64,000 nucleotides of DNA from Ramlibacter sp. Leaf400 (lineage in GTDB: Bacteria; Pseudomonadota; Gammaproteobacteria; Burkholderiales; Burkholderiaceae_C): NCBI RefSeq assembly GCF_001424545.1, contig NZ_LMQL01000002.1, positions 63,434 through 127,433 of the forward strand, given 5' to 3'. The position numbers were made by a program, and so were the translations under genes. Shown one piece after another: positions 1-64,000 of the stretch. The notes under the pieces are model-generated. The model saw nothing but the letters and a program-made list of their open reading frames with translations. It ran no database searches and was not told the origin of the DNA. Every line of letters starts with the position of its first letter. Position 1 is the stretch's first letter.

Positions 1-13
1 GATCCACCATCCC

Positions 14-946
14 ATGAAGATCTTCGACGCCACCGCGACCGCCGCCGCCCTGCCCTTCGACCGCCTGGTGCCCGCGCTGCAGGCCCTGTTCGCGCAAGGT
101 TGCGAGGTGCCGCCGCGGCACGTGCACGAAGTGCCGGTGCCCGGTGGCGCGGCCTTCACCTCGCTGATCATGCCGGCCTGGGTGCCGGGCCGGTACTACG
201 GCATCAAGACCATCAACATCGCGCCCGGCAACGCCGCCCGCGGCCTGCCCGGCCTGCACGCCATCTACGTTCTGTACGACGGCAGCACCGGCGTGCCGCT
301 GGCGCTGATGGATGGCGACGCGATCACGCACCGCCGCACGGCCGCCGCATCCGCGCTGGCGGCCCGCTGGCTCGCGAGGACGGACGCGCGCCGCCTGCTC
401 GTGGTGGGCGCCGGCCAGGTCGCGCGATTGCTGCCGGCCGCCTACCGGGCCGTGCGCGACATCGACGACGTGGGCATCTGGGCGCGCGATGCGGCCAAGG
501 CCCGGGCGCTGGCCACGCGGCTGCAACAGGACGGCCTGCCCGCGCGCGCCGTCACCGACCTGCCGGCGGCCTGCCGCGCGGCCGACATCGTCAGCTGCGC
601 GACGCTGGCCACCGAGCCGGTGGTGCACGGCGAATGGCTGGCGCCCGGCTCGCACCTGGACCTGATCGGCAGCTTCACGCCCGCCATGCGCGAGGCCGAC
701 GACGCCTGCTTCGCGGACGCGGCCCTCCACGTCGACACCGAGGAGGCGCTCAAGAAGAGCGGCGAGCTGCTCGGCCCGATGTCGCGCGGCGTCTTCGGGC
801 CGCAGGACGTGCGCGGCACGCTCGCGGCGCTCAGCCGCGGGCAGGCGAGCGGCCGCCGCGACGCCGATGAGCGCACCGTGTTCAAGTCGGTGGGCACCGC
901 GCTGGAAGACCTGGCCGCCGCCATCCTGGTCCACGAGGGCGCGTGA
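14..946 (+). CDS. Ornithine cyclodeaminase / mu-crystallin family protein
   Basis: 310 residues, the normal length of the family, which comprises NAD(P)-dependent amino-acid cyclodeaminases, pyrroline-2-carboxylate reductases and related imine reductases. The substrate cannot be told from sequence. A Rossmann glycine motif GAGQVA lies at residues 132-137, preceded by the family signature THRRTAAASALAA near 105-117; Lys65 in YYGIKTIN matches the usual active-site lysine region. It is probably cytoplasmic, with no signal peptide. No Shine-Dalgarno sequence is visible before the ATG, and the window starts 13 bases upstream, so the promoter and any upstream operon partner are not seen. The stop codon is the first base triplet of a 56-bp structured repeat. 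It converges on the DUF3616 gene. Confidence 0.88.
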   Translation: MKIFDATATAAALPFDRLVPALQALFAQGCEVPPRHVHEVPVPGGAAFTSLIMPAWVPGRYYGIKTINIAPGNAARGLPGLHAIYVLYDGSTGVPLALMDGDAITHRRTAAASALAARWLARTDARRLLVVGAGQVARLLPAAYRAVRDIDDVGIWARDAAKARALATRLQQDGLPARAVTDLPAACRAADIVSCATLATEPVVHGEWLAPGSHLDLIGSFTPAMREADDACFADAALHVDTEEALKKSGELLGPMSRGVFGPQDVRGTLAALSRGQASGRRDADERTVFKSVGTALEDLAAAILVHEGA

Positions 947-999
947 GCCGCGCCCGGCCGCCCGAAGCGGCTCGCACCGCAGTGCGCAGCACGCAGGTT
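944..999 (+). repeat. Stop-codon-abutting structured 56-bp repeat, copy 1
   Basis: Starts with the TGA of the ornithine cyclodeaminase gene and runs 56 bp. It matches the reverse complement of 35577-35632 at 54 of 56 positions. The sequence can fold into two small hairpins (CGCAC/GTGCG and GCCGC/GCGGC) enclosed by an outer 7-bp stem, so it may act as a transcription terminator or a mobile intergenic repeat. There is no U-tract. Confidence 0.7.
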
Positions 1000-1010
1000 C
1001 CAATGAGCGT

Positions 1011-2093
1011 TCAGGCGGGCAGCTCGAACACGTCCGCCTTGAGGCTGCTGGCGCCGACCTGCCGCCGCGGCGCCGGGCTGTCGTAGACCACCAGCAGCGA
1101 AGGATCGCCTTCCCCATCGGGACGGAACAGCGCCAGGCCCTCGGCGTGGTCGCAGCCGCGGCCGAACGGGATGTCCAGCACGTGCTCCAGTGCCTCGGCC
1201 TCCAGCACGCAGGAGTCTTCGCAGCGGGCCGCGCCGCGCCACCGCAGGACGCGCACCGGCCCGTCCAGGCCCATGGTGGGGCCGGCCAGGAGCAGCAGGT
1301 CCTCGCCCTGCAGGCACAGGTCGCGCACGCCCAGTCCCTGCAGCTGCAGGAAGTGCTTGCGCACGCGCGGCCCCTTGCGGCCGTCGACCGGATCGAGCTT
1401 CAGCCAGCGGCCGTCGTCCACCGGCCGCAGCTCCAGCACCATCGCCCAGCCGCGCAGCACGGGCCCCCGCAGGCCGAGGAAGAGGCGTTCGCCCACCACG
1501 GCCAGGCCTTCCACGTCGAAGCCGTTCTCCTTGCCGGGCAGGCCGATGAAGGGCGCCAGGTGCTTGTCCTTGCGCAGCAGCCGGGTGAGGTCGTTGCCTT
1601 GCGCATCGCCGCGCAGCCGCTGCGCGCGCCGCGGCTTGTCCTTGCGCACCAGGACCGGCAGGCCGTCACGCTCCTGCATCGGGATGCGCGCCAGCAGGAA
1701 GCGGTTGGCCTGCGCCTCCAGCCGGCCCAGGCGCTTGACCGACCGGGCGACGGGGTCTCCAGCGTGGACCTTGCAGCGCTTGAGGCTGTGCGAGCCCACG
1801 ACCCAGAGGTAGCCGTCGGCCCGGTCCATGCCTTCGATGTCGATCTCCGGCGTGTCGTCCTTGCGGCCTTCGGTGGGCAGGTCCAGCACCTCGCGCAACG
1901 GGAACTGCACGTGCTCCGCGGCGCGGCCCTCGGCCACCGTCAGTCTTTCCACGCTGGCCGATTCGTCGTTGGCCACCCAGAGCGTGCGGCCGATCTGCAG
2001 CACGGTCGACAGGCCGTCGCGCAGTTCCTTGCGGCCCTTGGCGTCGTCCAGCGCGGGCTGGAATTCCAGTTTGAAGGTGCGGGGCGCGGGCAT
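1011..2093 (-). CDS. DUF3616 domain-containing protein
   Basis: 360 residues, recognised as the DUF3616 family by its beta-propeller-like repeats with phrases such as DGYLWVVGSHSLKR, ENGFDVEGLAVVGERLFLGLRGP and DHAEGLALF. No enzymatic role is established. There is no signal peptide, so it is probably cytoplasmic. The reading frame is open further upstream to 2279, but that extension is low-complexity and Arg/Ala/Ser-rich. I chose the ATG at 2093 because the conserved-looking sequence (MPAPRTFKLEFQP) begins there; no clear ribosome binding site supports it. It is convergent with the ornithine cyclodeaminase gene. Confidence 0.8.
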   Translation of the reverse strand: MPAPRTFKLEFQPALDDAKGRKELRDGLSTVLQIGRTLWVANDESASVERLTVAEGRAAEHVQFPLREVLDLPTEGRKDDTPEIDIEGMDRADGYLWVVGSHSLKRCKVHAGDPVARSVKRLGRLEAQANRFLLARIPMQERDGLPVLVRKDKPRRAQRLRGDAQGNDLTRLLRKDKHLAPFIGLPGKENGFDVEGLAVVGERLFLGLRGPVLRGWAMVLELRPVDDGRWLKLDPVDGRKGPRVRKHFLQLQGLGVRDLCLQGEDLLLLAGPTMGLDGPVRVLRWRGAARCEDSCVLEAEALEHVLDIPFGRGCDHAEGLALFRPDGEGDPSLLVVYDSPAPRRQVGASSLKADVFELPA

Positions 2094-2281
2094 GAGCGAG
2101 GGTAGCGTGCCCGGGCCGGTCGCGGCGCGGGCGGAGGCTCTTCCGTTCACCGCAGCCGGATGCGCTGCGGATGAGCGCCGATCGCAGCGTGATGGCCGCC
2201 GATTAGGGGAACTCCCTCGTGGCAGCGCCGAATTCGATGCTGCGTAATGCGGACTCCCATACCAACGAAGAAGGGTCACGT

Positions 2282-2983
2282 ATGCGCAACGCTTTCACTC
2301 TGGCCACGGTCGGCAGCCTCGTGCTGCTGGCGGCCTGCTCCACTCCCTCGGCTTCGGGCCCGGCGGCCTCGGGCGGCGCCTCCACGGGTCCGATGAGTTT
2401 CTTCATCACCAGCGTCGGCAGCGGCAAGGGCGGCGACCTCGGTGGCCTCGCCGGGGCGGATGCGCATTGCCAGAAGCTGGCCGCCGCGGCGGGTGCCGGC
2501 AGCCGCGCCTGGCGCGCCTACCTGAGCACGCCGCCCACCCTGGCGGCCGGCTCGACGCCGGCCGTGGCGGCCGTGCATGCGCGCGACCGCATCGGCAAGG
2601 GCCCCTGGCACAACGCCAAGGGCGCGCTGATCGCCCGCGACGTGAACCACCTCCACAGCGGCAACACCATCACCAAGGAAACGGCGCTCGACGAGCGTGG
2701 CGGCGCCGTGCGGGCGCGAGGGGAAACGCCGAACGAGCACGACATCCTGACCGGCTCGCGCGACGACGGCACCGCCTTCGCGCCGCAGACCGACACCACC
2801 TGCAAGGCCTGGACCAGCAGCACGGAAGGGTCGGCCATCGTGGGCCACCATGACCGCGCCGGCCCGACGCAGGACGCCTGGTCGAAGTCGTGGAACTTCT
2901 CGCACCAATCGGCGGGATGCAGCCAGGAGGCGCTGGTGCGCACCGGGGGATCGGGCCGCTTCTACTGCTTCGCGGCGAACTGA
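2282..2983 (+). CDS. Secreted lipoprotein, possible C-type-lectin/endostatin-like fold
   Basis: 233 residues. Residues 1-19 form a lipoprotein signal with lipobox LAAC (acylated Cys19), followed by a Ser/Ala/Gly-rich linker, so it should be anchored in the outer or inner membrane. The mature part has GADAHCQKLA, WRAYLST and a Cys-containing C-terminal segment ending RFYCFAAN. This pattern resembles the DUF1554/endostatin-like secreted proteins often labelled lectin, but that assignment is tentative. A ribosome binding site GAAGAAGGGT precedes the ATG, which decides this start over an in-frame ATG 63 bases upstream. It appears to be a single-gene unit. Ligand and function are unknown. Confidence 0.72.
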   Translation: MRNAFTLATVGSLVLLAACSTPSASGPAASGGASTGPMSFFITSVGSGKGGDLGGLAGADAHCQKLAAAAGAGSRAWRAYLSTPPTLAAGSTPAVAAVHARDRIGKGPWHNAKGALIARDVNHLHSGNTITKETALDERGGAVRARGETPNEHDILTGSRDDGTAFAPQTDTTCKAWTSSTEGSAIVGHHDRAGPTQDAWSKSWNFSHQSAGCSQEALVRTGGSGRFYCFAAN

Positions 2984-3024
2984 AGTCGCGCGCGCCGGGC
3001 GGCCTTGCGGCCCGGCGCTTCGTT

Positions 3025-3237
3025 CTAGCTGGGGCGGACCGGGAGGTCCGCCTCCTCGGTCGGTCCGAAGATCGACCAGGGCTCGCAGGTTTCCGGATGG
3101 CCCGCCAGGATGCGGGACTCCTCGTCGGCCCGCATGTACGGGATGACGCTTGCCGCGCCCTGCCCGCCATGCGGCCTGGCGGGCTTGGGTTCCAGCTTGG
3201 TCTTGAATACCGCGTAGGTCCTGAAGCGGGTCAACAT
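3025..3237 (-). CDS. Small hypothetical protein (70 aa)
   Basis: 70 residues, not recognised. The start at 3237 is supported by a strong ribosome binding site (GGAGGGTGACC directly before ATG) and a plausible sigma70 promoter just upstream; a longer in-frame start at 3300 would lie inside that promoter. The protein begins MLTRFRTYAVFKTKLEPKP and ends in an acidic, proline-containing tail; there is no membrane segment or signal peptide. It stands alone, convergent with the lipoprotein gene. Confidence 0.55.
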   Translation of the reverse strand: MLTRFRTYAVFKTKLEPKPARPHGGQGAASVIPYMRADEESRILAGHPETCEPWSIFGPTEEADLPVRPS

Positions 3238-3268
3238 GGTCACCCTCCAGCACTTGGCTCGGCAGTTC

Positions 3269-3296
3269 AATATAAACAGCCGCGCTACAAATACAA
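3269..3296 (-). promoter_or_regulatory. Putative sigma70 promoter
   Basis: On the minus strand TTGTAT (3296-3291) and TATATT (3274-3269) are separated by 16 bp, in one of the few AT-rich stretches of the region. The -10 box lies about 30 bp before the start codon at 3237. Sequence match only. Confidence 0.45.
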
Positions 3297-3437
3297 GCAA
3301 GTTGACCTAGGCAAGTCCCTAAGTCAGGCCCGCCATCCGTGCGGGGGCGCACGGAACCTGCCGCGGCGCGGCCGAAAACGCACCAGGATTGGTCACGGTC
3401 TCGTGGGAATGCATGGCGCGCAAGCGCAACCGGAGCG

Positions 3438-3974
3438 TCACGCGCCCTGGCGGATGAGGAACAGCATGACGGTGGAACCGTCGGTCGCGTTCAGGTGGTT
3501 GCCGATGTGAAGGCGGCTGGCGCCGCGCGCGAACCGCAGGGTGCGCGGCTGGCCCTGGTCGTCGGGCAGGATCAGCGCCAGCCCACCGGTGGCGCTGTTC
3601 AACGTCCAGGAGGCCTCGATGGTCTCGTTCACGTCGACGAACCGGCGGCTCGCCATCTCGCCGCCCACGTGCAGTTCGTTCTTGGCCTCGCGCAGCGTGA
3701 GCGTGGCCGGACCGCCGCCGGGCGTCGCGCCGGCGTGCAGCGTGACGCTGCCGGTGTAGACGATGCCTTCGATCACCGCCTGCTGCCCCGCCGGGATCAG
3801 GCCGGTCTGGAACCCCATGAGGAAGTAGTTGCCGGGCACCGGCAGGCTGGCGCCTTCGAGCGCGCCGACGCGCGCTTCGAGCGCGGTGATCGCATCGGCC
3901 AGGGCCTTGAAGTTCTCGTTGACCTCGACCGACCGGGCGGGAAAGCCCGGCGAAAAGATGTGCGCAACTTGCAT
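3438..3974 (-). CDS. Hypothetical protein with N-terminal coiled coil
   Basis: 178 residues, family not recognised. Residues about 15-45 (NENFKALADAITALEARVGALEG) form a short heptad pattern compatible with a coiled coil, as in trimeric tail or adhesin-like proteins. The rest is predicted beta-rich with repeated Gly, Thr and Leu and ends MLFLIRQGA. There is no signal peptide. Its start codon lies 9 bases after the stop of the small lipoprotein gene on the same strand, and a GAGGAGCCACC ribosome binding site precedes the ATG. The two genes are probably cotranscribed, which would make this protein a possible partner of the lipoprotein. Confidence 0.6.
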   Translation of the reverse strand: MQVAHIFSPGFPARSVEVNENFKALADAITALEARVGALEGASLPVPGNYFLMGFQTGLIPAGQQAVIEGIVYTGSVTLHAGATPGGGPATLTLREAKNELHVGGEMASRRFVDVNETIEASWTLNSATGGLALILPDDQGQPRTLRFARGASRLHIGNHLNATDGSTVMLFLIRQGA

Positions 3975-3983
3975 GGTGGCTCC

Positions 3984-4136
3984 TCAGTTCCAGGTCATGT
4001 TGTCCCAGCCGGCGCCGGCGTCCCACACCGCCGTCCCGCTGGCCTCGCCGCCCCCACCGCAGGCCGCGACGAGCGCGGACACGCAAAAGCTCAACCAGTG
4101 GCGGCGACGCCAGGCGGTTCGTTCGACGTTGTGCAT
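3984..4136 (-). CDS. Small lipoprotein (50 aa)
   Basis: 50 residues when started at 4136, giving an ideal lipoprotein signal: MHNVERTAWRRRHW, a hydrophobic stretch, and lipobox VAAC with Cys26, followed by GGGG. The mature part is only about 24 residues and ends WDAGAGWDNMTWN. In-frame ATGs at 4181, 4199 and 4274 would give longer N-termini that spoil the signal peptide; none has a clear ribosome binding site. It lies directly upstream of, and probably in an operon with, the coiled-coil hypothetical gene. Confidence 0.45.
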   Translation of the reverse strand: MHNVERTAWRRRHWLSFCVSALVAACGGGGEASGTAVWDAGAGWDNMTWN

Positions 4137-4260
4137 GCGGGCCTCGTGCGGGTGGTGGAAACGGACCTGTTTGTCGGGCATGGGGGCGCGCGCGTCCATC
4201 GCCGGTGAGGTTGATTGACACAGTGGGAAGGGGTATGGCAGAGCTTGTGGCCGGCATCCA

Positions 4261-4293
4261 CCCGATGCCGTCATCCACCCGATGCCGTCATCC
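4261..4293. repeat. 17-bp tandem duplication next to REP copy 1
   Basis: The 17-bp unit CCCGATGCCGTCATCCA at 4261-4277 is followed at once by a second copy at 4278-4293 that differs at the end, where it runs into the palindromic repeat. It looks like a local slippage duplication at the repeat edge. The rest of the 4137-4450 gap holds nothing else recognised. Confidence 0.6.
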
Positions 4294-4376
4294 CCGCGAA
4301 GGCGGGGATCCAGGCGCGCGCGAAGCGCGCTGATTCAAGGCGCAAGCGCTGGATTCCCGCCTTCGCGGGAATGACG
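4286..4376. repeat. REP-like palindromic element, copy 1
   Basis: Two inverted units, CGTCATCCCCGCGAAGGCGG...ATCCAG at 4286-4313 and its inverted counterpart at 4349-4376, flank a 35-bp core. Each unit is itself a hairpin (CCCGC-GAAG-GCGGG). The same element occurs at 52189-52300, 54101-54192 and 57481-57569. It sits in the intergenic region between the small lipoprotein and the Cys-rich gene. Confidence 0.9.
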
Positions 4377-4450
4377 GGGGAAGAAAGACCGGGGCTGCGG
4401 CCGGCGGGAGCCGCGGGTAGGCGGAGCTTGCGGTGCTCGGGTCCGCGCGC

Positions 4451-4609
4451 TCAGTGCGGCGAAGCGGCACGCGGCCAGTGGTGGCGCCGAAGCAGCTTCA
4501 CGACCCTGGCGACGATCTCGGAGGTCGGCGCCGCCTGCCGGGCCGGACACCGGCGTCCTTGCTCGCAGTTCTGGTTGCAGGGATTGCATGCAGGCTTGGC
4601 GTTCGGCAT
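4451..4609 (-). CDS. Small cysteine-rich protein (52 aa)
   Basis: 52 residues beginning MPNAKPACNPCNQNCEQGR, with five cysteines within the first 25 residues or so (spacing C-x2-C-x3-C-x6-C), then a basic helix-like C-terminal half (ARVVKLLRRHHWPR). A strong ribosome binding site CCGGAGAGAGAC precedes the ATG at 4609, which decides the start. The Cys cluster could bind a metal and the basic half nucleic acid, but no function is known. Too short for reliable family assignment. Confidence 0.6.
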   Translation of the reverse strand: MPNAKPACNPCNQNCEQGRRCPARQAAPTSEIVARVVKLLRRHHWPRAASPH

Positions 4610-4811
4610 GTCTCTCTCCGGTGGAATACAGGCCCATGCTGCGACCTGGCGCAAGGCTGAGCTGTAGGACTCTGGCTCAACCTGGAACCCGCACCTGCCG
4701 CGTCAGCGAACGTCGAGCTGGAGCAGAGGGTTTTCGCTGTAGCTCTGTCGAGCCATGGGCAATGGAAGAGCCTCCCGCGGCTTCCACAATCGATGCTCCA
4801 AGGAGGTGCGC

Positions 4812-5036
4812 ATGAACCATGACCGTCCCCCGCTGCACGTCGTCGCCTTCTACTGCTGCGTGCTGCTGGTGGAGGTCACGTCGATGCGCACGGGCCGACT
4901 GCTGGAGAGGATCTGCGTGCGGTACGACGCAACCATCGCTTCACTGAGGCGGCGCACGTTCTCGCGACGGGCAACGCGTTCCCGCCCGACGGCACCCGGT
5001 GCAAGCACATCGCTGTCGGCTTTCAGGCGGCCTTGA
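4812..5036 (+). CDS. Possible small hypothetical protein (74 aa)
   Basis: An excellent ribosome binding site (AAGGAGGTGCGC) precedes ATG 4812. Residues 1-50 (MNHDRPPLHVVAFYCCVLLV...) look protein-like, but the last 25 residues turn into Arg/Ser/Thr-rich sequence typical of an out-of-frame reading in GC-rich DNA. Another frame from about 4920 to 5077 reads more naturally (ending KHIAVGFQAALRAALLGETK), so this may be a decayed or frameshifted gene. Low confidence. Confidence 0.3.
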   Translation: MNHDRPPLHVVAFYCCVLLVEVTSMRTGRLLERICVRYDATIASLRRRTFSRRATRSRPTAPGASTSLSAFRRP

Positions 5037-5061
5037 GGGCCGCCCTTCTAGGAGAAACGAA

Positions 5062-5424
5062 ATGGAAGCAGGTCTGATGTTGCGCACCGCGGTGATCGTG
5101 CTGGCGCTGACGGGCGCCGGCGGCGTCCTCATGGCCATCATGAGGTTCTCGGGACGGCCGCAACCGCCGGCCTGGCTGGCGATGCTGCACGGCCTGCTGG
5201 CCGGCGCCGGCCTGACGCTGGTGCTGTACGCCGCATTCACCGCTGGCCTGCCGGGCAGCGCCTGGCTCGGCCTCCTGCTGATGGCCGGCGCGGCGCTCGG
5301 CGGCATCGTGCTGAACCTGGGCTACCACGTGAAGGGCATCGAACTGCCGGCCTGGCTGGTGCTGACCCACGGCGCCATCGCCGCGGCCGGCCTGGTCATC
5401 TTCGCGATCGCGGCCTGGCGCTGA
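5062..5424 (+). CDS. Small integral membrane protein (120 aa)
   Basis: 120 residues with four probable transmembrane helices (about residues 8-25, 35-57, 65-85 and 97-118) separated by short loops; a HGLLAGAG and a HGAIAAAG segment suggest an internal duplication. A ribosome binding site AGGAGAAACGAA lies in front of ATG 5062. Family not recognised; it is typical of the small hypothetical membrane proteins of Burkholderiales. It converges on the GAF-domain gene with an 18-bp gap. Confidence 0.7.
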   Translation: MEAGLMLRTAVIVLALTGAGGVLMAIMRFSGRPQPPAWLAMLHGLLAGAGLTLVLYAAFTAGLPGSAWLGLLLMAGAALGGIVLNLGYHVKGIELPAWLVLTHGAIAAAGLVIFAIAAWR

Positions 5425-5442
5425 GCCGGCGCCGGAGTGGAC

Positions 5443-5994
5443 CTACGCGAGCGACTCGCGCAGGTCCTCGTCGCGGGCGATGCCCTCGCCGATGACGTCC
5501 GCGACCGCCTTGAGCACGTCCACGTGGCGGGCGCCCAGCCCCTGCCGCGTCTGGTGGCTGAAGCAGCACAGCGTGCCGAACACGCCGCCGCCTTTCATGA
5601 TGATGGGCACGCTCAGGTAGGACTTGATGTCCAGCCGCGACGTCACCGGAAGATCGGCGGCCAGCGGGATCGCCGACACGTCCGGGATGGCCGCGGGCAG
5701 GTCGCCGTCCACCACCAGCTTGCAGTAGGTGTCCACCAGCGGGTCGGAGCCATTGACGACCAGGCCCTCGGGATGCTCGGCGTCTGCGCTGATCGCCTTG
5801 AAGACGCGGCGCCCTTCGGTGAAGCGGGCGACGAAGGCGACGTCCATGTCGAACGCCTGGCGCACCTCGGCCAGCAGCCCGACCAGCTCGCGGAAGCTCC
5901 TGCCCTGCATCGCCACCAGCGTGGCGGCCTCGAACCGGTGGATGGCGGACGCCAGGCGCTCCACCAGGGTTTCGGCATGGTCAGGAGAAGGCAT
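5443..5994 (-). CDS. GAF domain-containing protein
   Basis: 183 residues. A single GAF domain covers about residues 30-175 (RFTEGRRVFKAISADAEHPEG, DIKSYLSVPIIMKGGGVFGTLCCFSH), without any attached output domain. Such stand-alone GAF proteins are thought to bind small ligands or pigments; the ligand here is not known. The start at 5994 has a good ribosome binding site (GGAAGGATCCC). It is transcribed alone or together with the 86-residue gene upstream, 138 bp away. Confidence 0.8.
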   Translation of the reverse strand: MPSPDHAETLVERLASAIHRFEAATLVAMQGRSFRELVGLLAEVRQAFDMDVAFVARFTEGRRVFKAISADAEHPEGLVVNGSDPLVDTYCKLVVDGDLPAAIPDVSAIPLAADLPVTSRLDIKSYLSVPIIMKGGGVFGTLCCFSHQTRQGLGARHVDVLKAVADVIGEGIARDEDLRESLA

Positions 5995-6132
5995 GGGATC
6001 CTTCCGCGCGCGGTTCGCGCAGGCGGCGCCGGGGCGCCCGGATTCGCCTGCGATAGCCCCCATTCTGGGCCGTCGGCGCGCGCTGGGGACACTAAATTCT
6101 CGGCGCCACCGCCGCGCAGCGGGCACCGTCGC

Positions 6133-6393
6133 TCAGGACTTGCCGGCCTCCCAGAGCACCTGCCACTCCGATGCCTCGATCAGCTCGCGCTCGGCCTTCT
6201 CCAGCACCATCTGCAGCGCCGACTCCTGCGTCGGGCAGGGACCCGCCGCGACCTTCCAGACGACGGGCGTGCCGTCCCACGGCGACTCGGGCTTGCCCGC
6301 GCAGACCTTGGCGTAGGCGTAGTGCCCGTCGTGGCTCTCGACCGTGTACACGGCAAGGTAGTGGCCCCGTAGAGGGCCGGCGATGCGCTCCAT
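6133..6393 (-). CDS. Hypothetical protein (86 aa)
   Basis: 86 residues, MERIAGPLRGHYLAVYTVES...EAGKS, soluble, with a predicted beta-alpha arrangement and a C-terminal acidic helix (QMVLEKAERELIEA). Family not recognised. No ribosome binding site is seen on the minus strand before ATG 6393, so the start is uncertain. No obvious partner gene. Confidence 0.5.
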   Translation of the reverse strand: MERIAGPLRGHYLAVYTVESHDGHYAYAKVCAGKPESPWDGTPVVWKVAAGPCPTQESALQMVLEKAERELIEASEWQVLWEAGKS

Positions 6394-6474
6394 GCAAGGA
6401 GGCTAGGCCCATGACCTGTCTGGAGTCATCCCCCATTCGGGTGAAAGGCCGCCTCCTGGCTGTAGTGCGCCAGC

Positions 6475-6936
6475 TCAGCCGGCGACGTAGGGCGTCTCGG
6501 GCACCGGCATGTGGAAGCTGGCGTTGAGCATGTTCCACGAACGGATGGCGCCGACCGCGAAAGTCAGCTCGGCGATCTGGGCGTCGGTGAAGTGGCTGCG
6601 GATGGCTTCGAAGTCCGCTTCGCTGGGCACGCGGTGCGGGACGGCGTTGACCGCTTCCGCCCAGTTCAGGGCCGCGCGCTCGGCTTCGCCGAAGAAGCGC
6701 TGCGCCTCGCGCCAGCCGGCCACGGCGTTGATGTGGCGCGCCTCCATGCCCTGCTGGAGCAGGTCGGCCCAGTGCATGTCGATGCAGAACGCGCAGCCGT
6801 TGATCTGGCTGATGCGCAGGTTCACCAGTTCCCTCAGGCGCTTGTCCAGGGTGCCGCCGGCGGCGAACGAGAGCTGGGCCAGCGCCTTGGCGGCCTTGGG
6901 CGCGAGCGCGTGGTAATTCAGGCGGGGGGCGGACAT
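6475..6936 (-). CDS. Carboxymuconolactone decarboxylase (AhpD-like) family protein
   Basis: 153 residues. Contains the AhpD/CMD active-site motif CAFCIDMH with Cys48, Cys51 and His55, used as a redox-active disulfide in AhpD-like peroxidase partners. Proteins of this type are the most frequent targets of ECF41 sigma factors. Its own ECF41-type promoter (6984-7010) lies about 50 bp upstream and the sigma gene is the next gene upstream. Start at 6936 is backed by AAGGAG seven bases away. Likely a cytoplasmic peroxide or organic-peroxide defence protein controlled by the neighbouring sigma factor; the substrate is unknown. Confidence 0.88.
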   Translation of the reverse strand: MSAPRLNYHALAPKAAKALAQLSFAAGGTLDKRLRELVNLRISQINGCAFCIDMHWADLLQQGMEARHINAVAGWREAQRFFGEAERAALNWAEAVNAVPHRVPSEADFEAIRSHFTDAQIAELTFAVGAIRSWNMLNASFHMPVPETPYVAG

Positions 6937-6983
6937 CGAAGGCTCCTTGTCGTGGGTGGGTTGAAGGGGGATCACCCTTCCAA

Positions 6984-7010
6984 GACGCGGCGCCGCGGCC
7001 GCCTGTGACA
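6984..7010 (-). promoter_or_regulatory. ECF41-type promoter of the CMD gene
   Basis: Minus strand TGTCACA (7010-7004), exactly 16 bp, then CGTC (6987-6984). This equals the published ECF41 consensus (TGTCACA, 16-bp spacer, CGTC). It lies between the sigma gene stop (7020) and the CMD start (6936). Confidence 0.85.
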
Positions 7011-7019
7011 GCCCGCCGC

Positions 7020-7892
7020 CTATCGGCCGATGTTCACCAGCTTGTCCGGGTTGCGCACCACGAAGATGGACATGATGCGGGCGCCGTCCGTCACCACGGC
7101 CTGGGCCGATTCGAGCTGGCCGTCCACGTAGCGAAGCAGGCCCGGCTCGCCATTGATGGTGGCGATGCGGTAGTCCATGCGCGGCCCGTACTTGATCGAA
7201 TGGGCCCAGTACAGGTTGGTGACGCGATCGGCGCCCTGCAGGCCGCGCGGCACCGAGGGCACCTTGCCCCCGCCGTCGCCGATGGCCTGGGCGTTCTCGT
7301 CCAGCAGCGCCCGGATCGCGGAGCGCTCCCCGGTGCGCGCGGCGAGCACGAACTTCTCCAGCAGGCGCAGGTGGGTCCCGGCGGGCACCTGGAACCGCGG
7401 CCGCCCGGCCTTCACGCGCTCGGCCGCGCGGTGCACCGACTGCCGCACCGCGGCCTCGCTCTTGTCGAGGATGCCGGCGATCTCGGGGTAGTCGTAGTCG
7501 AACACCTGCCGCAGCAGGAACGCGGCGCGCTCCTCCGGCGCCAGGCGCTCCAGCAGGTGCAGGAACGCCACCGACAGGTCGCCGGCCAGTTCGGCCGCGG
7601 CCTCGGGCGTGCGCTCGTCCACCTCCACCAGCGGCTCGGGCAGCCACCAGCCCACGTAGGCTTCGCGCTCGACCTTGGCGGCGCGCAGCCGGTCGATGGC
7701 CAGGCGCGTGGTGACGGTCACCAGCCACGCCTGCGCCGACTGCAGGCTGGCCGTGTCGGCGGCCTGCCAGCGCAGCCAGGCCTCCTGCACCACGTCCTCG
7801 GCGTCCGCGCGCACGCCGAGCATCCGGTAGGCGATCCCGAACAGCCGGGGACGCAGGGGCTCGAAGGTCGTGTCGGTGGCGGTGGCGGACAT
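7020..7892 (-). CDS. ECF41-type RNA polymerase sigma factor (SigJ-like)
   Basis: 290 residues: sigma region 2 (about 10-75, with YRMLGVRADAEDVVQEAW), the WLPEP linker motif at 83-87, region 4 (about 105-165) and a C-terminal SnoaL-like extension with the DGGGK motif at 206-210. WLPEP and DGGGK are hallmarks of group ECF41, which has no anti-sigma factor and is controlled through its own C-terminal domain. Both the sigma gene and the downstream CMD gene carry matching promoters, so the circuit should be autoregulated. Ribosome binding site CAGGAGT precedes ATG 7892. The inducing signal is not known for this group. Confidence 0.93.
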   Translation of the reverse strand: MSATATDTTFEPLRPRLFGIAYRMLGVRADAEDVVQEAWLRWQAADTASLQSAQAWLVTVTTRLAIDRLRAAKVEREAYVGWWLPEPLVEVDERTPEAAAELAGDLSVAFLHLLERLAPEERAAFLLRQVFDYDYPEIAGILDKSEAAVRQSVHRAAERVKAGRPRFQVPAGTHLRLLEKFVLAARTGERSAIRALLDENAQAIGDGGGKVPSVPRGLQGADRVTNLYWAHSIKYGPRMDYRIATINGEPGLLRYVDGQLESAQAVVTDGARIMSIFVVRNPDKLVNIGR

Positions 7893-7919
7893 GCGGGACT
7901 CCTGGTCGTTCCCCTTCCA

Positions 7920-7946
7920 GACGGCCGGAGGCGGCGGTCTGTGACA
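7920..7946 (-). promoter_or_regulatory. ECF41-type autoregulatory promoter
   Basis: Minus strand TGTCACA (7946-7940), 16-bp spacer, CGTC (7923-7920), 28 bp before the sigma factor start. Same architecture as the site before the CMD gene, and a direct indication of positive autoregulation. Confidence 0.85.
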
Positions 7947-7993
7947 GGCCAGGGAAATATTCTGCGCGTCCCGCGCGGACGCGTTCGGCCGGA

Positions 7994-8725
7994 CTAGGCG
8001 GCAGGCGCGACCGTCGCGCCGCTGATGCCGTGACGCGCCAGCGCGTCGGCGACGAAACCGCTGCGCTTCATGTCCTCGACATACGCACGCAGTTCGGTGG
8101 CCGCCGCCTCGCCACGGCTGCGCGGGCAGCCCATCGCCTGCTGGATCACCATGAAGCGGCCGGGCAGAAGCCGCAGGCCGCCCCGCCGGGCCGCGTCGGC
8201 CTCCAGCTGCTGCTTGACCCCGGCGGCGACGTCGGCTTTCTCCTGCAGGAAGTGCTCGACCACCGCCGGCGAGCTGGGCGCGCGCACGATCCCGGCGGCC
8301 TTCAGCTCGCGCGTGAGGAAGAGGTCGTAGGCGCTGCCCTGGCCGACGACCACGCGCAGGCCGGCGCGGTCCACTTCCTCGTTCGACCGCAGGGGCGAGT
8401 CGTCGCGGACCGCGTAGCAGCCTTCGATGAGGACGTAGGGCGCCGTGAAGTGGATGCCCTCGCCGCGCTTGGGATCGATCGCGAAGAAGCCGATGTCGGC
8501 CGCCTCGCTGGTGACCGCGTCGACCGACTTGCCCGCCGTGTCGAAGACCACGAGTTCGAGATCCACGCCCAGTCGCTGCGCGAAGCCTCGCGCCAGGTCC
8601 ACCGAGACGCCGCGCGCGCCGTGGTCCGGGTCGGCCGCCGCGAGGATCGGGTTGCCGGTGTTGATCGATGCGCGAAGGCGCCCGGTGGGCGTGAACGCCC
8701 GGACGGTGTCGGCTGCGGGGGTCAA
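7994..8725 (-). CDS. Leaderless periplasmic-binding-protein-like solute-binding domain
   Basis: 243 residues of a type-2 periplasmic-binding fold similar to polar amino-acid ABC receptors (GVSVDLARGFAQRLGVDLEL, ADIGFFAIDPKR, VVVGQGSAYDLFL). Unlike true receptors it has no signal peptide: the N-terminus MTPAADTVRAFTPTGRLRAS is polar. The start is TTG at 8725, chosen because AAAAAGGAG lies seven bases before it and because TTGA overlaps the stop of the GntR gene by four bases, indicating translational coupling. It may therefore act in the cytoplasm as a ligand sensor or as an arogenate/prephenate-dehydratase-like enzyme. Third gene of an aconitase-gntR operon. Confidence 0.75.
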   Translation of the reverse strand: MTPAADTVRAFTPTGRLRASINTGNPILAAADPDHGARGVSVDLARGFAQRLGVDLELVVFDTAGKSVDAVTSEAADIGFFAIDPKRGEGIHFTAPYVLIEGCYAVRDDSPLRSNEEVDRAGLRVVVGQGSAYDLFLTRELKAAGIVRAPSSPAVVEHFLQEKADVAAGVKQQLEADAARRGGLRLLPGRFMVIQQAMGCPRSRGEAAATELRAYVEDMKRSGFVADALARHGISGATVAPAA

Positions 8726-9636
8726 GCGGGGACTCCTTTTTCTTGCTTCAGGATCTCGGAGATGCGCGCGAGGTTGCGCAGGGTGCTGCCCAGGTGCTCT
8801 CGCATGGCCTGCGCCGCATCCTCGTTGCGTTCGCGCTCCAGCAGGTCCAGCAGCTGCAGGTGCTGGCGGCAGTGCTCCTGGTAGCGCGAGCGGTCCTGCA
8901 TGGACCGGTACGACAGCAGCCGCCGCACGCCGTTGACGCGCCGCATGGTGTCGATGAAGAAGGGGTTGCCCGAGCCTTCCACCAGCGATTCGTGGAAGCG
9001 CACGCCGCGCTCGTGCAGCTGGTCGGCGGAGTCGGTCTCGATGCCGCCGGCCAGGAGGTGCAGCTCGGCCGCGCGGCAGCGCTCGAGCACCGCGCGCTCC
9101 AGCCGGTAGCCGGGTTCCAGCAGCGCCGCCGGCTCGATGGCCAGCCGCAGGCGGTAGGACTGCAGCAGGCTCTCGGGCGTGGTGAGCATGGGCGAGAACT
9201 CCCAGCCGTAGCCCGGTTTCTTGCGCCCCCAGCCCTCGTGCGCGATGCGCGTGAGCACGGCCTGCAGCTGGGCGGGCGCGAGGCCGTAGCGGCGCCGCAG
9301 CATCGCCTCGGTGAAGGTGTCGGGCAGCTCGCCGCGCAGGCGGTCGTCGGCCAGGCGGAAGTAGGTGCGCGTCACCAGGTTGTCCTGCGAACCGTCGGTT
9401 GCCGCGCCGGGCGCGACGTCGGCCTGCGCCGGGTCGGTGGCCAGGAAGTAGCCGCGGTTCGGCTCGCGCCGCACCATGCCGCGCCCGTGCAGTTGCTCCA
9501 GCGCCTGGTTGACCGGCGAGCGCGAGACGCGCAGCCGGTCGGCCAGCCATTGCGCGGGCAGGTGCGCGCCGACCTCCAGGCCCTCCGTGCGAAGCAGCTG
9601 GAGGATCTGCGAAGGCAGGGCGGGCGCCAGGCTCAT
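8722..9636 (-). CDS. GntR-family regulator with FCD-type effector domain
   Basis: 304 residues, longer than the usual 220-250. An N-terminal winged helix (about 10-66; WLADRLRVSRSPVNQALEQLHGRGMV) is followed by a second winged-helix-like segment (about 95-150; FTEAMLRRRYGLAPAQLQAV) and a helical FCD-type ligand domain (about 155-290; LRLAIEPAALLEPGYR, RFHESLVEGSGN). It starts at ATG 9636, overlapping the aconitase stop by four bases (ATGA). It probably represses the divergent aconitase and tctCBA operons through the inverted repeat at 12264-12288, with a tricarboxylate as possible ligand; that is inferred from position. Confidence 0.87.
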   Translation of the reverse strand: MSLAPALPSQILQLLRTEGLEVGAHLPAQWLADRLRVSRSPVNQALEQLHGRGMVRREPNRGYFLATDPAQADVAPGAATDGSQDNLVTRTYFRLADDRLRGELPDTFTEAMLRRRYGLAPAQLQAVLTRIAHEGWGRKKPGYGWEFSPMLTTPESLLQSYRLRLAIEPAALLEPGYRLERAVLERCRAAELHLLAGGIETDSADQLHERGVRFHESLVEGSGNPFFIDTMRRVNGVRRLLSYRSMQDRSRYQEHCRQHLQLLDLLERERNEDAAQAMREHLGSTLRNLARISEILKQEKGVPA

Positions 9637-12257
9637 GCGGGCTGGGCCTCCAGGGTCCGGTGCAGGATGGCGGGCAGCACGCCGCCCTCGCGCAGCAGCG
9701 AAGCCTCCAGCTGCGTCTCGACGGCCGCGCGCGCCAGCAGCTCCAGCTTCTGCCCGGAGGAACGCACGACCGTCACCTTCACCGGCGCGCGCGGCGCGAT
9801 GTCCTGCGGCAGCGCCTGCACCTCGATGCGGTCGCCCGGCTGCACGTCCAGCGATTGCGGCGTCACGCCGGCCGGCAGCAGCAGCGGCAGGATGCCCATG
9901 CCGATCAGGTTGGAGCGGTGGATGCGCTCGAAGCTCACCGCCACCACGGCCCGGATGCCCAGCAGCCGCTGGCCCTTGGCCGCCCAGTCGCGCGAGGAGC
10001 CCATGCCGTAGCGCTCGCCCGCGAGCACGACCACGGCGTCGCCCGCATCCTGGTAGCGCTGCGCCGCCTGCCACACGGGCAGGACCTCGCCCGAGGGCAC
10101 GTGCAGCGTGTGCCCCACCGGCGCTTGCGGCGCGAGCAGGTTGCGCATCGACTTGTTGAAGAAGGCGGCGCGCACCATCACCTCCCAGTTGCCGCGCCGG
10201 GACGCGAACACGTTCAGGTCCTCGCGCCGCTCGCCGCGCTCGACCAGGAAGTCGGCGACGAAGCTGTCGGGCGGGATGGCGCTGGCCGGCGAGATGTGGT
10301 CGGTGGTGATGTCGTCGCCCAGCACCAGCAGCGGATGCGCCGTGTAGCGGCCCAGCAGGCTGCCGGCCTTGCGCGAGGCGAAGGGCGGCCGGCGCAGCGC
10401 GGTCGATTTCGGGTCCCAGGGGAAGCGCGGGCCTTCGGGCGCCTTCAGGCCCAGCCACAGGGGGTTGCCGGCGGCGCGCGCGAACTCGCGCTGGTAGTCC
10501 GCGGGGTCCTGCGAGCGCTCCAGGTGCCCGCGCACTTCCTCGCGCGTGGGCCAGAGCTCGCGCAGGAACACCGGCGTGCCGTCGGCCGCGTGCTGGACCG
10601 GCTCGGTCTCCAGGTTGCGCCTGGCGTCGCCCGCCAGGCCCAGGGCCACCGCCAGCGGCGGCGACATGATGAAGCTCAGGTCGATGTCCGGGTGAACGCG
10701 CCCGGGGAAGTTGCGGTTGCCCGAGAGGATGGCGACCGCGCGGCTCGAGCCGCCGTCCTGGGCCTGTCGCACCGGCCCGGTCAGCGGCCCCGGATTGCCG
10801 ATGCAGGTCGTGCAGCCGTAGCCGACGATGCCGAAGCCCATCGCCTCCAGGTCCGGGAGCAGGCCCGAGCGCTCCAGGTAGGCCAGTGCCGCCGGCGATC
10901 CCGGGGCCAGCGAGGTCTTGACCCAGTGCGGCGGCGTCAGCCCGCGCGCCCGCGCCTTGCGGGCCACCAGGCCGGCCGCGATGAGCAGCCCTGGATCGGA
11001 CGTGTTGGTGCAGCTCGTGATGGCCGCGATCGCCACCGGGAAATCGGGCAACCCGCCCGTGCCCGGCTGCGGCGGGAGCGCCTCGCGCCCGAGCAACTCG
11101 CGCAGCTCGCTGTAGCGCTGCAGGTCCTGCGGCCGGCGCGGGCCGGCCACGTGCATGTCCACGGTGGCCAGGTCGATCTCGATCGAACGCGTGTAGCGCG
11201 GATCCGCGTCGGGATCGAACCAGATGCCCACGCGCCGCGCGTAGGCCTCGACGCGCTCGACCGCTTCTTCCTTCCGACCGGTCTCGCGCAGGTAGCGCAG
11301 CGTCTGTCCGTCGACCGGGAAGTAGCCGGTCGTCGCACCGTACTCGGGCGCCATGTTGGCGATCACGGACCGCTCCCCCGCCGCCAGCGTGCCCACGCCG
11401 GGGCCGAAGAACTCGACGAAGTCGCCCGTCACGTCCAGCTGGCGCAGGCGCTGCGTGACCACCAGGGCCAGGTCGGTCGCGAGCACGCCGGGGCGCAGCG
11501 CGCCGACCAGCCGCACGCCCACCACGTCGGGGATCTTGAGCATGGTCGGCAGCCCGAACATCACGGTCTGCGCTTCGAGACCGCCGACGCCCCAGCCCAG
11601 CACGCCGATGCCGTTGACCATGGGCGTGTGGCTGTCGGTGCCGATCATGGTGTCGGGCACCAGCCAGGCCCGGCCTTCGCGCTCCTCGGTCGTGACCACG
11701 GTGGCCAGCTGCTCCAGGTTCATGGTGTGCATGATCCCGGTGCCCGGCGCGTGGACGTGCACGCCCGGCAGCGCGCGCGAGGCCCAGCGCAGGAAGCGGT
11801 AGCGCTCGGCATTGCGGCGGATCTCGTGCTGCATGTTCGCGGCGATGGCGCCCGGCTGCCCGAACACCTCGACGGCCAGCGAGTGGTCCACCGAGACGTC
11901 CACCGGCAGCTGCGGCCGAAGCACGGTGGGATCGACCCCCGCCTCGGCGAGCTCGTCGCGCATGGCGGCGATGTCCACCAGCGCCGGGGTGCTGGTGGTG
12001 TCGTGCATCAGCACGCGCGAGGGCTGGAACGGGATCTCCACCTCGCTGCTGCCGGTCTCCAGCCATTCCAGCAGCGCGGCGGCCCCGGCCTGCCCCTCCG
12101 GACCGGGCGCGCAGCGCAGCACGTTCTCCAGCAGCAGGCGCATCACCCAGGGCAGCCGAGCCAGCTTTTCCCCGCAGTGCGCGGGCAGGTCGATTACCGT
12201 AAAGTTCTCGGCTCCGACGGGCAACGTGCCCAAGGAAGGGGCGTTGGTGTTAACCAT
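9633..12257 (-). CDS. acnA: Aconitate hydratase (aconitase A type)
   Basis: 874 residues, typical of the monomeric AcnA/IRP-type [4Fe-4S] aconitases, which interconvert citrate and isocitrate via cis-aconitate in the cytoplasm. Cluster-binding cysteines are in ITSCTNTS (about residue 416) and GYGCTTCIGN (about 479 and 482); the C-terminal swivel domain has GERYGMGSSRDWAAKG. The AcnD subfamily (2-methylcitrate) is an alternative, but prpB/C/F neighbours are missing. The gene is first in an operon with gntR and a solute-binding-like gene and is divergent from tctCBA, suggesting a dedicated aconitase for imported tricarboxylates and not the main TCA enzyme. Start codon ATG 12257; weak ribosome binding site. 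Confidence 0.92.
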   Translation of the reverse strand: MVNTNAPSLGTLPVGAENFTVIDLPAHCGEKLARLPWVMRLLLENVLRCAPGPEGQAGAAALLEWLETGSSEVEIPFQPSRVLMHDTTSTPALVDIAAMRDELAEAGVDPTVLRPQLPVDVSVDHSLAVEVFGQPGAIAANMQHEIRRNAERYRFLRWASRALPGVHVHAPGTGIMHTMNLEQLATVVTTEEREGRAWLVPDTMIGTDSHTPMVNGIGVLGWGVGGLEAQTVMFGLPTMLKIPDVVGVRLVGALRPGVLATDLALVVTQRLRQLDVTGDFVEFFGPGVGTLAAGERSVIANMAPEYGATTGYFPVDGQTLRYLRETGRKEEAVERVEAYARRVGIWFDPDADPRYTRSIEIDLATVDMHVAGPRRPQDLQRYSELRELLGREALPPQPGTGGLPDFPVAIAAITSCTNTSDPGLLIAAGLVARKARARGLTPPHWVKTSLAPGSPAALAYLERSGLLPDLEAMGFGIVGYGCTTCIGNPGPLTGPVRQAQDGGSSRAVAILSGNRNFPGRVHPDIDLSFIMSPPLAVALGLAGDARRNLETEPVQHAADGTPVFLRELWPTREEVRGHLERSQDPADYQREFARAAGNPLWLGLKAPEGPRFPWDPKSTALRRPPFASRKAGSLLGRYTAHPLLVLGDDITTDHISPASAIPPDSFVADFLVERGERREDLNVFASRRGNWEVMVRAAFFNKSMRNLLAPQAPVGHTLHVPSGEVLPVWQAAQRYQDAGDAVVVLAGERYGMGSSRDWAAKGQRLLGIRAVVAVSFERIHRSNLIGMGILPLLLPAGVTPQSLDVQPGDRIEVQALPQDIAPRAPVKVTVVRSSGQKLELLARAAVETQLEASLLREGGVLPAILHRTLEAQPA

Positions 12258-12263
12258 GATCGG

Positions 12264-12288
12264 ATTTTGCACATTGTTCGTGCAAAAT
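12264..12288. promoter_or_regulatory. Inverted-repeat operator between acnA and tctC
   Basis: Perfect 9-bp arms ATTTTGCAC / GTGCAAAAT around a 7-bp spacer (ATTGTTC), centred between divergent acnA and tctC and 6-30 bp before the acnA start codon. A further GCAAA...TTTGC pair overlaps the right arm. Likely binding site of the GntR regulator encoded in this operon (inference). Confidence 0.65.
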
Positions 12289-12347
12289 GCAATTTGCGTT
12301 GACCAAGCCCCGGTCAGCGGTGCGCTTATTCCTGAAAGGACCCGAAC

Positions 12348-13325
12348 ATGCACACGAACCTTCTCACCCGCCGCGGCGCCGTTGCCGCTGCAGCCCTTCT
12401 TGCCGCGGCCTTCGCGCTGCCCGTGTCGGCCCAGGCGCCGATGGAGCTGAAGGTGATCGCACCGGCGGGCCCGGGCGGCGGCTGGGATGGCGCGGCGCGT
12501 TCGCTGCAGCAGGTGATGACGGCCACGGGCTCGGCCAAGAGCGTGCAGGTGGTCAACGTGCCCGGCGCCGGCGGCACCGTGGGCCTGGCGCAGTTCGTCA
12601 ACCAGGCCAAGGGCGACGGCAACCAGATGATGGTGATGGGCATCACCATGGTGGGCGCGGTGCTCACCAACAAGTCGCCCGTCACGCTCGAGCAGGTCAC
12701 GCCGATCGCACGCCTGACGGCCGACCAGCTGGTGGTGGTGGTGCCGGCGAACTCGCCGCACAAGACCATGAAGGACCTGGCCGCCGCCGTGAAGGCCGAC
12801 ACCTCCAAGGTGGTCTGGGCGGGCGGCTCGGCCGGCGGCGCCGACCACATCCTCGCGGGCCTGGTCTCCAAGGCCGCGGGCGGCGACGCCACCAAGCTGA
12901 ACTACGTGCCCTTCTCCGGCGGCGGCGAAGCGCTGGCCGAGATGCTGGGCGGCCGCGTGACGGCGGGCATCTCCGGCTACAACGAGTTCGAAAGCCAGAT
13001 CAAGGCCGGCAAGCTGCGCGCCCTGGGCATGTCGGGCGGCAAGCGCATGCAGGGCGTCGACGTGCCCACCATCAAGGAGCAGGGCCTGGACGTCGAGCTG
13101 CTCAACTGGCGCGGCATCGTGGCCGGCCCCGGCATCTCGGCCGCGCAGAAGACCGCGCTGTCGGGCGCGGTGACCAAGGCGCTCAAGTCGGACGAGTGGA
13201 ACAAGGTGCTCAAGGCCCGCGGCTGGGATGACGCCTACCTGGACGCCGACGCCTTCGCCGCCTTCCTCAAGCAGGACCAGGCGCGCGTCAAGGAAGTGCT
13301 GACCTCCGTCGGCCTGGTCAAGTGA
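12348..13325 (+). CDS. tctC: TctC-type tricarboxylate-binding receptor (Bug family)
   Basis: 325 residues. Signal peptide 1-26 (MHTNLLTRRGAVAAAALLAA, cleavage after VSAQA), then a Bug-type periplasmic fold (VIAPAGPGGGWDGAARSLQQVM, VVNVPGAGGTVGLAQFVNQ, GGRVTAGISGYNEFE). Captures a di- or tricarboxylate in the periplasm for the TctAB permease encoded next. This GGGWD variant is typical of receptors linked to complete tctCBA operons. Ribosome binding site AAAGGACCCGAAC. Expected to be under the same GntR control as acnA. Confidence 0.93.
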   Translation: MHTNLLTRRGAVAAAALLAAAFALPVSAQAPMELKVIAPAGPGGGWDGAARSLQQVMTATGSAKSVQVVNVPGAGGTVGLAQFVNQAKGDGNQMMVMGITMVGAVLTNKSPVTLEQVTPIARLTADQLVVVVPANSPHKTMKDLAAAVKADTSKVVWAGGSAGGADHILAGLVSKAAGGDATKLNYVPFSGGGEALAEMLGGRVTAGISGYNEFESQIKAGKLRALGMSGGKRMQGVDVPTIKEQGLDVELLNWRGIVAGPGISAAQKTALSGAVTKALKSDEWNKVLKARGWDDAYLDADAFAAFLKQDQARVKEVLTSVGLVK

Positions 13326-13816
13326 GCGAAGCCGGCACCACGGCCGGCCCGCGCTGGCAGACGCAGTGCGGCATCGGCGTCGCGCTGCTGCTGGTGGCCG
13401 TGGCCCTGTGGTTCGACGCGGGGCGGCTGCCGCCCCCGCCGGCCACGGGCGTGGGGCCGTCCGCCGCCCTGCGCCTGGTGGGCGTGATCATCGGCGTCCT
13501 GGGCCTGGCGCACCTGGTCTCGGCCTGGCGTGCCCGCGCGGCCGGGCTGGTGAGCGCCACCGACGTCGGCAACCACCGCTCGCTGGGCATCGTGATGGCA
13601 GCGCTGGTCGGCCAGATCGTGCTGCTGGAGCTGGGCGCCGGGTTCGTCCTGAGCTCGCTCTGGCTGTTCGTGCTGACGGCGCGCGGCTTCGGCGAGCGCA
13701 TCGGGGTCAAGCCCGTGGCCATCGGCCTGGTGCTCTCGCTGGCCGTCTACTTCTTCTTCACCAAGGCCTTGTCGCTGGCGCTGCCCATGGGGCCGTTCGA
13801 GCGCCTGCTGGGATGA
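13322..13816 (+). CDS. tctB: TctB small membrane subunit of tricarboxylate transporter
   Basis: 164 residues with four predicted membrane helices (about 14-32, 44-66, 83-115, 128-158), the usual TctB architecture. Starts with GTG at 13322, overlapping the tctC stop by four bases (GTGA), so it is translationally coupled and has no ribosome binding site of its own. Functions with TctA as the sodium/proton-coupled permease in the inner membrane. Confidence 0.9.
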   Translation: MSEAGTTAGPRWQTQCGIGVALLLVAVALWFDAGRLPPPPATGVGPSAALRLVGVIIGVLGLAHLVSAWRARAAGLVSATDVGNHRSLGIVMAALVGQIVLLELGAGFVLSSLWLFVLTARGFGERIGVKPVAIGLVLSLAVYFFFTKALSLALPMGPFERLLG

Positions 13817-13848
13817 GTCGCTGACAACAAGAACAAGAAGGCCGCTCC

Positions 13849-15348
<1,500 letters not shown>

Positions 15349-15362
15349 GGCCAGCAACGCAG

Positions 15363-15390
15363 CAGCGGCGGGAGCAGCCTCTCGCCGCTG
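15363..15390. terminator. Hairpin terminator between convergent tctA and DUF1810 gene
   Basis: A 12-bp stem with one G-U pair (CAGCGGCGGGAG / CTCTCGCCGCTG) and a CAGC loop starts 14 bp after the tctA stop and lies before the stop of the convergent DUF1810 gene. There is no clear U-tract, but position and stability suit a bidirectional terminator. Confidence 0.5.
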
Positions 15391-15401
15391 CCACTGCGCC
15401 C

Positions 15402-15836
15402 TCAGGAGCGCAGGTGGTCCACGGTCAGTGGATCCGGTTGTCCCTCGAAGTACTTGCGCAGGCAGTCCCCGAACAGCGCCTCGCCCGGCGCGGCCGAGGC
15501 GAACAGCGTGAGGCACGAGCGCAGCTTCATCGCGTCGATGCCGCCGAAGATCTCCAGCGCGGTGCGGCCATTCAGCCGCAGCAGCGTCTCGCAGCAGCCG
15601 CGCAGGCGCGGGCCCAGCACCGGATGCTCGAGGTACGCCATCGCTTCGCCCCGTCCCGAGAGCCCGTAGCGCCTGGCCATGGCGCTGCGCCCCAGCTCGC
15701 GCAGCTGCGGGAACACGTACCACATCCAGTGGCTCTGCTTGTCGCCGGCCTGCAGTTCGGCCATCACGGCGGGCCAGACCGGATCCTGCGCGGCGACGAA
15801 GCGCTCGAGGTCGAAGGGATCGGCGTCCATCGCCAC
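15402..15836 (-). CDS. DUF1810 family protein
   Basis: 144 residues matching the DUF1810 (YbjI/calpastatin-like) family: PFDLERFVAAQDPVWP, SHWMWYVFPQLRELGRS, MARRYGLSGRGEAMAYL and MKLRSCLTLFA are family signatures. Soluble and cytoplasmic; function unknown. ATG 15836 and ATG 15830 are both possible starts; neither has a clear ribosome binding site. Transcribed on its own, convergent with tctA. Confidence 0.85.
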   Translation of the reverse strand: MAMDADPFDLERFVAAQDPVWPAVMAELQAGDKQSHWMWYVFPQLRELGRSAMARRYGLSGRGEAMAYLEHPVLGPRLRGCCETLLRLNGRTALEIFGGIDAMKLRSCLTLFASAAPGEALFGDCLRKYFEGQPDPLTVDHLRS

Positions 15837-15925
15837 ACTTTAGGCCCGAGCGCGGCGGATGGCACGCGCGGCGAAAGAGGGCCCGAGCTCAACGGCCTGG
15901 AACCCGCCGCCGCGCCGGCGGCACG

Positions 15926-16936
15926 TCAGTCGGCCGAGATGCCCATCTCGCGGGTGACCCGGCGGTAGGTGGGCCAGGAGCGGCCGATGAAGGTGCGCAG
16001 CTCGGCGCCGACCAGCGGCGTGTCCTCGGCCGAGAGCGTCTCGCGCACCGACTTCACGCGGGGCGAGTCCGTGATGGAGGACTGCACCAGGCGCGCGAGC
16101 GTGTCGATCACGACCTGCGGCGTGCCCGCGGGCGCCATCAGCAGGTTCATCTCGGCCAGGTCCTCGAAGATCGGGCCCTTGAAGCCCGCATCGGTCCAGG
16201 TGGGCACGCCGGGCAGCCGGCTCGAGCGCTGCCCGACCGCGATGGCGATCGGCTTGACCAGTCCCTTCTGCAGCCCGCCGCCCAGGCCGGCCAGCGAACC
16301 CGCGCCCATGTCGATGTGGCCCGCATACAGGTCGTTGAGCATCGCGCCCGTGCCCTTGTAGTTGGCCAGGTTGAACTGGGCGCCGGTTTCCTTGGCCAGC
16401 TGGCTGAGCATCATCTGCCAGCCCGAGCCGAGGGCGTAGTTGCCCACGTTCACCGGCTTCTTCTTCGCGTAGGCGATGAGGTCAGCCAGCGTGTTGACCG
16501 GGAAGTCCTTGTGCAGCACCGCCACCACCGGGCCAACGCCGATGGCCGCGATCGGCACCAGGTCCTTGTCGGGATCGATGGCCGGCCTCTTCAGCAAGGC
16601 GGGCGCCTGGGCCATGCTGCTCTGCAGGGTGACGATGAGCGTGTGCCCGTCCGGCGCCGAGCGCGCCACCGCTTCGCCCGCGACCATGCCGACGCCGCCG
16701 GGCTTGTTCTCCACCACCACCGGCACGCCCAGTTTCTGCGAGAAGTAGTCCGAGTAGGCGCGCGCCGTGGCATCGGTGGACGCGCCCGGGGCCTGGGCGC
16801 AGACGATGCGGATCGGCTTGGTGGGCTGCCACGCGGTCTGGGCGCGGCCCAGCGCGGGCAGCAGCAGGCCGGCGGCGACGAGTTGCCGGCGGCTCAGCAT
16901 CGCGGCGGCTGGGGTGGTGGGGCGGTTCGACGGCAT
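15926..16936 (-). CDS. Orphan TctC/Bug-family receptor
   Basis: 336 residues from ATG 16936 (ribosome binding site CAGGAACCGCC); an open extension up to 17017 is not needed. N-terminus carries a twin-arginine-like signal (LSRRQLVAAGLLLPALGRAQ). Mature protein has the Bug fold (IRIVCAQAPGASTDATARAYSDYF, VVENKPGGVGMVAGEAVA, NYKGTGAMLNDLYAGHIDM). No tctAB lies next to it; such orphan receptors usually share a distant permease or act in signalling. It could serve the IclR-controlled acid pathway that follows at 17-24 kb. A GAAT-N3-ATTC palindrome lies at 17021-17031 upstream. Confidence 0.9.
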   Translation of the reverse strand: MPSNRPTTPAAAMLSRRQLVAAGLLLPALGRAQTAWQPTKPIRIVCAQAPGASTDATARAYSDYFSQKLGVPVVVENKPGGVGMVAGEAVARSAPDGHTLIVTLQSSMAQAPALLKRPAIDPDKDLVPIAAIGVGPVVAVLHKDFPVNTLADLIAYAKKKPVNVGNYALGSGWQMMLSQLAKETGAQFNLANYKGTGAMLNDLYAGHIDMGAGSLAGLGGGLQKGLVKPIAIAVGQRSSRLPGVPTWTDAGFKGPIFEDLAEMNLLMAPAGTPQVVIDTLARLVQSSITDSPRVKSVRETLSAEDTPLVGAELRTFIGRSWPTYRRVTREMGISAD

Positions 16937-17020
16937 GGCGGTTCCTGTGACGGTGGTCGGAAGTTCGATGTGCACTGTGGGGGACTCACCCATGAGGATG
17001 AACAGGGTTTTCCCCATAGC

Positions 17021-17031
17021 GAATGGTATTC
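17021..17031. promoter_or_regulatory. GAAT-N3-ATTC palindrome upstream of orphan receptor
   Basis: GAAT-GGT-ATTC, 85 bp before the receptor start. The same GAAT-N3-ATTC layout occurs at 18183-18193 in front of the iclR gene; related to the IclR operator consensus TGGAAATNATTTCCA. Candidate binding site for the IclR protein encoded at 18275. Confidence 0.35.
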
Positions 17032-17074
17032 CTGAAAATGAGGCAGCAGCGCCGTCGAGCCGCGCGGCCCCGGC

Positions 17075-18130
17075 TCAGGCCAGCACGTACCAGCCCACGC
17101 CGTCGGCGCCGATCTCCCGGCGGACCTCGCCGCGCGCGATCAGGTGGTTCATGCAGGCCACCGACTCGCCGGTGGCCAGGCTCAGCAGGGCCGCGTCGCC
17201 CTCGTCGATGGGCCGCGCGAACAGCGCGCCGAACGCGTCGACGATGCGCCGGGGCTCCTTGAGCGAACGCCGCAGGCGCTCCAGCGCCTTGTCCTGCCCG
17301 CGGGCCAGTGCGTCCAGCCGCGCATGCAGGCCCCGGAAGCAGTCGTTGTGGGCCGGCAGCACCAGCACGTCGTCGGGCACCTGGGCCTTGAGCTTGGCCA
17401 GCGACGCGTACCAGTCCGCCATCGGGTCCGCCTCGGGCTCCATGGGATGGACCGACACGTTGGACGAGATGCGCGGCAGCACCTGGTCGCCGGAGATCAG
17501 CAGCTTCAATTCGGGGCAATGCAGGCACGCATGCTCGGGCGAGTGGCCGGTGCCCACCAGCACGCGCCAGGTGTGCGCGCCGATGCGCACCTCGTCGCCG
17601 TCCTGCAACCGCCGGAAGCTGTCCGGCAGCGCGTGGATCTGCTTGCCGAAGCCGCCGAAGCGGCTGCGGTAGCCGTCGATCGCGGCCGGGCTCCAACCCG
17701 CCCGGCGATAGAACTTCACGCCGTCGGCCGGCGCCTCCCGGCCCATGTCGGCGACGGCCGAGCGGCAGGACAGGTACTCCAGCCGCGTGATCCACAGCGG
17801 CACGCCGGCCCGGCGCGTGAACCAGCCGGCCAGCCCCACGTGGTCGGGGTGCATGTGCGTCACGTAGACGTTGGTCAGCGGCCGCGCCATCGGGCCCTCG
17901 GCCAGCAGGGCCTGCCAGGCCTTGACGGTGGCTTCGGTGTTCAGGCCGGTGTCGACCAGGGCCCAGCCCTCGCCGTCGTCCAGGGCCCACACGTTGATGT
18001 GGTCCAGCCGGAAAGGCATCGGCAGGCGGATCCAGCGCACCCCGGGGGCGACCTCGGTCCAGTGGCCGGGGTCCGGCGCGGCGAAGGGATAGCTCAGGCC
18101 GCGGGCATCGGGTTCGGGGGTCTGGGTCAT
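17075..18130 (-). CDS. MBL-fold metallo-hydrolase
   Basis: 351 residues. The metallo-beta-lactamase signature HMHPDH (His92, His94, Asp96, His97) plus a later GTGHSPEHACLH segment give a complete binuclear zinc site. The C-terminal third contains an all-helical extension (DDVLVLPAHNDCFRGLHARLDAL) seen in MBL proteins acting on thioesters, lactones or glyoxylase-type substrates. Cytoplasmic. Divergent from the IclR gene, with a candidate operator between them, so it is probably under IclR control. Substrate unknown; a thioesterase role would fit the CoA genes nearby (inference). Confidence 0.85.
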   Translation of the reverse strand: MTQTPEPDARGLSYPFAAPDPGHWTEVAPGVRWIRLPMPFRLDHINVWALDDGEGWALVDTGLNTEATVKAWQALLAEGPMARPLTNVYVTHMHPDHVGLAGWFTRRAGVPLWITRLEYLSCRSAVADMGREAPADGVKFYRRAGWSPAAIDGYRSRFGGFGKQIHALPDSFRRLQDGDEVRIGAHTWRVLVGTGHSPEHACLHCPELKLLISGDQVLPRISSNVSVHPMEPEADPMADWYASLAKLKAQVPDDVLVLPAHNDCFRGLHARLDALARGQDKALERLRRSLKEPRRIVDAFGALFARPIDEGDAALLSLATGESVACMNHLIARGEVRREIGADGVGWYVLA

Positions 18131-18182
18131 TCGGGCGCGGCGCGGGCGGAACCCGGCCGTCTCGTGGATGTTGTCCGAACGG

Positions 18183-18193
18183 GAATTTTATTC
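18183..18193. promoter_or_regulatory. GAAT-N3-ATTC palindrome between MBL and iclR genes
   Basis: GAAT-TTT-ATTC within the AT-rich centre of the divergent intergenic region, 53 bp from the MBL start and 82 bp from the regulator start. Shares the half-sites of the 17021 palindrome. Candidate IclR autoregulatory operator. Confidence 0.4.
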
Positions 18194-18274
18194 TCCACAC
18201 GCAGGTTCGCGCCGGGCCGCCGCGGGGGGCCGGCCCTAGAATGAAACCGTCCGTTTGCAGGGAACCCCGACCCC

Positions 18275-19180
18275 ATGGAGAAGAAAGCCAGCACCCCGTC
18301 CGGCGGCGCCGCCGACAAGCCCAAGGGCAAGGTCGTCGGGGCCGTGGCGAATGCCGCGACGATCCTGCGCTTCCTGCGCGCCACGCAGGGCCCGGCCACC
18401 GTCACGCAGATCACGCGGGCGGTGAAGATCAACCCGAGCACCTGCTTCAACATCCTGCGCACGCTGATCCAGGAGGACTTCGTGCAGTTCGACGCGACGG
18501 CCAAGACCTACCAGCTCAGCCTGGGCCTGGTGGCGCTGGCGCGCGGCGCGCTGGAGCACAGCCCCGAGCTGCACCTGCTCAAGCCGCGCATCGAGGCGCT
18601 GGCCCGCAAGTACCGGATCATGGTGACGGTGTGGCGCAAGATCTCCGACGACAGGATCATGCTGGTGTCGGTGGCCGAGAGCGACGCACCGGTGCGCATC
18701 CACGCTCGCGCGGGCTCGCGCTCCCCCCTGCTGCTGGGCGCGTCGGGGCGCGTGTTCGGCGCTTTCTCGGGCCTGGGCAAGGCGGCGCTGAAGGAGCGTT
18801 TCCAGGAACTGCGCCTGGCCCGGCCGCTCGACTTCGAGACCTTCCTGCAGCAGCTGGAGGAAGCGCGGCGCATCGGCTGGGCGCTGGACGACGGCTACGC
18901 GTACGCCGGCACCGTGACCATCGCGGTGCCGGTGCAGGAACCCGGCGGCGCCCTCAACTTCACCTGCGCCGCCATCCTGTTCAACGGCCAGTACGACCTG
19001 CAGCGCGTGGCCGGCATCGCCGAGGACCTCAAGCGCATCGGCCACAGCCTGCTGGAGGCAGCGCCCCCGGCGGCCGCCGCGCCGGTAGTGGTCAGCGCCG
19101 TGAAGCCGAAGAAGGCACCGGCCGCCAAGGCCTCGCGCAAGACTGCCGCCCCCGCGGGCAAGCGCCGCGCCGTCGCCTGA
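18275..19180 (+). CDS. IclR-family regulator with lysine/alanine-rich tail
   Basis: 301 residues. N-terminal winged helix (about 22-80; GPATVTQITRAVKINPSTCFNILRTL), IclR effector domain (about 95-250). Unusual is a C-terminal extension (about 262-301) made of Lys, Ala and Pro, similar to histone H1-like tails, absent from standard IclR proteins of about 260 residues; it could add nonspecific DNA affinity. Ribosome binding site AGGGA. Divergent from the MBL gene, convergent with the acyl-CoA dehydrogenase gene; likely controls the 15.9-24 kb acid-catabolism genes. Confidence 0.88.
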   Translation: MEKKASTPSGGAADKPKGKVVGAVANAATILRFLRATQGPATVTQITRAVKINPSTCFNILRTLIQEDFVQFDATAKTYQLSLGLVALARGALEHSPELHLLKPRIEALARKYRIMVTVWRKISDDRIMLVSVAESDAPVRIHARAGSRSPLLLGASGRVFGAFSGLGKAALKERFQELRLARPLDFETFLQQLEEARRIGWALDDGYAYAGTVTIAVPVQEPGGALNFTCAAILFNGQYDLQRVAGIAEDLKRIGHSLLEAAPPAAAAPVVVSAVKPKKAPAAKASRKTAAPAGKRRAVA

Positions 19181-19197
19181 GGGCCGACGCGCTGCGA

Positions 19198-19215
19198 ACG
19201 GGCCGCGCGGCCCGT
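19198..19215. terminator. Perfect palindrome between convergent iclR and acyl-CoA dehydrogenase genes
   Basis: ACGGGCCGCGCGGCCCGT is an 18-bp perfect palindrome located 18 bp after the iclR stop and 11 bp before the dehydrogenase stop. It can form a stable hairpin in both directions. No U-tract, so a terminator function is only likely. Confidence 0.4.
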
Positions 19216-19225
19216 CCCTTCCACT

Positions 19226-20386
19226 TCAGTACGAGCGCGGCATCTCCAGCACGTGCTGCGCCACGTAGGCCAGCACCAGGTTGTTGGAGATCGGCGCGGT
19301 GCGGAACAGGCGGGTCTCCTTCCACTTGCGCTCGATGTCGTACTCGGTGGCCACGCCGAAGCCGCCGAAGGTCGTCATCGCGGCCTCGGCAGCCTCCCAC
19401 GACGCTTCGCTGCACAGGTACTTGGCCATGTTCGCCTCGGCGCCGCAGGGCTTGCCGGCGTCGAACAGCGTGGCGGCCTTGTTGCGCATCAGCTCCGCTG
19501 CGCTGACCGCCATGTGGGCCTTGGCGATCGGGAAGGCCACGCCCTGGTTGGCGCCGATCGGCCGGTCGAAGACGACGCGCTCCGACGCATAGGTGCGCGC
19601 CTTGTCCACGAACCACTTGCCGTCGCCCACGCTCTCGCTGCTCACCAGCAGGCGTTCGGCGTTGAGCGAGTCCAGGAGGTAGCGAAAGCCCCTGCCCTCC
19701 TCGCCCACGCGCCACTCGTCCGCTACTTCGAGGTTCTCGATGAACACCTCGTTGGTGTGGTGGTTGAGCATGGTGTCGATCGGCCGCGAGTGCAGCGACT
19801 TGCCGGCCTTGCGGATGTCGACCAGGAACAGGCTCAGGCCCTCGGTCTTGTTCTTCACGTCCTCGTACGGCGTCGTGCGCGCCAGCAGCAGGTACATGTC
19901 CGACTGCAGGTAGCGCGAGGTCCAGATCTTCTGGCCGTTGATGACGTAGCCGCCCGGCACCTTCTTCGCGAAGGTCTTGATGCGCAGGGTGTTGGAGCCG
20001 GCGTCCGGCTCGGTGACGCCGAAGGCCTGCAGCCGCAACTCGCCCCTGGCGATCTTCGGCAGGATGGCCTGCTTCTGCGCCTCGCTGCCGTGCTGCAGCA
20101 CGCTGGCCATGGTGTACATCTGCGCGTGGCAGACGGCGGAGTTGCCGCCCTGCCGGTTGATCTCCTCCAGGATGACGCAGGCGTCCAGCAGGCCCAGGCC
20201 GGAGCCGCCGTAGTCGTCGGGGATCAGCGCCGCCAGCCAGCCGGCCTCGTTCATCGCGTCGACGAAGGCCTGGGGGTAGGACTTGTCGTGCTCGCAGGCC
20301 CGCCAGTAGCTGTCGGGGAAGCGCCGGGCCAGCTGGGCCACCGCCTCGCGGATCTCCTGCTGCGTCGGGGAGTAGTCGAAATCCAT
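19226..20386 (-). CDS. Acyl-CoA dehydrogenase family protein
   Basis: 386 residues, typical length. FAD-dependent alpha,beta-dehydrogenation of an acyl-CoA in the cytoplasm, passing electrons to ETF. Signatures: N-terminal helical domain, FGVTEPDAGSNTLRIKT (substrate/FAD segment), GYVINGQKIWTS, and C-terminal TTFGGFGVATEYDIERKWKE. ATG 20386 has GAGGA eight bases upstream. Divergent from the enoyl-CoA hydratase-CoA-transferase-MmgE operon, so the set could activate, oxidise and hydrate one organic acid. Chain-length preference cannot be inferred. Confidence 0.9.
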   Translation of the reverse strand: MDFDYSPTQQEIREAVAQLARRFPDSYWRACEHDKSYPQAFVDAMNEAGWLAALIPDDYGGSGLGLLDACVILEEINRQGGNSAVCHAQMYTMASVLQHGSEAQKQAILPKIARGELRLQAFGVTEPDAGSNTLRIKTFAKKVPGGYVINGQKIWTSRYLQSDMYLLLARTTPYEDVKNKTEGLSLFLVDIRKAGKSLHSRPIDTMLNHHTNEVFIENLEVADEWRVGEEGRGFRYLLDSLNAERLLVSSESVGDGKWFVDKARTYASERVVFDRPIGANQGVAFPIAKAHMAVSAAELMRNKAATLFDAGKPCGAEANMAKYLCSEASWEAAEAAMTTFGGFGVATEYDIERKWKETRLFRTAPISNNLVLAYVAQHVLEMPRSY

Positions 20387-20566
20387 GGGGTTCCTCAAGG
20401 GGGCCGCCATGGTGCCACAACCCCAAAATCCGGAAAACTTATTTTTCATGGAGAATGCCTGTGCCGGCGCCACGGACGCGGCACGACGATTCATCCCCCG
20501 CTGCAGAGCACGGTTTGCGGCACCATCGGGTGGGTCGAAGCGCGCGCGTCCTGCCGGGCTGATGCC

Positions 20567-21367
20567 ATGAACCTTCCCTCCTACTCCACCCTCGAGCTGC
20601 AGCGGCACGGCGAGCACGTCCTGCTCGTCACCCTGGACCGCCCCGAGGCGCTGAATGCGCTGAACACGCAGATGGGCGCCGACCTGCACGACCTGTTCCT
20701 GCGCATCACGGCCGAACCCGGCCCGCTGCGCTGCCTGGTGCTCACCGGCGCCGGCATCAAAGCCTTCTGCTCGGGCGGCGACCTGAAGGAGCGCGACGGC
20801 ATGACGCAGGCGCAGTGGCAGGCGCAGCACGAGCTTTTCGAGCGCGCCTTCGTCGCCATGCTCGAATGCCCGGTGCCGGTGATCGCCGCGGTGAGCGGCC
20901 ATGCCTACGGCGGCGGCCTGGAGATGGCCCTGTGCTGCGACTTCATCTATGCCGCGCGCACCGCCCGCTTCGCGCTGCCGGAGGCGAAGCTGGGCATCAT
21001 GCCGGGCGGCTGTGGCACCCAGAACCTGGCGCGCGCCGTGGGCGAGCGGCGCGCCAAGGAGCTGGTGCTGACCGGCCGACCCTTCACCGCCGACGAGGGC
21101 GTGGCCTGGGGCGCCTTCAACCTGGCCTGCGACGATGCCGCGAGCGTGCGCGACCACGCGCTGGCCACCGCCCAGGCCATCGCCGGGAACGCGCCGCTGT
21201 CGGTGCGGCAAGCGAAGAAGTCCATCCACTACGGGCTGCAGATGGACCTGCTCACCGGCTACCGCTTCGAGATCGAGGCCTACAACCGCCTGGTCGACAC
21301 CGAGGACCGGCGCGAGGGCGTGCGCGCGTTCAACGAGAAGCGCAAACCCCAGTTCCAGGGCCGCTGA
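20567..21367 (+). CDS. Enoyl-CoA hydratase/isomerase family protein
   Basis: 266 residues of the crotonase family. The oxyanion-hole segments are visible: AGIKAFCSGGDLKE (about 64-77) and SGHAYGGGLEMALCCDF (about 109-125). Hydrates or isomerises an enoyl-CoA. The ATG at 20567 is chosen as the first start before the conserved region; no good ribosome binding site. First gene of an operon followed after 23 bp by a CoA-transferase and then an MmgE/PrpD gene. Confidence 0.88.
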   Translation: MNLPSYSTLELQRHGEHVLLVTLDRPEALNALNTQMGADLHDLFLRITAEPGPLRCLVLTGAGIKAFCSGGDLKERDGMTQAQWQAQHELFERAFVAMLECPVPVIAAVSGHAYGGGLEMALCCDFIYAARTARFALPEAKLGIMPGGCGTQNLARAVGERRAKELVLTGRPFTADEGVAWGAFNLACDDAASVRDHALATAQAIAGNAPLSVRQAKKSIHYGLQMDLLTGYRFEIEAYNRLVDTEDRREGVRAFNEKRKPQFQGR

Positions 21368-21390
21368 GCCCGCGAGGAGACCCCCACCCC

Positions 21391-22581
21391 ATGAAACCCC
21401 TGTCCGGCCAACGCGTCATCGACCTGACCCAGAACGTCGCGGGCCCCTACTGCACGCAGATCCTCGCCGACCTGGGCGCCGACGTGATCAAGATCGAGCG
21501 CCCCGGCGCGGGCGACGACACGCGCTGCTGGACGCCGCAGGTCGGCGAAGGCATCTCCGCCACCTACGCCACGCTCAACCGCGGCAAGCGCAGCCTGGCG
21601 CTGGACCTGGACCACGCCGACGGGCAGGCGCTGGTGCGTCGCCTGCTGCGGCCCGGCGACATCGTCATCCACTCGCTCAAGCCGGGCAGCGCCGAGCAGC
21701 GCGGCCTGGGCTACGACGACCTGAGGGCCGTCTGCCCCGGCCTCATCTACTGCGCCCTCAGCGCCTTCGGCAACATCGGGCCGCTGTCGGGCCTGCCGGG
21801 CTACGACCCGCTGATCCAGGCCTTCGCCGGGATCATGTCGGTCAACGGCCATGACGGCCAGCCGCCCGCGCGGGTCGGCGTCTCCATGGTCGACATGGGC
21901 GCGGGCCTGTGGTCCGTGATCGGCATCCTGGCCGCGGTGGCGCGCCGCAAGGACGACGGCCAGGGCGCGCGCATCGACACCTCGCTGCTGGAGACCGGCG
22001 TGGCCTGGATGACCAACCCCATCGCCAACTACAGCGCCAGCGGCAAGCTGCCGCGCCGCATGGGCTCGGCCACGGCCATGCTGGCGCCCTACGAGGTCTT
22101 CGAGACTTCGGACGCCCACGTCTTCATCGGCTGCGGCGCCGACCGCATGTTCCAGAAGCTCGCGGCCGCGCTGGAGAACAAGGCGCTCGCCGAAGACCCG
22201 CGCTTCGCCCGCAACGCGGACCGGGTCGCGAACCGCGAGGCCCTGCACGAAGCCATCGCGACCCTCACGCGCGCGCAGACCACGCAGCAGGTGGTCGACC
22301 GCCTGCGTGCGGCGGGCGTGCCGGTGAGCGCGGTGAACGACCTGTCCAGGCTGCTGCAGGACCCGCAGGTGCAGGCCCTGGCGCTGCACGCGCCGCTGCC
22401 CCTGGACGCGGCCCGCGGGCTGGTCGCCGTGGGCACGCCGATCCGCTTCGACGGCGAGCGCAGCCATCAACCCCATCTCAGCCCCCGCGTGGGGCAGGAC
22501 ACACGCGACGTGCTCGAGTCGGCCGGGCTGCGGCCCGACGAGATCGACACGCTCGCACAGAAAGGCGCGGTGCAACTGTGA
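21391..22581 (+). CDS. CaiB/BaiF (class III) CoA-transferase
   Basis: 396 residues with the class III CoA-transferase hallmarks: N-terminal VIDLTQNVAGPYCTQILADLGADVIKIE and catalytic Asp168 in VSMVDMGAG. Transfers CoA between a donor such as succinyl-CoA and an organic acid, so it probably activates the pathway substrate. A GCGAGGAGA ribosome binding site precedes ATG 21391. Ends in a GTGA overlap with the next gene. Confidence 0.92.
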   Translation: MKPLSGQRVIDLTQNVAGPYCTQILADLGADVIKIERPGAGDDTRCWTPQVGEGISATYATLNRGKRSLALDLDHADGQALVRRLLRPGDIVIHSLKPGSAEQRGLGYDDLRAVCPGLIYCALSAFGNIGPLSGLPGYDPLIQAFAGIMSVNGHDGQPPARVGVSMVDMGAGLWSVIGILAAVARRKDDGQGARIDTSLLETGVAWMTNPIANYSASGKLPRRMGSATAMLAPYEVFETSDAHVFIGCGADRMFQKLAAALENKALAEDPRFARNADRVANREALHEAIATLTRAQTTQQVVDRLRAAGVPVSAVNDLSRLLQDPQVQALALHAPLPLDAARGLVAVGTPIRFDGERSHQPHLSPRVGQDTRDVLESAGLRPDEIDTLAQKGAVQL

Positions 22582-23939
22582 ACAACCCCTCCAATGATTT
22601 CATGGCGGCCTGGGATGCGTGCGCGGAGCGCTGCGCGAAACCGCTGCCGCCCGAGGTGCTGCAGGCGGCCCGCCAGGTCTGGTTCGACACCTGCGCGGTC
22701 ACGGCCGCCGGGGCCGGCGAGAACACCACGCGCGCGGCGGTCGCGGTCGCCGAGGGGCGCGGGCTGATGTCCGCCGATGCGGGCCTGGTGCTGGGCACCG
22801 CCTCGCACGCGCTGGACTACGACGATGTCTGCATGCTGGCCACCTGCCACCCCAGCGCGCCGGTGGTGTCCGCGCTGATGGCGCTGCTGCCCCGGGCCCG
22901 CCCCGGGCTGGCGCTGTCCGACCTGCTGGCGGCCCACGTGCTCGGCACCGAGACCCTGCTGCGCCTGGGCGCCTGGCTGGGCTTTCGCCACTACGGGCTC
23001 GGTTTCCATGCGACCGGCACGCTCGGCAGCGTGGGCGCCGCTGCCGCCGCGGCGCACGTGCTGGGCCTGACGCGTGCGCAGGCACATGCGGCACTGTCCA
23101 TCGCGGCCAGCAGCGCCAGCGGCCTGCGCGCCAACTTCGGCACCGACACCAAGCCGCTGCACGTCGGCTTCGCGGCCGTCGCCGGCATCCGCGCCGCGCT
23201 GCTGGCGCAGGCGGGCGCGCAGGCCAGCGACGACGTGTGGGGCGCCAACGGTTTCTTCCACGCGTTCAACGGCGGCGTGCCGGTGACTCGCCTCGACTGG
23301 GAGCCCGGCATGCCCTTCGCGCTGCAGCAGCCCGGCTTCGAACTCAAGCGCTTCCCCAGCTGCTACCTCACGCACCGGCTGATCGCGGGCGTGCTGGCGC
23401 TGCGGGCGCGGCGCCCGGGCGCGGCCGGCGAGGAGGTGCGCATCGCGATCGAGATGCCCCGCAACGGCACCGCCCCGCTCAAGCACCCCCGCGCCACCAC
23501 CGGGCTGGAGGCCAAGTTCAGCGGCCCCTACTGCGGTGCGGCCGCCTGGATCGACGGCCAGGTCGGCCTGGCGTCCTTCACCGATGCCGCGGTGCGCCGC
23601 CCCGCGCTGCAGGCGCTGATGCCCAAGGTGACGCTGGTGGAACGCACCCTCGACGGCGAGACGCTGGACAGCGCGCCCGTCGTGGTCGAGGTGAGCGGTT
23701 CCGGCTGGACCGAGATGATCGTCGTCGACTGGGCGCCGGGCTCGCTGGCCGACCCCTTCACGCGCGACGAGCTGCTGGCCAAGTGGCGCGACTGCGCCTC
23801 GCATGCCGGCCTGCCCGCCGACGCCCGCGCCATGCTCGACCTGCTCGATGCGCCGCTGGACACGCCGGCCGCCAGCGTGCTCACGCCGCTGCGCCAGCTG
23901 CTGGTCGACGCTTGCACCGCCTCGCCGGCTGCGCGCTGA
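22578..23939 (+). CDS. MmgE/PrpD family protein
   Basis: 453 residues. The MmgE/PrpD fold includes 2-methylcitrate dehydratase and cis-aconitate decarboxylase. Matches include ASHALDYDDVCM, GFHATGTLGSVGAAAAAAHVLGL and LKRFPSCYLTHRLI. It starts with GTG 22578 inside a GTGA overlap with the CoA-transferase stop. Paired with a CoA-transferase, enoyl-CoA hydratase and acyl-CoA dehydrogenase, it suggests isomerisation, dehydration or decarboxylation of a branched di- or tricarboxylate; exact reaction unknown. Convergent with the Lrp gene after 10 bp. Confidence 0.88.
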   Translation: MNNPSNDFMAAWDACAERCAKPLPPEVLQAARQVWFDTCAVTAAGAGENTTRAAVAVAEGRGLMSADAGLVLGTASHALDYDDVCMLATCHPSAPVVSALMALLPRARPGLALSDLLAAHVLGTETLLRLGAWLGFRHYGLGFHATGTLGSVGAAAAAAHVLGLTRAQAHAALSIAASSASGLRANFGTDTKPLHVGFAAVAGIRAALLAQAGAQASDDVWGANGFFHAFNGGVPVTRLDWEPGMPFALQQPGFELKRFPSCYLTHRLIAGVLALRARRPGAAGEEVRIAIEMPRNGTAPLKHPRATTGLEAKFSGPYCGAAAWIDGQVGLASFTDAAVRRPALQALMPKVTLVERTLDGETLDSAPVVVEVSGSGWTEMIVVDWAPGSLADPFTRDELLAKWRDCASHAGLPADARAMLDLLDAPLDTPAASVLTPLRQLLVDACTASPAAR

Positions 23940-23949
23940 AAAGCCGCCT

Positions 23950-24462
23950 TCAGACCGCCGGCACGTTCACATCCTTCAGCACGCGCAGCACGAAGCTGGA
24001 CTTGCTGTGCCGGATGCCGGGGATCTTGTAGAGCTTCTCGCGCAGCAGGCGCTCGTAGTCGCGCGTGTCCTTCACGGCGATGCGGATGTAGTAGTCGTAG
24101 TCGCCGGAGACCAGGTAGGCGTCCATGACCTCGGGGATCTCCGCGAGGATGCGGCCGAACCGGTACAGCGTCTCGTCGGTGTGGCTCTCCAGCGTGAGCT
24201 GCACGATCACCGTGTCCTGGTAGCCCAGGCGCGCGCGGTCCAGCTCGATGCTGTACTTGCGGATCACGCCCTCCGCCTCCAGCCGCTTGATGCGGCTCCA
24301 GCAGGTGGTGGGCGACAGCTTCACGGCCTGGCCGATCTCCTGCAGGGTGCGGCGAGAGTCGGTGAGCAGCTCCCGCAGGATGGCCAGGTCGAACTTGTCG
24401 AACCGGGCCGGGGTTTCATCGGCAGGTTTTGCTTTTTTCCGAACGTCCTTCGAAGCGGCCAT
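23950..24462 (-). CDS. Lrp/AsnC-family regulator
   Basis: 170 residues: helix-turn-helix about 23-75 (FDLAILRELLTDSRRTLQEIG, LSPTTCWSRIKRLEAEGVI) and a RAM ligand domain about 88-165 (DAYLVSGDYDYYIRIAV). Preceded by a short lysine-rich N-terminal tail. Divergent from an acetolactate-synthase gene with 56 bp between start codons holding a CGAAATTTCG palindrome, so it most likely controls that gene in response to an amino acid. Confidence 0.93.
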   Translation of the reverse strand: MAASKDVRKKAKPADETPARFDKFDLAILRELLTDSRRTLQEIGQAVKLSPTTCWSRIKRLEAEGVIRKYSIELDRARLGYQDTVIVQLTLESHTDETLYRFGRILAEIPEVMDAYLVSGDYDYYIRIAVKDTRDYERLLREKLYKIPGIRHSKSSFVLRVLKDVNVPAV

Positions 24463-24472
24463 GAGAACCCCA

Positions 24473-24482
24473 CGAAATTTCG
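24473..24482. promoter_or_regulatory. Palindrome between lrp-like and ilvB-like genes
   Basis: CGAAATTTCG, a perfect 10-bp palindrome 11 bp upstream of the Lrp-like start and in an AT-rich spacer shared by both divergent genes. Lrp-family sites are often AT-centred palindromes. Candidate operator. Confidence 0.4.
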
Positions 24483-24518
24483 AAGCACATTCTGCCTGAA
24501 CGACGGAAAAATCTGCAC

Positions 24519-26282
24519 ATGGACGCCTCCACCGTCGAATCCCTTTCGCCCACGGCCCCGGCCCTGCGGACCCGCAATGGCGCCGAGATCCTGCTGGACA
24601 CGCTGGTCGCATGCGGCATCGACACCGTCTTCGGCTACCCGGGCGGCGCCGCCCTGCCGCTGTACGACGCGCTCTACGGCCAGCCGGCGCTGCGCCACGT
24701 GCTGGTGCGCCACGAGCAGGCGGCCGTGCATGCGGCCGAGGGCTACGCACGCAGCACCGGGCGGCTGGGCGTGGTGCTGGTGACGTCGGGGCCGGGCGTC
24801 AGCAACACCATCACCGGGCTGCTGGACGCCATCAGCGATTCCGTTCCCATCCTGTGCATCAGCGGCCAGGTCGCCACCGGCGTGATCGGCACCCAGGCCT
24901 TCCAGGAGAGCGACGCGCTGGGCATGTCGCGGCCGGTGACCAAGTGGAACCACCAGCCGCGCGACGCGGCGCAGGTGGCCGAGGCGGTGCAGGAGGCCGT
25001 GCGCATCGCGCTGTCGGGCCGGCCGGGGCCGGTGCTGATCGACATGCCCAAGGACGTGCAGCTGCAGGCCGTGCAAGCCCCCGCGCCAACGGCGGCCGCG
25101 CTGAACCCGGAGCCGCAAGGCCCTGCCCTGCCCGCGCAAGCCGACCTGCAGCGCGCGGCCGGGCTGCTGGCCGGCGCGCGCCGGCCGGTGCTGTACGGCG
25201 GCGGTGGCCTGGTCAACTCCGGCCCCGCGGCCTGCGAGGCGTTCACCGCCCTGGCCCGCGCATGGAACCTGCCGACCACGCTCACGCTGATGGGCCTGGG
25301 CGCCTTCCCCGCCTCGGACCAGCGCTTCCTCGGCATGCTGGGCATGCACGGGACGCTGGAGGCCAACCTGGCCATGCACCACGCGGACCTGGTGGTCTGC
25401 ATCGGCGCCCGCTTCGACGACCGCATCACCGGCCGGCTGGCGGACTTCTGCCCGGGCGCCCGCAAGATCCACGTGGACATCCATCCGGGCAACATCAACA
25501 AGGTGGTGCCGGTCGACGTGGCCCTGGCCGGCGACTGCGCCGAGGTGCTGGCGGCCTGGCAGCGCGTGCTGCCGTCGCCCGAAACGTCGCGGCTCGATCC
25601 CTGGTGGTCGCGCATCTCGCGCTGGCGCGAAGCCGACTGCCTGGCCTTCCGGTGCGATGACCAGGTCATCCTGCCGCAGCAGCTGCTCTCCACGCTGCAG
25701 CGGCAGCTGGCGGGCCGCGACGCCATCGTCTCCACCGACGTGGGCCAGCACCAGATGTGGGCCGCGCAGTACCTGCGCTTCGACCAGCCCCGGCGCTGGC
25801 TCACCTCGGGCGGCGCCGGCACCATGGGCTACGGCCTGCCGGCCGCGATCGGCGCGCAGGTCGCGCATCCGGAGCGGACGGTGGTGTGCGTGAGCGGCGA
25901 CGCCTCCATCCTGATGAACATCCAGGAGCTGTCGACGGCCGTGCAGCACCAGGCGCCGGTCAAGGTGGTCCTGTCGAACAACGGCTACATGGGCATGGTG
26001 CGCCAGTGGCAGCAGCTGATCCACGGCAACCGCCTCAGCCACAGCTGGACCGCCGCGCTGCCGGACTTCGTCGCGCTGGCCAAGGCCTTCGGCTGGGGCG
26101 CGCGCCGCGTGGAGCGGCCGCAGGAGCTGGAGGACGCGCTGGCCGAGTGCCTGGCGCACGACGGGCCGTTCTTCCTCGACGTGCGTGTGGCCGCCCAGGA
26201 GAACTGCTATCCGATGATGCCCGCCGGGCGCGGGCACCACGAGATCATGCTGGCCGACGGCGTCTGGTATCGGGAGCCGTGA
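24519..26282 (+). CDS. Acetolactate synthase large-subunit-like ThDP enzyme
   Basis: 587 residues, the size of AHAS catalytic subunits, with three ThDP-enzyme domains. Catalytic Glu66 in [19 protein letters not shown]-binding-type middle domain; C-terminal ThDP motif [16 protein letters not shown] about 459-474 ending in SNN near 487, and an [15 protein letters not shown] tail typical of biosynthetic AHAS. Would condense two 2-oxoacids to acetohydroxyacids in branched-chain amino-acid synthesis. No regulatory small subunit (ilvH/ilvN) follows; the next gene is a glycosyltransferase 192 bp away. It may be an alternative AHAS controlled by the divergent Lrp-type regulator, or a related carboligase. 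Confidence 0.85.
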
Positions 26283-26474
26283 AAGCGGCACCACGGGCCG
26301 GGCCGGCTCGCGGTCGAGCATCTTCGTCTCGCGCCCGCGACGCCGCGGCATAGTCCTAACGGGCCAGTGGGCGACCGCCGGCGGGACGCCGGGGCTATCC
26401 TCGTTTCCCGCCCTGCCGAGGTTTGGAGCTTGCATCGAGCCGGGCGCTCCGCACGCAAGCTCGGGGAGGCACCG

Positions 26475-27434
26475 GTGAAGCTGAGTGTGATCCTGCCTTG
26501 TTACAACGGCTCCGCCACGCTGGACGTCCAGCTGGAGGCGCTCACCCGCCAGCACTGGCCCGGCGGGTGGGAGGTCATCGCGGTCGACAACGGCTCCGCC
26601 GACGGCTCGCCGGAGATCGTGAGGCGCTACCAGGACCGGCTCCCCGACCTGCAGGTCGTGCAGGCCTACACGCCCGGCACGAAGCGCCTGGGCGTGCCCC
26701 ACTCCTACAACACCGGCATCAAGGCCGCCACCGGCGACGCCTTCGTCTTCTGCGAGGCGGACGACGAGGTGGCGCCCGGCTGGCTCGAGGCCATGGGCCA
26801 GGCGCTGGCCGACCACCCCTTCGTCGTCGGCCGGCTGGAGCACCGCAAGCTCAATCCGGCATGGGTGCATCCGCCCTACGGCGACGGCTACCAGTACGCG
26901 GGCCTGGCCCGCTACCGCACGCCGCCCCACCTGGAAGGGGCCAGCGCCGCTGCGTTCGGGCTGCAGCGCGCGTTCTACGAACGGCTCGGGCCGCTCAGCC
27001 TGGAGTTCCCGATGGGGCACGACATGGAGTACAGCTGGCGGGCGCAGGTCGCCGGCTACGCGCTGCATTTCGAGCCCCGCGCGGTAGTGCACTACCGCGA
27101 GAAGACGCGCCTGAAGGACCGCTTCCGCCAGGGCCGCAACTGGGGCTGGGACTCGCATCGCATCGAGCGGCACTACGGCGTGCCACCGCGCAGGCTGGCC
27201 CTGGCAGGGCAGGCCGTGCACATGCTGCGGCTGCTCCCGGCCGGGATCGGCGCGGCGCTCTGGGCGGCCACCGGGCGCACCGGCGGCCGGCGGCAGCTGG
27301 CCGAGTGGGTGTTCAACTTCGGCTGGGCGGTCGGCAAGGGCCGCGCGCTGCTCACCCGGTCCACCCCCGCCGCCCCGCCCGCCGCCGATCGCCCCGCGGC
27401 CGAACCGGTCCCGCCCCTGACACCCCAACCTTGA
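26475..27434 (+). CDS. Family 2 glycosyltransferase
   Basis: 319 residues. GT-A fold signature at the N-terminus (LSVILPCYNGSATLDVQLEAL, VIAVDNGSADGSPEIV) and an acidic metal-binding segment FCEADDEVAPG. The C-terminal third has LLPAGIGAALWAA, possibly membrane-associated, and a Pro/Ala tail. GTG 26475 is the start, backed by GGGGAGG seven bases upstream; a longer frame from 26367 is not credible. First gene of a plus-strand surface-glycan operon. Acceptor and donor unknown. Confidence 0.87.
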   Translation: MKLSVILPCYNGSATLDVQLEALTRQHWPGGWEVIAVDNGSADGSPEIVRRYQDRLPDLQVVQAYTPGTKRLGVPHSYNTGIKAATGDAFVFCEADDEVAPGWLEAMGQALADHPFVVGRLEHRKLNPAWVHPPYGDGYQYAGLARYRTPPHLEGASAAAFGLQRAFYERLGPLSLEFPMGHDMEYSWRAQVAGYALHFEPRAVVHYREKTRLKDRFRQGRNWGWDSHRIERHYGVPPRRLALAGQAVHMLRLLPAGIGAALWAATGRTGGRRQLAEWVFNFGWAVGKGRALLTRSTPAAPPAADRPAAEPVPPLTPQP

Positions 27435-27445
27435 AGGAATCCCCC

Positions 27446-28690
27446 ATGAACCTGGCGCCGGTCCGGCCCGCCTGCCGCCTCTGCGGAGCGGCACTGAAAC
27501 ACACCTTCACCGACCTGGGCATGTCGCCGCCGTGCGAGGCGTTCGTGCCCCCGGACCGGCTGGCCAGCGTCGAGGCGTTCTACCCGCTGCACGTCTTCGT
27601 GTGCGACGAGTGCCTGCTGGTGCAGCTGCCCGAGCACGTCAGCCCGCAGGAGATCTTCACCGAGTACGCCTACTTCTCCTCGTACTCGGACAGCTGGCTC
27701 GCGCATGCCAAGGCCTATGCGGGCCGCATGGTCGACCGCTTCGAGCTGGGCCCCGGCAAGCTGGTGGTCGAGCTGGCCAGCAACGACGGCTACCTGCTGC
27801 AGTACTTCCAGGCGCTGGGCGTGCCGGTGCTGGGGGTGGAGCCGGCGGCCAACGTCGCGCGCGAGGCGGTGCGCAAGGGCATCCCGACGCGGGTGGAGTT
27901 CTTCGGCCGCGAGACCGCCGCCGCCATGGTGCGCGAGGGCATCCAGGCCGACCTCATCGCCGCCAACAACGTCTTTGCCCACGTGCCGGACATGCGCAGC
28001 TTCACCGCCGGCATGAAGACGCTGCTCAAGCCCGGCGGCGTCATCACCATCGAGATCCCGCACCTGATGCGGCTGATGGAGCAGAACCAGTTCGACACCA
28101 TCTACCACGAGCACTTCTCGTACTGGTCGTTCATCACCGCCACGCGGATGCTGGCCGACTTCGGCCTGGCCGTGTTCGACGTCGAGGAGATCCCCACGCA
28201 CGGCGGCTCGATGCGCATCTATGCCCGGCATGCCGACGACCCGTCGCCCGTGCACGAGCGCGTGCGCGAACTCACCCGGCGCGAAGAGGAAGCCGGCTTC
28301 ACCCGGCTGGAGACCTATTTCTCCTTCGACGAGAAGGTCAAGCGGACCAAGCGCAACATCCTGTCCTTCCTGATCGAGGCCAAGCGGGCCGGCAAGTCCA
28401 TCGCCGGCTACGGGGCCCCGGGCAAGGGCAACACGCTGCTCAACTACTGCGGCATCCGCACCGACTTCCTGGACTACACCGTGGACCGCAATCCGTACAA
28501 GCACGGCCGCGTCCTGCCGGGCACGCGCATCCCGATCTTCCCGCCGGAGAAGCTGCGCGAGACGCGGCCGGACTACGTCTTCATCCTGCCCTGGAACCTG
28601 AAGGACGAGATCCGCCAGCAGCTGGCCTACGTGCGCGAGTGGGGCGGGCAGCTGGTGGTGCCCATCCCCGACATCGAGGTGCTGGAGTGA
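27446..28690 (+). CDS. Sugar C-methyltransferase (SAM-dependent, zinc-binding N-terminus)
   Basis: 414 residues with the three-part architecture of NDP-hexose C-methyltransferases (TylC3 type): N-terminal zinc finger with Cys10, Cys13, Cys53, Cys56; SAM-binding Rossmann domain (LVVELASNDGYLLQYF about 108-123); C-terminal domain with YGAPGKGNTLLNYCGI. Would methylate a nucleotide-linked keto-deoxysugar. Ribosome binding site GAAGGAATCCCCC. Follows the glycosyltransferase by 11 bp. With RfbF nearby, a CDP-linked branched sugar is a reasonable guess. Confidence 0.9.
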   Translation: MNLAPVRPACRLCGAALKHTFTDLGMSPPCEAFVPPDRLASVEAFYPLHVFVCDECLLVQLPEHVSPQEIFTEYAYFSSYSDSWLAHAKAYAGRMVDRFELGPGKLVVELASNDGYLLQYFQALGVPVLGVEPAANVAREAVRKGIPTRVEFFGRETAAAMVREGIQADLIAANNVFAHVPDMRSFTAGMKTLLKPGGVITIEIPHLMRLMEQNQFDTIYHEHFSYWSFITATRMLADFGLAVFDVEEIPTHGGSMRIYARHADDPSPVHERVRELTRREEEAGFTRLETYFSFDEKVKRTKRNILSFLIEAKRAGKSIAGYGAPGKGNTLLNYCGIRTDFLDYTVDRNPYKHGRVLPGTRIPIFPPEKLRETRPDYVFILPWNLKDEIRQQLAYVREWGGQLVVPIPDIEVLE

Positions 28691-29973
28691 CCGATGCGCC
28701 GGCGCCCGGCGCCGCGATGCATGCGCTGGTGAGGGAGCTCTACCCGATCTGCCGCAGCATCACGGGCGACGGGCTCCGGCAGACGCTGGCGCGGCTGGGC
28801 CGCGAGATCCCGCTGGCCGTGCACGAGGTGCCCACCGGCAGCCGGGTGTTCGACTGGACCGTGCCGCGCGAGTGGAACATCCGCGATGCCTACGTGAAGA
28901 ACGCGGCCGGCGAGCGGGTGATCGACTTCCAGCGGCACAACCTGCACGTGGTGAACTACAGCGTGCCCGTGCAGCGCCGCATGACGCTGGCCGAGCTGCG
29001 GCCGCACCTGCACTCGCTGCCCGACCGGCCCGAGCTGATCCCTTATCGCACCTCGTACTACAAGGACAGCTGGGGCTTCTGCCTGCCGCACCGGCAGCTG
29101 GAGCACATGCCCGAGGGCGAGTACGAGGTTTGCATCGACTCCACGCTGGAAGACGGCCACCTCAGCTACGGCGAATGCCTGCTGCCGGGCAGCACGCCCG
29201 AGGAGGTGCTGGTCTCCTGCCACGCCTGCCATCCCTCGCTGGCCGACGACAACCTGTCCGGCCTGGCGGTCGCGACCTTCCTGGCGCGGCACCTGGCGCG
29301 GCAGCCGCGGCGCTACTCCTACCGCTTCGTCTTCGTGCCGGGGACCATCGGCTCGATCACCTGGCTGAGCCGCAACGAGGAGGCCGCGCGCAACATCCGC
29401 CACGGACTGGTGCTCACCTGCATCGGCGACCGCGCCAGCTTCACCTACAAGCGCAGCCGACGCGGCAACGCCGCCATCGACCGGGCGGTGGAACACGTGC
29501 TGGCGCATGCGGACCCGGAGCACGCGGTCCTGCCCTTCTCGCCCTACGGCTACGACGAGCGGCAGTACTGCTCGCCCGGCTTCAACCTGCCGGTGGGCTG
29601 CCTGATGCGCAGCCACCATGGGCAGTTCCCGCAGTACCACACCTCGGCCGACAACCCGGACTTCGTGACGCCCGAGGCGCTGGCCGGCGCGTTCGACGCC
29701 CTGCTGTCCGTGCTCGACGTGCTGGAGAACGACGGCCGCTACCTCAACCTGAAGCCGTACTGCGAGCCCCAGCTCGGGCAGCGCGGCCTCTACGGCACCA
29801 CCGGCGGCACCGGGCCGCGCCAGGTCGAGATGGCGATGCTGTGGGTCCTCAACTTCTCCGACGGCGAGTCCAGCCTGCTGGACATCGCGCAGCGCGCCAA
29901 CCTGCCCTTCGCGACGGTGCGCGAGGCCGCCGCGCTGCTGGAGCGCGCCGACCTGCTGGCGCCGGCGCCATGA
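28687..29973 (+). CDS. DUF4910 / aminopeptidase-like domain protein
   Basis: 428 residues. Matches the DUF4910 family (aminopeptidase-like fold with a C-terminal winged helix): LYPICRSITGDGLRQTL, the metal-site segment SCHACHPSLADDNLSGLAVA, GYDERQYCSPGFNLPVG and a HTSADNPDFV motif. Members are found in polysaccharide and aminosugar clusters; enzymatic role unproven. It begins with GTG 28687, in a GTGA overlap with the methyltransferase, and ends in an ATGA overlap with the SDR gene. Confidence 0.85.
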   Translation: MTDAPAPGAAMHALVRELYPICRSITGDGLRQTLARLGREIPLAVHEVPTGSRVFDWTVPREWNIRDAYVKNAAGERVIDFQRHNLHVVNYSVPVQRRMTLAELRPHLHSLPDRPELIPYRTSYYKDSWGFCLPHRQLEHMPEGEYEVCIDSTLEDGHLSYGECLLPGSTPEEVLVSCHACHPSLADDNLSGLAVATFLARHLARQPRRYSYRFVFVPGTIGSITWLSRNEEAARNIRHGLVLTCIGDRASFTYKRSRRGNAAIDRAVEHVLAHADPEHAVLPFSPYGYDERQYCSPGFNLPVGCLMRSHHGQFPQYHTSADNPDFVTPEALAGAFDALLSVLDVLENDGRYLNLKPYCEPQLGQRGLYGTTGGTGPRQVEMAMLWVLNFSDGESSLLDIAQRANLPFATVREAAALLERADLLAPAP

Positions 29974-30704
29974 ACCGGCTGGACGGCCAGGTCGCCGTGG
30001 TCACGGGCGCGAGCCGGGGCATCGGCCAGGCGATCGCGCTGGCACTGGCCGGACGCGGCGCCCGCCTGTGCCTGGTGGGGCGCGACCGCGCCAGCCTGCA
30101 GGCCGTCGTGCAGGAAGCGCGAGGCGCCACCGGCGCGCACCGCTGCTACGAAGCCGACCTGGGCGTGGACGCCGACGTGGACCGGCTGGCCGACACGCTG
30201 GGGCAGGACCTTTCCGCCGTCGACATCGTGGTCCATGCGGCCGGCGTGCTCGGCTGGGGTCCTTTCGAGAGTTCGCCGGCGCAGGAATTCGACAGCCAGT
30301 ACCGCACCAACGTGCGCGCGCCCTACGTGCTCACGCAGCGCCTGCTGCCGGGGCTCAGGGCCGCGCAGGGCCAGGTGGTGTTCGTGAACTCCAGCGCCGG
30401 CCTGTCGGCGCGGGCGAACGTCGCGCAGTACGCCGCGACCAAGCATGCGCTCAAGGCCGTGGCCGACAGCCTGCGCGAGGAGGTCAACGCCGCCGGCGTG
30501 CGGGTGCTCAGCCTCTACGTGGGCCGCACGGCCACCCGCATGCAGGCCGAGCTGCATGCGGTGGAAGGCAAGGCCTACGACCCGCTTTCCCTGATCCAGC
30601 CCGAAGACGTGGCGGGCCTGGCGCTCCACGCGTTGTCGCTGCCGCGCACGGTGGAGGTCACCGAGATCACCTTGCGGCCGCTGCGCAAGCCCGCCTCGGC
30701 GTGA
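29970..30704 (+). CDS. Short-chain dehydrogenase/reductase
   Basis: 244 residues, classical SDR: cofactor motif TGASRGIG (residues 12-19), NSS catalytic serine segment, and YxxxK with Tyr154 and Lys158. Reduces or oxidises an unknown sugar or other substrate with NAD(P)H. Last gene of the plus-strand glycan operon, overlapping the DUF4910 stop by four bases. Its last 130 bp are covered on the other strand by the C-terminal coding part of the convergent glycosyltransferase gene. Confidence 0.92.
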   Translation: MNRLDGQVAVVTGASRGIGQAIALALAGRGARLCLVGRDRASLQAVVQEARGATGAHRCYEADLGVDADVDRLADTLGQDLSAVDIVVHAAGVLGWGPFESSPAQEFDSQYRTNVRAPYVLTQRLLPGLRAAQGQVVFVNSSAGLSARANVAQYAATKHALKAVADSLREEVNAAGVRVLSLYVGRTATRMQAELHAVEGKAYDPLSLIQPEDVAGLALHALSLPRTVEVTEITLRPLRKPASA

Positions 30705-31681
30705 TCCTGCGCGATCTGCGCCGACACCGGCCAGGGCTCCACGCACACCAGGTCGCGCAGCACCTCCAGGCGCACCTGCGCGGCGGGATCGTCCGGGAAC
30801 TTGCGCGCGAAGAAGGCCGGCACGCTGCGCAACCGTTCGAGGTCGTCCGGGGTGAAGTCCTTCACGTGGGCCTCGTCGTAGCGCTGGATGAGGTGGTTCA
30901 TCGGCCCCCTGCGCTCGACCAGCTGCATCAGCAGCGTGCCCACCAGGAACTCGTCGGCGATGCGCAGCCGGCTGAAGTAGTCGCGCAGCTCGGGCCGCGC
31001 GAACTGGTCCACCATGGCCCACACGATGTCGCGGCGCGCGCCGAACCAGGGCGAGCCGTAGTAGGGGCGGAAGTCCGGACCGAAGGGATGCCGCCCGAAC
31101 CAGCCGCGCGCGAAGGCCCCGACCGTCGCCTTGGCGATCCAGGGCACGGGGCCGCCCGCGGTGCCGCTGCGCAGCCAGATGCCCGCCTCGTCGCGCCGTC
31201 CCGGCGTCGCGCTGAAGTAGTGGCGCGACAGGCGCCGCAGCAGGCGGTGGCGCAGCGACCCCTCGGGCGTGAACGCGCGGTAGCCCACCGACATCAGCGC
31301 GTCGCGGTCGGCCATCAGGTCGATGCAGTCGAAGTGCGCCTGGGCGTCGCCGGCCACGTGCTCCTCGAACTGCGCCATCGACTTGATCGGCAGGCAGGTC
31401 GGGCTGAGCAGCTGCAGGTAGTCGAACTCGAAGTGCTCCAGCGCATGGCGCAGCGAATGGAACACGCCTTCGGTGAAGCCGAACACGGCCCAGCCGGTGC
31501 GCCGCGGCTCCGGGACGAACCGCGCGTTGGGCGCCGTCAGCGGGAAGTGCGGGGTCTGCGCGAAGTCGTGGTGGACCAGCACCTGGTGCGGCGCCAGCGA
31601 CCGCGCCAGCTGGTCGACGGTCTCCGGCCGGCTCACCGCCGACATCACGACGAAGACGATCTTCGGTGTTCCGCTTCCCAT
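30575..31681 (-). CDS. GT14-like (core-2/I-branching type) glycosyltransferase
   Basis: 368 residues. KIVFVVMSAVSRPETVDQLARSL, the VHHDF motif and LLSPTCLPIKS, FDCIDLMADRDAL and GSPWFGARRDIVWAM resemble the beta-1,6-N-acetylglucosaminyltransferase (GT14) family. The last 43 residues run antisense through the 3' end of the SDR gene and look non-conserved, probably because an ancestral stop was lost. Third gene of the minus-strand arm (rfbF, pig-L, this gene), 3 bp after the PIG-L stop. Acceptor unknown; extracellular polysaccharide or lipopolysaccharide decoration is likely. Confidence 0.8.
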   Translation of the reverse strand: MGSGTPKIVFVVMSAVSRPETVDQLARSLAPHQVLVHHDFAQTPHFPLTAPNARFVPEPRRTGWAVFGFTEGVFHSLRHALEHFEFDYLQLLSPTCLPIKSMAQFEEHVAGDAQAHFDCIDLMADRDALMSVGYRAFTPEGSLRHRLLRRLSRHYFSATPGRRDEAGIWLRSGTAGGPVPWIAKATVGAFARGWFGRHPFGPDFRPYYGSPWFGARRDIVWAMVDQFARPELRDYFSRLRIADEFLVGTLLMQLVERRGPMNHLIQRYDEAHVKDFTPDDLERLRSVPAFFARKFPDDPAAQVRLEVLRDLVCVEPWPVSAQIAQDHAEAGLRSGRKVISVTSTVRGSDNAWSARPATSSGWIRESGS

Positions 31682-31684
31682 GGC

Positions 31685-32350
31685 TCAGGCCGCCGTGCCC
31701 AGCACGAGCTTGCGGCAGTGGAAGGCTTCCGCCCGTTTTTCGACCGCGGCGCATTCCACGCCGCGCAGGCGCATCAGCGCCTCGAACGTGTCTTCCGTCA
31801 GCCAGGCCTTGTGCGCCTCGCTGCGAAACACCTCGCAGATCAGGCCGACCTTGCGCGAGCTCACCGCCCGCGGCAGCGGCACGAAGCAGTTGGGCGTGCC
31901 CAGGTCGCCGTCGTACTTGGGGATCTCGTATTCCAGGATCATGTGCCGCCGCCAGGTGTTCCAGGTCAGGTCGCTGACGGTGCGGTGGTCCTGGTGCCGG
32001 TCCTCGCGGTAGTGCGTGAAGATGAGGTCGGGCTCCACCTCGGCCTTGAGCGCCTCGACGAAGTCCTTGATCTCGGCGCCCTGCCACGGGAAGTAGCCGT
32101 CGCGAAAGGGGCCGATCACGACGCGGCGCGACGCGGCCTTCTCCAGGAAATGCGCCGCCCCGGCCTGGGCCTCCTGCTCGCGCGGACCGGCCGCGCTGAA
32201 CACCACCCAGGTGACGCGCACGTTGGTGCGGGTGGACAGCAGGTGAAGGAGCGTGCCGCCGCAGCCGATCTCGATGTCGTCGGCGTGTGCGCCCAGGCAC
32301 AGCACGTGGAGCGGAGCGTCGCGGTCGGGCGGCAGGATCAACGGGAGCAT
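31685..32350 (-). CDS. PIG-L family deacetylase
   Basis: 221 residues. Zinc/catalytic motif AHADDIE (His22, Asp24, Asp25; canonical AHPDDxE) and a second metal motif RHQDHR near residues 120-126. PIG-L enzymes remove N-acetyl groups from GlcNAc-containing substrates. ATG 32350 is chosen because the rfbF stop ends 1 bp away, and the longer frame up to 32398 would overlap rfbF. Likely deacetylates an aminosugar in the local glycan pathway. Confidence 0.9.
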   Translation of the reverse strand: MLPLILPPDRDAPLHVLCLGAHADDIEIGCGGTLLHLLSTRTNVRVTWVVFSAAGPREQEAQAGAAHFLEKAASRRVVIGPFRDGYFPWQGAEIKDFVEALKAEVEPDLIFTHYREDRHQDHRTVSDLTWNTWRRHMILEYEIPKYDGDLGTPNCFVPLPRAVSSRKVGLICEVFRSEAHKAWLTEDTFEALMRLRGVECAAVEKRAEAFHCRKLVLGTAA

Positions 32351-32351
32351 G

Positions 32352-33137
32352 TCACCTCGCCGGCTTCTTCCAGACTTCCCAGGGAGCGGCGCCGCCACCC
32401 TGCAGGCCTTCGAGCTGCTGCTTGTCCTTGAAGGTGTCCATGCTGGCCCAGAAGCCGTCGTAGCTGTAGCCGATCAGCTGCTGGTCGCGCAGCAGGCGGT
32501 GGAACGGCTCCTCGACCAGTTCCTCGCCGTCGCCGATGTACTCGAAGATCTCCTTGCGGAAGGCGAAGAAGCCGCCATTGACGCGGATGTCGCCGTTGCT
32601 GATCGGATGGATGTCCGACACCAGGCTGCTGCCGGGGGCCGTCGCCACCACGTGGTAGCTGAGGTTGGGGCGCACGCACAGGAAGCTGGCGACCTTGCCC
32701 TGCCGGTGGAAGTCGTCGAGCTGCTGCGGCAGCGGCAGGTCCGACAGGCCGTCGCTGTAGTTGGCCAGGAATTCCTCCTCGCCTTCCACGTACTTGCGCA
32801 CCGCGCGCAGCCGCTGGCCGATGTTGGAGGAGATGCCGGTGTCGGCGAAGGTGATGCGCCAGTCGTGGATGTCGCTGCTGACCAGTTCCACGTTCTTGCC
32901 ACCGCCCGACAGGACGAAGTCGTTCGACAGGCATTCCTGGTATTGCAGGAAGTAGTTCTTGACCACGTCGGCACGGTGACCGAGGCACAGGACGAAGTCC
33001 TTGTGCCCGTAGTGCGCGTAGTACTTCATCACGTGCCACAACAAGGGGCGCGACCCGATGTGCACCATCGGCTTGGGCAGGTTCTCCGCGTCCCGCATCC
33101 GCAGGCCCTGGCCACCGCAAAACAATACGACCTTCAT
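32352..33137 (-). CDS. rfbF: Glucose-1-phosphate cytidylyltransferase
   Basis: 261 residues. Nucleotidyltransferase signature (VVLFCGGQGLRMRDAENLPKPM), then WHVMKYYAHYGHKDFVLCLG and SDGLSDLPL, all typical of RfbF/DdhA, which forms CDP-glucose from CTP and glucose-1-phosphate, the entry to CDP-3,6-dideoxyhexoses. Two ATGs compete; 33137 is preferred since GGGAGG lies about ten bases before it, while it directly abuts the ATG at 33146. The follow-up CDP-glucose dehydratase (rfbG) is not in the window. The 262 bp upstream hold nothing recognised. Confidence 0.9.
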   Translation of the reverse strand: MKVVLFCGGQGLRMRDAENLPKPMVHIGSRPLLWHVMKYYAHYGHKDFVLCLGHRADVVKNYFLQYQECLSNDFVLSGGGKNVELVSSDIHDWRITFADTGISSNIGQRLRAVRKYVEGEEEFLANYSDGLSDLPLPQQLDDFHRQGKVASFLCVRPNLSYHVVATAPGSSLVSDIHPISNGDIRVNGGFFAFRKEIFEYIGDGEELVEEPFHRLLRDQQLIGYSYDGFWASMDTFKDKQQLEGLQGGGAAPWEVWKKPAR

Positions 33138-33399
33138 TGAAGCCATACCTCCCGGGTTGTGTGAACCGCTCCCACCTGGCTCGTGGAAGCGAATTCATTG
33201 TGCGTCGGAAGCGCGGCCCTTTGGGGCCTCGGCACCCTGCCGGTCAGCGGTCGCGCAGGGCGCGCAATCACGCTCCGGCAAGGCCCAGCAAGGAAAGGGG
33301 CGCATCCGGCGGCGCTTTCCAGCGGCCGAGTTGCGCGGGCACCGCGAACTACGCTTGAGGATGAGTAGCCCGAAAGAGCCGGTCGGCAAGCTCAGGCAT

Positions 33400-35454
33400 T
33401 CACTCTTCCCTCGGCCGGTACTGCGCGGCCAGCTGGGCCTGCAGGTTCGGCGGCACCGGCTCGTAGTGGCTGAAGGCGAGCGTGAAGCTGCCCTGCCCGC
33501 CGGTGAGCGCGTTCAGCCGCGACTGGTAGGTCGAGAGCTCGGCCAGCGGGGCCTGGGCGAGAACGGTCAGCACGCCGTCGACGCCCGACTGCGTGCCGCT
33601 CACCTGCGCGCGGCGCGAGGCCAGGTCGCCGGTGATGTCGCCCAGATCCTCCGCGGGCGCGCTGATCTCCATGTCGACGATGGGCTCCAGCACGCAGGGC
33701 TGCGCGGCCTGCACGGCGGCGACCAGGGCCTTGCGGCCCGCGGTGACGAAGGCGATCTCCTTGCTGTCCACCGTGTGGTGCTTGCCGTCGTACACGATCA
33801 CCTTCAGGTCCACCACCGGGTAACCCGTCAGCACGCCCTGCTCCATGGCCTGGCGCACGCCCTTCTCGACCGCGGGCATGAAGTTGTTGGGGATGGCCCC
33901 GCCACGCACCTCGTCGACGAACTCGAAGCCCGCGCCGCGCGGCAGCGGCTCGATGCGCAGGAAGACCTCGCCGAACTGGCCGGCGCCGCCGGTCTGCTTC
34001 TTGTGGCGGTGGTGCCCTTCGGCGGGCGCGCGCACCGTCTCGCGGTAGGCCACGCGCGGCGGCCGCGTCTCGACCTGGCAGCCGTGCACGTCGGTCAGCC
34101 GGGCCAGCAGCGCGCGCAGGTGCAGCTCGCCCAGGCCGTAGACGATGGTTTCGTTGGAGCCTTCCGCATGCTCGATGCGCAAGCAGGGGTCCTCGCTCAC
34201 CAGCTTCTGCAGGATGTCGTGCAGGCGCTGCTCGTCGCCGCGCCGCTTGGGCTCGATCGCCAGGCCGTGCACCGGCACCGGGAACGGCAGCGGCTTGAGG
34301 TGCATGTGCGCGTCCTCGGCCGCGTCATGCAGCACGGCGTCGAAGTGCAGTTCCTCCACCTTGGCGATGGCGCAGATGTCGCCCGGCACCGCCTTCGGCA
34401 CCCCCACCAGCTTGCCGCCCTGCAGCCGGAAGAGGTGCCCCACCTTGAAAGGGCGTCGGCCGTCTCCCACGTAAAGCTGGCTGTCGCGCAGGATGGTGCC
34501 CTGGTGCACGCGCAGCACGCCCAGCTTGCCCGCGTAGGGGTCCTGAGTGATCTTGAAGACGTGCGCGAGCACGTGCCGGTCGGGATCCACCACCACCTGC
34601 ACCGGCCGCGCGCCTTCGCCCTCGCCTTCCAGGAAGGCGGGCGGATTGCTCTCGGTCGGGTCGGGCAGCAGCCGCTCGATGGCGTCCAGCAGCTCGGCGA
34701 CGCCGGCGCCGGTGCGCGCCGAGACGAAGAAGATCGGCACCAGGTGGCCTTCGCGCAGGGCCTGCTCCAGCGTCGGGTGCAGCTCGGCCGGGTCGACGTC
34801 GCCGTCGTTCAGGTAGCGCTCCACCGCTTCGGCGTCCACCTCCACCACCTGCTCCATCAGGGCCCGGTGCGCGTCCTCCACCGACGAGAAATCGGGCGAG
34901 GGGCCGCCCTCCTGCTTGCGGGTCCAGAAGCAGTCGAGCACGCTTTCGCCGCCCTGCGCCGGCAGGTTGACCGGCAAGCATTCCTTGCCGAAGGCGGCCT
35001 GGATCTGCGCCACCAGCTGCTGCAGGTGCACGCCCTGCGCGTCGATGCGGTTGACGATGACGATGCGGTCGCGCTCGCGCTGGCGGGCCCACTCCATCAT
35101 GCGCACCGCCCCGGGCTCGATGCCGGTCGCGGCGTTCAGGACGATGGCCGCGGTCTCCACCGCCTCCAGCGCCGGCAGCGACTGGCCCAGGAAGTCGGGC
35201 GCGCCGGGCGCGTCGATGAGGTGGGTGGTGATGCCGTTGTGCTCGAAGTGCAGCACGCTGCTGTTGAGCGAGCGCAGCCACTTCTTCTCCAGCACGTCGC
35301 CGTCGGAGACGGTGCTGCCTTTCTCCACCGAGCCGGGGGCGCCGATGGCGCCGGCCTTCCACAGCAAGGCCTCGGCCAGGCTGGTCTTGCCCGAGCCGCC
35401 CGGCCCCACGAGGGCCACGGTTCGCCTGGAGGCGATGTCACGATGAGCGGCCAC
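33400..35454 (-). CDS. Elongation-factor-G-like GTPase (atypical paralogue)
   Basis: 684 residues with the five-domain order of EF-G. The P-loop is VALVGPGGSGKTSLAEAL (17-24 core) where canonical EF-G has AHIDAGKTT; the G3 motif reads DAPGAPDF instead of DTPGHVDF, and NKxD is replaced by NRID. The domain IV loop and RAPAEGHHRHKKQTGGAGQF segment are intact. It is therefore an EF-G paralogue of the FusA2/EF-G-like group rather than the house-keeping factor; a role in ribosome recycling or stress is possible. Start is GTG 35454, with AAAGGAG six bases upstream. No str-operon neighbours. Confidence 0.88.
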   Translation of the reverse strand: MAAHRDIASRRTVALVGPGGSGKTSLAEALLWKAGAIGAPGSVEKGSTVSDGDVLEKKWLRSLNSSVLHFEHNGITTHLIDAPGAPDFLGQSLPALEAVETAAIVLNAATGIEPGAVRMMEWARQRERDRIVIVNRIDAQGVHLQQLVAQIQAAFGKECLPVNLPAQGGESVLDCFWTRKQEGGPSPDFSSVEDAHRALMEQVVEVDAEAVERYLNDGDVDPAELHPTLEQALREGHLVPIFFVSARTGAGVAELLDAIERLLPDPTESNPPAFLEGEGEGARPVQVVVDPDRHVLAHVFKITQDPYAGKLGVLRVHQGTILRDSQLYVGDGRRPFKVGHLFRLQGGKLVGVPKAVPGDICAIAKVEELHFDAVLHDAAEDAHMHLKPLPFPVPVHGLAIEPKRRGDEQRLHDILQKLVSEDPCLRIEHAEGSNETIVYGLGELHLRALLARLTDVHGCQVETRPPRVAYRETVRAPAEGHHRHKKQTGGAGQFGEVFLRIEPLPRGAGFEFVDEVRGGAIPNNFMPAVEKGVRQAMEQGVLTGYPVVDLKVIVYDGKHHTVDSKEIAFVTAGRKALVAAVQAAQPCVLEPIVDMEISAPAEDLGDITGDLASRRAQVSGTQSGVDGVLTVLAQAPLAELSTYQSRLNALTGGQGSFTLAFSHYEPVPPNLQAQLAAQYRPREE

Positions 35455-35576
35455 GAGACACTCCTTTCGCAACGAAGGACGGCCATCGTAAGGCAGGTTC
35501 GCCACGGCCGTGCAGCGGGCGCGGCCGTGCTTGCATCGGTTTGCTTCGGTGGAAACTCGACGGCAGTGCATTGCAT

Positions 35577-35632
35577 AACCTCCGTGCCGCGCACTGCGGT
35601 GCGAGCCGCTTCGGGCGGCCGGGCGCGGCTCA
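35577..35632 (-). repeat. Stop-codon-abutting structured 56-bp repeat, copy 2
   Basis: Reads on the minus strand from the TGA (35632-35630) of the membrane-protein gene; 54 of 56 bases equal the copy at 944-999. Fold: two hairpins inside an outer GCCGCGC/GCGCGGC stem. The rest of the 35455-35629 gap shows nothing else. Confidence 0.7.
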
Positions 35633-36295
35633 GGCGGCCGTGAGCATCCCCGCCGCGCCCGCCACCACCAGGCTGCCCGCCCACACCAGGTCGAGGTTGA
35701 TCCACGCGCGCCGCAGGAACGCCAGGCCCAGGTAGCGGTACACCGCCCACGCGATCGCCAGGCCCGACAGCATCATCGCCAGCGTGTGCACGGCCGCGAC
35801 CGACAACGCGGTGAACATGTTGGCCTGCACCAGCGCGCCCTGCACGTCCGCCCGCGCGGCCGCCGCGCCGCCTTCGCCGGAAGACTGCAGGCACAGGCCC
35901 AGCGTGAACGGCAGCAGCATCAGCCCGGCCCCGTGCGCCGTCGCCATCAGGAACGACCACCAGGCCAGCTGCGTGGGCGGGATGCGCGCCAGCGCCCGCG
36001 GCGGGCGCCGCTGCACCAGCCGCCAGAGGCCGAACAGCAGGACGAGGCCGGCCGCGCCGACCTGGATCGGGCGGCTCCACGACACGTAGCCCGCCAGCCA
36101 GGCGAATGGCACCAGCGCGATCGACATCGCGGCCAGGTGGCCGCCGCCCAGCGGCAGCAGCGTCGCGAACACGGCGCGCGAGGCCCGCTCGGTCAGGCCG
36201 TTGGCCACGGCCAGCGGCCAGCCCATCGCCGGGTTCAGGCCGTGGTAGACGCCGAGCGCGACGACGGTGAGCCAGAGCGCCGCGGTGCTGCTCAA
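35630..36295 (-). CDS. Polytopic membrane protein next to the SELENBP-like gene
   Basis: 221 residues, about six membrane helices. N-terminal VALGVYHGLNPAMGWPLAVANGL and a later MATAHGAGLMLLPF recall the HGL-type helices of metal-ion transporters, but family membership is not certain. The best start is TTG 36295, forming TTGA with the stop of the upstream gene; no ribosome binding site, so translation would depend on coupling. Possible job: supplying or exporting a metal or sulfur compound for the upstream oxidase (inference). Confidence 0.6.
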   Translation of the reverse strand: MSSTAALWLTVVALGVYHGLNPAMGWPLAVANGLTERASRAVFATLLPLGGGHLAAMSIALVPFAWLAGYVSWSRPIQVGAAGLVLLFGLWRLVQRRPPRALARIPPTQLAWWSFLMATAHGAGLMLLPFTLGLCLQSSGEGGAAAARADVQGALVQANMFTALSVAAVHTLAMMLSGLAIAWAVYRYLGLAFLRRAWINLDLVWAGSLVVAGAAGMLTAA

Positions 36296-37695
36296 GCCGA
36301 GGGGTAGCAGAAGGAATCGGTGGAGCAGTCGCCGCCCTGCAGGCGGACCTGGTGCGCGCCGTAGTCCTTGCCGAACTCGACGCAGAACTTCGAGTCGAGC
36401 TCCATCCCGCCCTTCGGATCGATCCGGCACATCGCCTGCACGCCGGGGATGCCGTCGGGGTAGAACTGGCTGTCCCAGCTGCTGTACAGCGAGTTGGTGA
36501 AGAAGACGCGGCGGCCGTCGCGGCTGATCTCGGTCATCTGCGGTCCGCCGCCGAAGGGACGTCCGCCCGGGTGCGGTGCATGCGCGGCGATGCCGCCGAC
36601 GCGCACGCTGCCGGACAGCGTGGGCTTGAAGGGATCGCTCACGTCGTACTGGCGCAGCTCGCCCGTGCCCCAGCAGGCCACGTAGAGGAAGCGGTCGTCC
36701 ATCGACAGGTCGATGTCGCTGATCAGCGGCGGCACCGCGCCGAAGCCCTTGAGCAGGCCCGGCAGGCGCGCGGCGTCGGCCGGCTCGGGCGGCACGGTGG
36801 CCGTCTTGCGCGCGTGGAAGGTGCCGTTCTCGCGCCACCAGGTCCAGATCGACGCCTCCAGGTTGGTCGTGTCCACCACCACGCCGACGAAGCCGTAGTC
36901 GCGGCTCGGGTCGTGCGCGGGCCGGATCTCCAGCGCCATCTGGTGGTTGGCGCCCAGGTCGATGGTCTGCACGTGGCGGCGATCGCGCAGCGCCCAGAAG
37001 TGCAGTCGGTGGCCGTACTTGTTGGCCAGCAGGTCCTCGGCGACCAGGCCGTTCTCGAACTGCGGCGGCAGCGCCCATTCGCTGGACACCATGTAGTCGC
37101 GCGGCAGGTTCCACCAGAAGTCGTAGTGCAGCTCCTGCGGGCCGCGGTCGATCTCCCAACGGCCCAGCACCTCGAACGACTGGCAGTCCATCAGGAAGAT
37201 GCCGGGCGGCCCCTCGGTGCCGTCGGTCCCGCCGCCGCCGAGCGTGCTGACGTAGATGCCTTCGGGCCCGCAGTGCACCGTGTGCGGACGCGAGTAGCCG
37301 GTCTTGCGCCGGATCTCGTCCGGCTCGACCGTCTTGACCAGCCGCGGCGCCTTCGGGTCCGGCTGGGTGTCGAACACGTACATGCGCGAAGTCCTCATGC
37401 CGGGCACGAGAAGGTAGCGCCGCTGCAGGAAGGCGTTGCACGAGAGCGGCGACAGCGCCGAACTGCAGGCGTTCCAGCCGAAGTGGTGCAGCTCGTCGCC
37501 GCGGTTGGGCAGGTCGACGCGGTTCAGCACCGTCCCGTAGGTCGGCGAAGCCTCGTCCACGTCGACCACCGCCAGCGCGTCGGGCCGCGAGCGGTCGGGC
37601 GACAGCAGGGCCGTGTAGGTGATGCGCTCCGGCTCGGCCTGCATGGCCAGGGCGGGCGAAGGATGGAAGGTCGGGTCCGGTCGCACGCTTTCCAT
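36292..37695 (-). CDS. Selenium-binding protein / methanethiol oxidase family
   Basis: 467 residues of the SELENBP1 family, which includes bacterial and human methanethiol oxidases (methanethiol + O2 + water to formaldehyde, H2S and H2O2, copper dependent). Matches: DELHHFGWNACSSAL, YSRPHTVHCGPEGIYVS, PQELHYDFWWNLPRDYM, DIDLSMDDRFLYVACWGTGELRQYD, HQVRLQGGDCSTD. No signal peptide is evident, unlike periplasmic MtoX, so the role could differ. ATG 37695 follows CAGGAG. Probably translated together with the membrane protein downstream. Confidence 0.88.
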   Translation of the reverse strand: MESVRPDPTFHPSPALAMQAEPERITYTALLSPDRSRPDALAVVDVDEASPTYGTVLNRVDLPNRGDELHHFGWNACSSALSPLSCNAFLQRRYLLVPGMRTSRMYVFDTQPDPKAPRLVKTVEPDEIRRKTGYSRPHTVHCGPEGIYVSTLGGGGTDGTEGPPGIFLMDCQSFEVLGRWEIDRGPQELHYDFWWNLPRDYMVSSEWALPPQFENGLVAEDLLANKYGHRLHFWALRDRRHVQTIDLGANHQMALEIRPAHDPSRDYGFVGVVVDTTNLEASIWTWWRENGTFHARKTATVPPEPADAARLPGLLKGFGAVPPLISDIDLSMDDRFLYVACWGTGELRQYDVSDPFKPTLSGSVRVGGIAAHAPHPGGRPFGGGPQMTEISRDGRRVFFTNSLYSSWDSQFYPDGIPGVQAMCRIDPKGGMELDSKFCVEFGKDYGAHQVRLQGGDCSTDSFCYPSA

Positions 37696-37785
37696 GGCGC
37701 AGCTCCTGGTTGGGCGTCGGGACGCCAACCGTAGTCCGCGAACCCAGGAAGTCAAGGGCTGCCTCGTGCGGCGGCCACCGCGCGG

Positions 37786-37802
37786 TGTGCGCATTCCGCA
37801 CG
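37786..37802. promoter_or_regulatory. Operator-like palindrome, weak site
   Basis: TGTGCGCATTCCGCACG, with inner arms GTGCG/CGCAC, resembles the perfect palindrome at 37867-37883 at 13 of 17 positions. Centres are 81 bp apart. Both lie in the 236-bp divergent region between the SELENBP gene and the hot-dog operon. Confidence 0.4.
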
Positions 37803-37866
37803 AACGCGCCACCGGGTTGCGCCGGGGATGAGGCACGGGTTCGAATCGTTCACATGGCTGCAGGCT

Positions 37867-37883
37867 TGTGCGCAATGCGCACA
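37867..37883. promoter_or_regulatory. Operator-like palindrome, strong site
   Basis: TGTGCGCAATGCGCACA has perfect 8-bp arms around one central base, 50 bp before the first gene of the 37.9-48.7 kb operon. Its size and shape suit an IclR-type (PcaR/PobR-like) operator; the regulator encoded at 46718 is the natural candidate. The rest of the gap shows nothing recognised. Confidence 0.5.
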
Positions 37884-37932
37884 CGGAACCGGCAGGCGGC
37901 CGCCGACGAACACGCACCCAAGGAGACGACGC

Positions 37933-38382
37933 ATGACCCGCCCCAGTGAGATCAAGCCGCGCGAAGGCAGCGTGCCCGGCACGCTCTACGACACCTACGA
38001 GGAAGGCAAGGCGCTGGGGCCGGTGCGCTTCGAGATCACCCCCGAGATCTGCGAGGAGTACTTCGAGGCCGTCCAGTCCGACCGTTCGCTGTACCGCCTC
38101 GATGGCCGCCAGGCGGCGCCGCCCAACGTGCTGCTGCCCTACATGACGGTGCCGATCTACCAGACCTACCCGCCCAACCAGGGCATCGTGATGGCCGAGC
38201 TGGACCTGCGCTGCCAGTCGCCGATCTGGGCCGACGAGACCACCCCGGTGGTGGCCACCGGCAGGGTGCTGCGCAAGTTCGAGCGGCGCGGCCGCCGCTT
38301 CGTGCAGTGGGAGGCGCAGTTCGCCCGCGAGGGCGGCCCCGTGCTGGCCCGCCTGACCAACACCTTCCACATTCCGGAGTGA
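37933..38382 (+). CDS. MaoC/FAS1-like hot-dog-fold protein
   Basis: 149 residues. Predicted hot-dog fold (FEITPEICEEYFEAV, PPNVLLPYMTVPIYQ, QGIVMAELDLRCQSPIWADETTPV) similar to the N-terminal half of two-domain MaoC-type dehydratases. It lacks the D-x4-H catalytic pair, so it is probably the structural partner of the next small MaoC protein. AGGAGACGACGC precedes ATG 37933. First gene of an 11-gene operon. Confidence 0.72.
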   Translation: MTRPSEIKPREGSVPGTLYDTYEEGKALGPVRFEITPEICEEYFEAVQSDRSLYRLDGRQAAPPNVLLPYMTVPIYQTYPPNQGIVMAELDLRCQSPIWADETTPVVATGRVLRKFERRGRRFVQWEAQFAREGGPVLARLTNTFHIPE

Positions 38383-38386
38383 CGCC

Positions 38387-38743
38387 ATGCTCAAGCGCGA
38401 GATCCCCATCACCCAGGCCATGATCGACGGCTACGGCCGCATCAACGGCGACAACGACATCATCCATTACGACCACGCGTACGCGCTGGCGCGGGGCTTC
38501 CGCGGCACGCTGCTGCACGGCCCGCACATGACGGCCTTCGGCGCCGACCTGGGCGCGCGCCGCCACGGCGCCGCCGACTGGCTCACGCGCGGCCGCCTGC
38601 ACACCAAGTGGGTGGGCCCGTCCTGCCCGGGCGACACCTTCGTGGTCGAGATGGACGAGACCGGCCGGCTCGAAGCCACGTCGGGCGACGCCGTCGCCAT
38701 GGTCGGCGAAGCCACGCTGGTGGACGACGGGCGCGCCGGATGA
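38387..38743 (+). CDS. MaoC-like (R)-specific enoyl-CoA hydratase
   Basis: 118 residues. Contains the hydratase-2 motif INGDNDIIHYDHAYA with Asp22 and His27, and the following GFRGTLLHGPHM. Catalyses hydration or dehydration of an acyl-CoA. It follows the first hot-dog gene by 4 bp, matching a heterodimeric split MaoC (non-catalytic plus catalytic half). It ends in ATGA overlap with the next MaoC gene. Confidence 0.85.
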   Translation: MLKREIPITQAMIDGYGRINGDNDIIHYDHAYALARGFRGTLLHGPHMTAFGADLGARRHGAADWLTRGRLHTKWVGPSCPGDTFVVEMDETGRLEATSGDAVAMVGEATLVDDGRAG

Positions 38744-39231
38744 CCCAGCCCCTGCACGCCGCGGCCGCCGCGCCGGCGCAGCTGGCCGGCGCCGACCTGG
38801 TGCCCGGCCAGGTGGTCGCCGAACGCGAGGTGCTGTTCGACGAACAGGCCTTCCGCCGCTTCGCCGAGCTGACCGGCGACGCCCACCCGGTGCACTACGA
38901 CGAGGCCTACGTGCGGGCGCAGGGCCTGCGGGCGCCGCTGGTGCACGGGCTGCTGCTGGTGGCGATGACCGCGCTGGGCGCCACCGAGCTGTCGCCCCGG
39001 CTGCACGCCAGCATGGTGGCCATGCTGGGCACCGACGCGCGCTTCCTCGCGCCGGCCTACCGCGGCGACCGCCTCACCTTGCGCATGCGGGTGGCCAGCG
39101 TGGAGCCCAAGAGCCGCAACCGCTGCGTCGCCCGCTTCGACGTCGAGCTGCTGGCCGCCGACGGCAGCACCGTGGCCACCGTGCAGCACCAGTTCCTGCT
39201 GCGCCAGCCGCTGGAAGGAGTTTCCGCATGA
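38740..39231 (+). CDS. MaoC family dehydratase
   Basis: 163 residues. Second complete MaoC motif: LTGDAHPVHYDEAYVRAQGLRAPLVHGLL with Asp47 and His52. Would act on a different intermediate from the preceding hydratase, or on the same chain at another step. Starts at ATG 38740 inside the previous stop (ATGA), and overlaps the RidA-like gene in the same way. Confidence 0.86.
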   Translation: MTQPLHAAAAAPAQLAGADLVPGQVVAEREVLFDEQAFRRFAELTGDAHPVHYDEAYVRAQGLRAPLVHGLLLVAMTALGATELSPRLHASMVAMLGTDARFLAPAYRGDRLTLRMRVASVEPKSRNRCVARFDVELLAADGSTVATVQHQFLLRQPLEGVSA

Positions 39232-39617
39232 ATCCCGAACTGCGCGCCTGGCCTCTCCCCGGCAAGGCGACGTTCTCCGGCGCCGTGCGCGCCGGCCCCC
39301 TGCTGTTCGTCTCGGGGCTCACCGCCACCGACGAGCAGCGCCGCATCGTCGGCGGCACGCTCGCCGAGCAGGCGCGCCACATCTACGCCAAGCTCGGTCG
39401 CATCCTGGCGCAAGCCGGCGCCGGCTTCGCCGACGTGGTGGAGACCGTCGACTACGTGACCACGTTCGAGGGCTACGACGCCACAGCCGACGTGCGCCGC
39501 GAGGTGTTCGGCGATGGCCCCTTCCCCGCCGCCACGGGCGTGCGGGTGGTCGAACTGGTGCGCCCCGGCGCGCTGATCGAGATCCGCGCCATCGCCTGGC
39601 TGGGGGACCGCCCATGA
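39228..39617 (+). CDS. RidA/YjgF-family protein lacking the key arginine
   Basis: 129 residues with the RidA fold (FSGAVRAGPLLFVSGLTA, AKLGRILAQAGAGFADVVETVDYVT). The arginine that is essential for imine deaminase activity in RidA (in FPAR) is replaced: FPAATG here has Ala102. So it is one of the Rid-like groups without proven enamine deaminase activity and may bind another carbonyl or act as an auxiliary hydrolase of the pathway. Four-base overlaps on both sides. Confidence 0.88.
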   Translation: MNPELRAWPLPGKATFSGAVRAGPLLFVSGLTATDEQRRIVGGTLAEQARHIYAKLGRILAQAGAGFADVVETVDYVTTFEGYDATADVRREVFGDGPFPAATGVRVVELVRPGALIEIRAIAWLGDRP

Positions 39618-41290
39618 CGGCCCCCGCCACCAGCGTCGCGCGCCGCTACCTCGCGCGCCTGCGCGAGCACGGGATCCGCCACCTGTTCGGCAACGCCGGC
39701 ACCGACTTCCCGCCGCTGATCGAGGCGCTCGCCGGCGGCGACTGCGGCATCGAGCCCATCCTGGTGCCGCACGAGAACGTGGCCGTGGGCATGGCCTACG
39801 GCGCGGCGCTGGCCACCGGCAAGCCGCAGCTGCTGATGGTGCACGTGGGCCTGGGCACGGCCAACGCGCTGTGCGGCCTGTTCAACGCCGCGCGCCAGCA
39901 CGTGCCGCTGGTGCTCACCGCCGGCCGCACACCGGTGCTGGAGCACGGCCGGCTGGGCGCGCGCAACAACTACATCAACTGGGCCCAGGAGCTGTTCGAC
40001 CAGGCCGGCATGGTGCGCGAGCTGGTCAAGTGGGAGTACGAGCTGCGCGATCCGGCCCAGGTGGACGCCGTGGTGGACCGCGCGCTGGCCATGGCCGGCT
40101 CGGCCCCCGAAGGCCCGGTGTACCTGGTGCTGCCGCGCGAGGTGCTGGCCGCGCCCGCCGTGGACACGCCCAACGGCGGCACCGGCCGGCAGGCGCCCGC
40201 GCGGGCGGGCCTGCCGCCGGCCGAAGACCTGGCCACCGCCGCGCAGTGGCTGGCGCAGGCGCAGCGCCCGCTGCTGATCACGGCCGACGCCGGCCGCACC
40301 GCCGCGGGGTTCGCCGCCCTCACCGCGCTGGCCGAGGAAGCCGGCGTGCCGGTGGTGCAGTACCGGCCGCGCTACCTCAACCTGCCCTCGTCGTCGCCGG
40401 CCAACGCGGGCTACGACCCGTCGCCGCTGCTGGCCTCGGCCGACCTGGTGCTGGTGGTGGACGCCGACGTGCCCTGGCTGCCCGGCCAGGGCGAGCCCGC
40501 ACCCGGCGCGCGCGTGGTCCACGCCGGCATCGACCCCCTGTGCGCGGGCTACCCGATGCGGGGCTTCCGCAGCGATCTCACGCTGCAGGGCGACACCGCC
40601 GCCATCCTGCGCGAGCTGCACGCGCGTCACGGCCCGCTCACGCCGGCGCGCGGCGGCTGGCTGGCCGATGCCACCAGCCACCGCCGCCGCGCCGCGACCA
40701 CGCCGGTGGCGCCCTCGCTGAGCAACCGCTACGTGTCGCGCTGCATCGCGCAGGCGCTGGGCGAGGACGGCGTGCTCGTCAACGAATACACCTTCGCGCT
40801 CGAGGAACTGGACCACGACACGCCGGGCCGCTACTTCGCGCACAGCCCCGCGGGCGGGCTGGGCTGGGCGATGGGCGCCTCGATGGGCATCCGCCTGGAG
40901 CGCCCCGAAGCGCTGGTGGTGGCGGCGGTGGGCGACGGCACCTACATGTTCGGCAACCCCACGCCCACGCACTTCACCAGCGCCGCGCGAGGGCTGCCGT
41001 TCGTGACGGTGATCTTCAACAACCGGCGCTGGGCCGCGGTGCACCGGGCCACGCTGTCGATGTACCGCGACGGCGCCGCCGCCAACGCGCCCACCCCGGT
41101 GTTCGCCACGCTGGAGCCGTCGCCGGACTACGAGCGCATCGTCGAGGCCAGCGGCGGCCTGGGCCTGCGCGTGGAGACCGCCGAGGAACTGCCCGCCGCG
41201 CTCGCCCGCGCCGTGCACGCCGTTCGCCACGAACGCCGCCAGGCGGTGGTGAACGTGCTCACCGACATCGGCTACGACCGCACCAGCTGA
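39614..41290 (+). CDS. ThDP-dependent decarboxylase/lyase (acetolactate-synthase-like)
   Basis: 558 residues. ThDP-enzyme fold with catalytic Glu54 (VPHENVAVGMAYG) and the ThDP-diphosphate motif VGDGTYMFGN about 439-448 followed by NN near 470. The middle domain lacks obvious AHAS FAD features, so it may be a benzoylformate- or 2-oxoacid-decarboxylase-like enzyme or a C-C lyase. Its aldehyde product could go to the ALDH encoded at 43090. Starts in ATGA overlap with the RidA-like gene. Substrate unknown. Confidence 0.86.
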   Translation: MTAPATSVARRYLARLREHGIRHLFGNAGTDFPPLIEALAGGDCGIEPILVPHENVAVGMAYGAALATGKPQLLMVHVGLGTANALCGLFNAARQHVPLVLTAGRTPVLEHGRLGARNNYINWAQELFDQAGMVRELVKWEYELRDPAQVDAVVDRALAMAGSAPEGPVYLVLPREVLAAPAVDTPNGGTGRQAPARAGLPPAEDLATAAQWLAQAQRPLLITADAGRTAAGFAALTALAEEAGVPVVQYRPRYLNLPSSSPANAGYDPSPLLASADLVLVVDADVPWLPGQGEPAPGARVVHAGIDPLCAGYPMRGFRSDLTLQGDTAAILRELHARHGPLTPARGGWLADATSHRRRAATTPVAPSLSNRYVSRCIAQALGEDGVLVNEYTFALEELDHDTPGRYFAHSPAGGLGWAMGASMGIRLERPEALVVAAVGDGTYMFGNPTPTHFTSAARGLPFVTVIFNNRRWAAVHRATLSMYRDGAAANAPTPVFATLEPSPDYERIVEASGGLGLRVETAEELPAALARAVHAVRHERRQAVVNVLTDIGYDRTS

Positions 41291-41340
41291 AGCCCCGCCC
41301 CCCCCTTTTCCCTTCCCGACAACGTCACCAGGAGATCGCC

Positions 41341-42312
41341 ATGCCTCTCGCACGCTTCCTGACCTGCCTCGTCCTCGGCCTGGCCGCCTCCGCGGCCAGC
41401 GCACAGGCCCCGTGGCCGGCCGCAAAGCCGATCACCCTCGTCGTGCCCTACGGGGCGGGCGGCACCAACGACATCATCGCCCGCGCGGTGGCGGCAAGGC
41501 TCACCCCCGCGCTCGGCCAGAGCGTGGTGGTGGAGAACCGGCCCGGCGCCGGCGGCAACGTCGGCGCGCAATCGGTGGCCCGCGCGCCGGCCGACGGTTA
41601 CACCCTGCTCACCGCGCCGGTCAGCCTGCTGTCGATCAACAAGTGGGTCTACCGCAACATGGGCTTCGACCCCGAGAAGGACCTGGCCCCGATCACCATG
41701 GTCGGCCGGGTGCCCAACGTGCTGCTGGTCCATCCGACGGTGCCGGCCGGCAGCATGGAGGACCTGGTCAAGTACATCCACGCCAACCCGCAGAAGCTCT
41801 CGTTCGCCTCCATGGGGTCCGGCACCAGCGGCCACCTGAGCGGCGAGATGTTCAAGATCCTGGCGCACGTGGACGTGCAGCACGTGCCCTACAAGGGCAG
41901 CGCGCCCGCGCTCAACGACCTGCTGGGCGGCCACGTGCAGATGATGTTCGACAACCTGCCCACGGCGCTGCCGCTGGCCAAGAGCGGCAAGCTCAAGGCC
42001 TTCGCCGTCACCAGCGCGGCCCGCTCGCCGCTGCTGCCGGAAGTGCCCACGCTGGCCGAGGCGGGCGTCAAGGGCTTCGAGGCCACGGCCTGGTTCGGCT
42101 TCGTCGCCCCGGCCGGCACGCCCGCGCCCATCCTCGACCGCCTGAACGCCGAGGTGGTCAAGGCGCTGAACGACCGGACCTTCCGCGCCGAACTCACCGC
42201 GCTGGGGGTGGAGGTGGTGGGCAACAGCCGGGCCGAGTTCGCGCAGCTGATCGCCGACGAGTCGCGCAAGTGGAAGCAGGTCGTCGACAAGTCGGGCGCC
42301 AAGGCGGACTGA
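41341..42312 (+). CDS. TctC/Bug-family receptor within catabolic operon
   Basis: 323 residues. Signal peptide 1-22 (MPLARFLTCLVLGLAASAASAQ), then a Bug fold: ITLVVPYGAGGTNDIIARAVA, VVENRPGAGGNVGAQSVA, HVPYKGSAPALNDLLGGHVQ. Periplasmic binding protein for the operon's substrate, very likely a carboxylate; no tctAB nearby. Ribosome binding site CCAGGAGATCGCC, 50 bp after the ThDP gene. Confidence 0.93.
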   Translation: MPLARFLTCLVLGLAASAASAQAPWPAAKPITLVVPYGAGGTNDIIARAVAARLTPALGQSVVVENRPGAGGNVGAQSVARAPADGYTLLTAPVSLLSINKWVYRNMGFDPEKDLAPITMVGRVPNVLLVHPTVPAGSMEDLVKYIHANPQKLSFASMGSGTSGHLSGEMFKILAHVDVQHVPYKGSAPALNDLLGGHVQMMFDNLPTALPLAKSGKLKAFAVTSAARSPLLPEVPTLAEAGVKGFEATAWFGFVAPAGTPAPILDRLNAEVVKALNDRTFRAELTALGVEVVGNSRAEFAQLIADESRKWKQVVDKSGAKAD

Positions 42313-42317
42313 AGCCC

Positions 42318-43088
42318 ATGCGCATCGACTACCCCAACCTGGTCTACGAGCGCGAGGGCCGCGTCGCGTTCATCACCCTCAACCGGCCGCAGCGGCTGAA
42401 CGCGCAGGACTACCCCAGCAAGTGGGACCTGAAATCCGCGCTGACGCACGCCGCCTGCGACGACGGCGTGCGCGTGGTCGCCTTGCGCGGCAACGGGCGC
42501 GCCTTCTGCGCGGGCATCGACCTGAAGGAGCTGTCGCAGGGCCACCTGGACGAACGCAACTTCGCGCTGTGGGAAGAGTGCATCCGGATGCTGGAGACCA
42601 TGGACAGGGTGACGGTGGCGCTCCTGCACGGCCACGTGCTGGGCTCCGGCGTGCAACTGGCGCTGGGCTGCGACCTGCGCATCGCCACGCCGCAGACCAG
42701 GCTGGGCCTGCCGGCCGGCCGCGAAGGCCTGCTGCCCGGCTTGGCGGTGTGGCGGCTGGCTCGCTTCATCGGCCTGGGCCGCGCGCTCGACCTGGCGCTG
42801 GTGGGCGACCCGGTCGACGGCGAGGAGGCGCGGCGCATCGGCCTGGTCACCGCGCTGGTGGACGACGAGGACCGCGAGGCCGGGTTCGGCCACTGGATGG
42901 ACCGGGCGGTGGCGCTGGCCTCGCAGGGCACGCGCGCCACCCGCCGCGCGATGCGCGCCATGGCCACCATGGACTACGACACCGCGCTGCAGGCCTACCT
43001 GGACGAGCAGCGGCGCGGGCTGGCCTCGACCGACTTCGCCGAGGCCATGAGGGCCTACCGCGAAGGCCGCCTGCCGAACTGGAGCTGA
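42318..43088 (+). CDS. Enoyl-CoA hydratase/isomerase family protein
   Basis: 256 residues of the crotonase superfamily. VRVVALRGNGRAFCAGIDLKEL and LLHGHVLGSGVQLALGCDLRI form the oxyanion hole. Short C-terminus typical of the family. It starts 5 bp after the TctC gene and may hydrate, isomerise or cleave a CoA ester generated by the synthetase encoded at 44604. Confidence 0.88.
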   Translation: MRIDYPNLVYEREGRVAFITLNRPQRLNAQDYPSKWDLKSALTHAACDDGVRVVALRGNGRAFCAGIDLKELSQGHLDERNFALWEECIRMLETMDRVTVALLHGHVLGSGVQLALGCDLRIATPQTRLGLPAGREGLLPGLAVWRLARFIGLGRALDLALVGDPVDGEEARRIGLVTALVDDEDREAGFGHWMDRAVALASQGTRATRRAMRAMATMDYDTALQAYLDEQRRGLASTDFAEAMRAYREGRLPNWS

Positions 43089-43089
43089 G

Positions 43090-44607
43090 ATGACGACTTC
43101 CTCCCTTGCGACGCTGGTGCCGGACACGGTGGCCGTGCCGCGCGGCCACTGGATCGGCGGGCGTTCCGTCGCCGAAGGCGGCCCGCCCCTGGCCGTGCTG
43201 CGGCCCTCCGACGGCCGCCCGCACGGCGAGGTGGGCGAGGCCGGCGACGCGGTCGTGGGCGCCGCCGTCGCCGCGGCGCAGCGCGGGCAGGCCGCCTGGG
43301 CCGCGCTGCGGCCGCGCCAGCGCGGTGACCTGATGCGCCGCTGGGCCGACCTGGTGGACCGCGACCGCGAGCGGCTGGCCCGGCTGGAGGCGGTGGTGTC
43401 CTCGCGCGCCGTGCATGAGGCCCTGGCGACCGACGTGCCGGCGGTGGCCGAGTGGCTGCGCTTCTATGGCGAGTACGCCGACAAGCTGGAAGGCACGGTC
43501 ACGGCCAGCGGCGACGACCGCCTGTCGCTGGTGCTGCGCGAGCCCTACGGCGTGGTCGGCGTGATCACGCCCTGGAACTTCCCGCTGTTCCTGGCCACCT
43601 GGAAGCTGGCGCCGGCCATCGCCGCCGGCAATGCGGTGGTGGTCAAGGCGTCCGAACTCACGCCCTGGTCGGTGCACGCGCTGGCCGAACTGGCGGCCGA
43701 GGCCGGGCTGCCGGAGGGCGTGATCAACGTGGTGCACGGCACCGGCCCGGTGACCGGCCGCGCGCTGGTGCGGCACCCCGGCGTGGGCTACGTCACCTTC
43801 ACCGGATCGACGGCGACGAGCGCGCGAATCATGGCCGACGCCGCCGCCGCGGGCATCAAGCCGGTGGCGCTGGAACTGGGCGGCAAGAGTGCGACGCTGG
43901 TCCATGCCGACTGCGGCGACCTCGACGCCGTGGCCGACCACGTCACCTGGGGCATCACCCGCAACGCCGGCCAGCTCTGCTATGCCGGCTCGCGCCTGGT
44001 GGTGGACGAGCGCATCGCCGACGAACTGGTGGACAAGGTCGCCACGCGCATGCGCGCGCTCGTCCCCGGCCCGACCTGGTCGGCGGCGACCACGCTGCCG
44101 CCCATCATCAGCGAGCGCCAGTGGCAGCGCATCGACACGCTGGTGCGACGCACCGTCGAGGAAGGCGCCCGGCTGCAATGCGGCGGCACGCCGCAGCGGC
44201 TGGACGGCGGCTGCTTCTACCCCGGCACCATCCTCGACCACGTGGACACCGGCATGACGGGCTTTCGCGAGGAGATCTTCGGGCCGGTGCTGTGCGTGCA
44301 GCGCTTCACCGATCCGGCGCAGGCGCTCTCGCTGGCCAACCACCCGGTCTACGGGCTGTCGGCCGCGGTGTTCACGCGCGACGTGTCGCGGGCGCTGGAG
44401 GCGGCGCGCGGCCTGAAGGCCGGCACCGTGTGGGTCAACCGCTGGGGCCGCACGCCCGAGATGATGACCAGCCCGTTCGGCGGCTACGGCCAGTCGGGCT
44501 TCGGCAAGGAGTCCGGCCGCGCGGGCATCGACAACTTCCTGCGCAGCAAGTCGGTGTGGATCGACTTCGCGGCGGCCGCCGAGCTGTCGCAGGGAGGCCG
44601 GCGATGA
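43090..44607 (+). CDS. Aldehyde dehydrogenase (NAD(P)-dependent)
   Basis: 505 residues, full-length class of ALDH. Active-site Cys297 (NAGQLCYAG), general base Glu262 (LELGGKS), NAD segment TPWNFPLFLATWKLAPAIAAGN and FTGSTATSARI. Oxidises an aldehyde to the acid in the cytoplasm. It starts 1 bp after the hydratase stop and ends in ATGA overlap with the acyl-CoA synthetase, hinting that the acid formed is activated to a CoA ester. Confidence 0.93.
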   Translation: MTTSSLATLVPDTVAVPRGHWIGGRSVAEGGPPLAVLRPSDGRPHGEVGEAGDAVVGAAVAAAQRGQAAWAALRPRQRGDLMRRWADLVDRDRERLARLEAVVSSRAVHEALATDVPAVAEWLRFYGEYADKLEGTVTASGDDRLSLVLREPYGVVGVITPWNFPLFLATWKLAPAIAAGNAVVVKASELTPWSVHALAELAAEAGLPEGVINVVHGTGPVTGRALVRHPGVGYVTFTGSTATSARIMADAAAAGIKPVALELGGKSATLVHADCGDLDAVADHVTWGITRNAGQLCYAGSRLVVDERIADELVDKVATRMRALVPGPTWSAATTLPPIISERQWQRIDTLVRRTVEEGARLQCGGTPQRLDGGCFYPGTILDHVDTGMTGFREEIFGPVLCVQRFTDPAQALSLANHPVYGLSAAVFTRDVSRALEAARGLKAGTVWVNRWGRTPEMMTSPFGGYGQSGFGKESGRAGIDNFLRSKSVWIDFAAAAELSQGGRR

Positions 44608-46706
44608 GCGCTGCACGCGACTGGGTGCACGCGGCCTTCGAGCCCGCGTCGGTGGCCGTGATCGGCGCCTCGGACAACCCCGAGAAGATCGGCGGCCGGC
44701 CGATCAAGTACATGCTGCGCCACGGCTTCCGGGGCCGCATCCTGCCGGTCAACCCGCAGCGCAGCGAGGTGCAGGGCCTGCCCTGCTGGCCCGACGTGGA
44801 TGCGCTGCCCGAGGTGCCCGAGCTGGTGGTGATCGCCGTGCCCGGCGAGGGCGCGGTCGAGGCGGTCGCCGCCTGCGCGCGGCGCGGGGTGAAGCTGGGC
44901 GTGGTGATCTCCTCGGGCTTCGCCGAGACCGGCGAGGCCGGCCGCGACGCCCAGCAGCGCCTGCTGGCCGCGGCGCGCGCCGGCGGCATGCGGCTGGTGG
45001 GCCCCAACACGCAGGGCACGGTGAACTTCGCCACCGGCGCCATCGCCAGCTTCGCCACCCTGATCGGCGAAGTGCCGCCCGCGCCCGGCGCGGTGGCGAT
45101 CGTCAGCCAGAGCGGCGCGATGAGCGTCGTGCCCTACGCCTTCCTGCGCGCCGAAGGCCTGGGGGTGCGCCATGCGCACGCCACCGGCAACGAATGCGAC
45201 CTGACCGTGGCCGATTTCGCCGAGGCCGTGGCCGGCGACCCCGAGGTGCGGCTGGTGCTGCTCTACCTCGAGTCGGTCCCCGATCCGGCCGCGCTGGCGA
45301 GGGCCGCGCGCCGGGCCGCCGAACGCGGCGTGCCGGTGCTGGCGCTCAAGGCCGGCGTGTCCACGCGCGGGCAGGCCGCGGCCAGCTCGCACACCGGCGC
45401 CATCGCCACCGAGGACAAGGTGCTGGACGCGTTCCTGCGCCAGAACGGCATCCTGCGGGTGCCGGACATGCGCTCGCTGGTGCGCAGTGCCCGCATGTGG
45501 ATCGACGGCGTGCGCCCGACCGGTCGCCGCGTCGCCGCCATCAGCAACTCGGGCGCGTGCTGCGTGATGGCGGCCGACGCCGCCGAGCGCCACGGCCTGG
45601 ACATGCAGCCCTTCCCGCCCGGGGTGCAGCAGGCGCTGGCCGCCGTGCTGCCCGCCTTCGCGAGCGGCGCCAACCCGGTCGACCTGACGGCGGCGCTGCT
45701 GGGCAACAGCGGCCTCTTCGGCCAGGTGCTGCCGCTGCTGGCGCAGGCCGACGTGGCCGACAGCTACTTCATCAGCCTGCCGATGTCCGGCAAGGGCTAC
45801 GACGTGCCGCGCTTCGCGCAGGATGCGCGCGCCTTCGCCCGCGCCACCGGGCGGCCGGTGGCCGTCGCCAGCCCGCTGGCCTCCACGCGGCAGGCTTTCG
45901 AGGACGCGGGCGTGCCCTGCTTCGCCCACGACGAGGATGCGATGGCCGCGCTGGGCGAACTGGCGCGCGGCGAGGCGATCCGGGCCGAGGCCCGGCGCCT
46001 GGCTGCGCTGGACGCCGGACCCGCGGCCACGCCGCCGCTGCCTTCGGGTTCGGGCTTCCTGTCCGAGGCCGACAGCCTGGCGCAGGTCCGCGGATTGGGC
46101 ATCGCCGTCGTGCCGCACCGCCTGTGCGCCACCCGTGACGCGCTGCGGGATGCGCTGCGCGAAATCCCCGGCCCCTGGGCGCTGAAGATCTGCTCGGCCG
46201 CCATCCCCCACAAGACCGAGTTCGGCCTGGTGCGCCTGGGCGTGGCGAGCGAGGCGGCGGCGCTGGATGCCTTCGACACGCTGGTGGACCGCTGCGCCGC
46301 GCTCGGCAAGCCCTGCGACGGCGTGCTCGTTGCCAGCATGCTGCGCGGCCGCCGCGAGCTGGTGCTGGGTGCGCGCTGGGACGATCGCTTCGGCGCCGTC
46401 GTCATGGCGGGCGACGGCGGCACCTACGTGGAGGCCATGCCGGACGTGGCCACCGTGGTCTGGCCATTCGACGCCGCCCACCTGCGCGAGCGGCTGGACA
46501 CGCTGCGCATCGCGCCGCTGTGGCGCGGCGTGCGCGGCGAGCCCGGCCTGCCCGCCAACGCGCTGGCACGGGCCGGCGAGGCGCTGGGCCGCTGGGTGCA
46601 CGCGCAGCGCGGCCGGGTCTCCTCGGTCGACCTCAATCCGCTGGTGGCCGCGCCGGACGGTACATTGGTGGCGCTGGATGCGCTGGTGGAACTGGCGCCC
46701 CGCTGA
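44604..46706 (+). CDS. NDP-forming acyl-CoA synthetase (acetate-CoA ligase family)
   Basis: 700 residues with fused alpha and beta parts: CoA-binding domain (about 12-140; FEPASVAVIGASDNPEKIG), two ligase-CoA domains (about 150-460) with the SHTGAI motif whose His263 is the expected phosphohistidine, and ATP-grasp domain (about 480-695; LKICSAAIPHKTEFGLVRLG). Forms an acyl-CoA from acid, CoA and ATP with ADP + Pi release. Overlaps the ALDH stop by four bases. Confidence 0.92.
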   Translation: MSAARDWVHAAFEPASVAVIGASDNPEKIGGRPIKYMLRHGFRGRILPVNPQRSEVQGLPCWPDVDALPEVPELVVIAVPGEGAVEAVAACARRGVKLGVVISSGFAETGEAGRDAQQRLLAAARAGGMRLVGPNTQGTVNFATGAIASFATLIGEVPPAPGAVAIVSQSGAMSVVPYAFLRAEGLGVRHAHATGNECDLTVADFAEAVAGDPEVRLVLLYLESVPDPAALARAARRAAERGVPVLALKAGVSTRGQAAASSHTGAIATEDKVLDAFLRQNGILRVPDMRSLVRSARMWIDGVRPTGRRVAAISNSGACCVMAADAAERHGLDMQPFPPGVQQALAAVLPAFASGANPVDLTAALLGNSGLFGQVLPLLAQADVADSYFISLPMSGKGYDVPRFAQDARAFARATGRPVAVASPLASTRQAFEDAGVPCFAHDEDAMAALGELARGEAIRAEARRLAALDAGPAATPPLPSGSGFLSEADSLAQVRGLGIAVVPHRLCATRDALRDALREIPGPWALKICSAAIPHKTEFGLVRLGVASEAAALDAFDTLVDRCAALGKPCDGVLVASMLRGRRELVLGARWDDRFGAVVMAGDGGTYVEAMPDVATVVWPFDAAHLRERLDTLRIAPLWRGVRGEPGLPANALARAGEALGRWVHAQRGRVSSVDLNPLVAAPDGTLVALDALVELAPR

Positions 46707-46717
46707 CGAGGACCTGC

Positions 46718-47638
46718 ATGGCCAAGGCACGAGCAGCGCTGCACGCGCAAGACGAGGGATCGCACGACGAGGACGCGGACGGCGCGGCGCATGGGCCCGC
46801 CGGCGAGGCGTCCGGCCGCGAGCGCCATTTCATCAACGGCCTGGCCAAGGGGCTGGCCGTGATCCAGGCCTTCAACGACGAGGCGCGGGCGCTGACCCTG
46901 GCCGAGGCCGCGGCGCGCACCGGCCTCACGCGCGCCGCCGCCCGCCGCATCCTCATGACCCTGGAAGACCTGGGCTTCGCGGCGCGCCACGGCGAGCGCC
47001 ACTTCGTGCTGACGCCCAAGGTGCTCTCGCTGGGCTACGCCTACCTCACCTCGATGCCGCTGTGGACCTTCGCCGAGCCGGTGCTGGAAAGCCTCGTGGA
47101 GGAGCTGGGCGAGACCTGCAGCATCGCCGTGCTGGACGGCACCGAGCTGGTGTACGTGCTGCGCATCCCCGTGCACCGCATCCTCACGCAGGGCGTCACG
47201 ATCGGCTCGCGCCTGCCGCTGCACTGCCACTCGGCCGGGCGCATCCTGCTGTCGGGCCTGACGACGGTGCAGCTGGAGGCCTACTTCCAGCGCGCCACCC
47301 TGCGCAGCTACACGCCCCGCACGCTGACCGATCCCGCGCGCCTGCGCCGCGCCGTCACCGAAGCGGGTCGCAAGGGCTACGCCTGGGTGCAGGGCGAGAT
47401 GGAGGAGTCGATCAGCGGCCTGTCTGTGCCCATCTTCCAGCCGGACGGCCATGTGCTGGCGGCCCTCAACGTCAGCCTGAACCGCAAGAACGCGAGCGAG
47501 GCGGCGGCCGTGCGCAACCTGCTGCCCAAGCTGCGCCGCGCGGCCGAGCGGCTGCACGCCTCGCTGGCGGTGCGCGGGTCGCCCCGGCGGGTGGTGCGTA
47601 TGGGCCAGGTGCAGCGGCCGGCGGGACGCGGCGCATGA
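46718..47638 (+). CDS. IclR-family regulator, PcaR/PobR-like
   Basis: 306 residues. Acidic N-terminal extension (about 1-32), winged helix starting HFINGLAKGLAVIQAFND as in PcaR/PcaU/PobR, and IclR effector domain (VLDGTELVYVLRIPVHRI, HCHSAGRILLSGL). These regulators usually activate protocatechuate or 4-hydroxybenzoate genes with the aromatic as ligand. It lies inside the operon after an 11-bp gap; candidate operators at 37786 and 37867 suggest autoregulation. ATG 46718 has GAGGA. Confidence 0.9.
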   Translation: MAKARAALHAQDEGSHDEDADGAAHGPAGEASGRERHFINGLAKGLAVIQAFNDEARALTLAEAAARTGLTRAAARRILMTLEDLGFAARHGERHFVLTPKVLSLGYAYLTSMPLWTFAEPVLESLVEELGETCSIAVLDGTELVYVLRIPVHRILTQGVTIGSRLPLHCHSAGRILLSGLTTVQLEAYFQRATLRSYTPRTLTDPARLRRAVTEAGRKGYAWVQGEMEESISGLSVPIFQPDGHVLAALNVSLNRKNASEAAAVRNLLPKLRRAAERLHASLAVRGSPRRVVRMGQVQRPAGRGA

Positions 47639-48690
47639 GCGCACTCCAGCCTTTGCGGCACGGCCGCATCGCCCTTCGCAACCGCATCGCGGTGGCGGCC
47701 ATGTCCCGCATGCAGGGCGGCGAGGACGGCGCCCCCTCGCCCGATGCCGCGGCCTACTACGCGCGCTACGCGCAGGGTGGCGCCGGGCTGGTGCTGACCG
47801 AAGCGCTGTTCACCGACGAGGCCGGCGCGCGGGCCTACCACCGCCAGCCGGGGCTGTCGCGCGACGAGCACGTGGCGCCCTGGCGCGCCGTCACGCAGGC
47901 GGTGCACGGGCACGGCGCCCTGGTGTTCGCGCAGCTGCAGCACGGCGGCCGCCTGGCCGAGCCCGGCCTCAACCGGCTTCACCTGGCGGCCAGCGACGGG
48001 GCGGCCGCCGGAACCACCTGGCAGACCGGCCGGCCGAACGCGCCGGCCCGCGCCGCCACGACCGCCGAGCTCGACGAAATCGCCGAAGGCTTCGCGCAGG
48101 CCGCGCGGCGCGCCTGCGAGGCCGGCTTCGATGGGGTGGAGCTGCACGGCGCGCGCGGCTACCTGCTGGACGACTTCCTCAGCGCCTCGACCAACCGCCG
48201 GCAGGACGACTGGGGCGGCGACCTCGCGCGCCGCCTCGCGTTCCCGCTGCGCGTGCTGCGCGCCGTTCGCGCGGCAGTCGGCTCGCTGCCGGTGGGCTAC
48301 AACCTGTCGCTCTACAAGATGGACGACGCGGCCTACCAGCCGCCCGGCGGCGCCGACGAGGTGGCGGCCATCGCGCGCGCCCTGGCCGGGGCCGGCGCCG
48401 ACGTGCTGCACGTGACCACGCGCCGCCTGCTGCGCGACGAGCCCTGGGGCGAACCGCTGGCCGCCACCGTTCGGCGCGCGGCGCCGGGCGTGCTGCTGCT
48501 GGGCAACGGCGGCCTGAAGTCGCTGGCCGATTGCGACGAGGCCCTGGCGCGCACCGGCTGCGACGCGGTGTCACTGGCTCGGCCCTTCCTGGCCAACCCC
48601 GACTGGCTGGCGCGCTGCCGGCAAGGCGAGCCGTTGCGCGCGTACGCGCCGGGGATGGAGCGCGAGCCGCTGCTGGCGCCGCCGGCGTAG
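47635..48690 (+). CDS. Old-yellow-enzyme family NADH:flavin oxidoreductase
   Basis: 351 residues, FMN-dependent TIM barrel. HGARGYLLDDFLSASTNRRQDDWGG is the family hallmark; LGNGGLKSLADCDEAL forms the phosphate site. Reduces activated C=C bonds such as enones or enoyl esters using NAD(P)H. Without the C-terminal FeS domain of dienoyl-CoA reductases. It starts in ATGA overlap with the IclR gene and is the last gene of the operon; convergent with a TctC gene after 10 bp. Confidence 0.9.
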   Translation: MSALQPLRHGRIALRNRIAVAAMSRMQGGEDGAPSPDAAAYYARYAQGGAGLVLTEALFTDEAGARAYHRQPGLSRDEHVAPWRAVTQAVHGHGALVFAQLQHGGRLAEPGLNRLHLAASDGAAAGTTWQTGRPNAPARAATTAELDEIAEGFAQAARRACEAGFDGVELHGARGYLLDDFLSASTNRRQDDWGGDLARRLAFPLRVLRAVRAAVGSLPVGYNLSLYKMDDAAYQPPGGADEVAAIARALAGAGADVLHVTTRRLLRDEPWGEPLAATVRRAAPGVLLLGNGGLKSLADCDEALARTGCDAVSLARPFLANPDWLARCRQGEPLRAYAPGMEREPLLAPPA

Positions 48691-48700
48691 CCGCCCCGGC

Positions 48701-49669
48701 TCAGTCCACCTGCGCCCCCGCCCGCTTCACCAGCTCGCCCCACTTGTCCAGCTCGGCCTTGTTGAAGGCCACGAGTTCGTCCGGGCGCAGCGGCCGCTGC
48801 TCCACGCCCTGCTCCTGCAGCTTGGCCGAGGCATCCGAGAGCGCGGACGCCGAAGCGCGGCGCAGCCGCTCGAGCAGGGCCGGCGGCGTGGCGGCCGGCG
48901 CGTAGAGCATGAACCAGGCGACCAGGTCGAAGTCGGCCAGGCCCTGCTCCATCAGCGTGGGCACGTCGGCCGCGGCCGCGCTCCGCCTGGCGCCGCTGGC
49001 CCCGAGCGCGCGCAGCTTGCCCGCGCGGATCTGCGGGTTGACGGCGGCGGGGTGGTAGAACATGAAGTCGACCTGCCGCCCCATCACGGACGTCAGCGCC
49101 ATGCCGCCTTCCTTGTAGGGCACGTGGACCATCCGGCCGCCCAGCCGCTGTGCGAGCATCTCGCCGGCAAGGTGCCCCGAGGTGCCGTTGCCGGCGGAAG
49201 CGAAGGTGAGGCCCTCCGGGCGCGCCGCCAGCGCCGCCAGGTCGCGCAGCGACTTCGCGGGCGAGTCGGCGGCCACCACCAGCAGCGTGGGCGTGAAGCC
49301 CACCAGCGCCAGCGGCGCGAAATCCTTCAGCGGGTCGTACGGCAGCTTGCGGAACAGCGAGGCGTTGATCGCATGCGTGCCCACCGTGCCCATCACGAGC
49401 GTGCGGCCGTCCGGCGCCGCCTTGGCCACCAGGTCGCTGCCGGTGGAGCCGCCGGCGCCGGCCCGGTTCTCGACCATGATGGCCTGCTGCAGCGCGCGCC
49501 CCAGGCCTTCGGCCACCACGCGGCTGACGATGTCGGTCGTGGTGCCCGCGCCGAACGGCACGATGAGGCGGACGGTGCCCTCCTGCGCCCGCGCCGGCAG
49601 CGCCAGGCCCGCGGGCAGCGCCGCCGCGGCGGCCAGCAGCGCACGGCGGGAGATCGCAGGCGCGTTCAT
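48701..49669 (-). CDS. TctC/Bug-family receptor at the end of the minus-strand operon
   Basis: 322 residues, Tat-like signal (AISRRALLAAAAALPAGLALPARAQ). Bug fold with VRLIVPFGAGTTTDIVSRVVAEGL and HVPYKEGGMALTSVMGRQVDFMF. Orphan receptor; the operon also has a complete ABC importer, so it holds two uptake systems for probably related substrates. ATG 49669 overlaps the MetE-like stop. Confidence 0.92.
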   Translation of the reverse strand: MNAPAISRRALLAAAAALPAGLALPARAQEGTVRLIVPFGAGTTTDIVSRVVAEGLGRALQQAIMVENRAGAGGSTGSDLVAKAAPDGRTLVMGTVGTHAINASLFRKLPYDPLKDFAPLALVGFTPTLLVVAADSPAKSLRDLAALAARPEGLTFASAGNGTSGHLAGEMLAQRLGGRMVHVPYKEGGMALTSVMGRQVDFMFYHPAAVNPQIRAGKLRALGASGARRSAAAADVPTLMEQGLADFDLVAWFMLYAPAATPPALLERLRRASASALSDASAKLQEQGVEQRPLRPDELVAFNKAELDKWGELVKRAGAQVD

Positions 49670-50697
49670 TGGGCGACCCCGTGCTCGCGCCGCAAGATGC
49701 GCGCGGCCTCCACCATGGACCGCAGCTTGCCCTGCGCCACCTCGCGCGGCAGGTACTTCATGCCGCAGTCGGGCGCCAGGATCACCTGCTCGGGCGCGAT
49801 GTGCTTCAACGCCTTGCGGATGCGATCGGCCACCACTTCCGGCGTCTCGACGTTCATGTCCGACAGGTCGATGCAGCCCACCAGCACCTGCTTGCCGCCC
49901 AGCTGCTCCAGCACGGTGGTGTCCAGGTGGCTCTGCGCCGTCTCGATCGACACCTGCTTGCAGCGGCAGCCGGCCAGCTCGGGCAGGAAGGAGTAGCCGC
50001 TCGGCCGCTCGTGGATGATGGCCGCGTAGCCGAAGCAGATGTGCACGCAGGTCGTGCCCTGCACGCCTTCGAGCGCGCGGTTGAGCGCGTCCAGCCCGTA
50101 CTGGCGCGCCTTCTCCGGCCGCGCCTGCATGTAGGGCTCGTCGATCTGCACGATGTCGGCGCCGGCCGCGAACAGGTCCTTGATCTCGGCGTTGACGGCC
50201 GCCGCGTAATCGGCGGCGGCCTCTTCCTCGGAGGTGTAGAAGTCGTTTTGCGCCTGCTGCAGCATGGTGAACGGACCGGGCACGGTGATCTTGGTCTTGC
50301 GGGTGGTGTGGCGCTTGAGGAACTTCAGGTCCTCCACCTCCACCGCGTGCTTGCGGCGGATCCTGCCGACGATGCGCGGCACCGGGTTCGGGTGGCCCGA
50401 GCGGTCCAGCGCCGAGCCGGGGTTGTCCAGGTCCACGCCTTCGAGCGCGGTGGCGAAGCGGTTGGAGTAGCTCTCGCGGCGGATCTCGCCGTCCGACACG
50501 ATGTCCAGGCCGGCCTCTTCCTGGAAGCGGATGGCCAGCAGCGTCGCGTCGTCCTGCGCCTGCGCGAGGTAGGGCTCGGGAAGCCGCCACAATTCGCGCG
50601 CCCGCACGCGCGGCGGGAAGCGCCCGGCCAGCCTGGCGCGGTCGATCAGCCACTCCGGTTGCGGGTAGCTGCCGACGATGGTGGTGGGGAACAGCAT
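49666..50697 (-). CDS. MetE C-terminal-domain-like methyltransferase
   Basis: 343 residues, equal to the C-terminal catalytic half of cobalamin-independent methionine synthase (about 750 residues); the N-terminal half is absent. Zinc ligands match MetE: His219 and Cys221 (VHICFGY), Glu252 (SIETAQ) and Cys311 (PDCGMKY). Such MetE-core proteins transfer methyl groups to thiols from corrinoids or other donors, and some act in catabolic demethylation. It lies between livF and a TctC gene in a catabolic operon, with an 18-bp gap, suggesting removal of a methyl group from the substrate rather than methionine synthesis (inference). Confidence 0.85.
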   Translation of the reverse strand: MLFPTTIVGSYPQPEWLIDRARLAGRFPPRVRARELWRLPEPYLAQAQDDATLLAIRFQEEAGLDIVSDGEIRRESYSNRFATALEGVDLDNPGSALDRSGHPNPVPRIVGRIRRKHAVEVEDLKFLKRHTTRKTKITVPGPFTMLQQAQNDFYTSEEEAAADYAAAVNAEIKDLFAAGADIVQIDEPYMQARPEKARQYGLDALNRALEGVQGTTCVHICFGYAAIIHERPSGYSFLPELAGCRCKQVSIETAQSHLDTTVLEQLGGKQVLVGCIDLSDMNVETPEVVADRIRKALKHIAPEQVILAPDCGMKYLPREVAQGKLRSMVEAARILRREHGVAQ

Positions 50698-50715
50698 GCT
50701 CGGTTTCTCCTTTGC

Positions 50716-51420
50716 TCAGACACCCAGGTACGCCTGCCGGATCTCCGGCCGCTTCATCAGTTCGTCGGGCTCGCCCTCGGCCACGATGCGGCCCAGCTCC
50801 AGCACGCAGGCGCGGTGCGAGACCTTCATCGCCATCGAGACGTTCTGCTCGACCAGCACGATGGTGATGCCGCCGGCGCTCACCTTGCGGATGGCGTCGA
50901 ACATGTCGCCCACGACCAGCGGCGACAGGCCCAGCGAGGGCTCGTCCAGCAGCAGCAGGCGCGGCCGCGCCATCAGCGCCCGGCCGATCGCCACCATCTG
51001 CTGCTGGCCGCCGGACAGCTCGCCGGCCGCGCTGGACAGCTTGGCCTTGAGCGCCGGGAAGAGCTGCAGCACCTCGTCCAGCGTCTGGCGCCGCCGTGCC
51101 TTGGCGGCCGGCAGGAAGCTGCCCACGTCGAGGTTCTCCGCCACCGTCATGCCGGAGAAGAGCCGCCGCCCCTCGGGCACGAGCGCGATGCCGGCCTCGC
51201 AGAAGCGGTGCGGCGCCAGCCGCGTGATGTCGCGCCCCTCGATGGCGATGCGGCCCGACACCGGGCGCAGGATGCCGGCCAGCGTGTTGACCAGCGTGGT
51301 CTTGCCGGCGCCGTTGGGTCCCACCACGCAGAGCAGCTCGCCCTGCGCCACCTTCATCGAGACGTCCCACAACGCGTGCGCCTGGCCGTAGGCCACCGTG
51401 AGCTGCTCCAGTTCAAGCAT
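50716..51420 (-). CDS. livF: LivF-type branched-chain/aromatic ABC transporter ATPase
   Basis: 234 residues. Walker A GPNGAGKTTL (about 35-44), signature LSGGQQQM, Walker B LLLLDEPS. Energises the LivH/LivM permease in the inner membrane. It overlaps the 3' end of the livM-livG gene by eight bases. In Burkholderiales such HAAT systems often import aromatic acids rather than amino acids, which suits the intradiol dioxygenase in the same operon. Confidence 0.94.
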   Translation of the reverse strand: MLELEQLTVAYGQAHALWDVSMKVAQGELLCVVGPNGAGKTTLVNTLAGILRPVSGRIAIEGRDITRLAPHRFCEAGIALVPEGRRLFSGMTVAENLDVGSFLPAAKARRRQTLDEVLQLFPALKAKLSSAAGELSGGQQQMVAIGRALMARPRLLLLDEPSLGLSPLVVGDMFDAIRKVSAGGITIVLVEQNVSMAMKVSHRACVLELGRIVAEGEPDELMKRPEIRQAYLGV

Positions 51421-53233
51421 GCGACACCCCCAGGTAGGCGCTCATCACGGCCGGGCTGCGCATCACCTCGCGCGGCGCCCCCTCGGCCAGCATGGCGCCC
51501 TGGTCGAACACCACGATTCGGTCGGTCAGCGCCATCACGGCGTCCATGACGTGCTCGACGAACACGATGGTCGTGCCATGGTCGCGGATGCGGCGGATCA
51601 GGGCCACGGCCGACTGGATCTCGGTGGGCGTGAGGCCGCACAGCACCTCGTCCAGCAGCACCAGCCGGGGCCGCGAGGCGAGCGCGCGCGCCAGCTCGAG
51701 GAACTTGCGCTGGTGCAGGTTCAGCTCGCCGGGCAGCACCTGGGCCTTGCCCGCCAGGTGCGCGAACTCCAGCCACTGCACCGCCTCGCGCCGGCCCTCG
51801 TCCATGCTGCCCAGGCCCTGGCCCGCGTACATGGCGGCGATGGCCACGTTGTCCAGCACGCTCATCTGCGAGAACGGCCGCGGGATCTGGTAGGTGCGCG
51901 CGATGCCGGCGCGGGCGATCCGGTGCGCGGGCAGGCCGGCGATGTCGCGCCCGTCGAGCAGCACCTGCCCGCCGTCGGGCAGGAAGTGGCCGCTGACCAC
52001 GTTGATGAAGGTCGACTTGCCCGAGCCGTTGGGCCCGAGCAGGCCGAGGATCTCGCCCTGGCGCACTTCGAGGTTGACGCTGGAGAGGGCCTTGAGGCCG
52101 CGGAAGGATTTGGAGAGGTTGCGCACGACCAGCAGCGGTGGGGCCGGGGGTGCGCCACGCCCGCGACCGCCATCGACGCTACAGCTACCGTCATCCCCGC
52201 GGAGGCGGGGATCCAGTGCTTCCACGGGGGCCGGTGCAGCCACGATGGCGGGAGCCGGTGAAGGCGGAAGCCCTGGATTCCCGCCTTCGCGGGAATGACG
52301 GGGTTGTCGCCGCAGCTTCCCCATCACCCCTTCCGGCATGAACAGGATCCCCACCACCAGGATCAGCCCGATCGCCCCCTTCCCCAGCACCGCGAACTCA
52401 CCGCCGGTGAAGGCGAACAGCAGGCAGGTGATGGCCACCGCCCCGATCGCCGGCCCCGCCCAGTGGCGGGTGCCGCCCAGGATGCTCATGAGCACCACGG
52501 TCAGGGGCACGGTGAGGTTGAAGGTCTCGGCCGTGGTGACGTACGAGATGAACAGCGCATGGATGCCGCCGACCCAGCCCGCCAGCGCGCACGACACGGC
52601 CAGCGCCGCCAGCTTCCAGCGGTAGGTGGGCACGCCCATCACCTCGGCCGCCTCCTCGTCGTCGTGGATGGCGAACAGGCCCGCGCCGAAGCGCGAATGG
52701 CGGATCGCCCAGGAGACCAGCAGCGTGGCCACCGCCGCGGCCAGCATCATCAGGAACAGGCTGGACGTGGGCGTCGGCCCGATCTTCGGGACCGGCACCG
52801 CGTTGAGGTACACGCCCGGGCCGCCGTCGATCGGCGTGTTGCCAACGATGGTGGCCACCACGAACGTCACGGCCAGCGTGAGCAGCGCGAACAGCTCGCC
52901 GCGCACCCCCCGCACGCGGAACGCCACCGCGCCCACGCCGACGCCGATGGCGGCCGCCACCAGCGCGGCCACCGGCAGCGTCCAGAGGAACGGCCAGTCG
53001 AACTTGGCCGCCAGCGTGGCGCTGGTGTAGACGCCGGCACCGAAGAAGGCGCCGTGCCCGAACGAGAAGTAGCCCGCGTAGCCCGACAGGATGTTCCAGG
53101 ACGTGGCCAGCACCACCCAGAACAGCGCCAGGTACAGGAAAGATTCGTAGAAGGCCGGCAGCCGCAGGAACGGCAGCGCGGCCAGCAGCAGGCCAGCGCC
53201 GAGCACGGCGGCGGGGGCGGCACGCGGCTTCAT
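51413..53233 (-). CDS. Fused LivM permease - LivG ATPase with repeat-encoded linker
   Basis: 606 residues in one uninterrupted frame. Residues 1-311 are LivM (about ten helices; SWNILSGYAGYFSFGHGAFFGAG). Residues about 312-349 are the translation of a REP-like element (HSREGGNPGLPPS ... LDPRLRGDDG). From about 365 LivG starts (LLVVRNLSKSFRGLKALSSV), Walker A GPNGSGKSTF, ELNLHQRKFLELARAL signature and LLDEVLCGL Walker B. No stop or credible start codon separates the halves. Fusions of these subunits are known, but the linker looks like the scar of a repeat insertion that removed the livM stop. ATG 53233 overlaps the livH stop. Confidence 0.9.
   Translation of the reverse strand: MKPRAAPAAVLGAGLLLAALPFLRLPAFYESFLYLALFWVVLATSWNILSGYAGYFSFGHGAFFGAGVYTSATLAAKFDWPFLWTLPVAALVAAAIGVGVGAVAFRVRGVRGELFALLTLAVTFVVATIVGNTPIDGGPGVYLNAVPVPKIGPTPTSSLFLMMLAAAVATLLVSWAIRHSRFGAGLFAIHDDEEAAEVMGVPTYRWKLAALAVSCALAGWVGGIHALFISYVTTAETFNLTVPLTVVLMSILGGTRHWAGPAIGAVAITCLLFAFTGGEFAVLGKGAIGLILVVGILFMPEGVMGKLRRQPRHSREGGNPGLPPSPAPAIVAAPAPVEALDPRLRGDDGSCSVDGGRGRGAPPAPPLLVVRNLSKSFRGLKALSSVNLEVRQGEILGLLGPNGSGKSTFINVVSGHFLPDGGQVLLDGRDIAGLPAHRIARAGIARTYQIPRPFSQMSVLDNVAIAAMYAGQGLGSMDEGRREAVQWLEFAHLAGKAQVLPGELNLHQRKFLELARALASRPRLVLLDEVLCGLTPTEIQSAVALIRRIRDHGTTIVFVEHVMDAVMALTDRIVVFDQGAMLAEGAPREVMRSPAVMSAYLGVSHA
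52189..52300. repeat. REP-like palindromic element, copy 2 (inside the livM-livG frame)
   Basis: Outer units 52189-52216 and 52273-52300 are inverted copies of CGTCATYCCCGC...GCGGGRATCCAG around a 56-bp core. The element is translated through, giving the SREGGNP and RLRGDD peptide signatures of such repeats. Confidence 0.92.
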
Positions 53234-54090
53234 CGCACCCGTCCCGGCCGCAGCAGCAGGATCACGATCAGCAGCGTGAACGACACCAGCGGCGCCCACG
53301 ACGGCGAGGTCACGGCCATGGTCACCGCCTCGCTCACGCCGATGACGATGCCGGCCACCAGCGGCCCGAGCGCCGTGCCCAGGCCGCCCAGCATCACGGC
53401 GGCGAACACCACGCCGACCCACGCGTACATCTGCGACGGGCTGATGCTGCTGGACAGCGCGATGCACACGCCGGCGATGCCCGCCAGCGCTGCGCAGGTG
53501 CCCGCCAGCAGGAAGCCGTTGCGGCGCTGGTTGATGCCGAAGGCCGCCGCGACCGGCGCGTCCTCCGCCGAGGCGCGCAGGGCCTTGCCCAGGTCGGTGT
53601 AGCGCAGCAGCGCCCACACGCCCACGGAGATCGCCACGGCCAGCGCCAGCGTCAGCAGTTCGGGGATGGGCAGGAACAGCGGGCCGACGCGCAGCTTCAT
53701 CTCGGCGTAGTGCGACTCCAGCTTGCGCGGGTCGGCGGTCCACACCGTCTGCATCAGCGATTCGAGGATGCCCATGCAGCCGAAGGTGAGCAGCAGCGAG
53801 CTGAAGGGTGTCAGCCGGAAGCGGTCGGTGAGCCAGTGCAGGCCCGCGCCCAGCCCGAACATCAGCGGCACGATGCCGGCCAGCGTCAGCAGCGGGTCGA
53901 TCTTCGAGACCACCGCCAGCTGCCAGCAGATGTAGGCGGACAGGAACGCGAAGGCGAAGTGCGCCAGGTTGATGGTCCGCAGCAGCCCCCACGACAGGCC
54001 GAGGCCGAGGCCCAGCAGGCCGTACAGGGCACCCGCGAACACCCCGGATAGCACGGACTGGGCGAGCAGGGTCCAGCTTGGAAAGGTCAT
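53230..54090 (-). CDS. livH: LivH-type ABC transporter permease
   Basis: 286 residues, about eight helices. N-terminal GALYGLLGLGLGLSWGLLRTINLAHFAF and GLGTALGPLVAGIVIGV are LivH signatures. Forms the translocation pore with the LivM half of the fused protein. The stop overlaps the livM-livG start (ATGA). Upstream 124 bp to livJ contain REP copy 3. Start ATG 54090, weak ribosome binding site (TTGGAAAGGTC). Confidence 0.94.
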   Translation of the reverse strand: MTFPSWTLLAQSVLSGVFAGALYGLLGLGLGLSWGLLRTINLAHFAFAFLSAYICWQLAVVSKIDPLLTLAGIVPLMFGLGAGLHWLTDRFRLTPFSSLLLTFGCMGILESLMQTVWTADPRKLESHYAEMKLRVGPLFLPIPELLTLALAVAISVGVWALLRYTDLGKALRASAEDAPVAAAFGINQRRNGFLLAGTCAALAGIAGVCIALSSSISPSQMYAWVGVVFAAVMLGGLGTALGPLVAGIVIGVSEAVTMAVTSPSWAPLVSFTLLIVILLLRPGRVR

Positions 54091-54100
54091 GGCGTTTTCC

Positions 54101-54192
54101 CGTCATTCCCGCGGAGGCGGGAATCCAGGGCTCCCGCCTTCGGCGGTGGACAAAGGCGGAAGCACTGGATCCCCGCCTTCGCGGGGATGACG
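54101..54192. repeat. REP-like palindromic element, copy 3 (livJ-livH spacer)
   Basis: Inverted units 54101-54128 and 54165-54192 around a 36-bp core. It fills nearly the whole livJ-livH spacer and could, as with REP/BIME elements, stabilise the upstream mRNA so that the receptor is made in excess over the permease (inference). Confidence 0.92.
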
Positions 54193-54214
54193 GTGTGGTG
54201 AAGGCCGCGCACGC

Positions 54215-55420
54215 TCAGCGCGCCAGCATCTTCGCGCCCGGCGCGGAGAACTCCGGCGGGTACACCACCTGCCACTTGCCGTTCTGCACCTGCTTGATGC
54301 GCATCAGGTCGTCGCCGTAGTTGGACGGCCCGTCAAAGCGCAGGCTGCCCTGGATGGTCTCGACGCGGTTCTTCTTCAGCCAGTCGGCGATCTGCTTGTC
54401 GTCCAGGCCCTTGGTCGCATTGACCGCGGCCTCCAGGATCTGCCACGCCGTGAACGAGGCCGCGGCCTGCACCTCCACCGAGGTGTCGGGGAAGTTGGCC
54501 TTGGCCGCGCGCTCGCGGTAGGCCTTGATGAACTCCGCGGCCTTCGGGCGGTCGCTGAAGGGCGGGTGCTCCTCGAAGATGGTGACCGACAGCGCGCCCT
54601 GCGCCTCGGGCAGGGTGACCAGCGGGCCCGGCGCCGGGTACAGGTAGAAGTGCTGCGGCGGCGCGTAGTCGATCTTCTTCATCGCGTCCAGCAGCAGGTT
54701 GCCGTCCAGGCCGATCGCGCCCACCCAGACGAAGTCGGGCCTGGCGTCCTTGATGCGGCTGGCGATCGGGCCGAAGTCGCGGTTGCCGAACTCCCACTCC
54801 AGGAACAGCACCTCCTGCAGCCCGCGCTTCTTGACCGTCTCGCGCGCACCCATGGACATGAAGTGGATGGACGGGAACTTGCTGGTGACCACGGCGACGG
54901 TCTTGGGCGGCTTGGGCCCCTTGGCCAGCGCCTCGAACACCGTGTTGGTGGTGGTGGTGCCCGGGTCCGAGCCGAGCGACCAGGCCGGGAACTGCATGTC
55001 GTACTTGGCCAGCGACGGCACGCCCAGCGTGTGGTGGACCAGCACCTTGTTGTAGCGCTGGGCCACGCCCATGGCCGAGAGGATGGCGCCGGTCGCGTAC
55101 GGCCCCATCAGCAGGTCCACCTTGTCCGAGGTGATCAGCTGCTCGTACAGCGTGCGGGCCAGGTCGGGCTTGGACTGGTCGTCCTTGAGCACCCACTCCA
55201 CCCGGCGCCCGAGCAGGCCGCCGCGGCGGTTGAGCTCCTCGACGTAGATGTCGCCCACCAGCTTGTGCACCTGCGCCGTCGCGGAGAGCGGTCCGGTCAG
55301 GGCCAGGGTGCTGCCGATGCGGATCGGCGGCTGCTGCTGCGCGAAAGCCAGCGGCGCGGCGGCGGTGATCGCGGCCGCCGCCAGGACGGTGCGGCGATGC
55401 ACGGAACGCGGGTGGGTCAT
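54215..55420 (-). CDS. LivJ-type ABC transporter substrate-binding protein
   Basis: 401 residues. Tat-like signal peptide (SVHRRTVLAAAAITAAAPLAFAQ), then a type-1 periplasmic binding fold: IRIGSTLALTGPLSATAQVHKLVGDIYVEELNRRGGLLGRRVE. Periplasmic receptor of the Liv-type importer; ligand could be an amino acid, amide or aromatic acid. GAAGGAGACAGCC precedes ATG 55420. The 83 bp upstream to the CoA-transferase stop show nothing else. Confidence 0.93.
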   Translation of the reverse strand: MTHPRSVHRRTVLAAAAITAAAPLAFAQQQPPIRIGSTLALTGPLSATAQVHKLVGDIYVEELNRRGGLLGRRVEWVLKDDQSKPDLARTLYEQLITSDKVDLLMGPYATGAILSAMGVAQRYNKVLVHHTLGVPSLAKYDMQFPAWSLGSDPGTTTTNTVFEALAKGPKPPKTVAVVTSKFPSIHFMSMGARETVKKRGLQEVLFLEWEFGNRDFGPIASRIKDARPDFVWVGAIGLDGNLLLDAMKKIDYAPPQHFYLYPAPGPLVTLPEAQGALSVTIFEEHPPFSDRPKAAEFIKAYRERAAKANFPDTSVEVQAAASFTAWQILEAAVNATKGLDDKQIADWLKKNRVETIQGSLRFDGPSNYGDDLMRIKQVQNGKWQVVYPPEFSAPGAKMLAR

Positions 55421-55503
55421 GGCTGTCTCCTTCGTCGGTCGTTATGAAGCGCTCGCGCGCGGTGGGAAGCGTTGGATCCAGGCCTGGAATCCGACCTTCA
55501 GGC

Positions 55504-56649
55504 TCATGCGGCGCTCCTGTCGCGCAGCATGGCGTCGATCTGCCCGTTGTGCTCGCCCAGCGTGGGCGGCGGCAGCACGGAGAGCGAGCGTTGGCCGTCG
55601 AAGCTCACGGGCGGGCGCACGGTGCGGAACTCGCCCATCGTCGGATGCGTGGCCTGCACCAGCAGCTGCAGGTGGCGGGCCTGCGGGTCCTCCAGCGCCT
55701 CGTCGGTGTCGTACATGGGCGCGTGCGGCACGTCCTGCGCCAGCAGGCGGTTGCACCACTCGGTGCGGGTGCGCGTGGCGAAGATGCCGGAGAGCAGTTC
55801 GATGATGGCTTCCTGGTGCTCGATGCGCGCCTCGCGCGTGGCGAAGCGCGGGTCCTGGAACATGCCGGGCCGGTCGATCGCCTGGGCCAGCCCCTGCCAG
55901 AACTTCTCGGGCGAGGACATGTGCAGCGCCACCCACTTGCCGTCCTTGCACTCCATCACGTACGACTGCGACACGCGCGGCCGGCTGAACGGCCCCATCA
56001 CCTCGCCCGCCGAGTAGTAGTGCGTGAAGGCGTCCAGGTTCCAGTGCGACATCGCCTCCAGCATCGAGACCTCGACCATGCGGCCGCGGCCGGTGCGCGC
56101 GCGCTCGTGCAGCGCGCCCAGCACACCGTAGGCGGCATAGAAGCCGGTCACGGCGTCGGCGATGGCGGGGCCGACCACGCGCGGGTTGGCGGGATTCACC
56201 AGCAGCTTCAGGTAGCCGCTGGCGGCCTGCGCCACGGTGTCGTAGCTGGGACGCGAAGCCGAGGGGCCGTCGGGGCCGAAGCCGCTGATCGAGCAGTAGA
56301 TCAGGCGCGGGTTGAGCGCGCGCAGCTGCTGCTCGCCCACGCCCAGCGCCTGCGCCACGCCCGGGCGGAAGTTCTGGATGTAGACGTCGGCGGTCTTCAC
56401 CAGCTCGTGCAGGCGCTCGCGGTCGGCCGGCTGCTTGGTGTCCAGCGTGATGCTGCGCTTGTTGCGGTTGTAGGTCTGGAAGTGCGGGCTGTACAGCCCG
56501 CCCTTGAAGGCGCGGAAGGGGTCGCCCGTGCCCGGCTGCTCGACCTTGATGACGTCGGCGCCCAGGTCGCCCAGCAGCATGCCGCAGGCCGGGCCGGTGA
56601 TGAAGGTGCCCTGCTCGAGCACGCGCACGTCCTGGAGCACGCCGGTCAC
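55504..56649 (-). CDS. CaiB/BaiF (class III) CoA-transferase
   Basis: 381 residues, catalytic Asp165 (AIADAVTGFYAA), N-terminal VRVLEQGTFITGPACGMLLGDLGADVIKVE. Transfers CoA to a carboxylic acid. Starts at GTG 56649, overlapping the citryl-CoA-lyase-like stop by four bases (GTGA). The pair CoA-transferase plus citryl-CoA-lyase-like enzyme would activate and then cleave a citrate- or citramalate-like acid. Confidence 0.92.
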   Translation of the reverse strand: MTGVLQDVRVLEQGTFITGPACGMLLGDLGADVIKVEQPGTGDPFRAFKGGLYSPHFQTYNRNKRSITLDTKQPADRERLHELVKTADVYIQNFRPGVAQALGVGEQQLRALNPRLIYCSISGFGPDGPSASRPSYDTVAQAASGYLKLLVNPANPRVVGPAIADAVTGFYAAYGVLGALHERARTGRGRMVEVSMLEAMSHWNLDAFTHYYSAGEVMGPFSRPRVSQSYVMECKDGKWVALHMSSPEKFWQGLAQAIDRPGMFQDPRFATREARIEHQEAIIELLSGIFATRTRTEWCNRLLAQDVPHAPMYDTDEALEDPQARHLQLLVQATHPTMGEFRTVRPPVSFDGQRSLSVLPPPTLGEHNGQIDAMLRDRSAA

Positions 56650-57461
56650 TTCGCTTCCTCCCCGGCGCCCGGGCCTTCGTAGACCAGCTCGCGCGTGGCC
56701 TGGTACGACAGCGCGAAGCCGCTCGGATTGACCGCCTCCTCGCCCAGGTGGGCGATCAGGCTGGCGGTGCGCGCCAGGATGGGCACGCCGCGCAGCGCGC
56801 GCAGGGGGAAGTTCGTGCCCAGCAGCACGGCGGGGATGGCGGCCGAGACGTTCAGGCGCAGGTCCTTGCCCACGATCCCGGGGATCACCTGCTCGATGGC
56901 CTCGGCGATCTCCACGAAGCGCAGCCGGGTGCCTGCTTCCTTGGCCACCTCGAACAGGCGCGCCACGCGAGGGTCGCGCTCCTTGTGCAGCGGGTGGCCG
57001 TAGCCCGGCACCGGACGGCCGGCTTCGCGCCAGCGGCGCACGACGGTCGTGGCGGCCCCGGCCAGGTCCCCGCCCTGCTTCGCGGTCTCGTCGACTTCGG
57101 CGAACAGCCGCCCCGCCGTTTCCGACGCGCCCAGGATCACGCTGCCGCAGCCCAGGATGCCGGCCGCCACCGCGCCCTGCAGCGCATCCGGCGCCGCCGC
57201 GTACGTCATGCGGCCGGCCTGCACGCTCGGCACCATGCCGTGCTCGGCGATCGCCACCAGCGTGGCGTCGAGCACCATGGCATCGCCTTTCGACGGACGC
57301 TGGCCCGTGACCAGCAGGCTGAAGTAGTCGGTGAACGAGATGCGCCCGATCAGGTCGCGGCACAGGTCCTCGCCGCGCACGGTGATGCTGTGCTCGTCCG
57401 AGGTGCTGATGGCCGTGCGCGGCACGGTGGACTTGCCGATCTTGTTGATGGAGCTGCTCAT
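56646..57461 (-). CDS. Citryl-CoA-lyase-like (short citrate synthase family) protein
   Basis: 271 residues, much shorter than citrate synthase (about 430) and typical of citryl-CoA lyase-type members. PGYGHPLHKERDPR (His156, His159) and ALRGVPILARTASLIAHLGEE are the family core. It would cleave a 3-hydroxyacyl-CoA such as citryl-CoA to an acetyl-CoA and a 2-oxoacid. Preceded by REP copy 4 (124-bp spacer to the dioxygenase gene). No clear ribosome binding site beyond GGAGGTCGCCC. Confidence 0.85.
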   Translation of the reverse strand: MSSSINKIGKSTVPRTAISTSDEHSITVRGEDLCRDLIGRISFTDYFSLLVTGQRPSKGDAMVLDATLVAIAEHGMVPSVQAGRMTYAAAPDALQGAVAAGILGCGSVILGASETAGRLFAEVDETAKQGGDLAGAATTVVRRWREAGRPVPGYGHPLHKERDPRVARLFEVAKEAGTRLRFVEIAEAIEQVIPGIVGKDLRLNVSAAIPAVLLGTNFPLRALRGVPILARTASLIAHLGEEAVNPSGFALSYQATRELVYEGPGAGEEAK

Positions 57462-57480
57462 TGGGCGACCTCCCGCTCCT

Positions 57481-57569
57481 CGTCGTCCCCGCGGAGGCGG
57501 GGACCCAGTGCTTCCATCGCAGTCCGCTCAAGGCGGACGCTCTGGATTCCCGCCTTCGCGGGAATGACG
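57481..57569. repeat. REP-like palindromic element, copy 4 (dioxygenase-lyase spacer)
   Basis: Inverted units 57481-57508 and 57542-57569 around a 33-bp core. The left unit has two changes from the consensus (CGTCGTC and GGACCCAG), the right is intact. Fills the spacer after the dioxygenase gene. Confidence 0.92.
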
Positions 57570-57585
57570 GCAATGAAGGGATTGC

Positions 57586-58479
57586 TCATGCGGCGCCTTG
57601 GGGGATGAGACGGAAGTCGTAGTGGGCGACGTGGTACGGCCGGGTCATCCTGCGGCCGTCGATGGCCGTGCCCGGCTCCTTCTTCTCGAAGTCGACGACC
57701 AGGCTCTCTCGCACGCCGAACACCGCGTCGGAGTCGAGGTAGGGGCTGTCCTTGACGAACAGGTGCGTGACCACCTTCTTGTGTCCCGGCGCCGAGACCA
57801 TCATGTGGATGTGGCCCGGGCGGTTGGGGTGGCGGCCCATCTTGCGCAGCATGTCGCCCACCGGGCCGTCGTCGGGCACCGGGTAGTAGGTCGGGCGGAT
57901 CGACCAGAACCAGTAGCGGCCCTGGTCGTCGGTGCGGATGCGCGCGCGGGCCCGCATGGGCGAGTCGTCGCGCTGCATGTCGTAGACGCCTTCGCCGTCG
58001 CCCGACCACACGTCCAGCAGCGCGCCCTTGAGCGGCTTGCCTTCCAGGTCGGTCACTCGGCCGGTGTAGAGGGCGGGCTCGCCGGCCACGCCTTCGGCGA
58101 TGTCGGCGCCCAGTGGCAGCTCGGGCGCGCCTTCCCAGTAGAACGGGCCCTGCACGGTGGCGTCGGTCGGCGGGGTCGCGCCGCTGCGGCCCTTGAGCGC
58201 GCGGGCATGCTCCAGCGCCACCACCAGCATCGACAGGCCCAGCGTGTCCGACAGCAGGATGAACTCCTGGCGCTTGTCGTCGCAGGTCTTGCCGCAGGCG
58301 GTGAGGAATTCGATGGCCTTGAACCACTCGTCGCCCTCGAGGTCGACCTCGCGGGCGAAGGCATGCAGGTGGCGGATGAGGGAGGTGGCCACCTCCTTGA
58401 AGCGCGGGTCCTGGCATTCGGCGAGCCGTGCGATCACCGCGTCCGTGATGCTGAGGGTGTCGTATTCCACTTGGGCCAT
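57586..58479 (-). CDS. Intradiol ring-cleavage dioxygenase (hydroxyquinol 1,2-dioxygenase-like)
   Basis: 297 residues with the N-terminal helical dimer domain and a beta-sandwich domain. Non-heme Fe(III) ligands are all present: Tyr166, Tyr199, His223, His225 (PGHIHMM). Length and YWFWSIRPTYYPVP favour catechol/hydroxyquinol 1,2-dioxygenase over protocatechuate dioxygenase; maleylacetate reductase nearby favours hydroxyquinol (product maleylacetate). First gene of the minus-strand operon and divergent from a LysR gene. Confidence 0.9.
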   Translation of the reverse strand: MAQVEYDTLSITDAVIARLAECQDPRFKEVATSLIRHLHAFAREVDLEGDEWFKAIEFLTACGKTCDDKRQEFILLSDTLGLSMLVVALEHARALKGRSGATPPTDATVQGPFYWEGAPELPLGADIAEGVAGEPALYTGRVTDLEGKPLKGALLDVWSGDGEGVYDMQRDDSPMRARARIRTDDQGRYWFWSIRPTYYPVPDDGPVGDMLRKMGRHPNRPGHIHMMVSAPGHKKVVTHLFVKDSPYLDSDAVFGVRESLVVDFEKKEPGTAIDGRRMTRPYHVAHYDFRLIPQGAA

Positions 58480-58519
58480 GCGTGTCTCCGTTGGGCTTGC
58501 CGGGGGACTCTATCGATTG

Positions 58520-58534
58520 ACATCACCTTGATGT
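58520..58534. promoter_or_regulatory. LysR-type operator candidate 1
   Basis: ACATCA-CCT-TGATGT, a perfect 6-bp inverted repeat with 3-bp spacer, 41 bp upstream of the dioxygenase start codon. It lies in the divergent dioxygenase-lysR region. Confidence 0.45.
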
Positions 58535-58556
58535 AGTGAAGAATTTCGATGGTCTG

Positions 58557-58573
58557 GATCGATGCCATCGATC
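58557..58573. promoter_or_regulatory. LysR-type operator candidate 2
   Basis: GATCGATGCCATCGATC, perfect 8-bp arms around one base, 20 bp before the lysR start. Position suggests an autoregulatory site, 38 bp centre-to-centre from candidate 1, similar to the paired RBS/ABS layout of LysR regulators. Confidence 0.45.
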
Positions 58574-58592
58574 ATTCACCCTGGAAAACCCT

Positions 58593-59543
58593 ATGGAGCT
58601 GAGGCACCTGCGCTACTTCGTCACCCTGGCGGAGTGCCTGTCGTTCACGCGCGCGGCCGAGCGGGTGCATGTGACGCAGTCGACCTTGTCGCACCAGATC
58701 CGGCAGCTCGAGGAAGAGGTGGGGCAGCCCCTGTTCGACCGCATCGGCAAGCGCGTGGTGCTCACCGAGGCGGGCGAGACTTTCCTGGGCTATGCGTCCA
58801 AGGCGCTGCGCGAGGTGGACGACGGCCTCTCGCACCTGATGCGGGCGGGCGACGAGCTTTCGGGCGAGGTGCGCATCGGCGCCACCGGCACCTTCAACAT
58901 CAGCTTCGTGCCCGAGTGCCTGGCCATGTTCCTGCAGCGCAATCCCACGGTGAAGGTGACGGTGGAGGAACTGGCGGCCGACGCCATCGGCCAGCGGCTG
59001 ATCGACGCGACGCTGGATGTCGGCATCGCCTACCAGCCGGCCGACCCCACGCACCTGTGGTTCGAGCCGCTGTACACCGAGGAGATGGTGCTGGTGGTGG
59101 CGCCCACCCACCCCCTGGCCCAGCGGCGGCGCGTGCGCATGGTCGAGCTGCACCGGCAGCACCTGGTGCTGCTGCCCAAGGCCTTCGCCACCCGCACCAT
59201 GCTGGACGAGTGCTTCCGCGCCAGCGGCGCCGAGCCGGTCGTGGCCGCGGAGATGAACACCATCGCGCCCATGATCGGCATCGTGGCGCGCACGCAGCTG
59301 GCCACCATCGTCTCGACGCACGCGGTCACGCCGCGCGAGGACGTGCGCATCCTGCCGCTGGAGAGCCCGACGCCGGTGCGCACGCCCGGCATGCTGTGGA
59401 AGCGCGACGTCAAGCAGCCGCCCGCGGTGCGCTCCTTCGCCGCCTGCATCCGCAAGCTGGCGCTGGGCCGCAGCCTGGCGGGGCGGCGCAGCCCGGAGAC
59501 GGGCGCGGCCGCTCAGGAGCCGCGCGGCCGGCGGCCCTCGTAG
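58593..59543 (+). CDS. LysR-family regulator
   Basis: 316 residues: N-terminal helix-turn-helix (MELRHLRYFVTLAECLSFTRAAERVHVTQST) and substrate-binding domain from about 90. Resembles CynR-like members. Divergent from the intradiol dioxygenase gene, so probably its activator with an aromatic or muconate-type inducer. ATG 58593 is chosen since the conserved N-terminus starts there. Its 3' end overlaps the convergent maleylacetate reductase gene by 31 bp; the last 20 residues are Arg/Pro-rich. Confidence 0.92.
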   Translation: MELRHLRYFVTLAECLSFTRAAERVHVTQSTLSHQIRQLEEEVGQPLFDRIGKRVVLTEAGETFLGYASKALREVDDGLSHLMRAGDELSGEVRIGATGTFNISFVPECLAMFLQRNPTVKVTVEELAADAIGQRLIDATLDVGIAYQPADPTHLWFEPLYTEEMVLVVAPTHPLAQRRRVRMVELHRQHLVLLPKAFATRTMLDECFRASGAEPVVAAEMNTIAPMIGIVARTQLATIVSTHAVTPREDVRILPLESPTPVRTPGMLWKRDVKQPPAVRSFAACIRKLALGRSLAGRRSPETGAAAQEPRGRRPS

Positions 59544-60577
59544 GCGTTCCGCAGCAGCTCGCGCAGGCCCTCGGCTTCGAGCGGCCGGGGATTGGGGTAC
59601 TGGTTGCGCAGCGCCAGCTCGCAGGCCCCGTCCAGGTCTTCTTCCCGCAGGCCGATGTCGCGCAGTGCGACCGGTGCGCCGTTGGCAGCGGCGAGGTCGT
59701 AGGCGCCCTGCGCGGCGTCGGCCGTGCCGAGCGCGCGTGCGATGCGCGCCATCGCCTCGGGCGCGGCCGGCGCGTTGTAGGCCAGCGCGTGCGGCAGCAC
59801 GATGGTGTGGGTCTCCGCGTGAGGGAGGTTGAAGCTGCCGCCCAGCGTGTGGCACAGCTTGTGGTGCAGCGCCATGCCGACATTGCCCAGCACCGTCCCG
59901 CACAGCCAGGCCCCGTACAGCGCCTGCGAGCGCGCCTCGATGTCGCGGGGGTCGGCCATGATCGCCGGCAGGCTGCGCGCCAGCGCGGCGATGCCCTCCT
60001 GCGCCACCAGGTCCATCACCGGATTGCCGTCCGCCGAGTACAGGCCTTCGGCCGCGTGCGCGATGGCGTTGATGCCGCTGGTGAGGCTGAGGTTAGGAGG
60101 AACGCCCAGCGTCAGCTCGGGGTCGTAGAGCACCGTGCGCGGCAACACCTTGGCGTCGCGGCCGGTCTTCTTCACGCCGCCTTCCGTGATGCCGTGGATG
60201 GGCGTCATCTCGCTGCCCGCGTAGGTGGTCGGGATGGCGACGATGGGCAGGCCCGATTCGAGGGCGATCGCCTTGCCCAGGCCGGTGGTGGAGCCGCCGC
60301 CCACGGCCACCGCGCCATCGGCACCCAGCGACCGCGCGGCCGCGCGCGCTTCATGCACCACCTCCTGCGGCACGTGCATCACCGCGCCCGCGAAAACGCC
60401 GGCCGCGCGCGCCCCGAGCAGCGCCGCCACCCGCTCGCCCAGCGCACGCTGCCCCGGCGTGCACAGCACGATCGCGCGCCGGATCTCCAGCCGATCGATC
60501 TCCTCGCCCAGCCGCGCCAGCGAGCCCGCGCCGAAGACGACGCGCGGCGACTGGGCGGTGCAGGTGAAGGGCTTCAT
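59513..60577 (-). CDS. Maleylacetate reductase
   Basis: 354 residues, iron-containing-alcohol-dehydrogenase fold, length of maleylacetate reductases. GAVAVGGGSTTGLGKAIALESGLPIVAIPTTYAGSEMTPI is close to known MARs (the AGSEMTPI/WG motif), and HHKLCHTLGGSFNLPHAETH is the metal region. Reduces maleylacetate to 3-oxoadipate with NAD(P)H, the step after hydroxyquinol 1,2-dioxygenase. It is the last gene of a separate minus-strand operon on the other side of lysR, 40 bp after the Crp/Fnr gene. Confidence 0.92.
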   Translation of the reverse strand: MKPFTCTAQSPRVVFGAGSLARLGEEIDRLEIRRAIVLCTPGQRALGERVAALLGARAAGVFAGAVMHVPQEVVHEARAAARSLGADGAVAVGGGSTTGLGKAIALESGLPIVAIPTTYAGSEMTPIHGITEGGVKKTGRDAKVLPRTVLYDPELTLGVPPNLSLTSGINAIAHAAEGLYSADGNPVMDLVAQEGIAALARSLPAIMADPRDIEARSQALYGAWLCGTVLGNVGMALHHKLCHTLGGSFNLPHAETHTIVLPHALAYNAPAAPEAMARIARALGTADAAQGAYDLAAANGAPVALRDIGLREEDLDGACELALRNQYPNPRPLEAEGLRELLRNAYEGRRPRGS

Positions 60578-60617
60578 GCGCGCAATGTAGCCCCGCGCCG
60601 CGGGCTGCGCGCGCCGG

Positions 60618-61337
60618 TCAGTGCGACCCGCTGGCCGCCACGTCCTGCAGCCGGTGCGGGCTGCGCACCACCAGCAGGCCCTTCTCGCGGCGGATCACCT
60701 GGTCCGCGGCCAGCGCACGCAGCTGCTCGTTGACGCGCTGGCGCGAACAGCCGATCAGCTCGGCCAGCCGGTGCTGCTGCAGCCGCAGGGCGATGCGGAC
60801 CTCGCCGCCGCGGCAGGCCTCGCCATGGCCGCGCATGAGGTGCAGCAGCTGGCGGGCGAGCCGCGCGCGCAGCGTGAGGCTCGCGACGTCCTCCAGGAGG
60901 CCGAAGGCCTGCTGCAGCCGCAAGCCTTGCAACTGCACCAGGGCGACGGCGAAGTCGGGGTGCGCCCGCAGCACGTCGAGCAGGTGGGCGCGCGACACCG
61001 CCACCGTGGTGGCGGGCCCCTGCGCGAAGGCATCGTGGCTGCGCACGGTTTCGGCGGCCAGCGGCGGGTCGCCGAACCAGCGGCCCGGCCGCACGTAGGT
61101 CAGCGTGAGCTCCTTGCCGGCGGGCGTGGTGGAGGCGATGCGCACCGCGCCCGCCGCGCAGCCCAACCACTCCAGTGCGGGCGCGCCACGCTCGAAGATG
61201 CACTCGCCGTCGGCATGGCGCCGCACCCGCAGCACGCGCAGCAGGTCGTGCCGCAGCGTCGGCGCCAGGCCGGCGAACCAGCGGCCGCCGCAGATCGCGG
61301 CGCGCTCCTGCGCGGAAAGAAGCGGCTCCTCGCGCAT
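60618..61337 (-). CDS. Crp/Fnr-family regulator
   Basis: 239 residues: cyclic-nucleotide-binding-like domain about 20-140 and winged helix about 165-225 (LAELIGCSRQRVNEQLRAL). No N-terminal FNR-type cysteine cluster (only Cys16), so oxygen sensing through an iron-sulfur centre is unlikely. Within the operon, 6 bp after the TctC stop, hence likely a pathway-specific regulator. Effector unknown. Confidence 0.88.
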   Translation of the reverse strand: MREEPLLSAQERAAICGGRWFAGLAPTLRHDLLRVLRVRRHADGECIFERGAPALEWLGCAAGAVRIASTTPAGKELTLTYVRPGRWFGDPPLAAETVRSHDAFAQGPATTVAVSRAHLLDVLRAHPDFAVALVQLQGLRLQQAFGLLEDVASLTLRARLARQLLHLMRGHGEACRGGEVRIALRLQQHRLAELIGCSRQRVNEQLRALAADQVIRREKGLLVVRSPHRLQDVAASGSH

Positions 61338-61343
61338 GGCCCT

Positions 61344-62312
61344 TTACTGCGCCTCGATCTTCGCGGCCTTCATCATCGCCTCGGTGTTGGCGATCTCGGC
61401 CTGCAGGTTGTCCATGTACTCCTGCGCGGTGCTGGGCGCGACGATGGAGCCGTTGGCTTCCAGCCTGGCGCGCACCTGGGGGTCGGCCAGGGCCTTGTTC
61501 AGCGCGTCGGAGATGCGCTTGACGATGGGCGCGGGCGTGCCGGCCGGCACCGACAGGCCACCGAAGGAGACCAGGTTGATCCCGGGCAGCCCGGCTTCGG
61601 CCGCCGTCGGCACGTTGGGCAGGCGCGGGTTGCGCTTGGGGCCCATCACCGCCAGCGCGTTCATCTTGCCGGCCTGGATGTGGGGCAGCGAGACCGAGAA
61701 GATGGTGAGCGCGAAGTCGACCTGCTTGCCCATCACCGCGTTGGCCGATTCCGAAGCGCCCTTGTAGGGCACGTGCAGCGCCTCCATGCCGCTGGCATTG
61801 AGCATCAGCTCGGCCCCCATGTGGGCCGGAGAGCCGACGCCGCCGGAGGCGAAGGCCAGCTTGCCCGGGTTCTTGCGGCCGCGCTCCACCAGCTCCCTGA
61901 CCGACGTGACGCCTGACTCGGCATTCACCACCAGCAGCACGTCGGACTGGGCGATCCGCCCGACGTGGACGAAGTCCTTCATCACGTCGAAACCCGGCTT
62001 GCGGTACATGCGCATGCTGGTCGACATCGGGGCGGCGGAATACACCCAGGTGTAGCCGTCCGGCTGGGCCTTGGCGGCGACCTGCGCGCCCAGGTTGCCG
62101 GCCGCCCCGCCCTTGTTCTCGATCACCACGGGTTGCTTGAGGATGTCGTCCATGGCGTCGGCGACGATGCGCACCGTGGTGTCGGGTGCGGTGCCGGCCA
62201 GGTAGGGCACGATCCACTTGATGGGGCGATTCGGGTAGTCCTGCGCCTGGGCGCCGGCGGAAAGGCCCAGGGCGGCGCCGGCCAGCAGGGCGGCGAAAGA
62301 ACGTCTTTGCAT
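61344..62312 (-). CDS. TctC/Bug-family receptor
   Basis: 322 residues, signal peptide 1-24 (MQRRSFAALLAGAALGLSAGAQAQ). Bug fold: IKWIVPYLAGTAPDTTVRIVADAM, VVIENKGGAAGNLGAQVAAK, HVPYKGASESANAVMGKQVDF. Fifth TctC receptor of the window, orphan. It lies 24 bp after the acyl-CoA dehydrogenase gene and likely binds the acid degraded by this operon. Confidence 0.93.
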   Translation of the reverse strand: MQRRSFAALLAGAALGLSAGAQAQDYPNRPIKWIVPYLAGTAPDTTVRIVADAMDDILKQPVVIENKGGAAGNLGAQVAAKAQPDGYTWVYSAAPMSTSMRMYRKPGFDVMKDFVHVGRIAQSDVLLVVNAESGVTSVRELVERGRKNPGKLAFASGGVGSPAHMGAELMLNASGMEALHVPYKGASESANAVMGKQVDFALTIFSVSLPHIQAGKMNALAVMGPKRNPRLPNVPTAAEAGLPGINLVSFGGLSVPAGTPAPIVKRISDALNKALADPQVRARLEANGSIVAPSTAQEYMDNLQAEIANTEAMMKAAKIEAQ

Positions 62313-62336
62313 GCTTGTCTCTCTTTCTTGGTGGGG

Positions 62337-63542
62337 TCAGCGCACCGCGGCGCCCAGCAGCTCGCGGGCGATGGTGTTGCGCTGGATCTCGCTGGTGCCG
62401 GTGAGCACCCGGTACATGCGCAGCAGGCGGAACAGGAACTCCACCCGGCTGCCCTGCACGATGCCCTCGCCGCCGTGGACCTGGACGGCGCGGTCGGCGA
62501 TGCGGAAGGCGGTCTCGGAACAGAACAGCTTGGCCATCGAGGCCTCGGCGCGCGCCTCGCCGCCGCCGTCCAGCGTGCGCGCCACGCTCAGCATGAGGGC
62601 GCGCGCCGCGGCGAGTTCGGTGGCCATGTCGGCCAGCATGTGCTGCACCGCCTGGAAAGCGCCGATCGGCTGGCCGAACTGGCGGCGGCCCACCGCGTGG
62701 GCCAGGGAATCCTCCAGCGCCAGCCGCGCCAGCCCCAGCATCGCCGGGCAGTGCAGCAGGCGGTTGACCGTGATGCGGCCCAGCGCCAGGGCCAGCCCGC
62801 GGCCGCGCTCGCCGATCTGGTTGGCCGCGGGGATGCGGCAGCCCTCCAGCACGATGTTGCCGGTGTGCGACTGGCCGGCCATGGTCTTGTAGCCCGCCTC
62901 CACGCGGAAGCCCGCCCGCTCGCGCTCGACGAAGAACGCGGTGGTCTCGCGCACCGCCGGGTCGTCGCTGGTCGAGGCGATCACGACGGCGAAGTCGCAG
63001 AAGGGCGAGCCGGAGATGAAGCGCTTGGTGCCGTCCAGCACCCATTCGTCGCCGTCGCGGCGGGCGCGGGTCTGCAGCGCGCCCGCGTCGGAGCCGGCTT
63101 CGGGTTCGGTGATCGCGAAGCAGACCGCCTTCTCGGCCCGCGCCACCGGCAGGATGAAGCGCTCCATCTGGTCGGGCGTCGCCTGCTTGGCGAGCGCGCC
63201 GACGCGCGGAGGTCCGGTGAGCTCGCCCAGCACGTGGGCGGCGAAGGGCGAACCGCTGGCGTAGATCGCTTCCTTGATCTGCACGTGGTCGACCAGGCTG
63301 AAGCCGGCGCCGCCCAGCGCCTGGGGCAGGGTCACGCCGTAGAAGCCCAGCTCGCGCGAGCGCATCCACACCTGCTGCAGCAGCGCCTTGGGGGCGCCGC
63401 TCTCGTGCGTGATGCCGTGCTCCCGGGCCAGCGGCTGAAGTTCGGTGCGGATGAAGTCCTGCACCTTCGCGATGAACGCGGCGGCGGCGTCGGAGCCTTC
63501 GAAGCGGGCCGCGGGCGCGGCCGGGGTGATGGTGGCATCCAT
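62337..63542 (-). CDS. Acyl-CoA dehydrogenase
   Basis: 401 residues. FAITEPEAGSDAGALQTRA and DGTKRFISGSPFCDFAVVIAS form the FAD/substrate region; the C-terminus QVHGGEGIVQGSRVEFLFRLLRMYRVLTGTSEIQRNTIAR is classical. ATG 63542 with GAGGAG. Lies 10 bp downstream of the acyl-CoA ligase gene, so it probably oxidises the CoA ester made by that ligase. Confidence 0.94.
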   Translation of the reverse strand: MDATITPAAPAARFEGSDAAAAFIAKVQDFIRTELQPLAREHGITHESGAPKALLQQVWMRSRELGFYGVTLPQALGGAGFSLVDHVQIKEAIYASGSPFAAHVLGELTGPPRVGALAKQATPDQMERFILPVARAEKAVCFAITEPEAGSDAGALQTRARRDGDEWVLDGTKRFISGSPFCDFAVVIASTSDDPAVRETTAFFVERERAGFRVEAGYKTMAGQSHTGNIVLEGCRIPAANQIGERGRGLALALGRITVNRLLHCPAMLGLARLALEDSLAHAVGRRQFGQPIGAFQAVQHMLADMATELAAARALMLSVARTLDGGGEARAEASMAKLFCSETAFRIADRAVQVHGGEGIVQGSRVEFLFRLLRMYRVLTGTSEIQRNTIARELLGAAVR

Positions 63543-63552
63543 GGCGCGCTCC

Positions 63553-64000
63553 TCAGTTGACACGGCGCTCGCGCCCGCGCCAGTAGTGTTCGCGCACGTC
63601 CTTGCGCGACAGCTTGCCGTTGCCGTTCTTGGGAAGCTGCGGCACGAAGTCCACCGAGCGCGGCCGCTTGAAGTCGGCCAGGCGGCCGCGGCAGAAGTCC
63701 ATGATCTCGCCGTCGTCGGCACGGGCGCCGTCGCGCAGCACCACGACCGCCTTCACGATCTCGCCCCAGCGGTCGTCGGGCACGCCGACCACGCAGACCT
63801 CGTACACCGCCGGGTGCTGCGCCAGCACCGACTCCACCTCGCTCGGGTACACGTTGAAGCCGCCGGAGACCAGCATCTCCTTCTTGCGGTCGACGATGAA
63901 GATGTAGCCCTCGTCGTCCACGCGGGCCAGGTCGCCGGTGCGCAGCCAGCCGTCGTCGCCCAGCACCTCGCGCGTCTGCGGCTCGGCGCGCCAGTAGCCC
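63553..64000 (-). CDS. AMP-binding acyl-CoA ligase, C-terminal part (cut by window edge)
   Basis: 148 residues visible; the frame is open to the window end, so the 5' part lies outside. The fragment starts GYWRAEPQTREVLGDDGWLR, then TGDLARVDDEGYIFIVDRKKEML, and ends with the KNGNGKLSRKDVR lysine motif of the mobile C-terminal domain. Activates a carboxylic acid to its CoA ester via an acyl-AMP. First visible gene of the minus-strand ligase-dehydrogenase-TctC-crp-MAR operon. Confidence 0.92.
   Translation of the reverse strand, partial: GYWRAEPQTREVLGDDGWLRTGDLARVDDEGYIFIVDRKKEMLVSGGFNVYPSEVESVLAQHPAVYEVCVVGVPDDRWGEIVKAVVVLRDGARADDGEIMDFCRGRLADFKRPRSVDFVPQLPKNGNGKLSRKDVREHYWRGRERRVN

Follow-up and report, generated by a model that had tools for sequence, protein, structure and literature searches.

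The window that we analysed, a 64,000-nucleotide stretch of the Ramlibacter sp. Leaf400 genome (G000, 4.59 Mb; positions 63,434 to 127,433 of contig NZ_LMQL01000002.1), carries on its minus strand an operon of a periplasmic binding-protein gene, livH, a fused livM-livG gene (hereafter, livMG) and livF (Table 1). As livH, livMG and livF overlap by a few bases, the sole spacer among the four genes is the one before livH. The livMG frame is open from an ATG at 53233 to its stop codon. The list of open reading frames gives it as 897 codons, because the frame runs open back into livH, which is read in another frame; we place the start at 53233 since this agrees with the orthologues and with a 4-base overlap with livH. 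The predicted protein has a calculated mass of 63.7 kDa, and Pfam finds, besides BPD_transp_2 in the permease part, ABC_tran at residues 383-529 and BCA_ABC_TP_C at 581-606. A preliminary description of this DNA was thus right in reading LivM and LivG as one frame of 606 codons.

By these permease and ATPase domains, and with LivH, LivF and a binding protein encoded alongside, the operon encodes a branched-chain-type ABC half-transporter, the curated NCBIfam LivG model scoring the fused ATPase at 186 bits against a cut-off of 362, so that branched-chain amino acids are a putative substrate. The ABC signature position reads LNLHQ in the window, and NLHQ is matched in 106 of 113 orthologues; valine replaces proline after the DE of Walker B in all 94 readable orthologues. 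DEP is present in all 17 readable sequences of 29 fused paralogues, and the adjoining livF has LSGGQ. One ATP site of the ABC pair may be degenerate.

Table 1. Features of the liv operon and its repeats (window coordinates)
Feature	Position	Strand	Basis
Fused livM-livG reading frame, 606 codons	51416..53233	-	stop 51413-51415; orthologues likewise fused
LivM permease part, codons 1-302	52328..53233	-	Pfam BPD_transp_2 residues 30-271
Interdomain linker as measured, codons 303-364	52142..52327	-	orthologue comparison; AlphaFold pLDDT
CGTC-type REP dimer encoding RHSREGGNP...LDPRLRGDDG, codons 312-348	52189..52300	-	sequence, BLAST, motif
First REP arm in gene sense (RHSREGGNP)	52275..52300	-	motif position
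Second, inverted REP arm (LDPRLRGDDG)	52189..52214	-	motif position
LivG ATPase part, codons 365-606	51416..52141	-	LNLHQ signature; V after Walker B DE
livF ATPase gene, canonical LSGGQ	50716..51420	-	overlaps livMG end
livH permease gene	53230..54090	-	overlaps livMG start
REP dimer, same family, livH/binding-protein spacer	54099..54194	.	similar inverted pair
Periplasmic binding-protein gene	54215..55420	-	Peripla_BP_6
Further REP dimer, same family, upstream of operon	57480..57570	.	similar inverted pair

The repeat in the livMG linker

The repeat in the linker is 112 nt long; it begins with codon 312, ends on the first base of codon 349 and encodes 37 of the 62 linker residues in the window species. 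CGTC-tagged REPs are described, in the sections of PMC3733652 at hand, as palindromes with a CGTC end, a stem of 8-9 bp, a loop of 4-5 nt and a 3-bp tail. The linker element is an inverted pair of such a palindrome, both arms reading CGTC, an 8-bp stem, a 4-nt loop and the tail CCA. Many dispersed copies, a further mark of these repeats, are present in the window genome: BLAST returns at least 86 matches (arms and strands taken separately; 40 of 292 first-look candidates scored), a repetition far beyond chance, and 42 distinct dimers with the CGTC ends outward, the only arrangement counted, lie in 39 places. Together with the two similar dimers near the operon (Table 1), these matches confirm that the linker codons are a REP element, and they support the view that this repeat, which recurs in a neighbouring spacer of the operon, supplies most of the coding sequence for the fused protein's linker; both points are as the preliminary description had them.

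As expected of CGTC-tagged REPs, the copies lie mostly outside genes. We sampled 48 copies from 40 stretches of the genome, those most like the linker copy, and called genes around them with our own codon-usage gene caller; 43 fall between genes, four have an uncalled side, and the single intragenic copy is the exception in the livMG linker. A search of Rfam found no family at the gathering score, the best match being a sub-threshold miRNA match to the hairpin.

When AlphaFold is given the window protein and 43 orthologues, the ATPase half is predicted confidently, as is the membrane part over most of residues 1-230, with weaker block means of 51-62 at residues 231-300. The pLDDT falls below 50 at residues 300-305 and 312-359, the latter segment being modelled without secondary structure, and we take the linker as predicted to be disordered. 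Among the matches to solved structures, all 60 listed of 337 fall on the ATPase half.

Fused orthologues and the repeats in their linkers

Orthologues were sought at the level of the genus (60 genomes), of the family (399 genomes, E up to 1e-120, of which 20 matched) and in 84,980 species genomes, from which the best 80 of 292 relatives were kept. Some loci are duplicates, coming from a genome present in two collections, and gene counts therefore use 113 distinct genes. These correspond to 138 measurable loci of 139 (L037 is without a G part), with G056 excluded as a rearranged remnant. All are in one frame without a stop, including those of Variovorax, Polaromonas, Rhodoferax, Pusillimonas and Ferrovibrio, as well as those genes of the genus that had at first looked split in two (G001, G009, G016, G022:C100, G028, G050). 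An open frame by chance, considered as a candidate explanation, was rejected on this count. No unfused orthologue is among the loci found, in a search whose fused query favours fused genes and may have missed unfused ones; G056 has only the LivG remnant. In that genome the remnant (L202; G056:C41:64200-66000) is joined to the start of a gene that resembles, by eye, window positions 56646-57461, as if the genes in between had been deleted.

The linkers span 87 to 276 nt (29 to 92 residues), and 86 of the 113 match none of our repeat motifs. Since all 113 genes are fused and these 86 are without a recognised repeat, the fusion is older than the repeat; on sequence comparison, it long predates the genus. 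The preliminary description had proposed that insertion of the repeat at the livM-livG junction created the fusion. That proposal fails on these counts and on the many label changes that the trees below require, and orthologues fused through an unrelated linker, the outcome that the description had itself set against its proposal, are what the junction comparison turned up.

From the linkers themselves we derived motifs for six repeat families, which were then checked on controls and genomes. These motifs match 27 of the 113 distinct linkers: five with F1 (RHSREGGNP..LDPRLRGDDG), one with a GC-rich F1 variant, five with F2 (LPPPLGEGxGGG), eight with F3 (PNPLPQAGEG and Variovorax variants), five with F4 (VIPGxTRDP) and three with F5 (VRPExVEG..STxSxRT). 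F1, its variant and F4 share a CGTC head, and F2 resembles F3, so we count at least three superfamilies. L017 was left out of the 27 although its linker holds a disrupted F3, and L002 was counted on one arm only. The motifs do not occur in 226 flanking coding segments (181,973 nt), in the reversed linkers or in 20 rounds of codon shuffling.

Within families, the copies of F1, F2, F4 and F5 and six of the eight of F3 encode the same type of peptide. Selection, a fixed register or shared ancestry may account for this. In L031, the F1 variant is translated in another frame than F1. In the sister species L050 and L051, the F5 dimer lies in opposite orientation and the same peptide type is read. 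The repeat makes up nearly the whole linker in L005 and L009 (Ramlibacter albus type), about 6 of 29 linker residues being non-repeat in the latter. L001 and L002 share a decaying F1 insertion, with one arm kept, the other worn and the frame intact. The F3 of L017 (G031) is interrupted in frame by a palindromic segment, and the L017 linker is 48 nt longer than that of its sister L024, where F3 is intact; tested for dispersal, this segment is single-copy in G031. In L012 (G023), four in-frame tandem 21-nt units (VIPGAHA/VIPGAQA) precede the F4 repeat and have apparently grown out of its head. The linkers of R. albus and two Caenimonas are identical to linkers in further genomes of the genus.

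Two linkers outside the 27 stood out. That of the paralogue L148 has a 10-bp perfect stem before LivG, outside the six motifs, and that of L117 (Polaromonas) has a fold z of -4.3, the lowest of the non-repeat linkers; both possibly represent further repeat families.

The linker repeats are dispersed in most host genomes tested; the copy counts below take in the linker copy wherever the pattern is able to match it. F1 has 63 matches in G000, 25 in G058, 31 in G027, 14 in G051 and 30 in G002, and its variant has 20 sites in G050; F2 has 8 matches in G010, 27 in G057, 21 in G048, 37 in G019 and 7 in G028. For F3 we counted 17 sites in G046, 8 in G013, 5 in G059, 3 in G030, 3 in G005 (one being the linker itself) and 74 in G250, for F4 66 in G023, 32 in G040, 54 in G016 and 2 (1+1) in G032, and for F5 46 in G168, 154 in G188 and 145 in G278. 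The linker repeat is scarce in some genomes, namely F3 in G005 and F4 in G032 and G004, the F4 pattern having no match in G004, where the linker copy itself is too diverged for it. The L031 motif, used in place of the variants' own motifs, has no match in the genomes of the Variovorax variants L073 and L075. The commonest family is not always the one in the linker: G019 has 56 F1 matches against 37 for F2, yet its linker is F2, and F1 is likewise abundant in G010 (31 matches), where the linker holds another family.

The linker copy of L009 is 96% identical to another copy of its own genome and at most 87% to those copies of other genomes that are listed over most of the query, whereas that of L005 is 85% identical to a copy of its own genome and 88% to one of G000. 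Host-specific likeness is clear for L009 and not for L005, so one F1 insertion per species is not proven; one old F1 insertion, replaced later in some lineages, is possible.

Of the 113 genes, 54 went into a tree built without the linker; the choice centred on the genus and took in every one of the 27 repeat carriers, with L036 omitted for its long branch. Under parsimony, in which gain and loss of a repeat label are indistinguishable, this tree requires 18 changes between the three superfamilies and "none", five of which fall inside the window's 14-gene clade; a quick tree made from all 113 genes and scored with seven labels requires 20. Sisters differ, with F1 in L009 beside F2 in L010 (C. 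sedimenti type) and F2 in L008 beside F3 in L028. In the window clade, 13 of 14 linkers carry a repeat, and the assembly of a fifteenth member, G022, is broken at the linker position, with an F2-like repeat at either contig end. The clade exception, L007 (Caenimonas soli type, G020), has a genome with no F1, no F2, 2 F3 and 48 F4 sites. Judged from the gene sequences, the linker has been entered recurrently by palindromic repeats of at least three unrelated superfamilies.

The linker is also hit more often than other DNA of the same loci. Across 80 named loci, the linkers (10,911 nt) contain 15 sites, spread over 13 of them, and the remaining DNA (694,749 nt) contains 8. When our own gene caller, trained on each locus, divided this remainder into called coding (622,908 nt) and spacer-like (71,841 nt) sequence, all 8 fell in the spacer-like class. 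Linkers therefore carry 1.37 sites per kb against 0.11 in spacer-like DNA, about a twelvefold difference, where tolerance alone predicts no excess over spacers. Three Variovorax species (loci L071, L083 and L100) have F3 motifs some 940-970 nt ahead of the linker, in spacer-like DNA that immediately precedes the fused gene. For comparison, 40 paralogous loci of the genus were sampled, from which eleven (L212-L222) were excluded, as their sole match was to LivG and the preceding region was not LivM; ten of these pass the script's crude open-frame rule. The remaining 29 fused LivM-LivG paralogues have no motif in the 150 nt before LivG. Within the genus, 21 of 37 orthologue linkers have a repeat versus none of the 29 paralogues (Fisher 1.5e-7, with rows that are phylogenetically non-independent), although tolerance alone would lead one to expect repeats in fused paralogue linkers too. 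Outside the genus, 6 of 76 orthologue linkers carry one.

What may bring repeats into this linker

We consider it probable that the linker acts as a flexible tether with an unconstrained sequence, and that palindromes without stops in several frames can settle in its DNA. In the ancestral LivM-LivG fusion, a tether predicted to be disordered joins the membrane part to the ATPase. By comparison of the orthologues, dispersed palindromes have entered it repeatedly in Ramlibacter and relatives, the old tether has largely been lost and the repeat has become the tether, insertion presumably coming before deletion. Copies might survive because the palindromes are stop-free in several frames (of six frames, 4 to 6 are open in the consensus repeat arms, but an average of only 3.4 in 42 actual F1 dimers from G000), because hydrophilic, disordered peptides would be harmless in a tether, and because a translated hairpin would leave expression of the operon undisturbed. 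Such a tether would work by length and flexibility and not by sequence. The nearest relative, L002, in which the palindrome has decayed (fold z -0.2) and the frame is kept, fits a mere tether. This reading leaves the spared paralogues and the less-hit spacers unexplained, and we think that the excess over the tethers of sister transporters reflects an insertion preference together with unusual tolerance.

A stronger proposal is that the linker is a privileged docking site, on which unrelated mobile palindromes converge in frame, with the host gaining by their renewal or a shared mechanism directing them; we regard this as possible, but somewhat doubtful. An insertion hotspot, at which the junction DNA or a resident palindrome guides insertion whatever the cost to the host, seems unlikely to us. 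It would account for the excess of sites over spacer-like DNA and over the fused paralogues, and for a clade in which nearly every linker, together with the broken one of G022, carries a repeat; moreover, a Y1-type transposase gene (PF01797) is found in 15 of 15 clade genomes, once in each and twice in G028 (G000:C12:236138-236464 in the window genome). However, the same gene is present in G020, whose linker has no repeat, and CGTC REPs are reported, in the parts of PMC3733652 consulted, to be without a dedicated transposase. Motif starts are also scattered, from 15 to 171 nt into the linker, with no common flanking sequence by eye, and the unrelated superfamilies would need one common mechanism.

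We find it improbable that a hairpin at the junction is under selection, whether because in the mRNA it would slow translation and give the last membrane helices time to insert ahead of the ATPase, or because it would protect the message. Against codon-shuffled copies, repeat linkers do fold much more strongly (median z -3.3; 19 of the 27 score below -2), and non-repeat linkers show slightly more structure than coding windows do (median z -0.5 vs 0.4 and 0.15), but any palindrome is expected to fold strongly, and 75 of the 86 non-repeat linkers are not below z -2. Like L002, L032 (z 0.6) has kept the frame without the fold, and the sampled paralogues, which face the same membrane problem, are without repeats. 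The outcome of the codon-shuffle test of hairpin selection is mixed.

That no stable fusion protein exists, the linker being cut or LivG also being made from an internal start, is very unlikely in our view: a long linker without predicted structure would suit it, but none of the 113 genes has a stop or frameshift in the 87-276 nt of a linker that otherwise changes freely, which points to selection for an unbroken livMG frame. Scarcely credible, finally, is a fusion made by the repeat itself, for although the L009 and L005 linkers look like a translated former spacer in being nearly all repeat, the distant Polaromonas, Pusillimonas and Ferrovibrio genes and most of those of Variovorax are fused without recognised repeats.

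Significance and comparison with known systems

The livMG genes form a natural series, in which 27 related genes have one tether with different selfish repeats and sisters without recognised repeats serve as controls. The series opens three questions to direct test: the minimum of sequence that suffices to tether two domains, the route by which a selfish element turns indispensable to a protein, and the existence of preferred sites for REP insertion. If the docking-site reading is true, selfish repeats are a replaceable spare part of a protein.

The operon resembles LivHMGF importers in its Pfam domains and in its gene set with livH, livF and a binding protein. It differs from them in that LivM and LivG are one predicted chain and that the ATPase has LNLHQ for the usual signature.

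REPs are regarded as extragenic. RepRanger, as presented in the excerpts of PMC12306157, defines them as seldom overlapping genes, yet the available sections of PMC3733652 report REPs and REP dimers inside genes of several species, in varied host genes, many of them for DNA synthesis and repair, and its authors propose a position in flexible linkers or loops as the reason why such insertions may be neutral. The window linker is like these intragenic GTAG and CGTC REPs in being a REP dimer within a gene, in a linker predicted to be flexible. Unlike the cases described in those sections of PMC3733652, one transporter linker has here been entered repeatedly, across species, by CGTC REPs and at least two other superfamilies. 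The preliminary description had thought that a linker made from the repeat of neighbouring spacers seemed undescribed. Intragenic REPs and the flexible-linker idea were already in print; in the partial texts of the literature consulted, we found no report of a single linker entered repeatedly by unrelated repeat families.

A close parallel is the Rickettsia palindromic element (RPE), for which the references are reportedly Ogata et al. 2000 and 2002. RPEs are mobile palindromes that add an in-frame peptide to proteins; according to the portions of PMC10969869 and PMC3733652 at hand, their families enter many unrelated genes of one genome, and nearly half of the copies are intragenic. The livMG repeats are like RPEs in being in-frame inserts in a protein left intact, with both domains present and the frame open. 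They are unlike RPEs in that F1 has entered genes in only 1 of 48 sampled copies and so does not spread through many genes, and in that what is constant here is the gene, not the repeat family.
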